49,341 nucleotides of DNA from IMG/VR virus record IMGVR_UViG_3300046477_000271, positions 1 through 49,341 of that record; one strand, given 5' to 3'. The DNA comes from a virus. The notes under the pieces are model-generated. The model ran no database searches. It was given only the letters and a program-made list of their open reading frames with translations, and had not been told where the DNA came from. The translations under genes and the position numbers were made by a program. Every line of letters starts with the position of its first letter. The stretch's first letter is position 1. This document shows, piece by piece, positions 1 to 49,341 of the stretch.

Positions 1-14
1 GACGCATTCTGACC

Positions 15-242
15 ATGAAGACTATCATTTCATTCTCCATCGACCGCGCCATCGTTGAGATGCTGAGGGAGAAGTGTGCCCTCCGACGGATCAGCTTCAG
101 CCAATATGCCGAGTATGCGCTATCGATCGCCCCGGCGGTGACTGAGGAGTTGGCGGTCAAGCTCGCCCGGAAGCGACGAGGGCTGGAGTATGAGGAGAAG
201 GTAAGCGTGGATGAGATGAAGGCACCCGAGGCTGCGGACTAA
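15..242 (+). CDS. small protein, possible ribbon-helix-helix regulator
   Basis: The 75-residue protein has a short N-terminal beta-strand (residues 3-8) followed by two predicted helices (about 10-20 and 26-36), the layout of Arc/MetJ ribbon-helix-helix DNA-binding proteins. The tail is charged. It is the first gene of the late block, and its stop overlaps the next start (TAATG). Its own upstream region is cut off by the window edge, so the start is chosen only by frame. The fold is inferred from pattern; no function is claimed. Confidence 0.55.
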   Translation: MKTIISFSIDRAIVEMLREKCALRRISFSQYAEYALSIAPAVTEELAVKLARKRRGLEYEEKVSVDEMKAPEAAD

Positions 243-358
243 TGAGCGAAAATCGCCCCAAGCAAGATCAAACTGAAGATGGAAGGAAGATTGTGTATCC
301 AATTTGGCGTGATGATCTGGCCGAAGCGGTTATTCTACCTGTGAAGGATTCGGACTGA
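242..358 (+). CDS. 38-residue hypothetical protein
   Basis: This short frame fills the gap between its neighbours. Its ATG overlaps the upstream stop (TAATG) and it ends one base before the next ATG. The protein is hydrophilic and acidic with no recognisable motif. Translational coupling and perfect tiling are the only support. Confidence 0.5.
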   Translation: MSENRPKQDQTEDGRKIVYPIWRDDLAEAVILPVKDSD

Positions 359-359
359 C

Positions 360-944
360 ATGGGATCGTTTACGGATGAGCAGCGCGCGAAGGGCCGGGC
401 GACTATGCGCAGCCGCGCGAAGATGAAGAACCGCGAGGAGAAGATGCAGCAGGATATCTTCGAGGCTCGGGAGAGGGGCTTGAGCATCCCCGAGGTGGCC
501 AAAGAGTGCCACACGAATGAGAAGAACGTGCGGAAGACATTGTTCAACGGGGTCCATAAGGCCGAACGGGTCGCGCGATTTAACGAGGCAATGGTCAGCA
601 TGAGTCCGGCGGGAATCAAGGTGGTCAGGGAATGGCTGGATAAGGGCGACAAGGACGTAGCGATGTGGCTCCTGAAGGAGACGGGAGTCGTGGGCAAAGA
701 ACAGGTGAATATCACCGTCAACGCACAAAACGCCCAGGTCAACCTTTCGAATGACACGCTAGAGGCGGCGAGGGCGGTGGTGGAACAGATGCGAATGGCG
801 AATGGGCCGAAGCAGTTGCAGCAGGCAGCAGATGACATTATGGGTGAAATCGTATCGACCGAGGAGGTTGAGGATGAGCAGTCCAGAGACGACGTGGGGC
901 AGCCCGAGAGTGACATCGACAGCAACGGGGGGACTGATGTTTAA
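360..944 (+). CDS. putative terminase small subunit (TerS)
   Basis: The 194-residue protein has a basic N-terminus (about 1-25), a predicted helix-turn-helix around residues 38-60 (a helix, the turn at GLSIPEVAKE, then NEKNVRKTL), a central helical part (70-110) and an acidic low-complexity C-terminus. Size, HTH-then-helical architecture and position ahead of the large terminase fit a small terminase, which recognises the packaging site and activates TerL. No sequence search was possible, so the assignment rests on architecture and gene order. The last eight bases overlap the start of the next gene. Confidence 0.6.
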   Translation: MGSFTDEQRAKGRATMRSRAKMKNREEKMQQDIFEARERGLSIPEVAKECHTNEKNVRKTLFNGVHKAERVARFNEAMVSMSPAGIKVVREWLDKGDKDVAMWLLKETGVVGKEQVNITVNAQNAQVNLSNDTLEAARAVVEQMRMANGPKQLQQAADDIMGEIVSTEEVEDEQSRDDVGQPESDIDSNGGTDV

Positions 945-1416
945 TAACGGAGTGTCTAATGTAATACCTACCCCTGTTGAGTCAACTTGGTTCGAAGTCG
1001 GCGAGGTGGGATTCGCCGCGTCGGGTGATCGCCTCGTGATTGAGGAGGATCAGTTCAAGAGTGGGTACGAGTGTAAGGAGTGCGGAGGATCGGGCCGGGT
1101 GGCCTCGACCGTCGCGGGCGGTAAGATCAAGACTTGCCCTGAGTGTAACGGGAAGGGTGGGATCATCGTCGTCCCCGAGGTGTCGCAAAGGCGCCCGACC
1201 ACCGGAATCGTCCGGTCGGCTGGAGAGCAGTGTAAAGTTTACAAGGTCGGGGATGGAGTGCTGTTCTCAAACTTCGCGGGTTTTGCGATCGATCTCCAGC
1301 GGGCGGGCCAGCCGGTATGCCTCCGCATTCTCCACGAAACCGAGGTGCTGACCAAAGTGCGCGGACACCTCGAACTGCGAGCGATATCGTCGCAACGTGA
1401 GGCAACGGGGATATGA
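937..1416 (+). CDS. GroES-like co-chaperonin with embedded DnaJ-type zinc module
   Basis: Residues 29-36 (SGDRLVIEE) match the first strand of GroES. Residues 90-118 (GIVRSAG, then KVGDGVLFSNFAG) match its GEVLAVG and VGD-VIF strands, and the C-terminus matches the closing strands. Between strand one and the GGIIVVPE segment, the place of the GroES mobile loop, lie two CxxCxGxG knuckles (Cys46/49 and Cys67/70) like those of DnaJ. GroES proteins cap GroEL during folding, and phage versions (T4 gp31 class) help fold capsid protein. The gene lies in the packaging block before TerL. I start it at ATG 937, after a G-rich Shine-Dalgarno-like run, because the upstream part of the frame is a shadow of TerS. 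Confidence 0.72.
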   Translation: MFNNGVSNVIPTPVESTWFEVGEVGFAASGDRLVIEEDQFKSGYECKECGGSGRVASTVAGGKIKTCPECNGKGGIIVVPEVSQRRPTTGIVRSAGEQCKVYKVGDGVLFSNFAGFAIDLQRAGQPVCLRILHETEVLTKVRGHLELRAISSQREATGI

Positions 1417-1493
1417 AATGGCTAATGACCAAGCTCGGATACTGGATTGGATGCTTTAAGTTCGGAGTCTACACGGGGAGGCAAGGACAATGA
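1413..1493 (+). CDS. 26-residue peptide, hypothetical
   Basis: A tiny frame is coupled at both ends by ATGA overlaps, with the gene before and the gene after. The peptide has a short, partly hydrophobic and aromatic stretch in the first half and a basic tail. There is no recognisable function. The double coupling makes translation plausible, but the length leaves real doubt. Confidence 0.4.
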   Translation: MKWLMTKLGYWIGCFKFGVYTGRQGQ

Positions 1494-1792
1494 AACAGTT
1501 GATTGCACTTTTTATAGCCATCAGCTTCGCCCTTGGATGTGGAGTATTCTATGCGATTTGTGTTGTCCCTAAATTGGCTCAACCTCTCAATCCCCACTTG
1601 AATACTCACGAAGTTTTTCAAAAAGAGTCCGAGAAGTTTTTTACCGATTCAATTAAATTTCAATCCGACTGTAATCGAGTAACTGTGGAACAGTGGGACG
1701 CTTTGGATTGCACGAATCGTAAGGTTGAACTCCATGAACGTGATCTGAAACTTGAAGGTATGTATGCAGAGATTCAACAGGAGTGGCGATGA
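1490..1792 (+). CDS. single-pass membrane protein, hypothetical
   Basis: The 100-residue protein starts with a strong hydrophobic segment (residues 4-26), a membrane anchor or signal peptide. A hydrophilic domain with two later cysteines and a helical C-terminus follows. A GGAGG motif lies just upstream of the ATG. The gene is clearly more AT-rich than the TerS and TerL genes around it, suggesting recent acquisition. It could be a spanin-like or surface protein, but nothing in the sequence decides this. Confidence 0.65.
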   Translation: MKQLIALFIAISFALGCGVFYAICVVPKLAQPLNPHLNTHEVFQKESEKFFTDSIKFQSDCNRVTVEQWDALDCTNRKVELHERDLKLEGMYAEIQQEWR

Positions 1793-2517
1793 AAATTGCG
1801 CTTATCTCGGCCCTGATACTGATCGCGCTCCCCGCGCGGGCGCAGACCGATAAAACGGACTTACCTTACCAGAATTTTATTTGTACTCAGGAACAATTAA
1901 ATACTTTAGAGTGTCTTTCTGGATCATCGATGATGAACCAGAATGCAGATATTAGGGCTGTAACGGCGCCTTATATTATTCAACTTTCTCCAAATCAGCA
2001 AGAGTGGCCCGCCGAATGCGACAACATCGCGGACGCCCGTCGGATCATCGATCACCGCGTCTGGACCTGCCGGGATTCGAAACTCGTCCCGCTCGCTTCC
2101 ACCATCACCGGCCCAATCGTCAACGTCAAATTGACCGACCATGATCAAACATGGTACGAGCCACTTATTGTCCCGCACCGCACCGCCGACCGCGCCTACT
2201 GGACCTCCACCCTTCTCTCCCTCGCCCTGACCGTTGCTGACGTGGAGAACTCCCGTTACGCACTCGCCAAGGCTGGAACGGTGGAAGCGAATGGAATCTT
2301 CGGCCATCATCCCGGTCGAGCCACTTATTACGGCATTACCATGCCCATCTTCGCGGTTAACGCCATCGTCAGCTACCGCTACAAACGTGAAGACGACGCC
2401 CTCGCATTCGCGGGCATCCCTGGCCATCGCTACTCGAAATGGTGGCTACCGAACGCCATCAACAATTTCGGCCATGCCGCCGGAACTCTTGTCACTCTTG
2501 CCTCGACCGGACGCTAA
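1789..2517 (+). CDS. secreted/membrane protein of an Acidobacteriota-like family
   Basis: The 242-residue product has a clean Sec signal peptide ending near residue 19 (PARAQ). A polar middle region follows, then C-terminal hydrophobic helices with a conserved-looking block (ADVENS, then EANGIFG). Similar C-terminal blocks are, from memory, frequent in hypothetical proteins of Acidobacteriota; I could not search. I use ATG 1789, which overlaps the previous stop (ATGA) and follows AGGAG, rather than GTG 1783. Base composition changes inside the gene: AT-rich until about 1990, then GC-rich, which points to a mosaic junction. Function unknown. Confidence 0.65.
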   Translation: MKIALISALILIALPARAQTDKTDLPYQNFICTQEQLNTLECLSGSSMMNQNADIRAVTAPYIIQLSPNQQEWPAECDNIADARRIIDHRVWTCRDSKLVPLASTITGPIVNVKLTDHDQTWYEPLIVPHRTADRAYWTSTLLSLALTVADVENSRYALAKAGTVEANGIFGHHPGRATYYGITMPIFAVNAIVSYRYKREDDALAFAGIPGHRYSKWWLPNAINNFGHAAGTLVTLASTGR

Positions 2518-2518
2518 T

Positions 2519-2890
2519 ATGGACAAACTTACCAAATCCCAAGCTGTCTACTTCGGCCCGCTCGATGTCGGCGGACCCGACCTTGGCACCCGATGCGGGA
2601 AGTGCCGCGACTACATCGCCCTATCGCGCGAGTGCATGATCGTCACCCCTCCTAACGTCAGCGCTGCCCGAGGCACCTGCGCGCTCTATGTCCACGGCCA
2701 GTCGGTCGGAGCGGGTCGGTCGAAGATGCTCCTGTTGAAGGAGACAGCGGGATATATCGAGGGGGCGGACGTTCCCACCTATTGTGGACGATGTGAATAT
2801 TACGGGGGCGGCCAGTACAACGGCCCTTGCGAAAAGGTCGAGGGAGATGTCGAGTATCGCGGGTGCTGCAATCTCTATGAGGCCGAATGA
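2519..2890 (+). CDS. cysteine-rich protein with two HiPIP-like four-Cys units
   Basis: The 123-residue protein carries two similar units. Each has CxxC, then a third Cys about ten residues on, then a fourth Cys followed by an aromatic residue (CALY in the first, CCNLY in the second). The spacing and terminal Cys-x-x-Tyr resemble the cluster-binding part of high-potential iron-sulfur proteins, and phages often carry such small proteins. A structural zinc site is the main alternative. The frame is open further upstream, but ATG 2519 follows the previous stop by one base. The gene ends inside the TerL start (ATGA). Confidence 0.65.
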   Translation: MDKLTKSQAVYFGPLDVGGPDLGTRCGKCRDYIALSRECMIVTPPNVSAARGTCALYVHGQSVGAGRSKMLLLKETAGYIEGADVPTYCGRCEYYGGGQYNGPCEKVEGDVEYRGCCNLYEAE

Positions 2891-4563
2891 CCATCAATAC
2901 CCAGCGGTGGGAGATCCTCCAGCTCATCGGCAATCCCCGCCTCGATCCCCACATCATCAAGCTCAATGCGCTGGGATCGTTATACTACTTCGCAAAGTTT
3001 GTACTACAGCGTGGTAGGTTGACCGAACACCTCCATAAGCCGATTTGCGAAAACCTGGAGCGCCAGCGCCTCAACTATCTATTGGAGTTGCCACGCGACC
3101 ACTTCAAGACAACAATGATGACCGAGGCGTTGCCGATCTGGTGGTCCTTGCCCTTCACCGATAATGATGAGGCGGCGATGCGCGAGCTGGGATATGGGGA
3201 TGAGTGGATTAGGTGGATGAAGTTTGCACACAATCCGTTAATCAGAATCCTAATCGTATCGGAGGCGGCACTCAATGCTGAAAAACTCGGGATGCGTATC
3301 GACCAACATTTCTATAACAACGGACGGTTTCGAGATTTATTCCCAGAAATCATCCCTAATGAGAAATCAACTTGGAACGCTTCCAGTAAGTGCATTGGAG
3401 GAAGTAAGTTCCGCCCTCATGGAGAAGGCACTTTTGATTTCATCGGCGTTGGGGGCGCGTTACAAAGTCGTCATTACGATAGGATGATCGAAGATGACCT
3501 CGTGGGGAAGGACGCACTCCGCAGCGAGATCATCATGGCCGACACGATCGAATATCACAAACTTCTGGAGGGAGCGTTCGATGGACCGGATCATACGGAA
3601 CTTGTTGTTGGTAACAGGTGGAGTCCCACCGATCTTAACGGCTGGATACGTGAGAACGAGCCAGAATTTGTGGTGGAGTCTCACTCTGCCCTTGGCGGTT
3701 GTTGCGATATGCACGAGCCTGGTAAGCCGATTCTCCCCGAAGAGTTCGACATCGCCCGACTAGAAAAAATCAGGCGCCGCCAAGGGGCATACCTCTTCAG
3801 CCACCAATACCTCAACGAGGCGTTGAGCGCCGAGGATGTAGTGTTCAAACCCGAATGGCTCCGCTACTACAAACCCAAACCTGAGCCATTCATGCAGAAG
3901 CTCGTGATGGAGGGGGAGATCAAGCAGATCGAAGCGAACCGGATGCTGCTCGAACATGAGGTCGTGAAGGGGACCACCTACTCGGACATCCCCGTCAACC
4001 GACTCGTCCGATCGATGACGGTTGACCCGAATCATTCGGGGAGCGAGGGCCGCGCCCGCCATGCGATTGTGGTGACTGGACTCGACCCCGACACGGACCA
4101 GATATACTTGCTCGACATCTGGGCGCAATCCATGCCCTACGACGACCTCACCAAACATATCTACTCAATGTGTGAGCGGTGGAAGCTGACCGAGTTCTGG
4201 CTCGAAACCGTCGCCGCCCAGAAATACCTAAAGTATCATCTGGAGTATCGCAACAAGATCGAGAACCGTAACTTGAGGTGCCGCGAACTCAAGACCGATC
4301 GGGGCAAGCATGGCAAGTGGACCCGGATCGACGCGCTCTCCCCTCTCTTCGAGCAGGGGAAAGTATTCATCCGCCGCGATCAATCCGCCTTTATCACCGA
4401 ATACACCCGCTACTCGCATAGCGCGCGGCAGGTGGTGGACGTGCTGGACGCCTTCTCGTACGCGCCCCAAACCTGGTCAAATTATCGGTTCAAGGAAATC
4501 GCGGCGATGAAAGAGGAGCGCAAGAACCGGATGGGCAAACGATCGAGAGCGACGGGGTATTGA
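2887..4563 (+). CDS. terL: terminase large subunit (TerL)
   Basis: This is the DNA-packaging motor, which couples ATP hydrolysis to translocation and cuts concatemers. The ATPase domain has a Walker A-type loop LPRDHFKTT (residues 68-76; the usual Gly before Lys is Phe, as in many phage terminases). It has a Walker B RMIEDD (199-204). The C-terminal RNase H-like nuclease has Asp380 (VDPNHSG), Glu440 and Asp521 (VLDAF) as likely metal ligands. At 558 residues it is the usual length. The ATG overlaps the stop of the cysteine-rich gene, so both are probably co-translated. Confidence 0.92.
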   Translation: MTINTQRWEILQLIGNPRLDPHIIKLNALGSLYYFAKFVLQRGRLTEHLHKPICENLERQRLNYLLELPRDHFKTTMMTEALPIWWSLPFTDNDEAAMRELGYGDEWIRWMKFAHNPLIRILIVSEAALNAEKLGMRIDQHFYNNGRFRDLFPEIIPNEKSTWNASSKCIGGSKFRPHGEGTFDFIGVGGALQSRHYDRMIEDDLVGKDALRSEIIMADTIEYHKLLEGAFDGPDHTELVVGNRWSPTDLNGWIRENEPEFVVESHSALGGCCDMHEPGKPILPEEFDIARLEKIRRRQGAYLFSHQYLNEALSAEDVVFKPEWLRYYKPKPEPFMQKLVMEGEIKQIEANRMLLEHEVVKGTTYSDIPVNRLVRSMTVDPNHSGSEGRARHAIVVTGLDPDTDQIYLLDIWAQSMPYDDLTKHIYSMCERWKLTEFWLETVAAQKYLKYHLEYRNKIENRNLRCRELKTDRGKHGKWTRIDALSPLFEQGKVFIRRDQSAFITEYTRYSHSARQVVDVLDAFSYAPQTWSNYRFKEIAAMKEERKNRMGKRSRATGY

Positions 4564-4856
4564 TGCCCTGCATCGTCTGCGCCCTTCATGGCGACCACGA
4601 ACTCGACGGTCAACATTATTGCTGCACTCATTTTGATGAATTGATTGCCCACTCAGGAAATGTTAAGCTGGACCTCGTTCGACTAACGAAACTCGTGGAG
4701 CGTGCGTATGACAGCCAGAATCTCCAGAATCATCTCCATCACAATCTTTGCATCGCTGATTTTCTACCTCACCCTCGGCAACCCGTTCAAACTCTGGGCG
4801 CAGGCAACAACCGGCTTCACAAAAATCGGAACCGTCGCGGCAGGCGGCACGAATAG
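4563..4856 (+). CDS. small Cys/His-rich protein, hypothetical
   Basis: The 97-residue frame begins at ATG 4563, overlapping the TerL stop (TGATG). Residues 3-23 contain a CxxC, several His and a second Cys pair, suggesting a small zinc-binding head, followed by helices. The last 149 bases overlap the next gene, and the C-terminus there is low-complexity and basic, so part of it may be shadow. The N-terminal part is convincing; the length is uncertain. Confidence 0.5.
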   Translation: MPCIVCALHGDHELDGQHYCCTHFDELIAHSGNVKLDLVRLTKLVERAYDSQNLQNHLHHNLCIADFLPHPRQPVQTLGAGNNRLHKNRNRRGRRHE

Positions 4857-5100
4857 TTTCACCACCCCGACTCTCATCGATGGCACCTCGGTCAACTTCG
4901 AAGTCACCGCCGTCAACGCAGCCGGCGAATCGGTCGCCTCGGCAATCGTCAGCGCGGTCGTTCCGGCAACCGGCACCCATACCGCCACGATCAGTTGGAC
5001 CCCGGCGGCAACGGGCAGCGCAGCCACCAGCTTCAACATCTACGATCAAGTTGTGACAATCCCAAACCAACCGGGTGCGGTCACAGTAACAATTAACTAA
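4708..5100 (+). CDS. secreted protein with a fibronectin-III-like domain
   Basis: The 130-residue product has a signal peptide or anchor (about residues 5-32, ending WAQA). A beta-rich domain follows, with the VxAVNAAGESxxS pattern of fibronectin type III modules. Such domains on phage proteins often bind surfaces or carbohydrate; here that is inference. ATG 4708 is preferred over GTG 4702 because GTGGAG lies seven bases upstream. The gene is placed between terminase and portal. Confidence 0.6.
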   Translation: MTARISRIISITIFASLIFYLTLGNPFKLWAQATTGFTKIGTVAAGGTNSFTTPTLIDGTSVNFEVTAVNAAGESVASAIVSAVVPATGTHTATISWTPAATGSAATSFNIYDQVVTIPNQPGAVTVTIN

Positions 5101-5119
5101 TTGAGCCGGATCGCACCTT

Positions 5120-7123
5120 ATGGCAGAAGACTTCCAACTCGTCGATTGTAATCTCGGCAAGGACACCGACGCCGAGATGACGTTATTTGTGGACGGTCAG
5201 ATTGAGTTCTTAACCCAATCTCATTCTGACCTCCATAAAAACAAGATTCCCCAGTGGCGCAAACTCTATCTTGGCATCCCTGGCGAGGAAACGAAGTCCT
5301 TCCCGTGGCCGAATGCTGCCAACACCATCGTCCAGGTTATCGGCGAGACAACCGACACCCTCGCGGCCAGAATACTAGGGCTGGCATATGCAACTCATCC
5401 GTTGTGGCCCTTCCAAGACTACCGAAAGTTCGACCCCGCCGACACCCTGAACTTTGAACACGCCTCGAAGGAACGCCGGACGCTCGAAGACTTCCTAGAC
5501 ATCATGGGATTCGAACCCTCTGAACTCGACCTCTACCGCATCGAGGGGCTGTGGTGTACGGATATGATTCGGCTTGGGACGAGTTTCCTCAAGCTAGGGT
5601 ATGAGCATAAGATCGAAACAACAAACGTCGGCTACACCTCGGCAAGATCGAAGGTGATCCAAGGTGATGAAACAACTATCTATTCAGGGCCTCGGGTGCA
5701 TAAGCTGCGGCATGAAGACGTTTTCCTTACGCCTGATGCGTCTACACCGGGGGAAGCGGAGTTTGTATTTCAAGTGCGTACGCTGCGCCGGAAAGCGCTT
5801 GAAGAACGAGCCTTCACTGGAGCCTACAGCAAAGCCGCCGTCGATGCCATCCTCGACTCCCCCGACCGAAACGGCCCGAAGCCTCAGGAGAAATCAGAAC
5901 TCCAAGACCAAGGAATCGTAGAACGGGGTAACTACGATGCCAATGCCCAATGGGACATCGCCGAGTGCTACTATTCGTGGTGGCACAACAAACGAAAGTT
6001 TCGTATCATTGACTCCTACCACAAGCGCACCAAGACGGTCTTGCGGAGGGTATTCAACTTCCTCCCTCAGAATGAACTGCCCATTCTGCGGGCAAGGATG
6101 GGGTATCGAACGGACGGGATGTACGGGCATGGTGTTGCAGAGTTGTTGGAACGATATCAAGAAGAACTCTCAACGGTCCACAATCAACGCCTCGACAACG
6201 CGACCGCAGCGAACACTCGCGCTCTACGTGTTAGTCCGCGCGCTCGAAACCTTGACGCTAATGTCGAACTATATCCGATGGCTCTCCTCGTGGGTGAGAA
6301 GGATGACATCGAGGCGATCCAGATCGCGGACGTATACCCCTCATCGTTCGAGAACGAGAATGTCACTCTAGCTCACGCACAGTCGCGGGCGGGCATCAGC
6401 CCGGCGATAGCTGGCAGCGGGGGCGGGGGGCCACAGAAAAAGACGGGATCGTATTCGAGCGCCGGCACCCTCGCCACGATGCAAGAGTCCAACAGCCGGG
6501 TCAACCTCGACGCATCGGACTTCCGCCACGCTCATGTCAAGCTCGGCTCGTTGCTCACGGCGATGTACGCCAAGTACGGAGTCGGCGACCGCGCCAAAAT
6601 GTTCGGCCTCGACGCGGATATCCTCAAGTCCGCGCTGAAGGAGTTCGACAAGAATCGTCTCGCCATCCCGATCCGCGCCAGCACCGCCTCGCTCAATCGG
6701 GAGATGGATAAGCAATCTGACATGCTCTTGGCGGGATTGCTCCAACGCCACTACACCGCCGTTGGCCAGCTCATGCAAGCCATGTCCTCGCCAATGATCC
6801 AACCCGAAGTCAAAGACTACATGGTCAAGACCGTCCGATCATTAGACCGATTTATCAAACGGGTGATGAAGGATTTCCAATATGACCAACCAGAACAATA
6901 CGTCCCCGAGCCAAAACTCCCAGACTTCTCAGAAGGTCAAGGTGGAAAAAATCCGCCGTCTCCTCCGGGAGGGCAAATGGCCCCCTCCCCTTCATCCATT
7001 CAATCAACTGCTGCGGCTACCCCCGGTCGAGGTCCAGCAAATGTTCCTGCTCCCGGCGTGGCGGGCGTGGGAGGCGGGACTCCGCCGCCTGTTGGAACTG
7101 GCGGAGGCGGACCTCAAGTATGA
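5120..7123 (+). CDS. portal protein
   Basis: The 667-residue protein forms the head-vertex ring through which DNA passes. It has the FPWPNAANT segment followed by a helix (residues 55-80), seen in podovirus-type portals. A large mixed core and a long helical stem (about 430-610) follow. The C-terminal Pro/Gly-rich tail (from about 620) is disordered. Position directly after TerL and ahead of the scaffold supports the call. The tail is encoded in DNA that also encodes a second frame (6882-7394). No strong Shine-Dalgarno is visible upstream of the ATG. Confidence 0.85.
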   Translation: MAEDFQLVDCNLGKDTDAEMTLFVDGQIEFLTQSHSDLHKNKIPQWRKLYLGIPGEETKSFPWPNAANTIVQVIGETTDTLAARILGLAYATHPLWPFQDYRKFDPADTLNFEHASKERRTLEDFLDIMGFEPSELDLYRIEGLWCTDMIRLGTSFLKLGYEHKIETTNVGYTSARSKVIQGDETTIYSGPRVHKLRHEDVFLTPDASTPGEAEFVFQVRTLRRKALEERAFTGAYSKAAVDAILDSPDRNGPKPQEKSELQDQGIVERGNYDANAQWDIAECYYSWWHNKRKFRIIDSYHKRTKTVLRRVFNFLPQNELPILRARMGYRTDGMYGHGVAELLERYQEELSTVHNQRLDNATAANTRALRVSPRARNLDANVELYPMALLVGEKDDIEAIQIADVYPSSFENENVTLAHAQSRAGISPAIAGSGGGGPQKKTGSYSSAGTLATMQESNSRVNLDASDFRHAHVKLGSLLTAMYAKYGVGDRAKMFGLDADILKSALKEFDKNRLAIPIRASTASLNREMDKQSDMLLAGLLQRHYTAVGQLMQAMSSPMIQPEVKDYMVKTVRSLDRFIKRVMKDFQYDQPEQYVPEPKLPDFSEGQGGKNPPSPPGGQMAPSPSSIQSTAAATPGRGPANVPAPGVAGVGGGTPPPVGTGGGGPQV

Positions 7124-7394
7124 GACGCTTGAGCGAAAGAAAATTGACACTGATGTGGTCTATCAGTTACGCTCCTTAATCAGCGGGTACAGGACACTAT
7201 TAGCCGTACCCGAGGAGGTAGACACGTATGGCTTGGCCCTTCAAGCAGAAAGCGGAGGAACCGCAGATGGCAAACGAACCGACGAATCCCGAGAAGACCC
7301 CCGACACGACGTCGACGAAATCGATCGCCGAGATAATCAGCGAATCGCTTCAACCGTTCAGCGCAAAGTTCGACAAAATACAACAGGATATTGA
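6882..7394 (+). CDS. helical protein overlapping portal and scaffold genes
   Basis: The 170-residue frame overlaps the portal C-terminus by 242 bases and the scaffold gene by 167. Residues 20-120 look like real protein: amphipathic helices, a run of Leu/Arg/Glu, and a final QLRSLISGYRTLLAVPEE stretch. This resembles small helical proteins encoded after the portal in other phages. The extreme N- and C-termini may be shadow, and an internal start is possible. Only about 105 bases are unique to this frame, so I keep moderate confidence. Confidence 0.5.
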   Translation: MTNQNNTSPSQNSQTSQKVKVEKIRRLLREGKWPPPLHPFNQLLRLPPVEVQQMFLLPAWRAWEAGLRRLLELAEADLKYETLERKKIDTDVVYQLRSLISGYRTLLAVPEEVDTYGLALQAESGGTADGKRTDESREDPRHDVDEIDRRDNQRIASTVQRKVRQNTTGY

Positions 7395-7923
7395 CGAAAT
7401 TCGCACTCCCAAACCACCCGTCCGCACCGTCTCGCAAGAGCGTGTGAGCGTGCTGGACGACGAAGATGCTGCCTTCAACCAACGCATGACTCCGATTCTC
7501 CAATCCCAGCTTGAGCTAGAGGCGCGCTACAACCGCGACCAAGTCAAGGCCGAATATGTCGAAGCCGGTTTTGGAGATTTCTGGCGCGAGAACGAGAAGC
7601 GGATCAATGACAAACTTAGCACCTCTCCTCTCGTCCAGCCGGACGGGAATGGCGGAGTCCTCAAGCTCCGGGGCGATGAGCAATACATCCGCAACGTCGT
7701 CAACATGTTCATGGGCGAGGCGGCGAGGGCGGGCGGAGTTAAGTTTGATGGTGCCAAGAAAACATTCTTCCTCGAAGGTGCAAACGGAGGAGAGAGCGCT
7801 GCTGGTTCGCGTGCTGCCGAAACGGAAGGCTTGACAGCCAAGCAGGTGAAACTCGCGCAGCGTCTCGGCATACCGATGGATGCAATGAAAAAAACTGTTT
7901 CGAAACTTGAATTTGTAAGCTAG
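7228..7923 (+). CDS. putative head scaffolding protein
   Basis: The 231-residue protein is highly charged, with predicted coiled-coil in residues 30-115 and a C-terminal helical segment ending in Lys-rich residues. It lies between portal and capsid genes, where scaffold genes usually sit. Scaffolds direct procapsid assembly and leave or are degraded before packaging. A very strong GAGGAGGT lies eight bases upstream of the ATG, fitting a protein needed in many copies. There is no sequence-specific hallmark, so the assignment is by context and composition. Confidence 0.6.
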   Translation: MAWPFKQKAEEPQMANEPTNPEKTPDTTSTKSIAEIISESLQPFSAKFDKIQQDIDEIRTPKPPVRTVSQERVSVLDDEDAAFNQRMTPILQSQLELEARYNRDQVKAEYVEAGFGDFWRENEKRINDKLSTSPLVQPDGNGGVLKLRGDEQYIRNVVNMFMGEAARAGGVKFDGAKKTFFLEGANGGESAAGSRAAETEGLTAKQVKLAQRLGIPMDAMKKTVSKLEFVS

Positions 7924-7931
7924 GAGTCAAC

Positions 7932-8273
7932 ATGGCAACCGAACAAGATCGCGCCAACCTCACCGGAGTCCGTGGCAAGCAGGCTGCCAAGATGTCCCAC
8001 GACGAAGCCAAGGACTATATCAAGGGTTCCGCGAAGATGGACAAGGATTACCAAGGCACCGCCGAGGAGACTGCCGGAGTAGCGAAGAAGCAACAAACTC
8101 AGGAAATCCTCGGCTCCTTCAAAAAGGGTGGCAAGGTAATGAAGACCGGAGCTTATAAACTCCATAAGGGCGAGACAGTCGTCCCGAACAAGATGATGGC
8201 CCACGGTAAAAACTCCAACATGATTCGCAAAGGCTCGGCGGCCATGGCTGAGTGGGATAAGGATGGCAACTAA
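7932..8273 (+). CDS. small basic structural-region protein
   Basis: The 113-residue protein is Lys-rich and polar, with a central FKKGGKVMKTGAYKLHKGE segment. Comparable short Gly/Lys segments occur in proteins encoded near capsid genes of other podovirus-like phages, from memory. It follows the scaffold gene by eight bases and its stop overlaps the next start (TAATG). The role is unknown; an internal head protein is possible. Confidence 0.6.
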   Translation: MATEQDRANLTGVRGKQAAKMSHDEAKDYIKGSAKMDKDYQGTAEETAGVAKKQQTQEILGSFKKGGKVMKTGAYKLHKGETVVPNKMMAHGKNSNMIRKGSAAMAEWDKDGN

Positions 8274-8479
8274 TGCCCAATAAAAAGCCAATGACATCCA
8301 TGACGATCGAACCGATGCCCTCCAAGCCGAAGACATTCACCGACCGTAACCTCGAACGTGGCTACGGCGAGGGCGGTGCGAACAACGTCTCCACATCAAA
8401 CGCAAAGCCTGGAGGTTCGATATCACCAATTCAACGTACCTCTTCGATCAAGCGCACGAAGCCGATGGGGAGGGCATGA
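8273..8479 (+). CDS. 68-residue hypothetical protein
   Basis: A short basic, Pro/Ser-rich and probably disordered protein. The start overlaps the previous stop and its stop overlaps the next ATG (ATGATG), so it sits in a coupled trio (7932, 8273, 8476). No motif recognised. Confidence 0.55.
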   Translation: MPNKKPMTSMTIEPMPSKPKTFTDRNLERGYGEGGANNVSTSNAKPGGSISPIQRTSSIKRTKPMGRA

Positions 8480-8670
8480 TGGCCGACATCGCCTACTGCC
8501 GCCCTTCCCTCGAATCCGCCCTCCTCGCCCACGTCGATAAAATCCTCTACGAAGCGGTGTTTAATGGATTCTACGGGGAGATCACCCTCTCTTTCAAAGC
8601 CGGCAAGGTGGTGTTGATCAGGCGGAACGAAACATTGCTGCCGGGCGCCGAATCGACGGTCACAGAATAA
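8476..8670 (+). CDS. 64-residue hypothetical protein
   Basis: A compact protein with an N-terminal helix (residues 5-30) and two beta strands near the C-terminus (ITLSFKAGKVVLIRR). It is coupled to the gene before by overlap. It is the last gene before a 107-bp gap holding a promoter candidate. Function unknown. Confidence 0.55.
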   Translation: MMADIAYCRPSLESALLAHVDKILYEAVFNGFYGEITLSFKAGKVVLIRRNETLLPGAESTVTE

Positions 8671-8672
8671 AT

Positions 8673-8702
8673 TTGCATCCCCCTTAAAAAGTGTGTTAGA
8701 TT
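8673..8702 (+). promoter_or_regulatory. candidate promoter for capsid genes
   Basis: TTGCAT (8673-8678), an 18-bp spacer and TAGATT (8697-8702) resemble a weak sigma-70 promoter. The -10 is identical to that of the rightward promoter at 44202. It lies in the only sizeable gap of the late block, just ahead of the capsid module, where extra transcription would make sense. The -35 matches only three of six consensus bases. Confidence 0.35.
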
Positions 8703-8777
8703 TTGCAAGTAGACATTCCGCACCCTTCCTCCCCAGAGACAAACTCACCGGGTTGAAGCGATCTCAAGGATAACGAG

Positions 8778-9416
8778 ATGGCTTTAACGAATCAAACATC
8801 ACGGGACATTAGCGCGAATATCAATGCTGGCAATGTTAATGATAACATTGTCGTGGATACGCAAACGCGCGTCCGCAAGTTATCTCCCGAGGCGGCGATC
8901 CTGTTCGACAAGTCGATCGTAGCCCGGCCCCTGAACTCTCCCGAAGTTTGCAGCATCCATGTCAAGAACACTGAATATTATTATCGCTGGGTAGCCGCTC
9001 AAGCTCTCGGCGGGCAAGTTTACATGTCCCGCAAAGCGATGGGCTTCACCAACGCCACCTCGGATGATGTCGAAATCCTGGTCGGGGATGCGGTCTGCGA
9101 CAAAGGCGAAATCCGCGCCGGCGACCTGATCCTGATGAAGCTGCCCTTTCCGAAGTGGGCCGCTCATGTCAAGTCAAACATGCAACGCGCCAACATGCTC
9201 GGCAACATGCGAGGAGTCTTCCAAAAGGGCGGCTCAACCGATGTCATGAGCGACGAGAAGGCCACGCGCGCTTCGGTCAATAACGAACCCTTCGATCGCA
9301 GCAAGCTCCAGCACTTCATCCCGGACAACCCGGACGCAATTATCAACGATTCCATCGAATCAGGGCGCGTCGAAAAAACCCGCGCCGTTATGCAAGAACG
9401 TCAAAAAGAGAGGTAA
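8778..9416 (+). CDS. virion-region protein, hypothetical
   Basis: The 212-residue protein has a mixed N-terminal domain (1-130) with a DLILMKLP segment and a helical, charged C-terminus. It lies between the scaffold and major capsid genes, and a similar block is, from memory, frequent next to phage scaffolds. A head assembly or internal head protein is likely, but no catalytic motif is visible. It follows the promoter candidate at 8673. Confidence 0.6.
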   Translation: MALTNQTSRDISANINAGNVNDNIVVDTQTRVRKLSPEAAILFDKSIVARPLNSPEVCSIHVKNTEYYYRWVAAQALGGQVYMSRKAMGFTNATSDDVEILVGDAVCDKGEIRAGDLILMKLPFPKWAAHVKSNMQRANMLGNMRGVFQKGGSTDVMSDEKATRASVNNEPFDRSKLQHFIPDNPDAIINDSIESGRVEKTRAVMQERQKER

Positions 9417-9422
9417 CACAAA

Positions 9423-10043
9423 ATGTCGATTTCAGCTCAACCAATCGTGCCGGTGCAGACAATCTCTGGCAATCAGTTCAACGCCAACCGCTACACCGAA
9501 GAGGCGTCGATCACAGCCCTCTACGGCACCCCCACTCAGATCGCATCGGGCGATGGTGGATGGCAGGCGTGGGCTGGAACCGCCGCGACCAACTCCGGCA
9601 CCTTTATCAGCGGTATCACTTACGAGGCGTTCCACAATTACGGCGCCCTCGGCGTGGCCCCCCTACCTTATCAACCAGTCGTATCGGTTGGCTCCACGAT
9701 CACTTTCGGCAGCGTCCAAAATCAAGCGAGCGCGGTCAACATCCCGATGGGCGCGCCCTTCACGGATGGCCGGATCGGCGTCTGGCTCCCGACCCGTGAC
9801 ACGGTTTTCAGCGCGGTCTTCGGGAATAACGGCAACACCGCCACTCCCGCGATCACCGACATCGGCCTCAACTATGGCCTGACGATCGATTCGAACTCGA
9901 AATACTGGTATATCGACAAGAATAAAACGAGTACAAATGCGGTCGTAACGATTGTGGGACTGGACCCACGTGAAACACCCGCCGCAGGAACAAATGTCTT
10001 GTTTACCTTTATTCCTGCTGCCGTCACTGTCGCTGGAGCATAA
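9423..10043 (+). CDS. putative head decoration or minor structural protein
   Basis: The 206-residue protein is rich in Gly, Thr, Ala and Ser with alternating beta strands. A C-terminal beta domain carries an LNYGLTIDSNSKYWYIDKNK block. GAGAGG lies ten bases upstream. It is adjacent to the capsid gene, separated from it only by the endonuclease at 10045. A capsid decoration or spike-like role is an inference from position and composition. The last 100 bases become AT-richer towards the endonuclease. Confidence 0.6.
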   Translation: MSISAQPIVPVQTISGNQFNANRYTEEASITALYGTPTQIASGDGGWQAWAGTAATNSGTFISGITYEAFHNYGALGVAPLPYQPVVSVGSTITFGSVQNQASAVNIPMGAPFTDGRIGVWLPTRDTVFSAVFGNNGNTATPAITDIGLNYGLTIDSNSKYWYIDKNKTSTNAVVTIVGLDPRETPAAGTNVLFTFIPAAVTVAGA

Positions 10044-10044
10044 A

Positions 10045-10503
10045 GTGATTGATGAGTCAAAAATAACGCCTGAATGGCTCGCTGGGTTCTTTGATGGCGA
10101 AGGTTGTGTCTGCTTGCAAATGAGCAGGAACGCAATGCACCTTCGCATCAATATCACCCAAGCTGATGAGGAACTTCTCAAAGCCATTGAGATCAAATAC
10201 GGTGCCAGCTACATGTACCCGAAGCCGCGTAAGAATCAAGATGGTCAGGTGTATGAGGTAGGTTGGACAGGCCGTAATTGCAAGGCGATTATTGAAGTAT
10301 TGGATGGTCGAGTCGTAAAGAAACAATCTCAAATTGATTTGGCTCTTCAGTTTTTAGCAACGATGGTCGGGCAGGGTAATCGACTGACTGACGAACAAGT
10401 TTCTGAACGTGAATCTCTTAGACAGCAAATGCGTGACTTGAATCATGCAGGACCGTTCAAGCCTCGACCATATATTGCTGAGTCAAAAGGAGTTACGATA
10501 TGA
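10045..10503 (+). CDS. LAGLIDADG homing endonuclease, free-standing
   Basis: Residues 8-20 read TPEWLAGFFDGEG, a classic LAGLIDADG helix with its catalytic acidic residue, followed by a beta-alpha domain (RINITQADEELL). At about 152 residues with one motif it should act as a homodimer. These enzymes cut a long DNA site and spread their own gene by repair. I choose GTG 10045, preceded by GGAG and placed two bases after the upstream stop. The rest of the upstream frame is shadow. The gene is AT-richer than its neighbours and ends inside the capsid start (ATATGATG). Confidence 0.85.
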   Translation: MIDESKITPEWLAGFFDGEGCVCLQMSRNAMHLRINITQADEELLKAIEIKYGASYMYPKPRKNQDGQVYEVGWTGRNCKAIIEVLDGRVVKKQSQIDLALQFLATMVGQGNRLTDEQVSERESLRQQMRDLNHAGPFKPRPYIAESKGVTI

Positions 10504-11450
10504 TGGTACGCGGGACATTCGCCCAGACATTAGCACCGGGCGTCCACCATTGGTTCGTGGAATTTTTGGACCTCCAGATGCGGAAGGAGGAGTACTCGAC
10601 GATCTTCAACATTGAGAACTCCACCCAGGCATACGAGGACGAAGTGGTCATGGCAGGGACCGGGCCGATGCCCGAAAAGCCCGAAGCCAGCCAGGTGATA
10701 TACGATGACCTGGTACAGGGCGGAACCCGCCGGTACGTCCACCTCAGCTACGCGCTCGGCTCCCGCGCCTCGTGGGAACTGATCGAGGACGACCAGTATG
10801 GACTCATCAAACAAGTTCCGAAGTCTCACGCTCGGTCGGCTATGTTCATCCGCGAACAGGTTGCGTTCAACGTCCTGAACCTTGGGTTCAGCACGCTGAC
10901 GACCGCCGACGGCGTTTCCCTCTTTAACACCCAGCACCCATTGCTGGGCGGCACGCAGGCGACGAACATCGCGCCGGGCGTCTCGAACGTCATCTTCGCT
11001 TCGGGCACCTACCCGAACCGCCCCAGCCCGGACCTCGACCTGTCCTTCACCGCCATCCAGGTGATGATCAATCAGTTCGAACGTATGCCGGATAGCCAGG
11101 GTATCCCGATCCGCTGCAAGCCCTCGACCATCCTGATCCCACCCGAACTCAAATTTACCGCGCGCGAGATCCTCGGATCTCCGGGCAAGCCCTACACCGC
11201 CAACAACGAACTCAACTCGCTCCTCGGTGAAGACCTGAAGTTTCAAGTCTGCCACTACCTGACCAGCCAATCGGCCTGGTACGCGGTGCCGGACAAGGAA
11301 ATGCACCAACTGAAATTCTTCGATCGCCACCCGATTGATGCCGACTACGATGATGACTTCGACACGCGCTCGACGAAGATCATCACCTTCCAGCGCTTCA
11401 GCGCTGGTGCGACCTCATGGCAGGCAACGTGGGGATCGAACGGACCATAA
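10500..11450 (+). CDS. major capsid protein
   Basis: The 316-residue protein has features of the HK97 or Mu gpT-like major head family. It has an N-terminal helical part, a central DGVSLFNTQHPLLGG segment, a long P-domain-like helix region and a C-terminal beta segment. Copy-number logic fits: AAAAGGAG upstream, GC-rich codons, and a position after the scaffold. The protein forms the icosahedral shell. The ATG overlaps the LAGLIDADG stop, so the ribosome-binding site lies inside the mobile gene. Confidence 0.85.
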   Translation: MMVRGTFAQTLAPGVHHWFVEFLDLQMRKEEYSTIFNIENSTQAYEDEVVMAGTGPMPEKPEASQVIYDDLVQGGTRRYVHLSYALGSRASWELIEDDQYGLIKQVPKSHARSAMFIREQVAFNVLNLGFSTLTTADGVSLFNTQHPLLGGTQATNIAPGVSNVIFASGTYPNRPSPDLDLSFTAIQVMINQFERMPDSQGIPIRCKPSTILIPPELKFTAREILGSPGKPYTANNELNSLLGEDLKFQVCHYLTSQSAWYAVPDKEMHQLKFFDRHPIDADYDDDFDTRSTKIITFQRFSAGATSWQATWGSNGP

Positions 11451-11463
11451 ATAGGAGAACCCG

Positions 11464-11637
11464 ATGAAGGCCCTGTTACCAACAATCATTGCCGCGCTGA
11501 CCGCCATAGCCGTGGCGGTCGCGCCCCAGATTCAAGCAATCCTCGCCGCTCACCCGACCATCTCGGTCATCGTGGCGGCGGTGTATGCGATCATCGCTCA
11601 CTGGCTGCCTTCGCCGGCAGCGCCCCCGGTGGCCTGA
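11464..11637 (+). CDS. 57-residue two-helix membrane protein
   Basis: A very hydrophobic small protein with two Ala/Val/Ile-rich segments (about 3-29 and 33-48) and a short Pro-rich tail. GGAGA lies just upstream and its stop overlaps the next ATG (TGATG). It looks like a class II holin in shape, but the lysis genes are at 31 kb. A virion-associated or membrane role is equally possible. Confidence 0.6.
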   Translation: MKALLPTIIAALTAIAVAVAPQIQAILAAHPTISVIVAAVYAIIAHWLPSPAAPPVA

Positions 11638-11897
11638 TGGCTAGGCTTCACACAGAGCATCAGAATATTTACCACCAATGTGCGCGGTGTTCTTTTACGA
11701 GGCCCATAGCTCACATGCAGTGGCAAAATGGGATTTTAGTATGTTCCGATACCGACTGCATCGACACCGCGATCATCGGAAGCTACGAGTTGAATGTGGC
11801 GAGGGCGGTTGGGATCTGGCGACACGAACTCGAACCCGACCGGAAGCTGACCGAGCCAGTTGACCGGAAGAATGATATGAACGATGTGCTCTACTAA
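11637..11897 (+). CDS. zinc-ribbon protein of the capsid region
   Basis: The 86-residue protein has CxxC (residues 15-18) and a second CxxxxC pair (about 36-41) around a beta segment, a zinc-ribbon pattern. Comparable small proteins with CxxC...W.G..VC are, from memory, common right after capsid genes in podovirus-like phages. The stop/start overlap with the preceding membrane protein suggests co-translation. The role is unknown. Confidence 0.65.
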   Translation: MARLHTEHQNIYHQCARCSFTRPIAHMQWQNGILVCSDTDCIDTAIIGSYELNVARAVGIWRHELEPDRKLTEPVDRKNDMNDVLY

Positions 11898-11908
11898 GGA
11901 GTGATGAA

Positions 11909-12877
11909 ATGCCTCTGACAAATTTTCCCTTCGGCATCACGAGTTTTGGCTACCCGATCATGCCGCCCGTCCCCTTCAGCGGGGACTCGATTTATTACTA
12001 CGTCGATGTCGTGAATGGCAACGATGGCAACTCCGGCACCGATCCCTCCCAGGCGCTCAAAACCATCGCCAAGGGTTATACGCTTCTCCGCGCCGGCCAC
12101 TACGATACGTTGTTTGTCATCGGACTCGGCACCGCGTTTACCCTGACTGCCGCCTTGGTCTGGGCCAAGGACTACACGAACCTTGTGGGTATCACCGCAC
12201 CGATCCATGTCAGCCAGCGCGCTCGCATCACATCGGGCACCGCCACGATCTCCCCGATGATTACCTTCTCAGGCACGGGTATCAACGTCCAGAACATCCA
12301 ACTCGCTCAGTTCGGCTCCGACGCTACTCTCTCCGCCATCGATGTCACGGTGAGCGGCCAGCGTTGCAACTTCCAAAACGTCCAGTTCGCGGGCGGCGGG
12401 AATGCAACGGTCCGGGCAGGAACGGCCATGCGCTCCCTTGTCATCAGTGGTGGGGGCGGCGAGAACAATTTCGAAAACTGCACCATCGGCCTCGACACCG
12501 TGGACAACGCGGGCGTCAATTACGAGCTTGAGTTCAGTGGCGGCTCTCCCCGGAACGTCTTCACCCGTTGCGCTTTCATCAAGCGCGTCGTGGCAGGCGG
12601 CGAAGGCGGAGGGTTCGTCAAGATTGGCACCGACGGCATCGACCGCTGGGTTCGCTTTGACCGTTGCTTCTTCACGAACTCTACAGTTGGTGGAGGCGCG
12701 GTGCAGACCGCAGCTTTCTCCGCAGGCACCGCTCTTGCAACGGGTGGCTTGGTCATCCTGAGCCAATGCCTGACGGGTGGCACAACGGGCTGGACGGGCG
12801 CATCCAACACTTCACTCTCGGTGGACAACGCCTACGCCGCCGCGACATCCGGCATCGGCCTGACTCCGACTTCGTAA
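11909..12877 (+). CDS. right-handed beta-helix structural protein
   Basis: The 322-residue protein begins with a YYVDVVNGNDGNSGTDPSQA segment typical of pectate-lyase-like beta-helix domains. It continues with short Val/Ile/Asn-rich repeats (about 70-280). Such helices form trimeric head spikes or tail appendages and may bind or cleave polysaccharide. I see no catalytic motif that I can assign. AGGAG lies upstream. It is placed directly after the capsid cluster. Confidence 0.7.
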   Translation: MPLTNFPFGITSFGYPIMPPVPFSGDSIYYYVDVVNGNDGNSGTDPSQALKTIAKGYTLLRAGHYDTLFVIGLGTAFTLTAALVWAKDYTNLVGITAPIHVSQRARITSGTATISPMITFSGTGINVQNIQLAQFGSDATLSAIDVTVSGQRCNFQNVQFAGGGNATVRAGTAMRSLVISGGGGENNFENCTIGLDTVDNAGVNYELEFSGGSPRNVFTRCAFIKRVVAGGEGGGFVKIGTDGIDRWVRFDRCFFTNSTVGGGAVQTAAFSAGTALATGGLVILSQCLTGGTTGWTGASNTSLSVDNAYAAATSGIGLTPTS

Positions 12878-12887
12878 CTGGTGACTT

Positions 12888-13406
12888 ATGGCAAACTTGG
12901 CGACAAATCCTTGGTCCTTTACTGGCACCGATGTTCAGGTCCAGACCATCTCCACGATCACCCTCAACGCTGATGGCAGCGTGACGGTCGTGGGAGTGGG
13001 GAATCTGACCGCCGGAATGGTGCAGGAAGCCTTCGTCACCATCGTCGGCGTCACCAACGCGCTCTATAACGGATTCTACAAAATCACCGCCGTCACGAGC
13101 GCCACGACCGCTGTCCTCCTCCCCCTCCAGTCCGACGGCCAGAAGCCTCCGACGGGCACCGCCGCATCCGCCGGGGGCACGATCATCCTCACCCAATGGC
13201 GCGACAACGAGCGCATCGAGGATCTGAGCTGGCAGAACATCACCGCCGCCGGCGACAAGTTGATCATCTATGACCGGAATGGCTTCCTCCTCTGGTCCGC
13301 CACCGGCTACGCAGCCGGCTTCCAGAACCGGGGTAAATTATTCTGGTGTCATGGATTCGCAATAGCCCAGATGGACTCGGGCACCCTTCTCGCAACAATC
13401 AACTAG
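12888..13406 (+). CDS. beta-rich virion protein, hypothetical
   Basis: The 172-residue protein is made of short beta strands with many Thr/Val/Gly. A central block (INGFY-type, TNALYNGFYKITAVTS) is also seen in the long fibre at 15981 (TNFNGDYSITVTG). This suggests a shared small adhesive or structural module. It follows the beta-helix gene and precedes secreted fibres. The exact role is unknown. Confidence 0.6.
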   Translation: MANLATNPWSFTGTDVQVQTISTITLNADGSVTVVGVGNLTAGMVQEAFVTIVGVTNALYNGFYKITAVTSATTAVLLPLQSDGQKPPTGTAASAGGTIILTQWRDNERIEDLSWQNITAAGDKLIIYDRNGFLLWSATGYAAGFQNRGKLFWCHGFAIAQMDSGTLLATIN

Positions 13407-13414
13407 GAGCAATA

Positions 13415-15232
13415 ATGTCAACAATTCGAAAATGGTGGCTTCTAGCGATAGCCGCCCTCGTCCTGTTGTCCCCATCCATCGCCAGCGCGGATGGAATGTA
13501 TTCGCAGAATTTCACCGTCGTCGCCACCAGCCCGACTATCAACAACGTCGGGACCGCGATCGCTTTTCACCAGCTTACATGGAACGTGGTCGGTACCGCA
13601 TCCGTCTGCACGGTCGCCCTCGACACGAGCGCTGATGGAATCACATGGAGCGCGGGGGGAGCGATCACCGGCCAAACCTGCACCAGCAACGGCACCTCCA
13701 CCGTCACCAATCACATCGTCAACTACGTCCGCATCAATGTCACCGCCATCACTGTCACCGCCGGGTCGAGGGTGAATATCGTATGGAATGGTTATGTCAA
13801 TAACCCCGCTGGAGGCGGAGGATCGGTTACAGGGAGTGGAGCGTCACCACAAGTGGCGTTCTGGTCCAGCCCTTCCGCGATTGCTGGGGATTCCCAATTT
13901 TCATGGAACTCTACAAATCATTCGGCTTTTATCGGACCAGCGGAAAGTACACTCAACCCATTTTTGCAAGGCTGGTACGGCATGAGCAACACACTACCTC
14001 TTGAATTGACCTACATTGGTTCAGGTTCGGTAGCAGAGGGAATAGGCGTTATTGGTCAAGGCGACGGAGCCGCGATAGAGAGTATACAGCTAGGAGTGGC
14101 TGCTGGTCAGGGACCAGTGGGAATGTGGGGAGCTTCAGGAACCAAAGCGGTCAGCGGAACTTTTCCTACATCCATAGGAGTATTCGGTACAAGTAGCATT
14201 TATGGAGGTGAAACGGCTACCGTAAACACTTCATTTCGTGGAGGTTTTGGTGGACTTGGAAATGGATCAACTGGAAACATAACAAGTAATTATGTTTTCG
14301 ACGCAGAATCACCAGAACTTACGGGAAGCGGAACAATCTCTAATTCTTATGGTTTATTTGTGGCACCTCAAGGAGGATCGGTAAAAATAACTAATAGTTA
14401 TGGGGTTTATTTGGCCGCAGTGGGTACAGGTGCAAATGACTATGCGTTTTACGATGCTGGTTCCACAGACAAAAGTTTACTGGGAATCGTTACAGCAACT
14501 AGCTTAACCACTCCGGGCGACGGAACGCACCCTGGAATTATATCTTTTGCAGGAAACACCACGCTTCCAACGCTTCCGGCAAACACAGCCAGCATTATCG
14601 GCTCGCCTGCCGCAACTCAAACATCATGGAGTTTGCAGCTTCCTACGGCGATCCCGACCACCGGCCACTTGTTCGATTGCACCGTGACGAGCACGAATTG
14701 CCTCTTGCACGACAGCGGCGTGGTGACGGCGAATGTGGTCAACGCTTCGTCTCCCGGCGCTGGTCTTTGTCATTTTGCAGGATCAACCCAGACTTGTACG
14801 AGTAGCGCGGTGGTTGGTGCAGATATGACAAACGCGACAGTAACTGCCACGCAGCTTGCTGCGCAATATTCCAAAGGCTCTTGCACTGAAGTTTGGGGTG
14901 GTTCGGGAACATCTTTTGCCATGACCGCTGGTGACGATGCCGTTGCCAATAACGGCTGCTATAACGATTCAGGCGTGACGCGAACAATTACCGCAGTGAA
15001 ATGTCGAGGAGACAATGCAAGTAACACCACGGTGCTTACTCCCACGTTCGGATCTGCTGGAACAGGTACGGCAATTCTCACTGGAACATTAACCTGCGGA
15101 AACTCTTATGCCTACTCAGCCACCGGAACGCTTAACAATACCGCTTGGACAACTGGCACAGGTATTGATCCGGGCATGTCAACAGTCGGCAACGCTACGA
15201 GCATAGCCATGATTGTGGAGTATACATTCTAA
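13415..15232 (+). CDS. fibre-like protein with N-terminal signal peptide
   Basis: The 605-residue product starts with an evident Sec signal peptide (residues 5-27, ending SIASADG). A beta domain (30-130), a long Gly/Ser/Thr-rich fibre-like body (140-400) and a C-terminal beta domain (400-605) follow. I use ATG 13415 after AGGAG, not the longer frame, which overlaps the previous gene. DNA up to about 13840 is GC-rich like the head genes and then turns AT-richer, consistent with exchange of the receptor-binding part. A signal peptide on a phage fibre is unusual. Confidence 0.65.
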   Translation: MSTIRKWWLLAIAALVLLSPSIASADGMYSQNFTVVATSPTINNVGTAIAFHQLTWNVVGTASVCTVALDTSADGITWSAGGAITGQTCTSNGTSTVTNHIVNYVRINVTAITVTAGSRVNIVWNGYVNNPAGGGGSVTGSGASPQVAFWSSPSAIAGDSQFSWNSTNHSAFIGPAESTLNPFLQGWYGMSNTLPLELTYIGSGSVAEGIGVIGQGDGAAIESIQLGVAAGQGPVGMWGASGTKAVSGTFPTSIGVFGTSSIYGGETATVNTSFRGGFGGLGNGSTGNITSNYVFDAESPELTGSGTISNSYGLFVAPQGGSVKITNSYGVYLAAVGTGANDYAFYDAGSTDKSLLGIVTATSLTTPGDGTHPGIISFAGNTTLPTLPANTASIIGSPAATQTSWSLQLPTAIPTTGHLFDCTVTSTNCLLHDSGVVTANVVNASSPGAGLCHFAGSTQTCTSSAVVGADMTNATVTATQLAAQYSKGSCTEVWGGSGTSFAMTAGDDAVANNGCYNDSGVTRTITAVKCRGDNASNTTVLTPTFGSAGTGTAILTGTLTCGNSYAYSATGTLNNTAWTTGTGIDPGMSTVGNATSIAMIVEYTF

Positions 15233-15984
15233 TGAAGCGTACATTTGTAATTCTTGTAATTCTGTTGGCCAATCTAATTATGCCTCGGCCTTCGAGCGCA
15301 ACGATCTCTGTATTGCACTATTCTTCCACCGTTGCCGAGTGTCTTTCCACCACTCTCTGCGGTCAAACGATTACCTCCACCACATCTGGAAGTTTGCTTA
15401 CCGCCTATGTTTATTGGGCGACGGCAGCAGGAGACACGTTCGTTTGTTCTTCTGGAATGACAAACAATGGAACCGCAGCGACATGGGCAGAAGCTGATCA
15501 CAAAACGAACACAGTCTTTAGCATCTATATATGCTATGCCCCAAACGTAGCAAGCGGAATCACAACCGCCACGGCCACGCTTACCGGGGCCACTAATACA
15601 ACGGTTGGACTTATCGTTGCGGAAGTGGCGGGGCTGGCAACTTCTACTCCGCTCGATGTGCATACGAATGGAACTGGTAGTGGAACGAGTTTCAGCGTAG
15701 GCCCAACAAGCACGACTACGGTTACCAATGAATATGCAGCTTGCATTTTAGCCAAGAATGGTGCTGGAGATCCCATTTCCGGGGTAGGGGCGAACTTTAC
15801 GGCGCGAGTTGCTTCTACAAATACTCACATGAACTATTTAGACGCCATTATGTCCTCGACCGGAACAAGAACCTGTTCCGCCAATCTTGCGGGAAGCGTA
15901 ACGGAATGGGATGTGGTTATCGCTACTTTTAAAGCGCCGGCAAGCGCAGTTGTAAGACGCAGGGCGCAGGTAATAGGACAATGA
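15232..15984 (+). CDS. secreted beta-domain protein, paralogue of the next gene
   Basis: The 250-residue protein has a signal peptide (about 4-23) and one beta-rich domain. That domain is clearly homologous to residues 23-230 of the following 1013-residue protein. Shared blocks include AECxS/VG, TWAEADHK, VFSIYxCYA and PISGVG, with cysteines at matching places. The start overlaps the previous stop (TAATG) and its end overlaps the next ATG (ATGA). Tandem duplication followed by divergence is the simplest reading. Function is probably adhesion or surface interaction, by inference. Confidence 0.65.
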   Translation: MKRTFVILVILLANLIMPRPSSATISVLHYSSTVAECLSTTLCGQTITSTTSGSLLTAYVYWATAAGDTFVCSSGMTNNGTAATWAEADHKTNTVFSIYICYAPNVASGITTATATLTGATNTTVGLIVAEVAGLATSTPLDVHTNGTGSGTSFSVGPTSTTTVTNEYAACILAKNGAGDPISGVGANFTARVASTNTHMNYLDAIMSSTGTRTCSANLAGSVTEWDVVIATFKAPASAVVRRRAQVIGQ

Positions 15985-18900
15985 AGATTTACAGACTGCT
16001 CCCATTCTTAACTATATTGTTTTTCTGTACGGTTCCTTCCCACGCGCAAATTGCCGTCCTTCAATATTCCAACACAGCGGCTGAATGCGTTGGGTCGGCT
16101 AGTTGCGCGAAGGCAATTACCGCTACAACCGCCACAACCACGCTAACCACTTACGTGTATTGGCAAACGAGCGGCGGCATTACATTCGCGTGCAATACAG
16201 GCATGAGCAACAATGGCGGTGCTGTAACCTGGGCAGAAGCTGATCATAAACTGGGAACGGTTTTCTCAATCTATTTGTGCTATGCAAGCAACGTTCCTGC
16301 CGGGATCACTACTGTAACGGCTACGCTATCAGGGGGAACTCCGGTAGCAACCGGAAACATTACGGCGGAGATTTGGGGGCTTGCGACTAGTAGCGCCTTG
16401 GATCAGCACACAAATGGCACGGTCAGTTCCGCAAGTTCATGGAGCGTCGGTCCTACTTCCTCAACTGCCGTTGCAAATGAATACGAATCCTGCATTGTGG
16501 CCGCAAACGGCTCGGGCAATCCCATTTCAGGCGTAGGTGGTGGATTCACCACTGAAGTATCATCCTCTAACGCTCATATGTATTATCTCGATCAGGTAGT
16601 ATCCTCCACTGGAGCAATCACCTGTTCAGGAAACTTCGCGGGATCGGTCGCAGAGGGTGACATTGTAATAGGTTCATTCAAGGTCGGTGCTGGTGGACCT
16701 TTTCTAACCGGGATCAGTCCCAGCTTGCTAAACATTGGAGATTCATTCACCGTCACGGGAAGCGGGTTTGGAGCCAGCCAAGGAGGAAGCACCATTTCCG
16801 TAAACGGGATAAGTGCTGTAGTCACGGCATGGAGCGCAATCAGCATAACCGCAACAATGCCGCAAGCCAGTAACCCGTTAGTGGCAAAAGTCACCGTTTC
16901 TGGGGTAAACAGCAACCCAAAGACAACCTATACTTACGCTGTCACCGCAGTTCTACCAAAATATTTAATGGCAACCACGATCAATTCCGCAAACATGCCA
17001 GGATTGTTCGCATCTCCGGTGACAAAGACAGTCAAATCCTCTGGTGGTGACTATACAACGCTTCAGGCAGCCGTCAATGCGATTGGATCGGACGCTCCAA
17101 ACTGTAATGAGATAATTACCGTGGATGCAGGCTATACGGCTGGAACCTTTGGCGGTGGAGGGCATTTAATATATCACTACACCTGTCCATCGGGAGCATA
17201 CGTCTGGATCAGATCATCCGGCTATGCCTCACTCCCCGCACAAGGACAGACGGTCTGCACAACGACTATTTCCAGCGTGTCGGAGAATGCAGGACAGACG
17301 GTTGCAACCTTTACAACCTCCCGTAACCACCTATTGAGCACCAACGCCCTCGTCCGCATCAAGGGAGTTACGGATACGAATTTCAACGGAGACTATTCAA
17401 TAACTGTCACGGGGGCTAATACCTTCACTGTCCCCAATACCATTGCCGGATCAAACGCATCCTCCAGCGGCGGAACAATGATCCCAGTAAGTCTCTATCT
17501 CGCTCCGGCAAACTGTCCTGACATTTCCAATATGTTCGTGATTGCCAAGACGGCGGGAAGTTCAGGCGACGATGCCATCCAGATTAGAGATGAGCCGCAG
17601 AGCGGAAGTACAGCCAGTTCGGGCCTGATTATTACCGGAATGTATGTGAAAGTCACGACAGGCGCGGAGATGTTTGTAGGAATGTATGTGGGATCTAACG
17701 GAACTACCACGGATCTTAATTTCGTCAATCACGTCATTATCGACCGTGCTTACTTTCCCATCCCATCGAGTACAAACATCGGCTACATTGTGGAAATGCA
17801 AGGGCCCTGGAATGCTCTAGTTGATTCTTACATCGACGGAGCAAAAGACCTTAGCGGTGACTTTAGCGAGGACTATGACTTATGGCTTGTTTGGGCGCCC
17901 GGTCCTTACAAGATAGTGGATAACTACATCGGGGGGATTGCCACGCAATGCGCCTTCTTCGGTGGAGACAACATTCATTCTCCAGGACAGCCGCTTGCAA
18001 GTGACATTGAATACCGAACAAACACATGCTTTAAGGACTTCACGAATCGTGCCAATACGATTTCAGCTAAGAATGATATTGAATCAAAAGCAGCTCTAAG
18101 AGTACTGATCGACGGTAACACGTTTGAATACTCGTGGAACAGCAATACAGGAAGCAATCAATTCGGCGCCATGATGGTGTTTTACCCACAGAATCCCAAT
18201 GTGACAGATACTTGGGTGACGAATCAGGACTTTACCGTTAGCAACAACGATATGCAGCATTTTGGAACGGAAATGTTTGCTGTATCTGGAATCGCCACAT
18301 CCGCGAATCACTCCAATGTATATTCCAATCGCCTAACCTTCTCGAACGATCTAGCAAGAGACATCAACACAGTAACCTACGACACGGGTCTTGGTGGAAA
18401 CCTTCAGGCCAATTTGATGATTCAGCGTGGTGCAACCGGCACGCAGGCTCCCGACAACCTGATTATGAATCACACCGCCGCGTACGGCTCAGTGTCGAAT
18501 GGGGGATTTTACGCTTATACTGACATGCTCGGTTGCGGAATTATCGGCCACATCCCCGATTGGCAGTACCATGCAAATACAACTCTTCTCGATAATGAGT
18601 GGATCGGGGATTGCCAGTCTACCTACGACGGATTTTTTAATGCAGGAATATTTATAAATCCGCTCTATACGGGAAACGTGCATGTAGGGTACACGGCGGG
18701 CGACTTTTCAACGGCAGGTGTGGGAAATGCTTTTCCTGCTGGCACTGCGGCTAGTCCCCCGGCTGGAATGTTTAACAACTATTCCGTATGCAATGGAGTA
18801 CCATCTGGACCGATCAATGCCTGTGCGCTCCAATCAGGGAGCACCTATCACAACTCAGCAAATTGCGATAACGCCGACTGTGGTCCAAACCTGGTTACAT

Positions 18901-19022
18901 TGAATACTGCACAGGTTCTGGGAAACGATACAACTTCTTTCGGTCCTCGTTTAACTGATTTCCCCGCTGTAGGTACATCCATCCCCGCAGGCGTAACGAT
19001 TAAGGGAGTGACGATACATTAA
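15981..19022 (+). CDS. large tailspike-like protein: signal peptide, IPT/TIG, beta-helix
   Basis: The 1013-residue protein has a signal peptide (1-22) and a beta domain (23-230) shared with the preceding gene. An IPT/TIG immunoglobulin-like domain (about 236-320; ISPSLLNIGDSFTVTGSGFG) comes next. A long right-handed beta-helix (about 345-900) begins with GGDYTTLQAAVNAI, the start typical of pectate-lyase-like folds. Such spikes recognise or degrade host surface glycans; I cannot name catalytic residues. The AT-richer composition than the head genes is shared with the two previous genes. Confidence 0.7.
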   Translation: MKIYRLLPFLTILFFCTVPSHAQIAVLQYSNTAAECVGSASCAKAITATTATTTLTTYVYWQTSGGITFACNTGMSNNGGAVTWAEADHKLGTVFSIYLCYASNVPAGITTVTATLSGGTPVATGNITAEIWGLATSSALDQHTNGTVSSASSWSVGPTSSTAVANEYESCIVAANGSGNPISGVGGGFTTEVSSSNAHMYYLDQVVSSTGAITCSGNFAGSVAEGDIVIGSFKVGAGGPFLTGISPSLLNIGDSFTVTGSGFGASQGGSTISVNGISAVVTAWSAISITATMPQASNPLVAKVTVSGVNSNPKTTYTYAVTAVLPKYLMATTINSANMPGLFASPVTKTVKSSGGDYTTLQAAVNAIGSDAPNCNEIITVDAGYTAGTFGGGGHLIYHYTCPSGAYVWIRSSGYASLPAQGQTVCTTTISSVSENAGQTVATFTTSRNHLLSTNALVRIKGVTDTNFNGDYSITVTGANTFTVPNTIAGSNASSSGGTMIPVSLYLAPANCPDISNMFVIAKTAGSSGDDAIQIRDEPQSGSTASSGLIITGMYVKVTTGAEMFVGMYVGSNGTTTDLNFVNHVIIDRAYFPIPSSTNIGYIVEMQGPWNALVDSYIDGAKDLSGDFSEDYDLWLVWAPGPYKIVDNYIGGIATQCAFFGGDNIHSPGQPLASDIEYRTNTCFKDFTNRANTISAKNDIESKAALRVLIDGNTFEYSWNSNTGSNQFGAMMVFYPQNPNVTDTWVTNQDFTVSNNDMQHFGTEMFAVSGIATSANHSNVYSNRLTFSNDLARDINTVTYDTGLGGNLQANLMIQRGATGTQAPDNLIMNHTAAYGSVSNGGFYAYTDMLGCGIIGHIPDWQYHANTTLLDNEWIGDCQSTYDGFFNAGIFINPLYTGNVHVGYTAGDFSTAGVGNAFPAGTAASPPAGMFNNYSVCNGVPSGPINACALQSGSTYHNSANCDNADCGPNLVTLNTAQVLGNDTTSFGPRLTDFPAVGTSIPAGVTIKGVTIH

Positions 19023-19029
19023 AACGCAT

Positions 19030-20448
19030 ATGCCAGTTAATATAAAAGACGATGGAAATTGGGAGTGCATCTACGGCGGCCCCTACAAAGGGCTGAACGC
19101 GCAGATGCCCGCGAACCTCATCGACCCCGCCGAAGCAACCACCGTCAATAACTGGATGCTCCGAAATGCGACTCTCCAATCACGGCCCCAATTCATCCCC
19201 TGGACCACCGACAACGGCGGCACCAATCCCTACACCGGATGCGGGACTTTCCTATCGCCGGCCCAGTTTTACCACACCTTTGCCACCGATACGGTCGGCA
19301 ACCTCTACAACCTCAACGGCTCCACAAATACTCTTGAGTTCGTAGCTAACTTTTCGCATCTGACCGGGACCAATCCTCTCCAGTGGCGGGTCATCAACTC
19401 TACCAACACCGCCCAGTCCGCGCTCTACATGGTCAACGGGGCACAGACGGTTTGCTCGTGGGATGGGACAACCGGGCCAGCGGGCGGGGGAGCGATCGTC
19501 ACCACTCACCTTGGATCAGGAGGGACGGGGTATGCAGTCAATGACACTGGCACGCTTACTGCCGGAGGAGCCAACGCAACCTATATCATCACCAGTGTCA
19601 GCGGAGGAGTCGTCACCGGATACACCATCACCGGAGCTGGTACTGGATACTTTGTGGGAAGCTCGGCTACTGCAACAGGAGGCGGCCAGCCTGGAGTTGG
19701 CGTGGGCCTTACTATCTACGTTGACTCGGTTGCCGGAGGAGGACCGCAACAAGATGTAGTGGTGGTGAGCGCCACGACAATCGGTGCGCGGTATATCGGG
19801 ACGCTCGCCCAACACGCGATCCTCGCCAACACCATCGGGATTGCCGGAACCGATGGGCCGTTCACAATCCGATGGAGCGCGGTTGGCCTCCCTTTGGTAT
19901 TCGATCCCGCCGTCAACATCAACGCGGGATTCAATATCGAGATTGACTTCGCGGACGCTATCACCGGGATGATGTTCCTCGGACGGGTGGCCTATATCTT
20001 CCACCGCACAGGCATAACGGAGATGTCCCCGACAGGCGTGGGTACCGCCCCCTTCGACTTTAACCACATCTGGAACGCTCAAGACGGCACCGGCAGCATC
20101 TACCCCTACACCATCGCCCAATACGGCCAGTTCGGAGCCTTCGCCTCGACCGAGAACATCTACATGGTCCAGAACTATCAATTCCAGCCAATCGGCGGCC
20201 AGGCGCGAGATGCCATCTATGCCGACATCCACGCATCGTTGCAACAGATCGGCAGCAATCAAATCATGGGCACCATCGCTCCTGCCTACAACGACAACTA
20301 CATCTACACCACCTACCAACTCTACATGCCCTCTTCGCTCACCGACACGGTAATGTGGCAATATTCGATCGAAGGCGGGTATTGGGAACGATTTACCTTC
20401 ACCGGGGAAAGGGTGACAGGCATCCCGACTTTTTGCCTGACTAAATAA
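19030..20448 (+). CDS. virion structural protein, possibly tail or propeller-like
   Basis: The 472-residue protein is beta-rich. It contains a Gly/Thr-rich repeat-like insert (about 150-235; GSGGTGYAVNDTG, TGAGTGYFVG) and a conserved-looking C-terminal half with many aromatic residues. The N-terminal segment (PYKGLNAQMPANLID, then NNWMLRNATLQSRP) resembles large structural proteins downstream of capsid genes in podovirus-like phages. A tail hub or nozzle role is possible. Base composition returns to GC-rich, marking the end of the exchanged fibre block. Confidence 0.6.
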   Translation: MPVNIKDDGNWECIYGGPYKGLNAQMPANLIDPAEATTVNNWMLRNATLQSRPQFIPWTTDNGGTNPYTGCGTFLSPAQFYHTFATDTVGNLYNLNGSTNTLEFVANFSHLTGTNPLQWRVINSTNTAQSALYMVNGAQTVCSWDGTTGPAGGGAIVTTHLGSGGTGYAVNDTGTLTAGGANATYIITSVSGGVVTGYTITGAGTGYFVGSSATATGGGQPGVGVGLTIYVDSVAGGGPQQDVVVVSATTIGARYIGTLAQHAILANTIGIAGTDGPFTIRWSAVGLPLVFDPAVNINAGFNIEIDFADAITGMMFLGRVAYIFHRTGITEMSPTGVGTAPFDFNHIWNAQDGTGSIYPYTIAQYGQFGAFASTENIYMVQNYQFQPIGGQARDAIYADIHASLQQIGSNQIMGTIAPAYNDNYIYTTYQLYMPSSLTDTVMWQYSIEGGYWERFTFTGERVTGIPTFCLTK

Positions 20449-21257
20449 TGTCAGTTTCATTCAATCCGACAAATGGCTCAACCATTGCCTTCGGGAATGT
20501 GGTGGTGGGCGCGAGTGCGTCTCAATCATGGACCGTCAAGCAAACAGGCGCGACCGCTTATTATCAAACTGATTCGATCGTGATGAGTGGATCAGGTAAC
20601 GCGCAATTTGGCACCAGCGACCCCGGACCTCTTTACGGAACCGATAGCAACGACGCGCCGATTATATTTGGTCCAACAGCACTTGGTGCTTTTTCGGTAA
20701 CGATGACAGTTACCTATCGGACAGGTCAAAATGGCGCGCCCATAGGCGGACCTTCCACCACTATTTACACACTTACCGGGACAGGAATCAGCAATCCCTC
20801 CCCACCTCCTGCTACCGAAACCACGAGCCTCCTCCAAGTATTCAGGTATCTACTCGTCCCCTCGCTCGGGACAACGGGGAAGGTGCTTTCCTACTATAAC
20901 GCCGGGGTGTTTGATGATTCAGCGGATGCCGCCACTTACATCTACAAGGCCGAGGACATCATCGCTGACCGGGTGCCGACGACCCGCCGCGTAATCGTCA
21001 CCTACATCGACATCGGCGTGGCCACCCTCCACGTCACAGTCAATGCGGTTAATGATAACGGTGTGATCGTCACCCAGCAAGTTGCGATCACCATCGGCAC
21101 GGTCGGAGCGTCAGGATTGATCTCCACCGCCTTTGCCGATCTCGCGGTCACAGGCTACCGCCCCCAGATCACCCTCTTCCGCGCAGCGGACGGCGGGCCG
21201 ATTGCCATCTCTCACGTCGTCGCAACCGGGACTGTGGAGAAGGAGGTCACGCTGTAA
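20448..21257 (+). CDS. virion protein with HYDIN/choice-of-anchor-like domain
   Basis: The 269-residue protein starts with an immunoglobulin-like module (residues 1-115; FNPTNGSTIAFGNVVVGASA), resembling the ASPM/SPD-2/HYDIN and choice-of-anchor D repeats of secreted bacterial proteins. A Pro-rich linker (116-125) and a second beta domain follow. Coupled start and stop on both sides (TAATG) place it in the structural operon. Attachment to the host surface is plausible but not shown. Confidence 0.6.
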   Translation: MSVSFNPTNGSTIAFGNVVVGASASQSWTVKQTGATAYYQTDSIVMSGSGNAQFGTSDPGPLYGTDSNDAPIIFGPTALGAFSVTMTVTYRTGQNGAPIGGPSTTIYTLTGTGISNPSPPPATETTSLLQVFRYLLVPSLGTTGKVLSYYNAGVFDDSADAATYIYKAEDIIADRVPTTRRVIVTYIDIGVATLHVTVNAVNDNGVIVTQQVAITIGTVGASGLISTAFADLAVTGYRPQITLFRAADGGPIAISHVVATGTVEKEVTL

Positions 21258-21649
21258 TGGGCCAAATTCCCCGTAAGCCCGGCTACCCAATCACCCTTGA
21301 TAGCGTCTATAGCTACCTCGAACTTGTCTGCAATGTGCTCGCGCATAAGGTGAGCTTCGGCTCAACCTTCAATGCCAACGGGACAGGCAACAACGATGTG
21401 GATAACAATATGGATTGCTGGAAGGCGACCGGGACCACCGCCGGCGCAGCGAACACCGAGTTCGTTGTCCACCATAACCTGACACGTATCCCGATTATGT
21501 TCATCGGCTTCACTGACGATGGCGGGGTACTCTACTCGTATTATGGGGGAATGACCGCCTGGACCGCCGCGACGAGCGCGGGGAACGATGGCAGCATCTA
21601 CCTGAAATGTACGACTGCGAGTTCGCATTATCGCATTATCATTTTCTAG
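21257..21649 (+). CDS. small structural protein, possible fibre tip
   Basis: The 130-residue protein has an N-terminal helix (residues 10-30) and a beta-sandwich-like remainder with an HHNLTRIPIMFI segment. Similar 'HNL-x-R-x-P' blocks occur in C-terminal receptor-binding domains of phage fibres, from memory. It is linked by overlap to the previous gene. The role is inferred. Confidence 0.55.
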   Translation: MGQIPRKPGYPITLDSVYSYLELVCNVLAHKVSFGSTFNANGTGNNDVDNNMDCWKATGTTAGAANTEFVVHHNLTRIPIMFIGFTDDGGVLYSYYGGMTAWTAATSAGNDGSIYLKCTTASSHYRIIIF

Positions 21650-21670
21650 CTGTGGTAAAATGGAGCCAAG

Positions 21671-22072
21671 ATGAGCAACGTGAATGTAATTTTAGATTCC
21701 GCATCGGTGCAGGTGATCGACATCACCAGCTCGACCTATCGCGTCAACTCGCCCGTCGGCAACATCACTCTCGTCGGGAGCGAGGCGAGCTACCAGTCCT
21801 TTGCAGCGATCGCCACCGCCGGTACCGCTCTCACCCTTCCCGCCACTACCATCTGGGTAGTGTATGTGAAAAATTTGGATGCCGCCGCGACCCTGACCGT
21901 CCAAGTGCAACCGACAGGTGGAGCGTTGCCGAGTGCCGCGAACTCCCCGGTCCTGCCGCCCGGCGGAGTCTACATCTACTGGGCGCCCGTCGAATCGAGT
22001 GGAGGCATCACCGCCGTCACTCTGAAGAGTAGTGCCGGCCCGACCGCAGCCGAGATTTTGCTCGCAGCATAG
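21671..22072 (+). CDS. small beta-rich structural protein
   Basis: The 133-residue protein is made of beta strands with a central VVYVKNLDAAATLTVQVQPT block. This is the pattern of small immunoglobulin-like or fibre-associated phage proteins. It is spaced 21 bases after the preceding gene. No catalytic residues are evident. Confidence 0.55.
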   Translation: MSNVNVILDSASVQVIDITSSTYRVNSPVGNITLVGSEASYQSFAAIATAGTALTLPATTIWVVYVKNLDAAATLTVQVQPTGGALPSAANSPVLPPGGVYIYWAPVESSGGITAVTLKSSAGPTAAEILLAA

Positions 22073-22080
22073 GAGGCCAT

Positions 22081-22191
22081 GTGGAAGAACTAATGCTCAT
22101 TATGCGAATCGTGGAGGTGACTTGTGTGGTCATCTATACCACCTACATCGCCCGATACGTTCGATATAAGATGAGGAAAAAGGGAAAGTAA
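22081..22191 (+). CDS. 36-residue membrane peptide
   Basis: This frame starts at GTG 22081, four bases after a perfect AGGAGG, and ends directly before the ATG of the next gene. The middle is hydrophobic (about residues 4-24) and the tail strongly basic, giving a single-pass membrane peptide. Length is the main uncertainty. Confidence 0.5.
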   Translation: MEELMLIMRIVEVTCVVIYTTYIARYVRYKMRKKGK

Positions 22192-22938
22192 ATGTCCATC
22201 TCCCCAGGATCAGCGACCAAGCCGATTTCCTATTTCGTCCCCTACGTCATCGACGCCCTCCAGGGCCGAACCGACGTGGCGACGATCGCGCCCAAGTACA
22301 TCAAGAGGGCGATTCAGGAAATCTGTGAATCAATGCCTTTCGAGGAGTTGAAGCTAACCGGCCCGACCGTCGCCCTTACGACCGGCCAGCCCTACTACCC
22401 CGTCTCGACCTTCCTCCAGCCGGGCGATGATTATGTCCAGATCCCCTCCTTCTGCATCTTCGTCGATTACCCCACTAACACCGTCCTCACCACAATGCAA
22501 TACAAAACGGTAATGGCCATCGATCCGATGACCGGCAGCGCCACGCAAGGTTTGCCGTCGAGGTGGACAAGGTTCGGAACGCAAATATTCGTCGGCCCCA
22601 CCCCTAACCAGGCTTGGACCGTCTTCATGCGCTACCAGAAACGCCACAGCTTCCCCCTTGACGAGACGAATCTAGGGGGGACGATGGTCTACGTTCCCGA
22701 CACCTGGGAAGAGATCGTGGCGTATGCGGCAGCCGAAAGGATCGCGGTCGTCAAGCGGTGGAACGACCAAGCCCAATTTTTACATCAACTTTTATGGGGC
22801 GACCCAGAATCTAAAACCAGTGAAGGAAAACTTTCTCGCCCTGGATTAATAGCTGCAAGAACCATCCAGATTGAAAGAGACGGCCAACATAATTCACGGC
22901 AACTGATGATCCGAACATCAAGGTATGGACCGCGATGA
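22192..22938 (+). CDS. putative head-tail adaptor protein
   Basis: The 248-residue protein has a helical N-terminus (about 14-45) followed by a beta segment beginning TTGQPYYPVS and a helical C-terminus. This resembles the adaptor or connector proteins that dock under the portal in podovirus-like phages. The last 150 bases are AT-richer and lead into the adjoining endonuclease gene, which overlaps the stop (ATGA). The function is inferred from fold pattern and context. Confidence 0.6.
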   Translation: MSISPGSATKPISYFVPYVIDALQGRTDVATIAPKYIKRAIQEICESMPFEELKLTGPTVALTTGQPYYPVSTFLQPGDDYVQIPSFCIFVDYPTNTVLTTMQYKTVMAIDPMTGSATQGLPSRWTRFGTQIFVGPTPNQAWTVFMRYQKRHSFPLDETNLGGTMVYVPDTWEEIVAYAAAERIAVVKRWNDQAQFLHQLLWGDPESKTSEGKLSRPGLIAARTIQIERDGQHNSRQLMIRTSRYGPR

Positions 22939-23369
22939 AACCAATGCCATTACGTAAGCCTGATTTAATTGGACCTCGGATGAAAAATCGTGCGTTTTAT
23001 TCTGCACATCTGCGTAAAAGAAAGAAGCATCAAGAATGGTTAAAACGCAATAAGCAGAGAGTTTTAGATGGTAAGAATCGTTGGGCCAAAAATAATTATG
23101 AAAAGATTCGTCATTATGGGCTTAAAAATAACTATTCATCCAGTCTTCAAGAATACGAATTGATTTGGAAATCGCAAGGATACTTATGTGCAATTTGTAA
23201 ACGTCCCAAACTTCCTGAAGAGAAAACTTTTTGTTTAGACCACAATCATGTAACAAAGAAAAATAGAGGGATTCTTTGCCATAAATGTAACATGGGTATT
23301 GGTTATTTTAAAGAGAGTGTTGAATCCCTGCAACATGCGGTAGAATATCTAGAGAAGTGGAAAGGTTAA
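22935..23369 (+). CDS. HNH endonuclease, recombination endonuclease VII type
   Basis: The 144-residue protein has a basic N-terminus (1-60) and a C-terminal His-Me finger domain. The domain has CxxC (about 96-99), then LDHNHV (catalytic His region), then GILCHKCNMGIG (second Cys pair). This is the T4 endonuclease VII layout and is common in homing endonucleases of phages. It is strikingly AT-rich against its neighbours and inserted with an ATGA overlap between an adaptor and an internal virion gene, so a mobile origin is likely. Confidence 0.85.
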   Translation: MKPMPLRKPDLIGPRMKNRAFYSAHLRKRKKHQEWLKRNKQRVLDGKNRWAKNNYEKIRHYGLKNNYSSSLQEYELIWKSQGYLCAICKRPKLPEEKTFCLDHNHVTKKNRGILCHKCNMGIGYFKESVESLQHAVEYLEKWKG

Positions 23370-23373
23370 ATCA

Positions 23374-24096
23374 ATGGCAGGAATTTCTGGAGCCCTCGCA
23401 TACGATCCCGGACAGCTCGCCGGCCTCAACCCCGGCGCGAATAACTCTGGTCAACCTGGCACGACTCTTGGCCCGATGTCCACGACTGGTGTGCTTGGCG
23501 GAAGCGCCGGTAACCCCATGATCCCATCGATGCCGAATGGTCAGGGTGTCAATACCGCCGCGCCGATGCCCGCCGGATCGTCCGACCCTTACTCCACCTC
23601 GGGTGCAACCTCAGCCATCGCTGGCCTCGGAGGAGGCGCGGGGCAGACAGGCGCACTCGGGCAGGGATTCACCGGCTCCGACCTCGCCAAGTCGCTCCAA
23701 TCGAGCGGCTACCGGGGAGGCGTTGGCACTGCATTATCACAATTTCTCCAGTCCGGTGCGGGTTTCAATCCCGCCGCCGCGCAAGCCATGATTGCCGCAC
23801 TCCAACCCCAATTTGCGAAGGGTCAGGCTAATCTGATGGAACAGTTCGGAGCGACTGGGCAATCCGCCAGCTCCCCTGCCGCCCTAGCGATGGGCGATTA
23901 CATGGCTCAGGAAAACCTCGATGTCGGTCAACTATTGAGCGGAATGTACGAGCAGTCGATTCAAAATTACATGGGCGTCCTCGAATCTTCCAAGACTGCT
24001 CCCAAGGCACCGTGGTGGCAAGCGGCATCTTCGCTCATCGGATCGCTCACAGGAGGTGGAGTGTCGTATTCCTCCACTAACACTACAAATGGCTGA
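23374..24096 (+). CDS. internal virion protein candidate
   Basis: The 240-residue protein is Gly/Ser/Ala-rich at first (1-110). A helical part follows, with an ALQPQFAKGQANLMEQFGA segment and ASSPAALAMGDYMAQENLDV. Similar blocks occur in internal or ejection proteins of podovirus-like phages, which leave the capsid ahead of DNA. It is followed by two further large proteins of this kind, making a typical ejection module. Confidence 0.6.
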   Translation: MAGISGALAYDPGQLAGLNPGANNSGQPGTTLGPMSTTGVLGGSAGNPMIPSMPNGQGVNTAAPMPAGSSDPYSTSGATSAIAGLGGGAGQTGALGQGFTGSDLAKSLQSSGYRGGVGTALSQFLQSGAGFNPAAAQAMIAALQPQFAKGQANLMEQFGATGQSASSPAALAMGDYMAQENLDVGQLLSGMYEQSIQNYMGVLESSKTAPKAPWWQAASSLIGSLTGGGVSYSSTNTTNG

Positions 24097-25822
24097 CGAT
24101 CAAACACAAGCACCCGCCAATAACGCACCCGCTCCTACCCCCTCCGCCGGGGATCAGGCCCTCGGTGCCGCCTCACAACAGGTGTCCCAACCCCATACCG
24201 CCCTCCCGGCGCCGATGCCTCAGCAGCCTCATCGCATTGACCGTGCATCAGGACTCCTCGGCATGTTGACAGCCCAAATTACCAACGCCGTCGCTGCTCA
24301 TAAAGAGAAACAGATAAACGATCAGGCCACGAATTACATGACCATCGCCAACGCTCATGCTCGGGCCGAGGATTCGGTTAACAAAGCCGGCATCACCGAT
24401 CCCACAAAACGTAAGGAAATGATGGATCAATTTGTTGGTAATGACTTGTCGGTTAAGAATATTTTCTATGGTGCGAACGGTAAGAAAAACACCAAATTGA
24501 TGAAAGACATCTTGAAGGTGGATTTCACCGATCCCGAATCCATGAACACCGTCCAGCACCAGGCGCTCAATAAAGTAATGAAAGTTGTGGGCGCTCAGAA
24601 GATGATGGATGCGATTGGGACGATGATGCACATGCACCGCCAGCAATCTCAAGGGCAGGGGCAACCTCAACAAACTCCTGAGCAACTGAAGCAACAACAA
24701 GATCAATCTTATGGCCGGACTGTTGATCGGATCGAATCCCAAGCCACTCCGGTCCCGACCGATGTGAAGGGGGCGACTGAGATTGCGAACGCTCAGGCCA
24801 ATCTCACGAAGGCGAACGCCGACCTGACCAAGGCTCAGACCGATGCGAAGAATAAGTTTCAAACCAAGGTTACAGCAAATGGTGACCTCCTCGCGTTCGA
24901 CACCAGCACCGGCAAAGCGGTCCCCCTGACCGACGCGGCGGGCAACCAGATCACCGGCCAGACCAAGATCGGCGCGGGCGAGGGTAAGGTGGCAATGGTC
25001 GATACCGTTCCGATCGGTATCACCCACGCCGGACCTGACGGGAAACCCCGCGTGATCACGCCTGAGATGCCCGAGTGGACTCCGCAGGATGCGAAGGTGT
25101 TTTCGGTAGCCAAGGCTGCCTCAGAAGCTCACCAGCAATCCCAAGTGGATCTCGCCCAGAAACGCTACGAGTTCCTCCTCAATCGTCCGCAGGCGGTCCT
25201 CGTCACCCAAGATGATCCCCAGCGCGGCCTCAAGGCCGGCCAGCTTGCATTCGTCACCCAGAAGGAAGCCGGTGCCACCCCTGGCAAATTCGCCCCGGTA
25301 GCGGCGGGCGATAAAGCAATGGCGACCCAAGCACGCTTTGGTGAAATCCAAGCGGCAATGGATGGCGTCACCAAGGCAATTGATGGTCTAGGAGATCAGG
25401 GATTCGACACCAAAACCCGCGCAAAACTCGCGGCGGTGATGCGCTCCCCCGACCCAAACTCCGCCATCAGCACCTTTATGAACTCCGAAGCCGCCACCAC
25501 CCTTAGTGGGCCGCAGTCTGAATACGTCCAATGGCTCGCATCTCTTTCGGAGTCAGCCCTCAACCTCGCCACCCTTAGCGGCCAGCGCGGGGGGTCGGAT
25601 AAGGTGCGGAATGCGATTTCAAACATGCTACCCGGCCCCGGCACGCCCTCCGCCAAATATGCAAAGGGTCAGCTCTCGAAGCTCCAGACCGAATACAACG
25701 CCCTCATCAAGGGAGTCCCGAGTCTCGGCGCTTTAGATACCACAACTGGTGGACCTGCCGCCTCGGGCAAAGGTAACAGTCGAGTCATCAAGTACGACTC
25801 CCAAGGCAATAGGATTCAATAA
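24089..25822 (+). CDS. large internal virion or ejection protein
   Basis: The 577-residue protein has a Pro/Ala-rich N-terminus (1-60) and a long helical, Gln/Lys-rich middle (60-270) with coiled-coil character. A small beta domain (280-340) and a helical C-terminal domain (360-550) follow. I use ATG 24089, which overlaps the preceding stop, although no Shine-Dalgarno precedes it. The alternative GTG 24056 adds eleven residues that look like shadow. It probably forms part of the ejected core or trans-envelope channel. Confidence 0.6.
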   Translation: MADDQTQAPANNAPAPTPSAGDQALGAASQQVSQPHTALPAPMPQQPHRIDRASGLLGMLTAQITNAVAAHKEKQINDQATNYMTIANAHARAEDSVNKAGITDPTKRKEMMDQFVGNDLSVKNIFYGANGKKNTKLMKDILKVDFTDPESMNTVQHQALNKVMKVVGAQKMMDAIGTMMHMHRQQSQGQGQPQQTPEQLKQQQDQSYGRTVDRIESQATPVPTDVKGATEIANAQANLTKANADLTKAQTDAKNKFQTKVTANGDLLAFDTSTGKAVPLTDAAGNQITGQTKIGAGEGKVAMVDTVPIGITHAGPDGKPRVITPEMPEWTPQDAKVFSVAKAASEAHQQSQVDLAQKRYEFLLNRPQAVLVTQDDPQRGLKAGQLAFVTQKEAGATPGKFAPVAAGDKAMATQARFGEIQAAMDGVTKAIDGLGDQGFDTKTRAKLAAVMRSPDPNSAISTFMNSEAATTLSGPQSEYVQWLASLSESALNLATLSGQRGGSDKVRNAISNMLPGPGTPSAKYAKGQLSKLQTEYNALIKGVPSLGALDTTTGGPAASGKGNSRVIKYDSQGNRIQ

Positions 25823-27006
25823 TGCCCGACATCAAAGCACAAACTGCGGACGGGAATGTGCATGTATTTCCCGATGGCACCGCGCCCGAAGTGATTGATC
25901 GGGTGATTAAACAGTATGTGTCATCTAAGGATACGATGACCGAAAAAGGTGCCGCTGCGAATCCCCCAGTCGCCCCAGTCGCTCCCGGCGCCTTCCAACA
26001 AACTCCATCCTCCATCGGCGCGCAGATGAAAACTTCCATCGCTCCTGCCGCGATTCGTGGCACTGCTGCGGCCCTCCCGATCGTCGGGGGAACAGCCGGC
26101 GCGGTCCTTGGTGCTCCCGCTGGCGGAGTGGGTGCTGTCGGAGGTGCGGCCCTCGGTGCAGGAGGCGGAGAGGCAGCAGGTCAATTACTCACTCGCGCGA
26201 CTCTTGGAGAGGGGCCGTCCAGTTCGAAGGAAGCCGCGCAGAAGATCGGCACCTCGGCAGCGGTTGCCGGAGCGTTCGAAGTTCCCGGCGCACTGTTGCA
26301 AGGTGCTGGAAGCATGGTGCTAAAAAATCTCGCCGCCGCAAAGGATGCCAAACAAGTTGGACAGGTTTTGGATGCAATGGATAAGGTGGCCCCGGCGGGC
26401 CTGACCAAACAAGGGATCATGAGGGATCTCGTTTACGCCAACAAATCCCTCTCCTCTCAACTTACCGATGTCCTCGGCAAGTCGAAGGGTGTTATAAATT
26501 TCACCTCTTCCGTTGTCCAGCCATCACTCGCAGAAGCAAAATTCGCCGATCAAGCGGTTCCTGGTGTTGCGAAGCGGGTAGCAAAGGAAATCGACTCCGC
26601 TGCTTACCGCGCAGGGATTGTCAATAACCAGAAAGCAACTCCTCAACAAATTGCCAACTTCCGACGAATAATTCAGAAGCGTGCATTCCAAGGTGCTCAG
26701 ACTGGTCCGGTAGGCGCGGCTGCTCAGGACATTCTCCAGAACGCTTATGGTTCAGCTCGGAAGGCGATTATAGGTGTGGTGCCCGAGGCTGACCCAATCC
26801 TTTCCCAAATGAAGGATATCCACGCCGCCACGAACGCCATGAAAACCTACCTCATGGGTCAGACGAAAGCGGTCGGGAAGTCAGTAGCGATCAGCGCCGC
26901 GACTCATCCGCGAACCGCCGCACTCGCATCGCCCTTGATCCCAATCGCTCCGGCGGTCGCCAAATATGGCCACGATCAGCTCAAGCAATATGTTCCTATC
27001 CCGTGA
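25822..27006 (+). CDS. internal virion protein with Gly/Ala-rich membrane-active stretch
   Basis: The 394-residue protein begins with an HVFPDGTAPEVIDRVIK segment that I recall in many phage internal proteins. After a Pro/Ala linker comes a Gly/Ala-rich hydrophobic stretch (about 75-125) able to insert into membranes, and then helices (130-390). The start overlaps the previous stop (TAATG). It closes the ejection module. Confidence 0.6.
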   Translation: MPDIKAQTADGNVHVFPDGTAPEVIDRVIKQYVSSKDTMTEKGAAANPPVAPVAPGAFQQTPSSIGAQMKTSIAPAAIRGTAAALPIVGGTAGAVLGAPAGGVGAVGGAALGAGGGEAAGQLLTRATLGEGPSSSKEAAQKIGTSAAVAGAFEVPGALLQGAGSMVLKNLAAAKDAKQVGQVLDAMDKVAPAGLTKQGIMRDLVYANKSLSSQLTDVLGKSKGVINFTSSVVQPSLAEAKFADQAVPGVAKRVAKEIDSAAYRAGIVNNQKATPQQIANFRRIIQKRAFQGAQTGPVGAAAQDILQNAYGSARKAIIGVVPEADPILSQMKDIHAATNAMKTYLMGQTKAVGKSVAISAATHPRTAALASPLIPIAPAVAKYGHDQLKQYVPIP

Positions 27007-27049
27007 TTTGTGGTAGACTAAAAGGGAAGTAAAATTTTGGAGGTGTACC

Positions 27050-27268
27050 TTGTCATTCGCACAATCTTTTGACGAAGCTCACTCGATTATCAACCACGTT
27101 CAGGTCAACAAGACTGATGGCAATAGCGACGGTTCCAGCTCGCCCCTGCACATGGGCGCCAACGATGGCGGTGGCCTCAGCGTCCCGGTCGCGGATCTCG
27201 TGCCCCGACGGACCAAGGTTAAGGTTCGCACATCATCGCTAACCCGCAAGTATCCCGACCAGGCATAA
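27050..27268 (+). CDS. 72-residue hypothetical protein, TTG start
   Basis: The small hydrophilic protein starts at TTG 27050, supported by GGAGGTG five bases upstream. The gap before it holds a TAGACT hexamer (27014-27019) identical to the -10 of the leftward promoter at 48823, but no good -35 accompanies it. No motif recognised. Confidence 0.5.
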   Translation: MSFAQSFDEAHSIINHVQVNKTDGNSDGSSSPLHMGANDGGGLSVPVADLVPRRTKVKVRTSSLTRKYPDQA

Positions 27269-27269
27269 C

Positions 27270-27476
27270 GTGCTCAGTCGGCAACAAGCTCGCCTCCATG
27301 CGCGCGCGAAGGCTAAGAGAGTGTCCACCCCCTTCACTCATCGGCTAACGCGCGCGTCCCTCCGCCTCATTCAACGCGAGCTAGTCCGGCGAAACTGGCG
27401 AACGGTCCAACATGAAAATTCTCTTGGCGAGTCCGAACGGCGACGGCCCATGGGTAGCTCTGTACCTTCTGCATGA
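27270..27476 (+). CDS. Arg-rich small protein, doubtful
   Basis: The 68-residue frame starts at GTG one base after the previous stop and overlaps the ATP-grasp gene by 65 bases. Residues 1-45 are strongly basic and helical, and the C-terminus is probably shadow. It fills an otherwise empty 143-bp gap, but there is no independent support. Confidence 0.35.
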   Translation: MLSRQQARLHARAKAKRVSTPFTHRLTRASLRLIQRELVRRNWRTVQHENSLGESERRRPMGSSVPSA

Positions 27477-28686
27477 AGGTCATGATGTAGCGTGGATCGC
27501 CAAGCACCAGCGCGACAAGGATTCCCTCCGTGGCCTCCTTCCTCCTCCCATCGAAACGATAGGCAATCCCTCCGATTATGACCTAGTGGTGTATGACTTC
27601 TGTGCTGATGGCAAGGGTGCGGACGAGATCCGATCGCTCACCCCAGTCATAGGGTCGAGCGAGTTCTCGGACCAACTCGAACACGACCGCACCTTCGGGA
27701 TTAAGTTTATGGAAGAGTGCGGCATCCCGGTCCCCCCATACGAAACATTCACCGATGTCGGGGATGCGATCGCCTGGCTCAACGAGACAAAGAAACGTTG
27801 CGTATTCAAGCCAAGCGGCGATGTGCAGGACAAAGCCACCACATACGTGTCCAAATCGAGTGAGGACATGATAAAGTATTTAGAGGTGTTGCAGAAGCGG
27901 GCGAAGATTTCTGAGTTCCTCCTGCAAGAGTTTATCGAGGGAACGGAGGTATCAACCGATGGATGGTTTAACGGCACCACGTTCTGCGCTGTCGCACACA
28001 CTCTCGAAGAGAAAAAATTCCTCAGCGGTGGAGTTGGCCCCAATACTGGTTGTTCAGGAAATCTCGTGTGGATGCCAAGTGGCGTTAATCCTCTGTTCGA
28101 GCGAGGATTGCGTCGGGCTGAGGCATGTCTGCAACGAGCTGGCTTCGTCGGGCCAATTGACCTCAACACCATCGTGACCGAAGGCGAGGTCTACGGACTT
28201 GAGTGGACCCCTCGCTTCGGATACGAAGGAACCTGTAACGTCATGGCCCTGATGCCCGTCAACTTCGGCGAGTTCATGCACCAGATCGCCACCTCCTCGA
28301 CCATCGCGCCAATCATCCCCAAGGCCGCGTTCGCCGCCACGATTCGCGTCACCGTTCCCCCCTACCCTACCCAGATCAAGAATGCGAGCAAGTTTGCGGG
28401 CGTCCCCATCGAGGGCATCAATCTTGACAAACTCGATCGATTCTTCCTCTCTGACGTGCGCGTTAAGGAGGGCACCGAGGATGAGCTGGAGACAGGAGGG
28501 GTGGATGGATTAATTGGAGCGCCAATTGGCTTAGGTGATACAATTCATGGAGCGTTTGGAGAATGTCAGGCAATTATTGATGAACTCAAAATCCCTGACA
28601 TGATGTATCGAAATGACATTGAAAAATGTGTCGAGAATCGCTACGAACTTTTGAGAAAGCAAGGTTGGTTACGGAGATTAGGATGA
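27412..28686 (+). CDS. ATP-grasp ligase related to PurD
   Basis: The 424-residue protein matches the plan of phosphoribosylamine-glycine ligase. It has an N-terminal Rossmann-like part (1-100) and an ATP-grasp core with KPSGDVQDKA (about 139-148) and LQEFIEGTEVSTDGWF (about 173-188). GPNTGCSGNLVW and GLEWTPRFGYEG (metal-binding Glu and Arg) follow, and a C-terminal PurD-like domain ends with MMYRNDIEK. ATP-grasp enzymes join a carboxylate to an amine. Whether this one makes purine precursor or modifies a phage product is unknown, as no other pur gene is near. The acidic ligand motif has Thr where most ATP-grasp proteins have Asn. Confidence 0.8.
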   Translation: MKILLASPNGDGPWVALYLLHEGHDVAWIAKHQRDKDSLRGLLPPPIETIGNPSDYDLVVYDFCADGKGADEIRSLTPVIGSSEFSDQLEHDRTFGIKFMEECGIPVPPYETFTDVGDAIAWLNETKKRCVFKPSGDVQDKATTYVSKSSEDMIKYLEVLQKRAKISEFLLQEFIEGTEVSTDGWFNGTTFCAVAHTLEEKKFLSGGVGPNTGCSGNLVWMPSGVNPLFERGLRRAEACLQRAGFVGPIDLNTIVTEGEVYGLEWTPRFGYEGTCNVMALMPVNFGEFMHQIATSSTIAPIIPKAAFAATIRVTVPPYPTQIKNASKFAGVPIEGINLDKLDRFFLSDVRVKEGTEDELETGGVDGLIGAPIGLGDTIHGAFGECQAIIDELKIPDMMYRNDIEKCVENRYELLRKQGWLRRLG

Positions 28687-28793
28687 TGCCCGACCATTAT
28701 GTGAGTGAAGGCCCGGAGTTTCCCGAATCGGACGTTGACAACCTCGCCGATGACGATTATGGTCCTGACAACTCAGACGAGGATGACGAATGA
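28683..28793 (+). CDS. 36-residue acidic protein
   Basis: This very acidic small protein (about 14 Asp/Glu) is coupled by ATGATG to the ATP-grasp stop and by ATGA to the next start. It might be a DNA mimic or an assembly partner, but nothing beyond charge supports that. Confidence 0.45.
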   Translation: MMPDHYVSEGPEFPESDVDNLADDDYGPDNSDEDDE

Positions 28794-28978
28794 ATGCTGA
28801 TAATGTCCTGCACATCATTGAGATTGTGGTAATCGGCGCGCCCCTTTGGTGGAGCGCTATTCGCCTCGCATCGATCCTCAAGGACTTCCCCCCGCATCGC
28901 CACGACAACGGGAATATCCTCTACCCCAAAGGTTATGAACCCACTCGCGCGCAGGTGTTGTTCCGTGAGATAAAATGA
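28790..28978 (+). CDS. 62-residue single-pass membrane protein
   Basis: The N-terminal hydrophobic segment (about 6-28) contains two tryptophans and is followed by a polar tail. The gene is coupled by overlap with both neighbours (ATGA). No function recognised. Confidence 0.55.
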   Translation: MNADNVLHIIEIVVIGAPLWWSAIRLASILKDFPPHRHDNGNILYPKGYEPTRAQVLFREIK

Positions 28979-29178
28979 CCCGCCTCGGGTGGCGAGTCTA
29001 CGTCATCGGCAAGTATTTCGAAATCTACGCCTACACGATCGTCGGTTGCCGGGGGGAGGCCGAGGCGCTTGAAACTGTCCGATCCATCCTTCACGTTGCT
29101 CCCCTGAAGCTCCGGGCGAAGGTGGTTAGCGTGAGTGAGGAAGACCTGCTGCCGCCCCCGTCGATAGAAGCGTCTTGA
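28975..29178 (+). CDS. 67-residue hypothetical protein, end of late block
   Basis: A small alpha/beta protein with an initial beta segment (WRVYVIGKYFEIYAYTIVG). It starts with an ATGA overlap. The last 53 bases overlap the convergent gene 29126-29317. It is the last rightward gene before the strand switch, and I see no clear terminator there. Confidence 0.5.
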   Translation: MTRLGWRVYVIGKYFEIYAYTIVGCRGEAEALETVRSILHVAPLKLRAKVVSVSEEDLLPPPSIEAS

Positions 29179-29317
29179 TGTCGATCTCCACATGTTGACC
29201 GATCTTGAGGTCGCCCATCGGGACCGTGAACGAATCATCCCACCCGACGATCCTGATAATCGCCCGGTTGGGCTGGAGCGATGGCATTAGGTTGACAACT
29301 TTTCCTTTGAGTGTCAT
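29126..29317 (-). CDS. 63-residue small beta-barrel-like protein
   Basis: The compact protein of alternating beta strands (VVNLMPS, AIIRIVGW, SFTVPMGDLKIGQHVEIDI) looks like a small OB- or SH3-like barrel. It converges with the late block with a 53-bp overlap. The upstream HAD-like gene ends in its start codon. The fold is guessed from pattern and the function is unknown. Confidence 0.55.
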   Translation of the reverse strand: MTLKGKVVNLMPSLQPNRAIIRIVGWDDSFTVPMGDLKIGQHVEIDIKTLLSTGAAAGLPHSR

Positions 29318-29901
29318 TTATCACCTCGTGTTATTTTAAAGAATTCATCCAACGATTTCACAACATCCAGGCCAGGCGAGCGATTTTCACGGTTATATGG
29401 CTTATCGAGCAGGTAGATAATATCTGTACCAATTTCCACCACATGCAACGCATCGTCTACTGCATAATCAATTCCAATTCGCTTATAGATTGAATATTTA
29501 TGTATCCCTTGTGGAACCACGATCACGCTCGTACCGATCCCCCCGATCCCACACGACTCCAGCCACCTCTGCGACTGGTGCATAATCGGCATCCCCAGCG
29601 TCTCGGTCGTCCGCGCGGTGACGTAGAATATTTCATCGTCAGGGTTGAGGATGCGGTGGTGGTGGAGGGCATGGACATTCGCGGGGATTGCCGGCAAGGA
29701 CATCCACCAGTTCCTCGTATCCTCCACCTTCCTCCACACCTGCCCCAGCTCTGCCTTCGACAGGCCGAGCGAAGTGAGATCCCACTCAGAGGGAATCTCG
29801 GCGCCAGCGGGGATGCGGGCCGGCCAAAGTGAGTTAATCACCTCGGCCAGGCCCTTATGCATATCGACCAGCACTCCATCAAGGTCAACCCCGTATCGCA
29901 T
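29314..29901 (-). CDS. HAD-family 5'(3')-deoxyribonucleotidase-like phosphatase
   Basis: The protein begins RYGVDLDGVLVDM, the DxDGV nucleophile motif of the 5'-nucleotidase C branch of HAD phosphatases. A cap region, a YVTART segment (motif II Thr) and a late YAVDDALH acidic motif follow. It would remove phosphate from deoxynucleotides and tune precursor pools during replication. I prefer ATG 29901, which overlaps the upstream stop (ATGA). ATG 29919 adds six residues. Confidence 0.75.
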   Translation of the reverse strand: MRYGVDLDGVLVDMHKGLAEVINSLWPARIPAGAEIPSEWDLTSLGLSKAELGQVWRKVEDTRNWWMSLPAIPANVHALHHHRILNPDDEIFYVTARTTETLGMPIMHQSQRWLESCGIGGIGTSVIVVPQGIHKYSIYKRIGIDYAVDDALHVVEIGTDIIYLLDKPYNRENRSPGLDVVKSLDEFFKITRGDK

Positions 29902-30599
29902 CAGACTGACCGTTTCCATTCGGCCCGAGGAATCGATCGTTTATCCCTTCTCGAACCCGGCTTGATCACTGTGCGGGCGTGCTGGTCGGGTTGCACCATC
30001 ACCTGTGTCCAGTTTCCAGCGGGGTCAACCATCCCGATATACCCGCCCGGTAGAAGCTGAAGAGGACCGTTGACGTTATTTTTGAAGTCGTAGGGGGCTG
30101 GAGAGGAGTCGAACCAGGATGGGAGGACGAAATCCGACACGCTCACATTCCCGAATCCCCCATCGATCTTATACGCCAACTCGTCCGCCTCGACCGCATC
30201 GCAGACTTCGTAGGCGCGAATCTTGTTATCGGCACCGAACGCACACAAACACGCCCAGGGATCAGCGAGCATCTCCAGCAGTTCGTGACTCGCGGTGATG
30301 GTCCAGTTCAGACCGTAATGACGATCGGAGGCCGCGAACACCTTCCCAAGGGGCTGACCGTATTGAGTCAGTTCGTGATAACCGAGTGCTCCCGCCTGAT
30401 CCGAATCATCGCTGATAACGATCTGCCAGGCATCGGGGACGAGGCCATCGACGGTGATGATGGTTAGGAAGGCATCGATGCCGTAGGCTGGGGCGAAGTC
30501 TCTCGACACTTGGATTTGGAGGGCCGCGACCGCAGCCGTTAATTCAGCGGCGGTCACGACGGTGGACACGTTTAGGAATGCAATCGTTGGCTTCTGCAT
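29901..30599 (-). CDS. HExxE-containing protein, possible zincin-like hydrolase
   Basis: The 232-residue protein has a central ASHELLEMLADPW (about residues 103-115), an HExxE followed by Asp, and a later CDAVEADE acidic block (about 132-139). The remaining part is beta-rich with a PGGYIGMV segment. I recall similar proteins in bacteria with HE(V/I)LE(L/M)..DP, which suggests a metal-dependent hydrolase, but the second His of the usual HExxH is absent. It neighbours the lysis genes, so a role in wall or envelope breakdown is possible. Its stop overlaps the nucleotidase start. Confidence 0.55.
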   Translation of the reverse strand: MQKPTIAFLNVSTVVTAAELTAAVAALQIQVSRDFAPAYGIDAFLTIITVDGLVPDAWQIVISDDSDQAGALGYHELTQYGQPLGKVFAASDRHYGLNWTITASHELLEMLADPWACLCAFGADNKIRAYEVCDAVEADELAYKIDGGFGNVSVSDFVLPSWFDSSPAPYDFKNNVNGPLQLLPGGYIGMVDPAGNWTQVMVQPDQHARTVIKPGSRRDKRSIPRAEWKRSV

Positions 30600-31183
30600 C
30601 AGAGCCTCGACTTCGCCAGGGCTGCATCGACATCAGCCGCGCCAGTCGGTGCGAGGACCGAGTTATTCCACATATTGACGATCGATGCGCGCTGGGCCTT
30701 GGGGCTGGCGCTGATGACGTGGCTAAGGTGGGCTTTGGCGGCGGCGGTTGCCGGTGTGACGGGGATAGTGGCGCCGAGGTCAACGGCGATCGAATCCACG
30801 ACGGTGATGATGGTCGAGACGGCGATCTGAATCCGGCCCGCGAGAATTGGATCTTTGATATGAGCATCCGCGAGGGCGTTGGTGAGATCGTTTTCAAGAA
30901 TCGCCCCAACGTTCACAACATTCTGGAGGTTGCTGGAGGATTTATTGGCGTTATAGGCGTTATAAGCGTTGACGACATCGTTCCAATCCTTTGATGCTTC
31001 GTTGCCTACCAGTTGGGCAGCGGCGATGTCCGCAGCATTGGCATGACCTTGGAAGGCGCTGATAATCTGGATGATGTTGATGGCGATTTGGGTGCCGAGG
31101 GTGATGAGGTTGGCAACGTTCACGCACCCCACGATGAGCACGACCGAGAGCATTAGAGCTGTTGCGATTCTTGAGAGTTTCAT
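30599..31183 (-). CDS. putative phage lipoprotein
   Basis: The 194-residue protein has a signal sequence with the lipobox LIVGC (Cys20). A hydrophobic helix (about 22-45) and an Ala/Val-rich helical domain follow. Lipid anchoring to a membrane is expected. In the lysis neighbourhood it could be an outer-membrane spanin component, although at this size a superinfection-exclusion protein is an alternative. AAGGAG lies upstream. Confidence 0.6.
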   Translation of the reverse strand: MKLSRIATALMLSVVLIVGCVNVANLITLGTQIAINIIQIISAFQGHANAADIAAAQLVGNEASKDWNDVVNAYNAYNANKSSSNLQNVVNVGAILENDLTNALADAHIKDPILAGRIQIAVSTIITVVDSIAVDLGATIPVTPATAAAKAHLSHVISASPKAQRASIVNMWNNSVLAPTGAADVDAALAKSRL

Positions 31184-31213
31184 TTTTTCTCCTTAGTTTG
31201 AGCTGGACTTACC

Positions 31214-31222
31214 ATTCTATCA
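31214..31222 (-). promoter_or_regulatory. possible extended -10 promoter for the lipoprotein gene
   Basis: On the minus strand, TGATAGAAT matches an extended -10 element (TGn plus TAGAAT) about 30 bases ahead of the lipoprotein ATG. It lies in the 42-bp gap after the holin candidate. There is no good -35. It may let the lipoprotein be made separately from the lysis genes. Confidence 0.28.
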
Positions 31223-31225
31223 CGG

Positions 31226-31414
31226 TCAATCTCCAAAAAATCCTAACAAATCCGCACCAAGTACAAATATTACAAACGCTAAAACAAATTCTGTAATCGC
31301 ATAAGGCATTACTTCTTTGAGTGTTAAAGGTGAATGGTTTACTAACATATCCCTTCCGTAGTAGATAGCAAGAATGGATTCCAATAAAAATACAAGACTA
31401 AAAAATTTTTTCAT
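31226..31414 (-). CDS. putative holin
   Basis: The 62-residue protein has two hydrophobic segments (about 4-20 and 38-58) joined by a polar loop, with a lysine-rich start. Small size, two transmembrane spans and an ATGA-type overlap with the endolysin gene point to a class II holin that would pore the inner membrane at lysis. It is assigned on topology and neighbourhood, since holins share little sequence. Confidence 0.6.
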   Translation of the reverse strand: MKKFFSLVFLLESILAIYYGRDMLVNHSPLTLKEVMPYAITEFVLAFVIFVLGADLLGFFGD

Positions 31415-31746
31415 GGATACACCGTCCCCTTCCTCACCTGTGCGTGTATGTGTTCCCCCGGAAGGCCGGAGTCTTCAATGAAGCTGAAAAAATGGAACGG
31501 GTCGAGAAATTCCTGAATCGCCTGGAGCGCAAGGGCGGCGTCGGGGAGGTCGTGAGTGCGGATGTCGTATGCCTCACCCCGGTGATGGGGATCGTCCGGC
31601 CCGCTATGGATGCCATCCGTCCCCGAGGTGATGGTCAGGTCATGATTGATGTGATTAGCGGCCATGACGAGAGCCGCGAGAATCTCGAACCCTCCGGGCG
31701 CAATGATTGCGAACTCGACTCCATCCTTTGTCCTGACAACACTCAC
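31411..31746 (-). CDS. M15-type peptidase, putative endolysin
   Basis: The 111-residue protein carries HHRGEAYDIR (H-x6-D) and EHIH (E-x2-H), the zinc-ligand pattern of the M15 D-Ala-D-Ala carboxypeptidase/L-Ala-D-Glu endopeptidase group. A TSGTDGIHS segment lies just before. It would cut peptidoglycan cross-links. It has no signal peptide, so it would depend on the adjacent holin candidate. It is shorter than most M15 endolysins but contains the full catalytic core. Confidence 0.72.
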   Translation of the reverse strand: MSVVRTKDGVEFAIIAPGGFEILAALVMAANHINHDLTITSGTDGIHSGPDDPHHRGEAYDIRTHDLPDAALALQAIQEFLDPFHFFSFIEDSGLPGEHIHAQVRKGTVYP

Positions 31747-32123
31747 TGTTCATGCCTCCAGATCAGATACAACCACGCTGCGGCCTTGGCCAAGTCTTCC
31801 TTGTTGCGTTTGCGTGAGAAACGGATTATTTTGTACAAAACTTCTCCGCTCGCATGACCTGGGAAGAACTTGGTGGTGAAGTCCATCAACTCATTCCCAT
31901 CAGTTGACTCGTTATATCCTTTCTCGCTCGCCCGTCCCTCCAGCAATTCCTTCGCCTCGTGCATGAAATCCTCGAACGACCCATGCTCCGGCTGCGGATG
32001 CGTGAAGTGGAAGTTACAATACCACTCCCCCAGCACCTTATGCTGGCCGTCATTCGGACAGTTCGGTTCCTTGCAAAACGACTGCACGTCCCTCATCTCG
32101 GACTTTGGCGTTATTCGCTCCAT
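31743..32123 (-). CDS. hypothetical protein with N-terminal Cys/His cluster
   Basis: The 126-residue protein has CxxxxC (about 17-22), then YCNFHF, a probable zinc site, followed by an acidic middle and a helical C-terminus (EVLYKIIRFSRKRNKEDL). The N-terminal 20-odd residues overlap the upstream gene. It ends in the start of the endolysin gene. The function is not recognised. Confidence 0.6.
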   Translation of the reverse strand: MERITPKSEMRDVQSFCKEPNCPNDGQHKVLGEWYCNFHFTHPQPEHGSFEDFMHEAKELLEGRASEKGYNESTDGNELMDFTTKFFPGHASGEVLYKIIRFSRKRNKEDLAKAAAWLYLIWRHEQ

Positions 32124-32262
32124 CCCTTGCCTCCTTTGCGTATCTTCGATTTCTACACATTGAACATTCCTGCCTAAATCTGCATCCGCTTGTGGGGCGG
32201 AGAGTGTTGTGACTCCAGTCTCGGCGGCAGGTGGGGCAGAAGTGCCAGCACTCGCCGATCAC
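32050..32262 (-). CDS. 70-residue zinc-binding protein
   Basis: Starting at GTG 32262, which overlaps the previous stop (GTGA), the protein has CPTC (residues 9-12), a third Cys after about 16 residues and CSMC, a treble-clef-like arrangement, then a basic tail. The longer upstream part of this frame is shadow of the 46-residue gene before it. The 74-bp overlap with the next gene is unusually large, so translation should be checked. Confidence 0.5.
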   Translation of the reverse strand: MIGECWHFCPTCRRDWSHNTLRPTSGCRFRQECSMCRNRRYAKEARDGANNAKVRDEGRAVVLQGTELSE

Positions 32263-32399
32263 CGCATCACCCACAAATATAAACGTTCCCACCATTTTAA
32301 TTTTCGTATTGGTAAATTCATTTGCAATACGATTGAATCCAAACGTAAGTTATAAAGCCTATTTAACTCTTCCTGAGCTTGAATCATTTCCTTGTTCAT
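32259..32399 (-). CDS. 46-residue hypothetical protein
   Basis: The short frame starts with an ATGA overlap with the phosphoesterase stop and ends in a GTGA overlap with the next gene. It has an N-terminal helix (1-30) and a basic aromatic C-terminus. It is AT-rich. No motif recognised. Confidence 0.5.
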   Translation of the reverse strand: MNKEMIQAQEELNRLYNLRLDSIVLQMNLPIRKLKWWERLYLWVMR

Positions 32400-33199
32400 A
32401 GCCTCGTCCCCTTCGCACTCACCGTCACTTCGATCTGTCCGTCGGGGCGGAGGATAGCCGGAGTAATTCCAAGACTTCCAGGGCCAAGTCGTTTTGCTGC
32501 TCCATAGCCACCAAAGTACCTAAGGTAACTAGGGGATATGATAACCACGCTGCTCCTACTAACCATGCGATCTGTTTGTTGGTCATAATCTGCCCGATAC
32601 ACGACATCAGCGATAGGCTGGTGCAAGTGACCAGTCCAGTACAAATCAGCACCCACCCAAGGCATATCCTTCCTCGCCGCATTTCGTTGTCCTCCTGGAC
32701 TCGCCGCCGCGCCCGTCCCATGATGCGCGTTGATGCGAAATTTCATCCCCCTCCACCGAATTGTACAGAAACAATAATCCGGGAAGTAATCGAGGCCCAC
32801 CTTATCGGCAAGCGCTCCGGCGATATCGAATCCGCTCACGCGCATCGTCCGAGCTTCGTGATTGCCAGGAATAGCGAACAGTAGCTTCTCCCTCATCTCC
32901 TCAAGGATCGCCGCTGACTCTTTGAACTGGATATTCGGGGTGCGGTCCTGACTATATATGCCTGGTGATCCCTCGACCACGTTTTCGAAAAAGTCTCCCC
33001 CATTCCAACCGATCGCATATTTTTCTTCCATGAACCATTTCCGGTGCTTCTTGAAAAGAGATGCGGCGTGGAGCGCATGGCCGTGATGGACATCATAGAA
33101 TGGTACAAGTTTAACGTGGGGCCATTGGTCGGGCACCGTCACAATCAACTCGGGAAACTCCGACTCGGGTCGCTCGATCTTAACCTTTTGTTTGGCCAC
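32396..33199 (-). CDS. calcineurin-like metallophosphoesterase
   Basis: The 267-residue protein shows the metal-binding motifs of the family in order: DVHHG (about 36-40), GGDFFEN (about 66-72), PGNHEAR (about 110-116), NAHHG (about 155-159) and GHLHQ (about 190-194). It probably hydrolyses phosphodiester or phosphomonoester bonds. Near the polymerase, a nuclease or nucleotide-processing role is likely. The start is GTG 33199, coupled to the small zinc gene upstream. Several phage relatives work as DNA repair nucleases, but the substrate cannot be read here. Confidence 0.82.
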   Translation of the reverse strand: MAKQKVKIERPESEFPELIVTVPDQWPHVKLVPFYDVHHGHALHAASLFKKHRKWFMEEKYAIGWNGGDFFENVVEGSPGIYSQDRTPNIQFKESAAILEEMREKLLFAIPGNHEARTMRVSGFDIAGALADKVGLDYFPDYCFCTIRWRGMKFRINAHHGTGAAASPGGQRNAARKDMPWVGADLYWTGHLHQPIADVVYRADYDQQTDRMVSRSSVVIISPSYLRYFGGYGAAKRLGPGSLGITPAILRPDGQIEVTVSAKGTRL

Positions 33200-33443
33200 G
33201 CCATCCCTTTCCCATGCTCAAGTTGAATTGTTCCAGACCAATCGCCCGATAAGCCGCGCGTAGGGGATTTTTTCGTTGCATCATCCGCTCACGGGAGTAA
33301 CGCAAATAATTCTCCTTCGTCCATTTCCGCTGATGACATGCTTTTATCACAGGCTGTGCATTAAAACACCGACAACAACGATAATCGTTGATTTTCAACC
33401 TTGACGCCATTACCGGACGTTCGTTGCAGATTCGGCATATCAC
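33180..33443 (-). CDS. small zinc-ribbon protein coupled to the polymerase
   Basis: From GTG 33443, overlapping the polymerase stop (GTGA), the 87-residue protein reads CRIC (residues 3-6) and CCRC (about 23-26), then a basic helical tail rich in Arg/Lys/Tyr. This is a small treble clef or zinc ribbon with a nucleic-acid-binding tail. It might be a polymerase partner or a reduced endonuclease. The longer upstream frame is antisense-like shadow of the polymerase. Confidence 0.55.
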   Translation of the reverse strand: MICRICNERPVMASRLKINDYRCCRCFNAQPVIKACHQRKWTKENYLRYSRERMMQRKNPLRAAYRAIGLEQFNLSMGKGWRGQTKG

Positions 33444-35830
33444 CCGACCGTTCGCATCTCCGCCAGATTCGGCCCGATCTTGCACTCCGCGCCGATCGCC
33501 AGTCCCCCTAGCAACGGGTGGGGCATCTGCATCACCTCTAGCAGTTTGTGGGCAGCCCACTCCCCTTGCTCGACCGGAACCTCGAGGATGATTGAGTCGT
33601 GTACGATCCACCTTAGCCATTTCAATAGAGTATCGCTGAAGGTGTTGGAAATTTCAAGCAAAAAATCCGTCTGAATCGCGCTGGCGGTAGCCTGGGGCCG
33701 GAACGCCACGCACCTCTTGGCATCATCCCCCATCACCCATTGCCCATTCGAGTAATGGAACACGTCGTAAAAATAGTGCCGATACTTCCAGGGAATCTCC
33801 AGATAACGCTCCTTATGCGCCTGTTCGAGCGTCTGTTGCTGCCATTTCCTCACGTCTTGGCCGGCGGGAGTCGAAAAATAAAACTTCTGCAACTCCCTCG
33901 CGGTTTTTAGCGAAGCAAATGTATCAGGATACTCCTCGACAATCCGTTGTGGAGTGCCCATGTAATTGCTAAGGTGTACCACCCGCTTAATCTGGTCGTA
34001 AAGTGGCTCATCTTTGCTCACTTTCCGCCCAGCGTATTCGCTGGCAAGCCATTTATGAACTCCTGACTTGGCGAGGTTGATATATCGTTCGGAACCTGCA
34101 TAAAAGCCCACAAGAACCGCTTCGATCGCACTGCTGTCCGACTCCACCAATATATTTCCGGGCGCTGCGATAACCATTCGCCTAAACTCTTGCGCCAGAT
34201 CATTCCGCTTAGGTACGGTTTGCACGTTTGGATCACGAGCACTCTTGCGCCAAGTCGAAGGATGAAAACTGAATGTTGTGTGTACACGTCCGTCCTCCTT
34301 GCAATCCCACATATAAGCGTCTATTAACTTGGCCCGCTCCCGGTAGTCGAGGATCGTTCGGAAGATCGGGTTCTTCTTAACTAACTTTTTGAGGTGCTTC
34401 GCTTCGGTCGATTCCTTGTCGGCACCTTTGGCATGGGGCATCTTGAGTCCAAGGTGCAGGATGAGATTCTTAACTTGTAAAGAACTTCCGGGGTTAAAAT
34501 GTAGAGTCTTTTGCCAAACTCCAGCACCTCCCAACTCTCCTCTAACTTCAACCACTCCAGTAAGGTCTTTAGGCGCGCGCTTGTAAATCTTTTTGGGCTT
34601 AACTTCGTCCGGGACTTGCGCCTGCAACTTTTCGAGTGCTTCGTCACGTTCAGCCTCCAGCCTTGACTTAAACTTTGATTGGTGGTCGAGGTCAAGCATC
34701 ACCCCCGCCTCCGACATCCTCACGAGGATCGGGAACGTATCCATGCAATGCCGCTCGAACGCCTGCCACCTCCCCTCGCTCTCAAGTTGGGCGCGGATGC
34801 CGAGGTAGGTGTCCATTGTGATCGCGCTGTCAAGAGCAGAATAACGCGCCGGAGCTGCGCTTGAGAGCATTTTCCATGGCTCAAGGCAGGTAAAGAGGGG
34901 CGCCACGAACCCTAACGCTTTGGGGAGATCGCTTTGAAGGAAATGCCACGCAAACATAGCATCGACCACTTTTCCATTAATAGTGACTCCGTTCGCCAGA
35001 AGTCTCGGAAGATCAAACGCCTGATTCCAAAATATGACTTCCCCAGCCTGATCCAGCACTCGCCGGGCCAAATCAATATATGGGGGTTGCCAGGGTAAGG
35101 AGATTGCCGTCCCTTGACGATTAGAAAACGAAATTCGAACAATCGTATAACTCGCGTCTTCCCGCTCATCCTCATCCTCCTCCCCCTTATCGGGTGTTGG
35201 TGTTTCGATGTCGCACACAAGTGGATCATGGCCCGCGCAAAAGTATGCCTCGGCCTCGGCGAGCGAACAATCCATCCACAGGTTGTAATCCTTCGGCTTC
35301 TCATCCCTTTGCGCTACATCCAATGCCCTCTTCACAGCGTAGCACCAAAGCCCACTCAACTTTTGCTGGCCCCGCTGGATGAACGAGGGATGGAAAGTGG
35401 GGATGGCTGGGATCCCGTAAGCGGTGGGGATGTAGTAAGCGTTATGCTTCTCGATCCCGGTCATGCCCGTGATCCGCCTGAGCGCGGTGTTGCCCATCGG
35501 GACTATCGCCTTCGGCTGCATCCTCGCAATGAGGTCGTCAAGGTAAGGCCGACATTGCTCCTGTGCGAGGCCGACCTCTGGCCCCTTCCCCTCGGCCCAT
35601 CCGGGAAAAGGTGCCCGGCACCAGAACGAGTTGGCGATCGTAAACTGCTCGCGGCTCGCTCCGATCCTTCGGAGCTGGCGGTCGATGAAATAGGAGGTGG
35701 AGGAGGTGAACACGCTATCGATGTCGCCCAGGAGCATCACCTTGTTCGTCCCGTTCCCCGTGTGGGGGATGAACTGTTGCCCCTTTTCTTCCATCGGGCA
35801 GCCCCGGCAATTTGATCCCTGGACGGTCAC
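33440..35830 (-). CDS. UDG-like/3'-5' exonuclease/family A DNA polymerase fusion
   Basis: The 796-residue enzyme has three parts. Residues 1-175 resemble family 4 uracil-DNA glycosylase, with four cysteines for an iron-sulfur cluster (8, 11, 71, 93) and HPS (147-149); the usual GEAPG catalytic loop is replaced by GDIDS. Residues 200-345 form a DnaQ-like exonuclease (DIE at 207-209, NQAFD at 269-273, YxxxD at 330-334). Residues 360-796 form the family A polymerase, with motif A Asp565 (SDSSAIE), motif B around 612-626 and motif C HDS (744-746). It is the replicative polymerase candidate. The start is GTG after GGGAGA. Confidence 0.9.
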   Translation of the reverse strand: MTVQGSNCRGCPMEEKGQQFIPHTGNGTNKVMLLGDIDSVFTSSTSYFIDRQLRRIGASREQFTIANSFWCRAPFPGWAEGKGPEVGLAQEQCRPYLDDLIARMQPKAIVPMGNTALRRITGMTGIEKHNAYYIPTAYGIPAIPTFHPSFIQRGQQKLSGLWCYAVKRALDVAQRDEKPKDYNLWMDCSLAEAEAYFCAGHDPLVCDIETPTPDKGEEDEDEREDASYTIVRISFSNRQGTAISLPWQPPYIDLARRVLDQAGEVIFWNQAFDLPRLLANGVTINGKVVDAMFAWHFLQSDLPKALGFVAPLFTCLEPWKMLSSAAPARYSALDSAITMDTYLGIRAQLESEGRWQAFERHCMDTFPILVRMSEAGVMLDLDHQSKFKSRLEAERDEALEKLQAQVPDEVKPKKIYKRAPKDLTGVVEVRGELGGAGVWQKTLHFNPGSSLQVKNLILHLGLKMPHAKGADKESTEAKHLKKLVKKNPIFRTILDYRERAKLIDAYMWDCKEDGRVHTTFSFHPSTWRKSARDPNVQTVPKRNDLAQEFRRMVIAAPGNILVESDSSAIEAVLVGFYAGSERYINLAKSGVHKWLASEYAGRKVSKDEPLYDQIKRVVHLSNYMGTPQRIVEEYPDTFASLKTARELQKFYFSTPAGQDVRKWQQQTLEQAHKERYLEIPWKYRHYFYDVFHYSNGQWVMGDDAKRCVAFRPQATASAIQTDFLLEISNTFSDTLLKWLRWIVHDSIILEVPVEQGEWAAHKLLEVMQMPHPLLGGLAIGAECKIGPNLAEMRTVG

Positions 35831-35860
35831 TTAATCTCCCTTGTCCTGCATCCCTGCTGA

Positions 35861-36187
35861 TTAAATAATCTCTTCCGCTCCAGCCAGAATCCATTTCCCC
35901 GTTTCGGTCCATTCAACAAAATGACGAAAACATCCTTGGTAATACTTAAGACCCGTATCTTTTAACAGATGGGCGTCAATTTTATCCTTGAATTGCAGTA
36001 TCCATCCCTTAAAGTGTCCGCCGCCCCTCTGTTTCTTCCCAATCAATGCGCGCCGTAAATTCGCCTCATATACCCCCAACCACGAATTACATTGAACGCA
36101 AAGTAATCCCCGAATCATCCCCGTCCAATGATTATGGTCGCAGCACAGATCAGTTTTGATTCCGCAAATCCCGCAACGATGTTCCAT
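35861..36187 (-). CDS. HNH endonuclease, recombination endonuclease VII type
   Basis: The 108-residue protein starts with HRCGICG (CxxC), then CCDHNH and GLLCVQCN, the endonuclease VII zinc and His-Me core, followed by a helical basic tail. I prefer ATG 36187. The frame is open to 36238, but the extra residues lie in the inverted repeat. It sits between the structured non-coding region and the polymerase gene, as homing endonucleases often do. A second, distinct member lies at 22935. Confidence 0.82.
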   Translation of the reverse strand: MEHRCGICGIKTDLCCDHNHWTGMIRGLLCVQCNSWLGVYEANLRRALIGKKQRGGGHFKGWILQFKDKIDAHLLKDTGLKYYQGCFRHFVEWTETGKWILAGAEEII

Positions 36188-36202
36188 ATTGTCTCGGATG
36201 CC

Positions 36203-36369
36203 TGCTTGCCAACTTACACACAGTTTCCAGAACCCCACAATCTACGTGGACTTTTCGATTCGCTCATGCTTTCTGTGTGACCGGACCGAGTTGGCAACGG
36301 TTTCCCGGATTTGGATGTCAACATGAGCGATCGGGTTCTCACTTCTGTGTGTAAGTTGGCCAACAAGCA
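36203..36369 (+). repeat. inverted repeat with internal degenerate copy
   Basis: 36203-36223 is the reverse complement of 36345-36369 apart from a four-base insertion. A shorter pair (CGCTCATG at 36261-36268, CATGAGCG at 36322-36329) lies inside it. A third, degenerate copy of the motif (CTGTGTG, then AGTTGGC) runs from 36272 to 36297. The right arm contains the palindrome GTTGGCCAAC. Nothing here is coding with confidence. It may be a protein-binding or origin-like element, or part of an RNA hairpin. Confidence 0.6.
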
Positions 36370-36384
36370 TTCGAACATCCATAC

Positions 36385-36409
36385 GATAAAAATGCCGGTC
36401 TTTCCCGGC
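36385..36409 (-). terminator. rho-independent terminator
   Basis: On the minus strand, GCCGG-GAAAGA-CCGGC is followed by ATTTTTAT: a five-base-pair GC stem, a six-base loop and a T-run. It would end leftward transcripts coming from the SSB-like gene or from the structured RNA region just upstream. The stem is short, but the T-run is convincing. Confidence 0.6.
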
Positions 36410-36627
36410 TGTCACCGCTCGGCATCGAGATTCCGGCTAGGGCGGTTCAGCTTCCGCTTTCTCTGCTCGACTCAGGGCGCCATAGTCCAACGGGACTATC
36501 CCGGCGCATCCTTTAACACACTTTCGTGTGGTCCCGTAAGGAGAAGTTCGAAAGGGAGCCACCGCCAACTCCTGATGGCTCCCCCGATCACCCTCTCCCA
36601 GCGCGGTAGAGGGGTGAAACCTTGCGC
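36385..36627 (-). ncRNA. candidate structured RNA between SSB-like gene and terminator
   Basis: The 240 bases after the SSB-like stop hold no coding frame of note but a dense chain of stem-loops, read on the minus strand. They are 36616-36608/36596-36589 (one bulge), 36583-36576/36561-36554 (eight pairs), 36530-36526/36521-36517, and 36507-36492/36488-36477 (seven plus five pairs). Three more are 36457-36454/36445-36442, 36429-36426/36421-36418 and the terminator stem. Ending exactly at a terminator suggests a discrete RNA or structured 3' end. I could not match it to tRNA or any family I know, and GC-rich DNA gives chance hairpins. Confidence 0.4.
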
Positions 36628-37293
36628 TTAAGCTCCCGCCGTCGAGGACTGCTTCGCAATACGGAACCTCGTGATTTCGAGATTCCCATAACGCTCCTCA
36701 CCAGTTGTTGGATCGGCGACGGTCATTGCAAATTGACCATCAGCGGTGCGGGGCCAGGGCTTCGTCGTGTAACCGCCGGCCTTCGTCGGCGTCCGAACCT
36801 TGCTCGCGTTCGTTTTAAACACGACCAATGCCTCCTTGAACGCCACGGTCCACCCAAAGTCCGCCAACCCTGCTGCCCGTCCGTCCGCTTGCTGCAAAGT
36901 GCGAACGATTGCCTGATTAAAGTCGCCCGTTTCTTGGCGATTCTGCTCATACACTTCCTGGAGTTCGAGCGACCGGATCAACTCCCCGATCGATGAGTTG
37001 TTCATCTTATCGTTCTTGAACGTGTTGGCGCGTTGAAAGTTGATCTTCCGCGTGGTCCCGTTTACATCCACTTCGGCGATGAAATTGACCGATAGGTGCT
37101 TCTTGCCTGCGATCTCCACCACTCCGAACGGATCGGTGTCGGCGAGCCGGAACATAAACGCCTTGGGAGGATTATCCTTTCCGCCCGTGGGCGCGAATGC
37201 CGGAGGGAATGCCCCACTCTCCGGCGCGTTAAAGTTAATATCCTGCGGTACTTCCTCCTGCGCGAGTCCTTGCAATACTTCGTCGAGGTTCAT
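36628..37293 (-). CDS. putative single-stranded DNA-binding protein
   Basis: The 221-residue protein has a beta-rich core (about 40-95, 140-215), an acidic start, and no enzyme motif. Position directly downstream of a P-loop ATPase and close to a Cas4/RecB-like nuclease and polymerase fits a phage SSB or recombination mediator. AAAGGAG precedes the ATG. Sequence alone does not prove an OB fold. Confidence 0.5.
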   Translation of the reverse strand: MNLDEVLQGLAQEEVPQDINFNAPESGAFPPAFAPTGGKDNPPKAFMFRLADTDPFGVVEIAGKKHLSVNFIAEVDVNGTTRKINFQRANTFKNDKMNNSSIGELIRSLELQEVYEQNRQETGDFNQAIVRTLQQADGRAAGLADFGWTVAFKEALVVFKTNASKVRTPTKAGGYTTKPWPRTADGQFAMTVADPTTGEERYGNLEITRFRIAKQSSTAGA

Positions 37294-37322
37294 TATGATG
37301 CTCCTTTTAGTTTGAGTCAGAT

Positions 37323-38270
37323 TTAAGACTTTGCAATAATTGGTGACTGCAACCCCTTCGCTTCATCCTGCAACTTGTCGATCAACTGGTAGAACGCCTT
37401 TAGATCGGGTGCCATCACGGGCGGCACCTTATCCCACAACCTCTTGTCGATCCTCGTCTTGGCCATATACACGAGCTTCGTGGGATCGTTTTGCTTCTGG
37501 TGCGACCGGGTAAACAGGTAAGGGGAAGCCATCCTCACCTTCACCTTCGTCCCCGCCACATCCGTCTCGACCTCCTTCTCAATGAAGTCAAGGTGGAGGA
37601 TATTTCCAAACCACGGTCCACACACTCCCGTTAGCGCTTGGCCGATGAAGTCCGGGCCGCCGATCGGCCTTTTCCCTTCATCCGACCCTTTTGTTTCGAG
37701 GGCCGTCCATTCAGCCGGCACTGGGAGCATGGCTGAGTTTCGAATGAACTCCTTAATGCGAGCCTGAACTCCTCCATAGTCTGATCGACCTGTGAATCGT
37801 CGGATATAGTCCCCAGACCGTATAAATGAATCTTTCGGCATTTCGGGCACTCGAACACCAGTTGCCACGATGCTATCCGACGCTTGAACATATTTCACCG
37901 CCCCCTCGTGAAAGGTCATCATCATCTGGCACCAGCTCGTTGCCCCATCAAACAACAACGCGCTCACCTTATCCATCGGCCCATATACCAGCTTCGACTT
38001 CGTATCCTCGGGATTAGCGGGCCACCACCCTCTCGACAATTTATCCATATCTTCGATCATCGTATCCCCGCGTTCGGAGGTGAGGACAAATGGGATCACG
38101 GTCCCGTTATCGACGAGGTGCTGAATCGACCCATACCCCCCGGTGTCACTGAACACTCCCCGGACGGGCTTCTGAAATTTCTCGGCGTAATACTCGGCGG
38201 CATCACCCAGCCTACTCGTTTTCGTGGTGCCCGTATCACCATAAAGTAAATTTACTTTTAAGTTACTCAA
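37323..38270 (-). CDS. P-loop ATPase, Sak4/RecA-like recombinase candidate
   Basis: Starting at TTG 38270 (CAGGAG six bases upstream; TTGA overlap with the preceding stop), the 315-residue protein has an early Walker A GDTGTTKTS (about residues 11-19) and a Walker B-like ALLFDGA (about 104-110). The N-terminal P-loop and the company of SSB-like and Cas4-like genes fit Sak4-type single-strand annealing or RecA-core ATPases. The first 40 bases are AT-rich like the adjoining endonuclease gene. The annotated ATG further upstream would run through that endonuclease gene. Confidence 0.7.
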   Translation of the reverse strand: MSNLKVNLLYGDTGTTKTSRLGDAAEYYAEKFQKPVRGVFSDTGGYGSIQHLVDNGTVIPFVLTSERGDTMIEDMDKLSRGWWPANPEDTKSKLVYGPMDKVSALLFDGATSWCQMMMTFHEGAVKYVQASDSIVATGVRVPEMPKDSFIRSGDYIRRFTGRSDYGGVQARIKEFIRNSAMLPVPAEWTALETKGSDEGKRPIGGPDFIGQALTGVCGPWFGNILHLDFIEKEVETDVAGTKVKVRMASPYLFTRSHQKQNDPTKLVYMAKTRIDKRLWDKVPPVMAPDLKAFYQLIDKLQDEAKGLQSPIIAKS

Positions 38271-38737
38271 TTCGTTCTCCTGTTGTGACGTTGTTGCAAC
38301 GGCGTGGCCCATCTACAATTACCACGTTCGTAATTTCCATCGTTGTTTATTCGATCAATGCTGGTACCGATTGGACGTTCTCCCATGTCAGTTAAGAAGT
38401 GTTTAAAATTCTTCCAACGTTTACTAACTTTGATTCCCCGACCGCCGTAATTCTTCCAGCACTCTAATTTTGAATTAGTACAACGTTGCCACATTCGGGA
38501 CCAACTTTGATAAGTGCGCGATACATTTCCGCCCGAACTATGACCATGTTGAGGGTGATTTTGACCAATATGAGAGCATCCACAACTATTAGATTGTCTC
38601 CCAAAATTGCCTGATGAAATGATTGGCATTTTCCCACAATCACACAAACAAAGCCACATGATTCTACGATGAATGTTTTTACCAACTGACCATTGAGCAA
38701 TCAACTTTCCAGCACGTTTATTGGTTAGATCATTCAT
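38267..38737 (-). CDS. HNH-type homing endonuclease with AP2/NUMOD-like features
   Basis: The 156-residue protein has an N-terminal Cys-rich part (WLCLCDCGK, SCGC). A YGGRGIKVSKRW block follows, and then SIDRINNDGNYERGNCRWAT, a sequence I know from many free-standing phage HNH-like endonucleases. It is AT-rich and sits between the ATPase and nuclease genes with overlaps at both ends, so it is a mobile insertion that keeps translational coupling. Confidence 0.8.
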   Translation of the reverse strand: MNDLTNKRAGKLIAQWSVGKNIHRRIMWLCLCDCGKMPIISSGNFGRQSNSCGCSHIGQNHPQHGHSSGGNVSRTYQSWSRMWQRCTNSKLECWKNYGGRGIKVSKRWKNFKHFLTDMGERPIGTSIDRINNDGNYERGNCRWATPLQQRHNRRTN

Positions 38738-39911
38738 TAATAGGGTGATTCAACTTTCTGGGTTCCCATTGTTCATCCTCTGGGTCCACGTTTTCAAAAC
38801 AGATGCCAAAAAACTCACACTTCCCAGGCCAGAGACAATTCCCGCTGCTGGTGGACATTGGGAATACAGCATCTATCTTTAATTCACCCATTTCCACATG
38901 TTCCCCGTTATCTCGAATATCAAATTCATTACAAATAACCGCTGTTTTCCAACTCTCCACCTGCGCGTCATTGCGAAGGATTGGCTGGAGCTGCACCACG
39001 CATTCCTCCAACAGGGCGGGATCTTCGACCGAGAGGCGATCAATCCATGCCCCCACTCCCCCCGGATAGTGCATCCACACCTCCCTCTTAACCCATCCCT
39101 TCCCCAGACGATGATTGCCTGTATCATCCGTCCACTCATACCGGGCGGTCCAATCCCCTCTTGGATGCAGCTTGCCGCTTTCATTCTTCCATGCCCAGAT
39201 CAGGGGATTGTTGTGATACCACTGCCCACTCCCCTTTGGATACTCCAGCGTCTCTCCCTTGACGAGGCCGAGGATGATGACTCCCGATAGTTTATATTCA
39301 GGGACAATCTGGCTTACCCCAAACTTTGCTGCTTCTTCGCATCGTTTGAGTGATTCCGCATTCAATCTCGCCTCAACCGCCACCACCTCACTGAGCGTTT
39401 GCTGATCAATCGGCCATTGCTCGCGCCACCTTTGATCGGCGCGTTTGGTCGTCTTCAAATTGATGATGAATAACGCCCCATCGCTCTTGCGCCTGACCTG
39501 AAGATCGGGCCGGGATTGCCACATCAAGCCTGGAGCGAGTTCGATCTGCTCCTCCCGCTCGATTGCCAGGACCTCATACATTTCGATAAACTGAGCGTAT
39601 TGCGAACTGTGCCACGCCCGCCCTAGCGCCTCGATTAGCGCCTTTTGCTCGGAAACAAGATAAATTGCACGATCATCACTACATTCAAAGCCAGTGAAAA
39701 CGCTAAGGCCATCATTAACAGATTCGTCAATTGGGCGTCCATTGAGTAATCCCTCCACGACCGTATGCACCCCGGTCCCCGTCAACAGGGGGAAAACTTC
39801 GCGTCCGGTCCTCTTGCGCTGAATCCCCCGGCCCCGATACTCATACCCCCAATATCGCTTACGGAGACATTTCTCAGCCACGCTCCGGCTCGTATTGCTC
39901 GCGTATATCAC
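38730..39911 (-). CDS. PD-(D/E)XK nuclease, Cas4/RecB-like
   Basis: From GTG 39911 (GGGAGGA upstream), the 393-residue protein has Cys15, a GTGVHTVVEG motif (His50), RPD (134-136) and INLKTTK (150-156), the RecB/Cas4 nuclease layout. Near the C-terminus is a C-x5-C-x5-C cluster that, with Cys15, could hold an iron-sulfur cluster. The acidic residue normally before LK is Asn here. It probably processes DNA ends for recombination. The 3' part is AT-rich towards the adjoining HNH gene. Confidence 0.78.
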   Translation of the reverse strand: MIYASNTSRSVAEKCLRKRYWGYEYRGRGIQRKRTGREVFPLLTGTGVHTVVEGLLNGRPIDESVNDGLSVFTGFECSDDRAIYLVSEQKALIEALGRAWHSSQYAQFIEMYEVLAIEREEQIELAPGLMWQSRPDLQVRRKSDGALFIINLKTTKRADQRWREQWPIDQQTLSEVVAVEARLNAESLKRCEEAAKFGVSQIVPEYKLSGVIILGLVKGETLEYPKGSGQWYHNNPLIWAWKNESGKLHPRGDWTARYEWTDDTGNHRLGKGWVKREVWMHYPGGVGAWIDRLSVEDPALLEECVVQLQPILRNDAQVESWKTAVICNEFDIRDNGEHVEMGELKIDAVFPMSTSSGNCLWPGKCEFFGICFENVDPEDEQWEPRKLNHPINE

Positions 39912-39997
39912 CGATTCCTCCCAATGTACGCTAGGGTGACAAACATCCCACAAGCCCCCACGAACATCCCCACAATGAAAATCGCCAGAGTGCTCAC
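39908..39997 (-). CDS. 29-residue membrane peptide
   Basis: The GTG-started frame has almost pure hydrophobic residues (3-24) and a basic end. It is linked by GTGA overlaps to the genes on both sides, and GAGGGG precedes it. Such tiny membrane peptides are frequent in this genome. Function unknown. Confidence 0.5.
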   Translation of the reverse strand: MSTLAIFIVGMFVGACGMFVTLAYIGRNR

Positions 39998-40248
39998 GAT
40001 CCCCTCACAATCACTGGATGCTTGAGATCTCGGTGCCAATAACAGGTAATGGTGTCGATTTCAAGGGCGAAGATGCGGATACTCCCAGGGGAGGTCGGCC
40101 CCGTTTCCCCGCCCGCCAGGGCCTCGAATGGGTCGCCCGCCGCTTTCTCAACTTGTCGAGCCTTCGATGTTTGGCGCATAGCCGGGCCGGGCCGCACACT
40201 GCCCCGCACCTTACGCACTCCCCCCGGAGGAGACGATTTTGCAACCAT
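39994..40248 (-). CDS. 84-residue hypothetical protein, first SD-led gene of operon
   Basis: The basic N-terminus (1-40) is probably disordered and the C-terminus has beta strands (SIRIFALEIDTITCYW). AGGTGG lies eight bases upstream and the stop overlaps the next start (GTGA), so this frame is part of the coupled chain. It overlaps 40011-40274 almost fully in another frame; one or both may be translated. Confidence 0.5.
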   Translation of the reverse strand: MVAKSSPPGGVRKVRGSVRPGPAMRQTSKARQVEKAAGDPFEALAGGETGPTSPGSIRIFALEIDTITCYWHRDLKHPVIVRGS

Positions 40249-40274
40249 TGCGGCACCACCTTTTGTTTTTCCAT
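40011..40274 (-). CDS. overlapping zinc-ribbon frame, possibly leaderless
   Basis: The 87-residue frame reads ECVRCGAVCG and LCAKH, a plausible zinc site, followed by a basic region that becomes low-complexity. Its ATG lies only about three bases from the predicted transcription start of the promoter at 40284-40312, so it would need leaderless initiation. The competing frame at 40248 has a ribosome-binding site. It is kept as an alternative reading. Confidence 0.4.
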   Translation of the reverse strand: MEKQKVVPQWLQNRLLRGECVRCGAVCGPARLCAKHRRLDKLRKRRATHSRPWRAGKRGRPPLGVSASSPLKSTPLPVIGTEISSIQ

Positions 40275-40283
40275 GATTTTCCC

Positions 40284-40312
40284 ATCCTACCCGACGTTGG
40301 AATATTTGTCAA
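40284..40312 (-). promoter_or_regulatory. sigma-70 promoter, leftward replication operon
   Basis: On the minus strand, TTGACA (40312-40307), a 17-bp spacer and TAGGAT (40289-40284) form an almost ideal promoter. Transcription would start near 40277 and run into the nuclease, ATPase, SSB-like and polymerase genes. Confidence 0.75.
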
Positions 40313-40332
40313 GCCCCGAGCGTGATTATTTT

Positions 40333-40446
40333 TCATCGGGATTCACCTTTCCCCTGTCGATAACCGTTTATATTTCCAATTATTATTCCCAAAACTAAGC
40401 CTAAGACTATCCCAACTGCGAAAGAGAGCCAATTCGTAGGTTGCAT
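40333..40446 (-). CDS. 37-residue membrane peptide
   Basis: A strong GGAGGAG lies upstream of the ATG. The peptide has one hydrophobic Gly/Leu/Ile-rich segment (about 7-27) and a polar basic tail. It is the last gene of the cluster that starts at 44097. A competing 50-residue frame from 40499 overlaps it but has no membrane segment and looks less likely. Confidence 0.55.
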   Translation of the reverse strand: MQPTNWLSFAVGIVLGLVLGIIIGNINGYRQGKGESR

Positions 40447-40494
40447 TCTTATCTCCTCCCCTTTGCCCATCCGGTTCCCCGGCGATCAGGTATC

Positions 40495-40617
40495 TCATGG
40501 CTTCAGCTTCCGTTCAATTTTTTCAAGTGAATCAACGATATACGCGCCAAAAGCAAGCACAAGGATATTGAGCAGGCCAAGTAAAACTACCAACAATATC
40601 AACAGATCTTCTCCCAT
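40495..40617 (-). CDS. 40-residue membrane peptide
   Basis: The leucine-rich hydrophobic segment (5-28) is followed by a charged helix (EKIERKLKP). The ATG comes one base after the previous gene's stop. It resembles small phage membrane peptides. No known function. Confidence 0.5.
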   Translation of the reverse strand: MGEDLLILLVVLLGLLNILVLAFGAYIVDSLEKIERKLKP

Positions 40618-40618
40618 T

Positions 40619-40822
40619 TCACTCACCCACCATTCCTAAAGCGTCATTCAACTCGGCTATCGAATTTATTCCTGTCCCATGCTTTTCAAGGTATTTTTGC
40701 GCCCTCTCCCGCATCTCTTCCGCTACTTCACGGTCCCTAGCGCGGATAGCTGCCGTTCTCTGATCGGAATTAGCGAGTCGAATCAATCGTTTCGCAAACT
40801 CTTCATCTGTCTCTTTAGGCAT
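40619..40822 (-). CDS. 67-residue charged helical protein
   Basis: The start at ATG 40822 follows GGAGGA and gives a highly charged, helical protein (Lys/Arg/Glu-rich, about 5-45). The longer frame would extend into the preceding gene. No motif recognised. Confidence 0.5.
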   Translation of the reverse strand: MPKETDEEFAKRLIRLANSDQRTAAIRARDREVAEEMRERAQKYLEKHGTGINSIAELNDALGMVGE

Positions 40823-41021
40823 TGGATTTCCTCCGATGACCGATTTCCCTAACAAAATTGACCTGCAACTTAAATGAATGAATCTTCTTCGGCGTGCAAT
40901 AGGTATGCAGGCAGGTCAAAGCCTCTTCCCATGCTTCTTTTTCCATGCCTTCAGGAATTTGAATGTTCTCTATCATGTAGGACGGTCCTCGTACTCGAAA
41001 CTTCGGCTTACTGTTTGGCAT
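40815..41021 (-). CDS. 68-residue hypothetical protein
   Basis: ATG 41021 follows AAAGGGGAG and lies inside the end of the preceding gene. The protein is mixed alpha/beta with a YMIENIQIPEGMEKEAWEEA segment, two Cys, and a basic tail. The frame upstream is shadow. Function unknown. Confidence 0.5.
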   Translation of the reverse strand: MPNSKPKFRVRGPSYMIENIQIPEGMEKEAWEEALTCLHTYCTPKKIHSFKLQVNFVREIGHRRKSNA

Positions 41022-41343
41022 CAGACTCCCCTTTCGCGGCGCGACGGAGTTCGGCAAGGCGCTCACTGCATCCATGTATCTGCTCTCCATCCCAAGCTTC
41101 ATACCACCATTCCGCTTCCTCCAATCGCGCCTCAGCCAGCAGCCTGTCGAGTGCGGAGGGTTGGGGGATGAGGGATTCAACCTCTATCCGCACGTCATCA
41201 AGTACAGGAATAAAACCATCACCAACATTAGGGTAGCTCGATATTCGACTACGGATGATATTTCCCGCTTCCCGCAACGCCGCCTCATTCGCAGCTTGGA
41301 GGAGTGCGTCTACCTGAGATTGGGTGTAGAGTTTGTCGGTCAT
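41008..41343 (-). CDS. helical hypothetical protein
   Basis: The 111-residue protein is acidic and helical, beginning YTQSQVDALLQAANEAA, a coiled-coil-like opening frequent in small phage early proteins. It is coupled upstream by an ATGA overlap with the 41-residue gene. No catalytic signature. Confidence 0.55.
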   Translation of the reverse strand: MTDKLYTQSQVDALLQAANEAALREAGNIIRSRISSYPNVGDGFIPVLDDVRIEVESLIPQPSALDRLLAEARLEEAEWWYEAWDGEQIHGCSERLAELRRAAKGESDAKQ

Positions 41344-41465
41344 TTCGATGGCTCCGTCATTTTCTTCAAGTCTCGCAAATCAACGCTGCGTTTCCACTTT
41401 GGCCATTTTTCAACTTCTTTGGAAACTTTCTCAAGAGAGTCGTGTAATTCTTTAGAGATTTTCAT
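41340..41465 (-). CDS. 41-residue charged helical protein
   Basis: The frame starts and ends in ATGA overlaps with its neighbours. The peptide is amphipathic with a VSKEVEKWPKWKRSVDL core, a pattern I recall from many small phage proteins. The role is unknown. Confidence 0.55.
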   Translation of the reverse strand: MKISKELHDSLEKVSKEVEKWPKWKRSVDLRDLKKMTEPSK

Positions 41466-41665
41466 TTTCGCTCACAATTCACGCACTTTATTTCAACCTC
41501 ATCATCTCCGCGCATGTAATTTACCTGTTTTTCTCGACGCCAAAAGATTTCATCTTCGCCGAGAACGTGACCGCAAGTCCCGCACTTCATCCCAGCCATT
41601 AGAAAATATCGGTCGGTCGAGGTTTTCTCCCATTCAAGTTCCATCGGATACTGTTTTCGGCTCAT
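41462..41665 (-). CDS. 67-residue zinc-ribbon protein
   Basis: CGTCG (about residues 28-32) and CVNC near the C-terminus form a two-knuckle zinc ribbon around a charged beta segment. I use ATG 41665, after an AAGGGGGA; the longer frame runs antisense-like through the gap. The stop overlaps the next start. Confidence 0.6.
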   Translation of the reverse strand: MSRKQYPMELEWEKTSTDRYFLMAGMKCGTCGHVLGEDEIFWRREKQVNYMRGDDEVEIKCVNCERK

Positions 41666-41684
41666 TCTTCGTCCCCCTTGTCGG

Positions 41685-41963
41685 TCATTTCGATGGCTCC
41701 TCAAAATGGCAATTATAAATTTGTATTGGTGCTGGGGGATCATCAACCAGACCATCTTTTTCGGGATGGATAACAATCCTATTCATGAAATTTATACTTG
41801 CCCCCCTTGGAATTAGAATTAAGCATGGGCTACCAATCTGATTTAAATTGTAAAAATCACGTGACGTTTGATCGCCCGGTATCTGTGCCACACGATTGGG
41901 TTTCTCTTTATGGCAAGAATGCACCAGCAATGCAAATACGATTACGGTTAAAGTTAATTTCAT
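41685..41963 (-). CDS. small putative lipoprotein
   Basis: The 92-residue protein has a hydrophobic leader (3-15) ending in a VHSC lipobox-like motif (Cys17), then a polar domain. It could be surface-anchored; lipoproteins of this size in phages often prevent superinfection, but that is only analogy. It overlaps the upstream stop (ATGA). Confidence 0.5.
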   Translation of the reverse strand: MKLTLTVIVFALLVHSCHKEKPNRVAQIPGDQTSRDFYNLNQIGSPCLILIPRGASINFMNRIVIHPEKDGLVDDPPAPIQIYNCHFEEPSK

Positions 41964-42511
41964 CCCCTCCCGCCTTTCGCGCCCCGGTCCTTCAGGGCGA
42001 GTATTACTTTCAAAATGACAGGACGTGCATTTTCAGTAAAAGTATCTTTTATAGAGTCAAACGCATCCCTCAACCCGCGCTCATAGGCCGCTTGGACTTC
42101 GGCACAGAGGGTGCAACTGAATAGAATGTCGAAATTAGTACCAATAAAATCACCCATTCCAGTGTAGATGTTGGTTTCACTCATTGTGCGTGACCTTGCA
42201 AACATCTTCGGATGCCCGCAATTTGATTTCTCCGTCGTGTCATCCTCATATATCCGAACGATTTTTATATAATTCTCCACGCTTCCTCGAAGTATCTCAA
42301 TTTCAATGTCTTTTGATCGAATACTGGATTCTAGGTCGTATTTGCGTTTAGCTAGTTCACCGTACACACACTCCCATTTGGTAATTTCAGCCTTCAGGCG
42401 GGATTCGAGGTCGGCAATGGTGTCTAGAAAGTTTGTAAGGCAACGCTTGTTCCATACAGAGCGTGGAAGTTCGCTCCGATATTCATCCAGTTGTTCCTTC
42501 GTCAGAATCAT
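41960..42511 (-). CDS. coiled-coil protein with Cys motif
   Basis: Residues 25-95 form a long coiled coil. A Cys/His part (CGHP at about 97, then CTLC near 133-136) and a helical C-terminus follow. It is the largest protein of the small-gene cluster (183 residues). It is chained by ATGA overlap to its neighbours. A regulatory or structural partner role is possible. Confidence 0.55.
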   Translation of the reverse strand: MILTKEQLDEYRSELPRSVWNKRCLTNFLDTIADLESRLKAEITKWECVYGELAKRKYDLESSIRSKDIEIEILRGSVENYIKIVRIYEDDTTEKSNCGHPKMFARSRTMSETNIYTGMGDFIGTNFDILFSCTLCAEVQAAYERGLRDAFDSIKDTFTENARPVILKVILALKDRGAKGGRG

Positions 42512-42768
42512 TCCTTCCCCTCCAATGCGGCCAGGCCAGCTTCGGCAGCTATCAGCACTTTGTCGCGTTCTCCCCTAACTTCGATGATCTGGTGTAGGCG
42601 TTTCTCGATCCGCTCCAGTTTCCCCCTCGCCGTGTCACGTTCGGCGGTTAAGGCAGCCACCTCGGTATCGCGGGCGTGCCACGCGGCGTCATAGGCATCT
42701 TTCATCCCATCTAAATATTGGCTCTCGTCATCGTAAGTCGCATACCATTCCTCAAACGTCTTCGCCAT
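42508..42768 (-). CDS. coiled-coil small protein
   Basis: The 86-residue protein has a polar N-terminus with FEEWYATYDDESQYL, typical of a family of small phage proteins, and then a coiled coil (30-75). The start overlaps the upstream gene by 17 bases. Function unknown. Confidence 0.55.
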   Translation of the reverse strand: MAKTFEEWYATYDDESQYLDGMKDAYDAAWHARDTEVAALTAERDTARGKLERIEKRLHQIIEVRGERDKVLIAAEAGLAALEGKE

Positions 42769-43000
42769 CTCCCACCTCCCTCATCGCCCTCCGGCCCGCC
42801 TCTTCAATCAACACCCACTCCCCTCGCTCACGCTCCATCTCGATCTCGGCGGGCGTTAGGAACGCACTCACCATCCCCAGGAGCGTCAGGGCCGGCCTGA
42901 CCGCAATATCCACCGCCCCCGATCCGCAACATTCGCACCGGCCATGCCGATCCAGGACGCGGACCGCCATACAATCCATGCACCAAAAGTCAAGACTCAT
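42752..43000 (-). CDS. zinc-ribbon protein
   Basis: The 82-residue protein has CxxC (about 7-10) and CECCG (about 22-26), a zinc ribbon, then a helical tail. It is coupled to both neighbours by overlaps. Small zinc-ribbon proteins of this sort are repeated through the early regions of this genome. Confidence 0.55.
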   Translation of the reverse strand: MSLDFWCMDCMAVRVLDRHGRCECCGSGAVDIAVRPALTLLGMVSAFLTPAEIEMERERGEWVLIEEAGRRAMREVGDGEDV

Positions 43001-43203
43001 GACATTATCCTAACTGGAATGTCATCTGTTGTTGCACAGATCGACACTGCGATAGATTTTCCAGGTTGGTTTTTTTCGTCGCGCTCATTCATCACCGCCA
43101 GTTGATAAGCAATTTCCTTTAGCCAGTAGCAAATATCAAACATGTCCACTTTACATGTTTCTTCTACTTCAACATTGGCGTTATTAATCTCTTCGCTTGT
43201 CAT
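42997..43203 (-). CDS. 68-residue hypothetical protein
   Basis: An acidic, helical protein (CKVDMFDICYWLKEIAYQL) with a C-terminal beta segment. It is flanked by ATGA overlaps. It is AT-richer than the genes before it. No motif. Confidence 0.5.
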   Translation of the reverse strand: MTSEEINNANVEVEETCKVDMFDICYWLKEIAYQLAVMNERDEKNQPGKSIAVSICATTDDIPVRIMS

Positions 43204-43358
43204 TGTCGATACATCCTATCGAGCATCCGCTCATCAATCTCATTCGCTCGATCAAGCATCTGCTCCAACTCCTCCCGAACCGTAATCATCAATTGTGTCA
43301 GGACATGCACCCTTAACCTGATCCCCTCAATTTCCTCGCGTTCATCGCTCGTTAGCAT
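43200..43358 (-). CDS. 52-residue helical protein
   Basis: GAGGAGG lies just ahead of the ATG. The peptide is one long charged helix (about 3-50) likely to form a coiled coil. The stop overlaps the next gene start. Function unknown. Confidence 0.55.
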   Translation of the reverse strand: MLTSDEREEIEGIRLRVHVLTQLMITVREELEQMLDRANEIDERMLDRMYRQ

Positions 43359-43792
43359 TATTCCTCCTCAAAATGTCCATCTACAACATCAACAAACTCA
43401 AACACTCCATGCGGATCGGTGTCGCCTTCAAATTCAATTTGTTCAATTTCATTGGTCCAATTTGTCGGGCAGGTGTGTTCGTTGTAAAAATATTCCGTCT
43501 GCATCCGGTAATCTTCAGGAGAATCATCCTGACTATGAGCATATTTCCAAGTGTTCAATTTTAATGTGATAGGTGGAGTCGTTTTACTCCGAAGCGTCAC
43601 AGTCACAGGTGTTTCCTTCTGACCTGTCGGCCTCAGATCAAACTCCTCCGGCCCCATCCGCTCAATATGATAATAATCATGACACTCATCACACGCCCAA
43701 CTCGTCGGCTGATTGATGCCTAATTGATCCGCTCGCCACTCTCCACCGCAAGGGCAGTTTATAAATAAAGCCCTCTTAGCCCGAGTAAGCAT
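43358..43792 (-). CDS. zinc-containing hypothetical protein
   Basis: The 144-residue protein starts at ATG 43792 after GGGAGGA. It has CxCGGEW (about 12-18), a WACDECHDYYH block (about 32-42), and then an acidic beta-rich domain. It resembles a zinc-ribbon head on an unknown domain. The longer frame overlaps the upstream 56-residue gene and is probably shadow. Confidence 0.55.
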   Translation of the reverse strand: MLTRAKRALFINCPCGGEWRADQLGINQPTSWACDECHDYYHIERMGPEEFDLRPTGQKETPVTVTLRSKTTPPITLKLNTWKYAHSQDDSPEDYRMQTEYFYNEHTCPTNWTNEIEQIEFEGDTDPHGVFEFVDVVDGHFEEE

Positions 43793-43946
43793 CGGAATCC
43801 TCCCTTTCATCATCCAGACATCGTTCATGCACAAACTTCCCATCAAACTCCCCCACGATCTCGCCCTGTTGCAGGGTATCGCCGCAAATCTGACAGATCA
43901 TCGGATACCCACGATCCGGGCTAGGACATCGAAACCAGTCACTCAC
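43776..43946 (-). CDS. 56-residue zinc-binding protein
   Basis: From GTG 43946, after a GAGGTG, the protein has CQICG (18-22) with a following His and Cys (HERC), a small zinc finger. It ends within the start of the next gene. The length is under the usual cut-off, but the zinc motif and spacing support it. Confidence 0.5.
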   Translation of the reverse strand: MSDWFRCPSPDRGYPMICQICGDTLQQGEIVGEFDGKFVHERCLDDEREDSDAYSG

Positions 43947-43947
43947 C

Positions 43948-44097
43948 TTAATTCACCTCGCTCGGTTTAACTTGCTTGACCTTGACGAGATCCCCCGCGA
44001 TCTCTTGCACCCACCTTCGAACATCGGCCAGGGTCGAGTATTTCACATCCATCACCGCCGTCTCGCCACTCTCAAGGTTGATCAACTTGATGGTCAT
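43948..44097 (-). CDS. 49-residue hypothetical protein, first gene after promoter
   Basis: The small alpha/beta protein (TIKLINLESGETAV, then helix) has GAGGTGA before its ATG and lies about 20 bases after the predicted start of the promoter at 44123. It opens the leftward small-gene cluster. Confidence 0.55.
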   Translation of the reverse strand: MTIKLINLESGETAVMDVKYSTLADVRRWVQEIAGDLVKVKQVKPSEVN

Positions 44098-44122
44098 TGC
44101 TCACCTCAGTCAGGATATACGC

Positions 44123-44151
44123 AATTTAGCGCAGGCTCGAAATGATGTCAA
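44123..44151 (-). promoter_or_regulatory. sigma-70 promoter, leftward small-gene cluster
   Basis: On the minus strand, TTGACA (44151-44146), a 17-bp spacer and TAAATT (44128-44123). It faces away from the rightward promoter at 44180, leaving about 28 bp between the two -35 elements, so one factor could control both. Confidence 0.7.
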
Positions 44152-44179
44152 GGGGTTTTTCCAACATTTTTCCATCTCA

Positions 44180-44207
44180 TTGACAAGTCTCATAAATCAT
44201 GTAGATT
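44180..44207 (+). promoter_or_regulatory. sigma-70 promoter for the helicase-like gene
   Basis: TTGACA (44180-44185), a 16-bp spacer and TAGATT (44202-44207). It is divergent from the leftward promoter at 44123-44151. Transcription would begin near 44214, giving a leader of about 70 bases. Confidence 0.65.
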
Positions 44208-44282
44208 GAAGGTTGGTTTTGCCGAGGGCCGGTTGCGGGTCACGTCCGTCGCCGGCCTTCACTCCAACGTGACTGGAGCAAT
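44208..44282 (+). promoter_or_regulatory. structured leader with paired Shine-Dalgarno
   Basis: The leader folds into two stems on paper. One is AGGGCCGG with CCGGCCTT. The second, CTCCA with TGGAG around ACGTGAC, ends at 44278. The second stem contains GGAG, the Shine-Dalgarno four bases before the ATG. Pairing would hide it and lower translation unless opened by a protein or another RNA. The pairing is seen; regulation is inferred. Confidence 0.5.
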
Positions 44283-45155
44283 ATGCCGCTTTCCCTTGAT
44301 TATTTCGACACGTACCAACGCACCGCGCCTGATTGGATAGTGAAAAATCTCCTCAAGCGTAAAAATACCCTCTTCATCATGGGCCGCCCCAAGCGAGCCT
44401 GTAAGAGCTGGACAATCCTAAACATGATCTGGCAACTCTCCGAAGGTAAGCCGCTTTGGGGAATCGAGCGTGTCCGCGAAGGCCCGCTCCTCGTCCCCCC
44501 TCGCCCGATGAGATGTGTCTACTTTAGCCAAGAAGATACGATAGACGATCTTAACGACCGAATCTCACTCCTTAAGGGTGCTGGATGGAAAACTAACAAA
44601 AATGTCTACTTCGTTCCCAAGAATCTCCGAATGGGCTTCGATGAAACCGGCCTAATGTTGATGATGAACGAACTCAACATCGCCGCCCAGGACGGACCAA
44701 TCGACTTTATAGCCTTCGACCCCATGCGCCGAATGTATCGGGGCAGTGAGAACGATTCCGAGGTCATCTCTGGGATCTGGCGCTCCCTTGACATCATCCA
44801 CGAACGCTTTAATTGTTCCACCGCATTTTCTCACCACATTGTCAAGCCCCCCAGAGACACTAATTCTAACTTCGATGAAACCTCACCCTACGCCGGACGT
44901 GGTTCAGGTGATATCTATGGCGGCGGGGATGCCTTCATCAACATCATCCAACGCCATCAACAAGGTCGTCCCAAAACCTCTCGCCTTCTCGATTTCCACT
45001 TTGAATCCAAGAGGAGTGGCGATATGTCGCCAGTGACATTAAGTGTCAACTTCCAAACCGGCGAGATTAGCTTCGTTGGATTCTGCGAAGGCCGGGGAGC
45101 CAAGCGCAAACAACAAGGTACGGATGACTTGCTGGAGGAGATACGAAACCAATAG
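44283..45155 (+). CDS. RepA/AAA_25-like ATPase, helicase or loader candidate
   Basis: The 290-residue protein has a RecA-fold ATPase pattern. It has an early P-loop-like GRPKRACKSW (about 34-43), a VYFSQED segment (about 79-85), and a Walker B-like FIAFDPMRRMYRG (about 142-154). A FSHHIVKP segment (about 184-191) and a C-terminal beta part follow. RepA-type helicases have this order. The Gly that should precede Lys-Ser is Cys, so ATP binding may be altered. Placed beside the motif array at 45160, it could unwind or load at an origin. Confidence 0.7.
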   Translation: MPLSLDYFDTYQRTAPDWIVKNLLKRKNTLFIMGRPKRACKSWTILNMIWQLSEGKPLWGIERVREGPLLVPPRPMRCVYFSQEDTIDDLNDRISLLKGAGWKTNKNVYFVPKNLRMGFDETGLMLMMNELNIAAQDGPIDFIAFDPMRRMYRGSENDSEVISGIWRSLDIIHERFNCSTAFSHHIVKPPRDTNSNFDETSPYAGRGSGDIYGGGDAFINIIQRHQQGRPKTSRLLDFHFESKRSGDMSPVTLSVNFQTGEISFVGFCEGRGAKRKQQGTDDLLEEIRNQ

Positions 45156-45159
45156 CCCT

Positions 45160-45285
45160 ATTGAGAAGTAATGCGTACATACCTATATAGGGGAAATGTG
45201 GATTACTTCTCACAGGGGTTAAATGCCTTTTATTTGCTATACTTAAGCCATTGAGAAGTAATACCCCCCTACCGATTACTTCTCA
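45160..45285 (+). repeat. four-copy 11-bp motif, candidate origin or operator array
   Basis: TGAGAAGTAAT occurs at 45162-45172 and 45252-45262, and its reverse complement at 45202-45212 and 45275-45285, making two inverted pairs. The first pair is centred on the perfect palindrome CCTATATAGG (45182-45191). The region between pairs is AT-rich. No coding frame fits. Copies flank the extended -10 element at 45235. Iterons for a replication protein, or operators for a regulator, are the two readings. Confidence 0.7.
45235..45243 (+). promoter_or_regulatory. extended -10 promoter candidate
   Basis: TGCTATACT fits an extended -10 (TGn plus TATACT) without a good -35, in the middle of the 11-bp motif array. 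It would start transcription near 45250, overlapping the third motif copy, so binding there should repress it. Confidence 0.4.
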
Positions 45286-45299
45286 CGAAGGAAAAGCGA

Positions 45300-45659
45300 A
45301 TGAATCTTGATGAAGTTTTAGCCAAATTAGACACAAAACAGAAGCTCACCAAGCGTCCCCCAAAGGGTAGTGAGGTAATTATTACACGAATCGACTTCTG
45401 CCAATTCCCTCTCTGCACTCGCCTCGCCCGCCATCGTCACCACCTCACCTATCGCCCCGAAGTCACCACTCGCCTCTGCGTTCGCCACCACAAACATATC
45501 ACGATCATCAACTGCAACCAGGCGTTCGCAAGGGGCCGGAAGCTCTCGAACCGCGAGCGCCTGGACATCTGGCATGAATGGATCGAGGGCCGCCTAAAGC
45601 CTATCTATACGCGATCCGCGCGGGCGTGGGTTCGGAAGTGGCGCCGACGCCGAACTTAG
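45300..45659 (+). CDS. HNH-like small protein
   Basis: The 119-residue protein has a Cys pair (CQFPLC, about 34-39) and a RHHLTYRPEVTTRLC block with HHKH after it. This resembles the HNH consensus HH..Y.PE....LC..CH of small nucleases. The C-terminus is Arg-rich. AAGGAA lies seven bases before the ATG. It could be a nuclease or a DNA-binding protein acting at the adjacent repeats. The last 59 bases overlap the convergent gene. Confidence 0.6.
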   Translation: MNLDEVLAKLDTKQKLTKRPPKGSEVIITRIDFCQFPLCTRLARHRHHLTYRPEVTTRLCVRHHKHITIINCNQAFARGRKLSNRERLDIWHEWIEGRLKPIYTRSARAWVRKWRRRRT

Positions 45660-45858
45660 CATCGCTTTCCGCGATACACGCCCGGACCGCCCCCTCCCCT
45701 CCATCCATCACCTGATCTACCGTCAACGCCAAGGTCGAGCCAGTCTGCGGCGAGTTGAACAGTATCAGCCTCATCTCGTTGACTTCCCACACAGATACGA
45801 ACTGTCCCCCTCCCCTCTCCACCCTTGCCCTCACCATCTCCTTCATAATATCTACCAT
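45601..45858 (-). CDS. 85-residue hypothetical protein
   Basis: ATG 45858 follows GGAGGAAAG. The protein is mixed alpha/beta with a VSVWEVNEMRLILF segment and a less regular C-terminus. It overlaps the convergent HNH-like gene by 59 bases. No motif recognised. Confidence 0.5.
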   Translation of the reverse strand: MVDIMKEMVRARVERGGGQFVSVWEVNEMRLILFNSPQTGSTLALTVDQVMDGGEGAVRACIAESDAKFGVGATSEPTPARIAYR

Positions 45859-45909
45859 CTTTCCTCCAATCATCGCTCTAATAGGCTCCTAGGCCCCTTA
45901 GCGTGCATC

Positions 45910-46017
45910 CTAGAGAGCCATCCCGACCACGAATACTACAAACGCCACCACAATCAGCGCCAGGCCGACAATCCCCATCAACGCATCCCTTCCATCTTCC
46001 GTCAAGATCCGCTTCAT
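45910..46017 (-). CDS. 35-residue membrane peptide
   Basis: The peptide has a hydrophobic segment (about 13-34) after a charged start, preceded by GGGGAGGAG. Its ATG overlaps the upstream stop (ATGA). It is one of at least five similar tiny membrane peptides on this strand. Confidence 0.55.
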   Translation of the reverse strand: MKRILTEDGRDALMGIVGLALIVVAFVVFVVGMAL

Positions 46018-46253
46018 AACTCCTCCCCTTCTAAAATCTCATCCGCTTTATTCGCATAAACATCCAACGGATAAGTATTCCGATACGACCTCAACAATGC
46101 CAACAAAGACTTGTTTCGATAATCCCGGTACGAACGAGTGTGAATTTTAGCTTTTATGACTTCCCCCCTTTGTACAAGGTCAGCAATCACAAAAACAAAC
46201 ATTTCATCCTCATCTTGTATATCATCCATCGGATTATGTTCAGGACCAGTCAT
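46014..46253 (-). CDS. 79-residue acidic protein
   Basis: An acidic start (residues 3-20), then a helical and beta segment (FVFVIADLVQRGEVIKAKIHT) and a basic middle. ATG 46253 follows GGAGGG. Its stop overlaps the membrane peptide start. No function recognised. Confidence 0.5.
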   Translation of the reverse strand: MTGPEHNPMDDIQDEDEMFVFVIADLVQRGEVIKAKIHTRSYRDYRNKSLLALLRSYRNTYPLDVYANKADEILEGEEL

Positions 46254-46271
46254 TTTTCCCTCCACCTTCGT

Positions 46272-46391
46272 CTAGTTTATCCACATCCACTTCACCAACT
46301 TAACCACCAAATACACCCCCATCAAGAACGCCCCGGCCATCACCACCTGTGCCAACGCATAAACCGCGAGCACCAACAGGAAACTATCCAT
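46272..46391 (-). CDS. 39-residue membrane peptide
   Basis: A nearly continuous hydrophobic segment (4-33) with two tryptophans near the end. GAGAGG precedes the ATG. The gene sits between two coupled small genes. Function unknown. Confidence 0.5.
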   Translation of the reverse strand: MDSFLLVLAVYALAQVVMAGAFLMGVYLVVKLVKWMWIN

Positions 46392-46394
46392 TTT

Positions 46395-46718
46395 TCACCT
46401 CTCGCTTGCTTTTTCGTAACAGTGACAATGTTTTCTAAGTTTTAAGCATGTGGCGCATACGTTAGGCCCAATGTGAATATTTCCGATCGGTTCACTTTTG
46501 CCACTCATTTTTCGAATGTGCATAGCCCGAGCGTTATTTGACGCTTCGACCAAGCAACTAAAATGCACACTCACTTCAACCTCACCTTGACAGGTTTCGC
46601 CATCAGCAAAGGTTAATTTCATATTTTGTAGCTGCGTGCGTGATCCATCTTTGTGGCAAATGGTGCATTTTAGGCCATTATCTTCGCCTTTTTGAAGCAC
46701 TCTAAAAAAGATGCTCAT
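46395..46718 (-). CDS. 107-residue Cys-rich protein
   Basis: It has CTIC (18-21), a lone Cys near residue 43 and another near 55, and a final CATCLKLRKHCHC, probably a zinc-binding protein. The gene is AT-rich, with AGGAG upstream. It is coupled to the previous gene by ATGA overlap. Function unknown. Confidence 0.55.
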   Translation of the reverse strand: MSIFFRVLQKGEDNGLKCTICHKDGSRTQLQNMKLTFADGETCQGEVEVSVHFSCLVEASNNARAMHIRKMSGKSEPIGNIHIGPNVCATCLKLRKHCHCYEKASER

Positions 46719-46930
46719 TTATTTCTCTCCTGCTTTGGAGTTTGGCATACAGGGCAAGGATCGTATTCTGGAAGATCATCTGAAAGACACCAACCCTTTG
46801 GCGATCTTGGTATATACCCTTCACCGTGGCATTTTGGGCACGACTCGGGGGGTTGTTCCTCAGGATGAGCGCAATAGAAACACAACCCATCACCTGTTAA
46901 TGGAGTCTCGTGGATATCGCATATTTTCAT
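46715..46930 (-). CDS. 71-residue zinc protein with DnaJ-like knuckle
   Basis: Three Cys pairs: CFYC, CPKCHGEG (a DnaJ-type CxxCxGxG) and CPVC. It is small, with no other domain. It may bind nucleic acid or act as a chaperone-like adaptor. It recalls the zinc part of the GroES-like protein at 937 but is too short to show relation. Confidence 0.6.
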   Translation of the reverse strand: MKICDIHETPLTGDGLCFYCAHPEEQPPESCPKCHGEGYIPRSPKGWCLSDDLPEYDPCPVCQTPKQERNK

Positions 46931-47142
46931 TGAATTGCATCTCCCGAATCGAACGGATTAGGCCCGCCTTCACGATATAATTCTTTACGCGTAGTCCACG
47001 CGCCACACTTAGAACAAGTCCACACTGAACGATGGTAGCCACGATGGATGATTTCATCACCATAAATATTACGCAACCATTCCCATTTATGCTGACAAAA
47101 TAACTCTCGGAACAATCGACGATAAAGGGGACCGGCGATCAT
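46927..47142 (-). CDS. 71-residue zinc-finger protein
   Basis: Cys16 with CQH, a long loop, and CSKCG (about 43-47), then a C-terminal loop. This is a small zinc finger with an N-terminal hydrophobic, Arg-rich helix. It is coupled to both neighbours by ATGA overlaps. Confidence 0.55.
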   Translation of the reverse strand: MIAGPLYRRLFRELFCQHKWEWLRNIYGDEIIHRGYHRSVWTCSKCGAWTTRKELYREGGPNPFDSGDAIQ

Positions 47143-47546
47143 TGGATTTTCTTCCCATCTGCCAGCGCGATCGCCTCACTCGCGGCATACACTTCCGGCC
47201 CATGCAACCGATTATCCGTGATCATATCCAGCAAATCCCTCAGAGCTTTTAAAAGTTTAGGGGCATTCTCAACTAATAATTGACGCTCATACTCACTGAC
47301 CACAGCCTCTTGTTCCGCCCCATCATCAGGTAATGTCCGATAATTCACACCATACCATTCGTTCGAAATCTTGTCCCAAACATTGAATTTATAAAGTTCT
47401 CGAAGATCAACACACACAGAGCCACGTTCCAAACGAACCGTTGCCATTCCCTCAAGTTGTCCGGTATGAATCTCCGTTACAACCCCTGGATAACCGTTAC
47501 AAATCAACTTCTGACCTACTTCGATTCGTCCTAGTTTGTTTGGCAT
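47139..47546 (-). CDS. 135-residue hypothetical protein
   Basis: The N-terminal beta domain (1-70) with VVTEIHTG, and the C-terminal helical part (85-135, LLVENAPKLLKALRDLLDM), resemble small phage proteins that end in the A-P-x-L-L-x-A-L helix. AGGAG lies upstream. No catalytic motif. Confidence 0.55.
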   Translation of the reverse strand: MPNKLGRIEVGQKLICNGYPGVVTEIHTGQLEGMATVRLERGSVCVDLRELYKFNVWDKISNEWYGVNYRTLPDDGAEQEAVVSEYERQLLVENAPKLLKALRDLLDMITDNRLHGPEVYAASEAIALADGKKIQ

Positions 47547-47558
47547 AATTATTCTCCT

Positions 47559-47669
47559 TTAGTCATCAAGATCCGGCCCCTCACAAGTCGGCCCCTCACA
47601 CTGACTCTCCATCGTCGCATCCCAGTGGCCGGCAATCCACGCGATCACTCTCCACAAACTACGCCACAT
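47559..47669 (-). CDS. 36-residue hypothetical peptide
   Basis: GGGAGG precedes the ATG, and the gene overlaps its neighbour by 11 bases. The N-terminal part is aromatic and hydrophobic. The C-terminus has two CEGP units, so a small metal-binding or disulfide peptide is possible. Confidence 0.45.
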   Translation of the reverse strand: MWRSLWRVIAWIAGHWDATMESQCEGPTCEGPDLDD

Positions 47670-47829
47670 GCCGCGCCTCCCTCTCAAGCATCACCTGCAA
47701 CTCATCCCCTTTCCCAACCAAATACGCCTGATTCCTCGCCATGAGCGCCGCCACTGGCCGCCCCTCCTTCGCTGTCTTAAGCGCAATCCGCTCCCACATC
47801 TCCACCTCATCCATCCGTTTATCACTCAT
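47659..47829 (-). CDS. 56-residue helical protein
   Basis: The protein is charged and helical with an N-terminal Met/Glu-rich segment. GGAGGG stands just before the ATG, which overlaps the upstream stop (ATGA). No motif. Confidence 0.5.
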   Translation of the reverse strand: MSDKRMDEVEMWERIALKTAKEGRPVAALMARNQAYLVGKGDELQVMLEREARHVA

Positions 47830-48167
47830 CGTCCCTCCGCTTTGGCGATAGCTGCACGTACCTTGTCTTCTATGCGTGCAAGCATAGTTTCACAATCTTC
47901 AATATCACCAAACTCTCTTGAGTGTTCCAATATGGAATGTAACGCTTCCAACAGTTCCGGCGCCGCCGCGATCAGCCGTGCATTCGCTTCATGTTCCGCA
48001 CAGATTGTTTCGCACACGATCCGACGGCCATTATCCGCAGTCACATTGCGACCATAATCGCCATTTCCACGTTCCGAGCGCCACGGTCCTGGCGTATGTT
48101 TCGCGTTTTCCATCTCAGCTACCACTTGACTTTGTGCATACCACTTTTCCGATCGATGTTTACCCAT
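47826..48167 (-). CDS. HTPGPW-family phage protein
   Basis: The 113-residue protein has an HTPGPW motif (about 24-29) and a C-terminal helix beginning ARLIAAAPELLEAL, a combination I know from many phages as a protein of unknown function. I take ATG 48167 after GGAGGG; ATG 48113 directly before the motif is also possible. Confidence 0.65.
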   Translation of the reverse strand: MGKHRSEKWYAQSQVVAEMENAKHTPGPWRSERGNGDYGRNVTADNGRRIVCETICAEHEANARLIAAAPELLEALHSILEHSREFGDIEDCETMLARIEDKVRAAIAKAEGR

Positions 48168-48203
48168 TTCAACCCTCCACTCAACCAAGATTTAACTCCA
48201 CTC

Positions 48204-48521
48204 TCATGCGGGAACGCAAATCCCCTCTCTGCCCCAGTCGTTCGTATAGCCATCCGGCACAACCAGCTTAACCACGCATCCGCGAGGGTCGCCACTAAAG
48301 CTTGGTTCAATGTCAGAAGGCGCGCAAATCTCAATAATTCGTGCCATCATCGCTTCATCCTTCAGAATCTCCCTCGTTGTCAATTCCCGATTGCACGCGG
48401 TCTCCGCAAGTCTCTGCATCGTGCTCGCGTATCGCATGATCCGCTTGCAATCATGCAGATTCACATTCGAGTGCCTGGCCATTGCGAATACAAACTCCAT
48501 CTTATCGTTTGTCGTTACCAT
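48204..48521 (-). CDS. 105-residue hypothetical protein
   Basis: A helical N-terminal part (about 5-60) with a RHSNVNLHDCKRIMRYAST segment and a C-terminal beta part (PRGCVVKLVVPDG). It belongs to the second leftward cluster. I recognise the general type from phages but no function. Confidence 0.55.
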   Translation of the reverse strand: MVTTNDKMEFVFAMARHSNVNLHDCKRIMRYASTMQRLAETACNRELTTREILKDEAMMARIIEICAPSDIEPSFSGDPRGCVVKLVVPDGYTNDWGREGICVPA

Positions 48522-48566
48522 TTCGCTTCCCTCCGTGTTTAACGACCTGTCCGGTCGATTTGACTC

Positions 48567-48782
48567 CTACCACAAATTCCCTGTAATCTTTTGCCAATCA
48601 TTGGGATAATGTTCCTTGATAAACTCTTTCGTCCAGACAGGCAATCTATTAAGCGCATCTACATTGCCTTCGTTCAATTCATCCCAATCCACCACTACAC
48701 AATCCACAAAACTCGCTGCGTGAATCTCCTGTACAACTCCACCCTTTACCTCAACTATCACATGTACCTTTTCTTGACTCAT
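48567..48782 (-). CDS. 71-residue hypothetical protein, first gene after promoter
   Basis: A small alpha/beta protein (KVHVIVEVKGGVVQEIHA, then helices) with AGGAG eight bases before ATG 48782. The upstream frame from 48800 adds six residues but lacks a ribosome-binding site. It is the first gene behind the promoter at 48823. Confidence 0.6.
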   Translation of the reverse strand: MSQEKVHVIVEVKGGVVQEIHAASFVDCVVVDWDELNEGNVDALNRLPVWTKEFIKEHYPNDWQKITGNLW

Positions 48783-48822
48783 GGTGAATGCTCCTCTCAA
48801 TCGACTAACCTTTGATATCCAG

Positions 48823-48851
48823 AGTCTACCCGATTAATCCAACGCTGTCAA
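48823..48851 (-). promoter_or_regulatory. sigma-70 promoter, leftward early cluster
   Basis: On the minus strand, TTGACA (48851-48846), a 17-bp spacer and TAGACT (48828-48823). It drives the genes at 48782 to about 45601. With the sites at 40284 and 44123 it forms a consistent leftward promoter set. Confidence 0.75.
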
Positions 48852-48885
48852 GTCTTTTTCCGACACTTGAATAAAATTGTTCAAT

Positions 48886-49233
48886 ATGATAACAAAGCTC
48901 ATGCTAAGTCTATATTTATTAAGCGATCCTCGCCCTGGCGACAAGCGTTGCTACGTTGGTTGCAGCGAGAAACCTCATCGCCGTCTAACCCAACACTATC
49001 TATCATGGAAGTATGTAGGCATGACATCTAAGCTACCCGATTGGATGTACGAGCTGCGCCGTCTCAATATCAAACCAACACTCACGATCCTAGATGATGC
49101 AATCCATCCAAGCGAAGCGTGGCAGGCCGAGCAAGACGTTATAGAAGTGTTCCGCAATAGCCGGGGAGATGCGTGTCTTAACCTAGCAACCTCGTCTTAT
49201 CCACGGTCCAGACGATCCCAATCACGTAGCTAA
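48886..49233 (+). CDS. GIY-YIG endonuclease, free-standing
   Basis: The 115-residue protein carries a YLL segment (about residues 10-12) and RCYVG (about 20-24), the two strands of the GIY-YIG motif. A helix with Arg (RRLTQH), AEQDVIEVF with the catalytic-type Glu, and a late Asn (LNLATS) follow. It lacks the usual DNA-binding extension. The start is uncertain: ATG 48886, ATG 48901 or TTG 48877, none with a good Shine-Dalgarno. It is isolated at the edge of the window, transcribed away from the early promoter. Confidence 0.75.
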   Translation: MITKLMLSLYLLSDPRPGDKRCYVGCSEKPHRRLTQHYLSWKYVGMTSKLPDWMYELRRLNIKPTLTILDDAIHPSEAWQAEQDVIEVFRNSRGDACLNLATSSYPRSRRSQSRS

Positions 49234-49341
49234 CTTGTCCCATCCGTGTCCCCAGACACACACTCCTAGCACCACCACTCTCACCATTCTCGCAACGCTC
49301 GATCTATGAAAAACCATATACTTATATATGGAATATCATAT
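49234..49341. other. end of window, no gene seen
   Basis: The final 108 bases hold no convincing frame. There is a GTGTC/GACAC hairpin just after the GIY-YIG stop without a T-run, and an AT-rich inverted repeat (CCATATA at 49314-49320 with TATATGG at 49325-49331). No terminal repeat matching the first bases of the window is visible. Confidence 0.5.

Follow-up and report, generated by a model that had tools for sequence, protein, structure and literature searches.

To our knowledge, the mobile loops of known co-chaperonins of the GroES type are short and plain. The loop sets the affinity and specificity for GroEL, with its length and order tuning the affinity. In GroES, the residues IVL of this loop contact helices H and I of GroEL (PMC3514286). 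Among the closest described phage systems is gp31 of T4, which is essential for the folding of the T4 capsid protein and competes with GroES for GroEL; its loop is only longer and flexible, with 22 residues compared to 16 in GroES (PMC6318259). Helicobacter pylori HspA is a GroES with an added metal-binding part, in this case a C-terminal nickel-binding His-rich tail (PMC5116745, PMC8779794).

A second set of chaperones is characterized by zinc modules that, in the DnaJ type, contain four CxxCxGxG knuckles. The zinc centres of DnaJ pair knuckles 1 and 4, and 2 and 3. Centre I is reported to be essential for binding substrates and centre II essential for interacting with DnaK, and the CxxC motifs can be redox active (PMC4428491). 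The zinc modules of both DnaJ and plant BSD2 bind client proteins (PMC4428491; PMC5859369), and BSD2 is an example of a zinc hairpin that stands alone and is able to hold a protein during its assembly (PMC5859369).

Here, we analyze a window of 49,341 nucleotides, by which we mean the whole stretch of DNA studied. As the window is a virus record (IMG/VR), the GroES-like co-chaperonin found in it is phage-encoded. An earlier note, made from the DNA letters, had described a GroES-like protein with two DnaJ-type zinc knuckles in the position of the mobile loop. The gene and the parts of its product are as follows.

937..1416, + strand: gene for the zinc-bearing GroES-like co-chaperonin, an open frame from ATG to stop (159 aa) with Cpn10 over the Pfam cut-off and a family of 48 members
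1000..1050, + strand: N-terminal barrel strands, residues 22–38 (GEVGFAASGDRLVIEED), matching GroES IRPLHDRVIVKRK when aligned with zinc-less relatives and E. coli GroES
1072..1158, + strand: zinc module in the mobile loop, residues 46–74, with two knuckles, from the alignment and the similarity to DnaJ/BSD2
1072..1095, + strand: knuckle 1, CKECGGSG, residues 46–53, with Cys46 and Cys49 kept in 48/48 members
1135..1158, + strand: CPECNGKG, residues 67–74, corresponding to knuckle 4 of four-knuckle relatives, with Cys67 and Cys70 kept in 47/48 members
1165..1173, + strand: hydrophobic I77-V78-V79, equivalent of GroES I25-V26-L27, from the alignment and the hydrophobicity in members
1195..1359, + strand: C-terminal part of the Cpn10 barrel, residues 87–141, from profile matches to GroES chains and a model with pLDDT 88–96 for residues 91–140
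1225..1248, + strand: site at which the GroES roof hairpin is absent, with 8 residues (97–104), from the alignment with GroES

The first 8 bases of the gene are also the last 8 of the preceding gene. In Pfam, residues 69–122 of the protein match Cpn10 (E=8e-5, 23.0 bits; cut-off 21.1) and residues 44–77 match DnaJ_CXXCXGXG (PF00684; E=4e-5, below its cut-off). The protein also has a weak match to phrog_931 'head morphogenesis'. No J domain was matched by Pfam in the protein or in the rest of the window's record, and of the four CxxCxGxG knuckles of a DnaJ-type zinc module the protein has two. These are located at Cys46/49 and Cys67/70 with GGIIVVPE directly after the second, exactly as first described. 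Since an identical protein is found in three other IMG/VR records, an assembly slip is unlikely; an assembly deletion of knuckles 2 and 3 is likewise unlikely, the same form occurring in records from different samples. A chance or misread frame is ruled out by these three records, the conserved family, and the dN/dS values given below.

By profile and by fold, the window protein is a GroES/Cpn10 barrel. In its AlphaFold2 model, a monomer based on the family alignment, the barrel blocks have pLDDT values of 88–96 and the zinc region 65–73, with predicted strands at residues 18–21, 24–27, and 32–37; in the monomer model of a four-knuckle relative (L012), the zinc region, residues 61–100, is at 87–91. 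Foldseek with the window model places Cpn10/GroES structures on top, with T4 gp31 (1g31) at rank 7 (probability 1.00), and with the L012 model also returns BSD2 (6ekb, probability 1.00) and DnaJA2. Over whole chains, TM-scores are modest and rmsd values high, because the insert and the tails fall outside the alignment. GroES folds of the alcohol-dehydrogenase type come only further down the Foldseek ranking (E>0.03) and were rejected. When the family profile is compared with PDB sequences, one part matches GroES chains and the other BSD2 and DnaJ. The proposed GroES-like fold is thus supported by Pfam, PDB profile matches, AlphaFold2, and Foldseek, and the likeness of the knuckles to DnaJ/BSD2 by profile and Foldseek.

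The barrel and an IVL-like stretch in the mobile loop are common to the family and cellular GroES/Cpn10 (PF00166), from which the family differs by the zinc module in that loop, the lack of a roof hairpin, and a C-terminal tail; sequence identity of the window protein to cellular GroES is low. With gp31, the family shares a phage-encoded Cpn10 fold, a mobile loop with a hydrophobic stretch, and the absence of roof loops (for gp31, PMC6318259), but gp31 has no zinc module and negligible sequence similarity to the family. CxxCxGxG knuckles and a predicted zinc hairpin are shared with the DnaJ cysteine-rich domain (PF00684, 1exk) and BSD2 (6ekb). However, the family has neither the J domain nor the substrate-binding barrels of DnaJ, its knuckles are usually spaced 11/about 17/11 rather than about 17/22/14, and the module, of about 30–70 residues, sits inside a Cpn10 and has only two knuckles in the window. 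HspA also combines GroES with a metal-binding part, but at the C-terminus and with histidines, whereas here a cysteine module lies inside the mobile loop.

Relatives were found through a search with the large terminase, followed by alignments of the co-chaperonin, terminase, and portal proteins; a search with the co-chaperonin protein itself is biased towards zinc-bearing members, whereas those based on terminase and portal are not. Most of the related phages from the terminase search with enough upstream sequence hold a co-chaperonin relative. In a set of 32 phage records, each with a related terminase, portal, or co-chaperonin, the Pfam model finds Cpn10 in 30 and the family profile matches all 32, one of them (G031, locus L058) by the zinc part only; L058, with only a 70-aa CxxC-repeat protein, was left out of the family count. 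Seven related-terminase records (G018, G019, G023, G025–G028) encode a Cpn10 without any CxxC, and the five of these that were scanned against Pfam are all over the cut-off.

Because these seven phages have the same Cpn10 without zinc, the insertion site can be fixed. Their mobile loops read like DEFKYSGRIVVPETAKRKPTKG, and that of the window protein reads DQFKSGYEC...CNGKGGIIVVPEVSQRRPTTG. In the alignment with the zinc-less relatives and E. coli GroES (reference sequence identical to PDB 1aon), the module is found in the mobile loop, on its N-terminal arm, immediately preceding the counterparts of I25-V26-L27. The position claimed in the earlier note is thereby borne out: the protein has the GroES beta-barrel and its knuckles fall within the mobile loop, the reverse of the two outcomes that the note had named as contrary to its claim. 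The GGIVL-like stretch is still present, which makes the module an addition to the docking loop and not a substitute for it. Since seven related phages manage without zinc, the module is not needed for basic function.

The site suggests one way of reading the module, namely that the protein acts as a co-chaperonin with host GroEL and the zinc module serves docking itself. It could do so by pre-ordering the otherwise disordered mobile loop or by touching the apical domain of GroEL at a second point, which would let the phage lid outcompete host GroES or fit the particular GroEL of its host. The module is directly beside the GroEL-contact residues, which stay conserved, and an effect of loop length and order on GroEL affinity is established, but the tripeptide is also the same in related phages that have no module. 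Taken by itself we consider this reading rather unlikely, although it is nearly as good as one in which the module contacts the client.

We recovered 48 distinct full-length members, all from uncultured phages, of which 44 have four CxxC motifs, two have two (the window and L047/L201, which are one contig), and two have six (L051 and L055). The two-knuckle module had thus been seen correctly in the earlier note, but it is a reduced form, most relatives having four knuckles. The cysteines of knuckles 2 and 3 are present in 46–47 of the 48 alignment rows, with the second knuckle of L047 being ambiguous between the third and fourth positions, and those of knuckles 1 and 4 are the best kept of the family. 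Conservation of both cysteine pairs nearly throughout the 48 members is more than chance would give. The equivalents of I77, V78, and V79 are hydrophobic in 48, 41, and 43 members, respectively. The co-chaperonin gene is under purifying selection, with dN/dS of 0.05–0.24 in nine pairs of relatives excluding the window (rough values, several with high dS); comparisons of the window with its nearest relatives are saturated at synonymous sites.

Such cysteines could also form a redox or metal sensor, in which oxidation or zinc loss would unfold the hairpin and switch docking on or off. The redox activity possible for DnaJ CxxC motifs speaks for this; against it, the gene context contains no pointer to redox control, and zinc hairpins like those of DnaJ and BSD2 are mostly structural or client-binding. 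We consider a sensor very improbable.

At the place of the roof hairpin, 46 of the 48 members have 7–9 residues. The other two, L051 and L055, have 40–41 residues with an extra knuckle pair; this second two-knuckle pair at the GroES roof-hairpin position is encoded within L051:2947-3768 and L055:5049-5729. By GroES geometry, it would be far from GroEL, which counts against a docking role for the module and is a better fit to client contact.

The terminase tree gives an outline of the history of the module. The zinc-less form is a single clade (SH-aLRT 100), the two-knuckle form arose twice independently, and the six-CxxC form is found on three separate branches (L051, L055, and L156/G024), in the last of which all six CxxC lie within the mobile loop. 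As the closest relatives of the window carry four knuckles, its protein is most simply explained as a reduced form that has lost knuckles 2 and 3 and kept 1 and 4. The distant members G021 and G022 likewise keep knuckles 1 and 4, with the middle ones altered. The tree is unrooted, so the direction at its base, zinc gain or loss, is not readable from it, and the terminase and co-chaperonin genes may have recombined.

The surroundings of the gene in the window include the following.

360..944, + strand: preceding gene, a candidate small terminase, whose match to a sigma-70 region 4-like helix-turn-helix is weak (Pfam, below cut-off)
2887..4563, + strand: terminase large subunit, TerL (phrog_38, E=3e-61)
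5120..7123, + strand: portal protein (SU10_portal over cut-off)
10500..11450, + strand: major capsid protein, Mu gpT-like (phrog_371, Mu-like_gpT), a candidate client

In 31/33 loci, the co-chaperonin gene is upstream of both terminase and portal and shares their strand, so its place beside packaging genes holds across the family. The count includes the window, where TerL and portal are just beyond the short locus L004. The exceptions are L020, where the gene is on the other strand, and L054, a stretch without a terminase match. In L020, which belongs to the most divergent terminase branch, the zinc co-chaperonin (9802-10671, − strand) is downstream of and opposite to TerL. The contig of L054 (G009) has a J-domain match over the Pfam cut-off at 4922-5047, in a phage with a zinc co-chaperonin.

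Tight linkage to TerL and portal, together with the low identity to cellular GroES and the weak phrog_931 match, could point to another use of the GroES fold, as a ring-shaped head or packaging factor that works without GroEL and whose zinc hairpin binds DNA or terminase. This is improbable in our view, as the GroEL-contact stretch is conserved, the I77 equivalent being hydrophobic in every member, and some members are located elsewhere, as in L020.

Several other genes of these phages were observed. Between co-chaperonin and TerL, the window encodes a cysteine-rich protein of about 122 aa without a Pfam match (2522-2890), which is conserved in L012, L013, L018, L027, L028, and L038. The terminase genes at L018:1784-4237 and L021:6995-9448 contain inserts of about 250 aa that are in frame and weakly match intein/Hint domains. 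Further along the window are an ATP-grasp protein (27412-28686; GARS_A over cut-off) and a DNA polymerase of family A whose N-terminal part contains a uracil-DNA-glycosylase-like domain (33440-35830, − strand). GroEL (PF00118) was found in 0/32 phage records, most of them possibly incomplete, and in 14/14 control genomes.

Our tentatively preferred reading, at somewhat below an even chance as a whole, is that of a gp31-type co-chaperonin that would cap host GroEL for phage proteins, probably head proteins, with the zinc hairpin contacting the client. Action together with host GroEL is probable. Copies would assemble into a ring, presumably a heptamer, that caps host GroEL through I77-V78-V79 in place of host GroES, and the capped GroEL would fold phage proteins, most likely head proteins encoded nearby. 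In T4, gp31 serves the folding of the capsid protein with host GroEL (PMC6318259), and by analogy we infer a role in head-protein folding for the family. Lacking the roof loop, the dome would be open, as in gp31. The module, inserted in the docking loop on its N-terminal arm, would form a hairpin held by zinc, binding of the metal being suggested by cysteine conservation and the similarity to BSD2 and DnaJ; several such hairpins would then ring the chamber mouth. Client proteins are bound by the zinc hairpins of DnaJ and BSD2, so here too the hairpin would most likely touch the non-native client, and client contact is possibly, though by no means securely, its main role. The site formed by knuckles 1 and 4 in the window protein is presumably zinc centre I by DnaJ numbering, and its retention would fit client contact without a DnaK partner.

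A search of 50,697 phage records by tblastn with three members gave no true member. The matches were of two kinds: plain GroES-like pieces in phages of Bacteroides and Acinetobacter, and proteins with CxxC repeats in huge phages. At L023:2059-3486 (LR745206) and L024:1834-3525 (LR756504), in records of about 635 kb, there are proteins with at least 10 CxxC repeats, many of them CxxCxGxG, and no Cpn10 part. When 84,980 species of bacteria and archaea were scanned by pattern, an approach that may miss distant members, no match with a Cpn10 part was convincing; only DnaJ and other CxxC-repeat proteins were returned. In neither the isolate phages nor the bacterial genomes searched was the combination seen. 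In the open literature searched, which includes only a minority of subscription journals, no listed paper presents a zinc-bearing GroES mobile loop in its title or abstract. As far as can be seen, the parts are known, and their combination and its place are apparently undescribed.

These phages thus contain a widespread natural family in which a zinc hairpin is spliced into the GroEL-docking loop, and the window protein, with knuckles 1 and 4 only, is a natural minimal form of the DnaJ-type zinc hairpin. With zero, two, four, and six knuckles, the proteins of related phages form a ready-made series in which the functions of the loop and of the chamber mouth could be tested, as could the ways in which phages adapt the host chaperonin to proteins of their own. 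A bolder and more doubtful possibility is that the protein is an Hsp10–Hsp40 chimera, a viral lid for GroEL whose DnaJ-type zinc hairpins, arranged in a ring at the chamber mouth, hold the client; in two lineages, the roof would bear another set. If true, this would join client capture and capping in one protein dedicated to phage head proteins.
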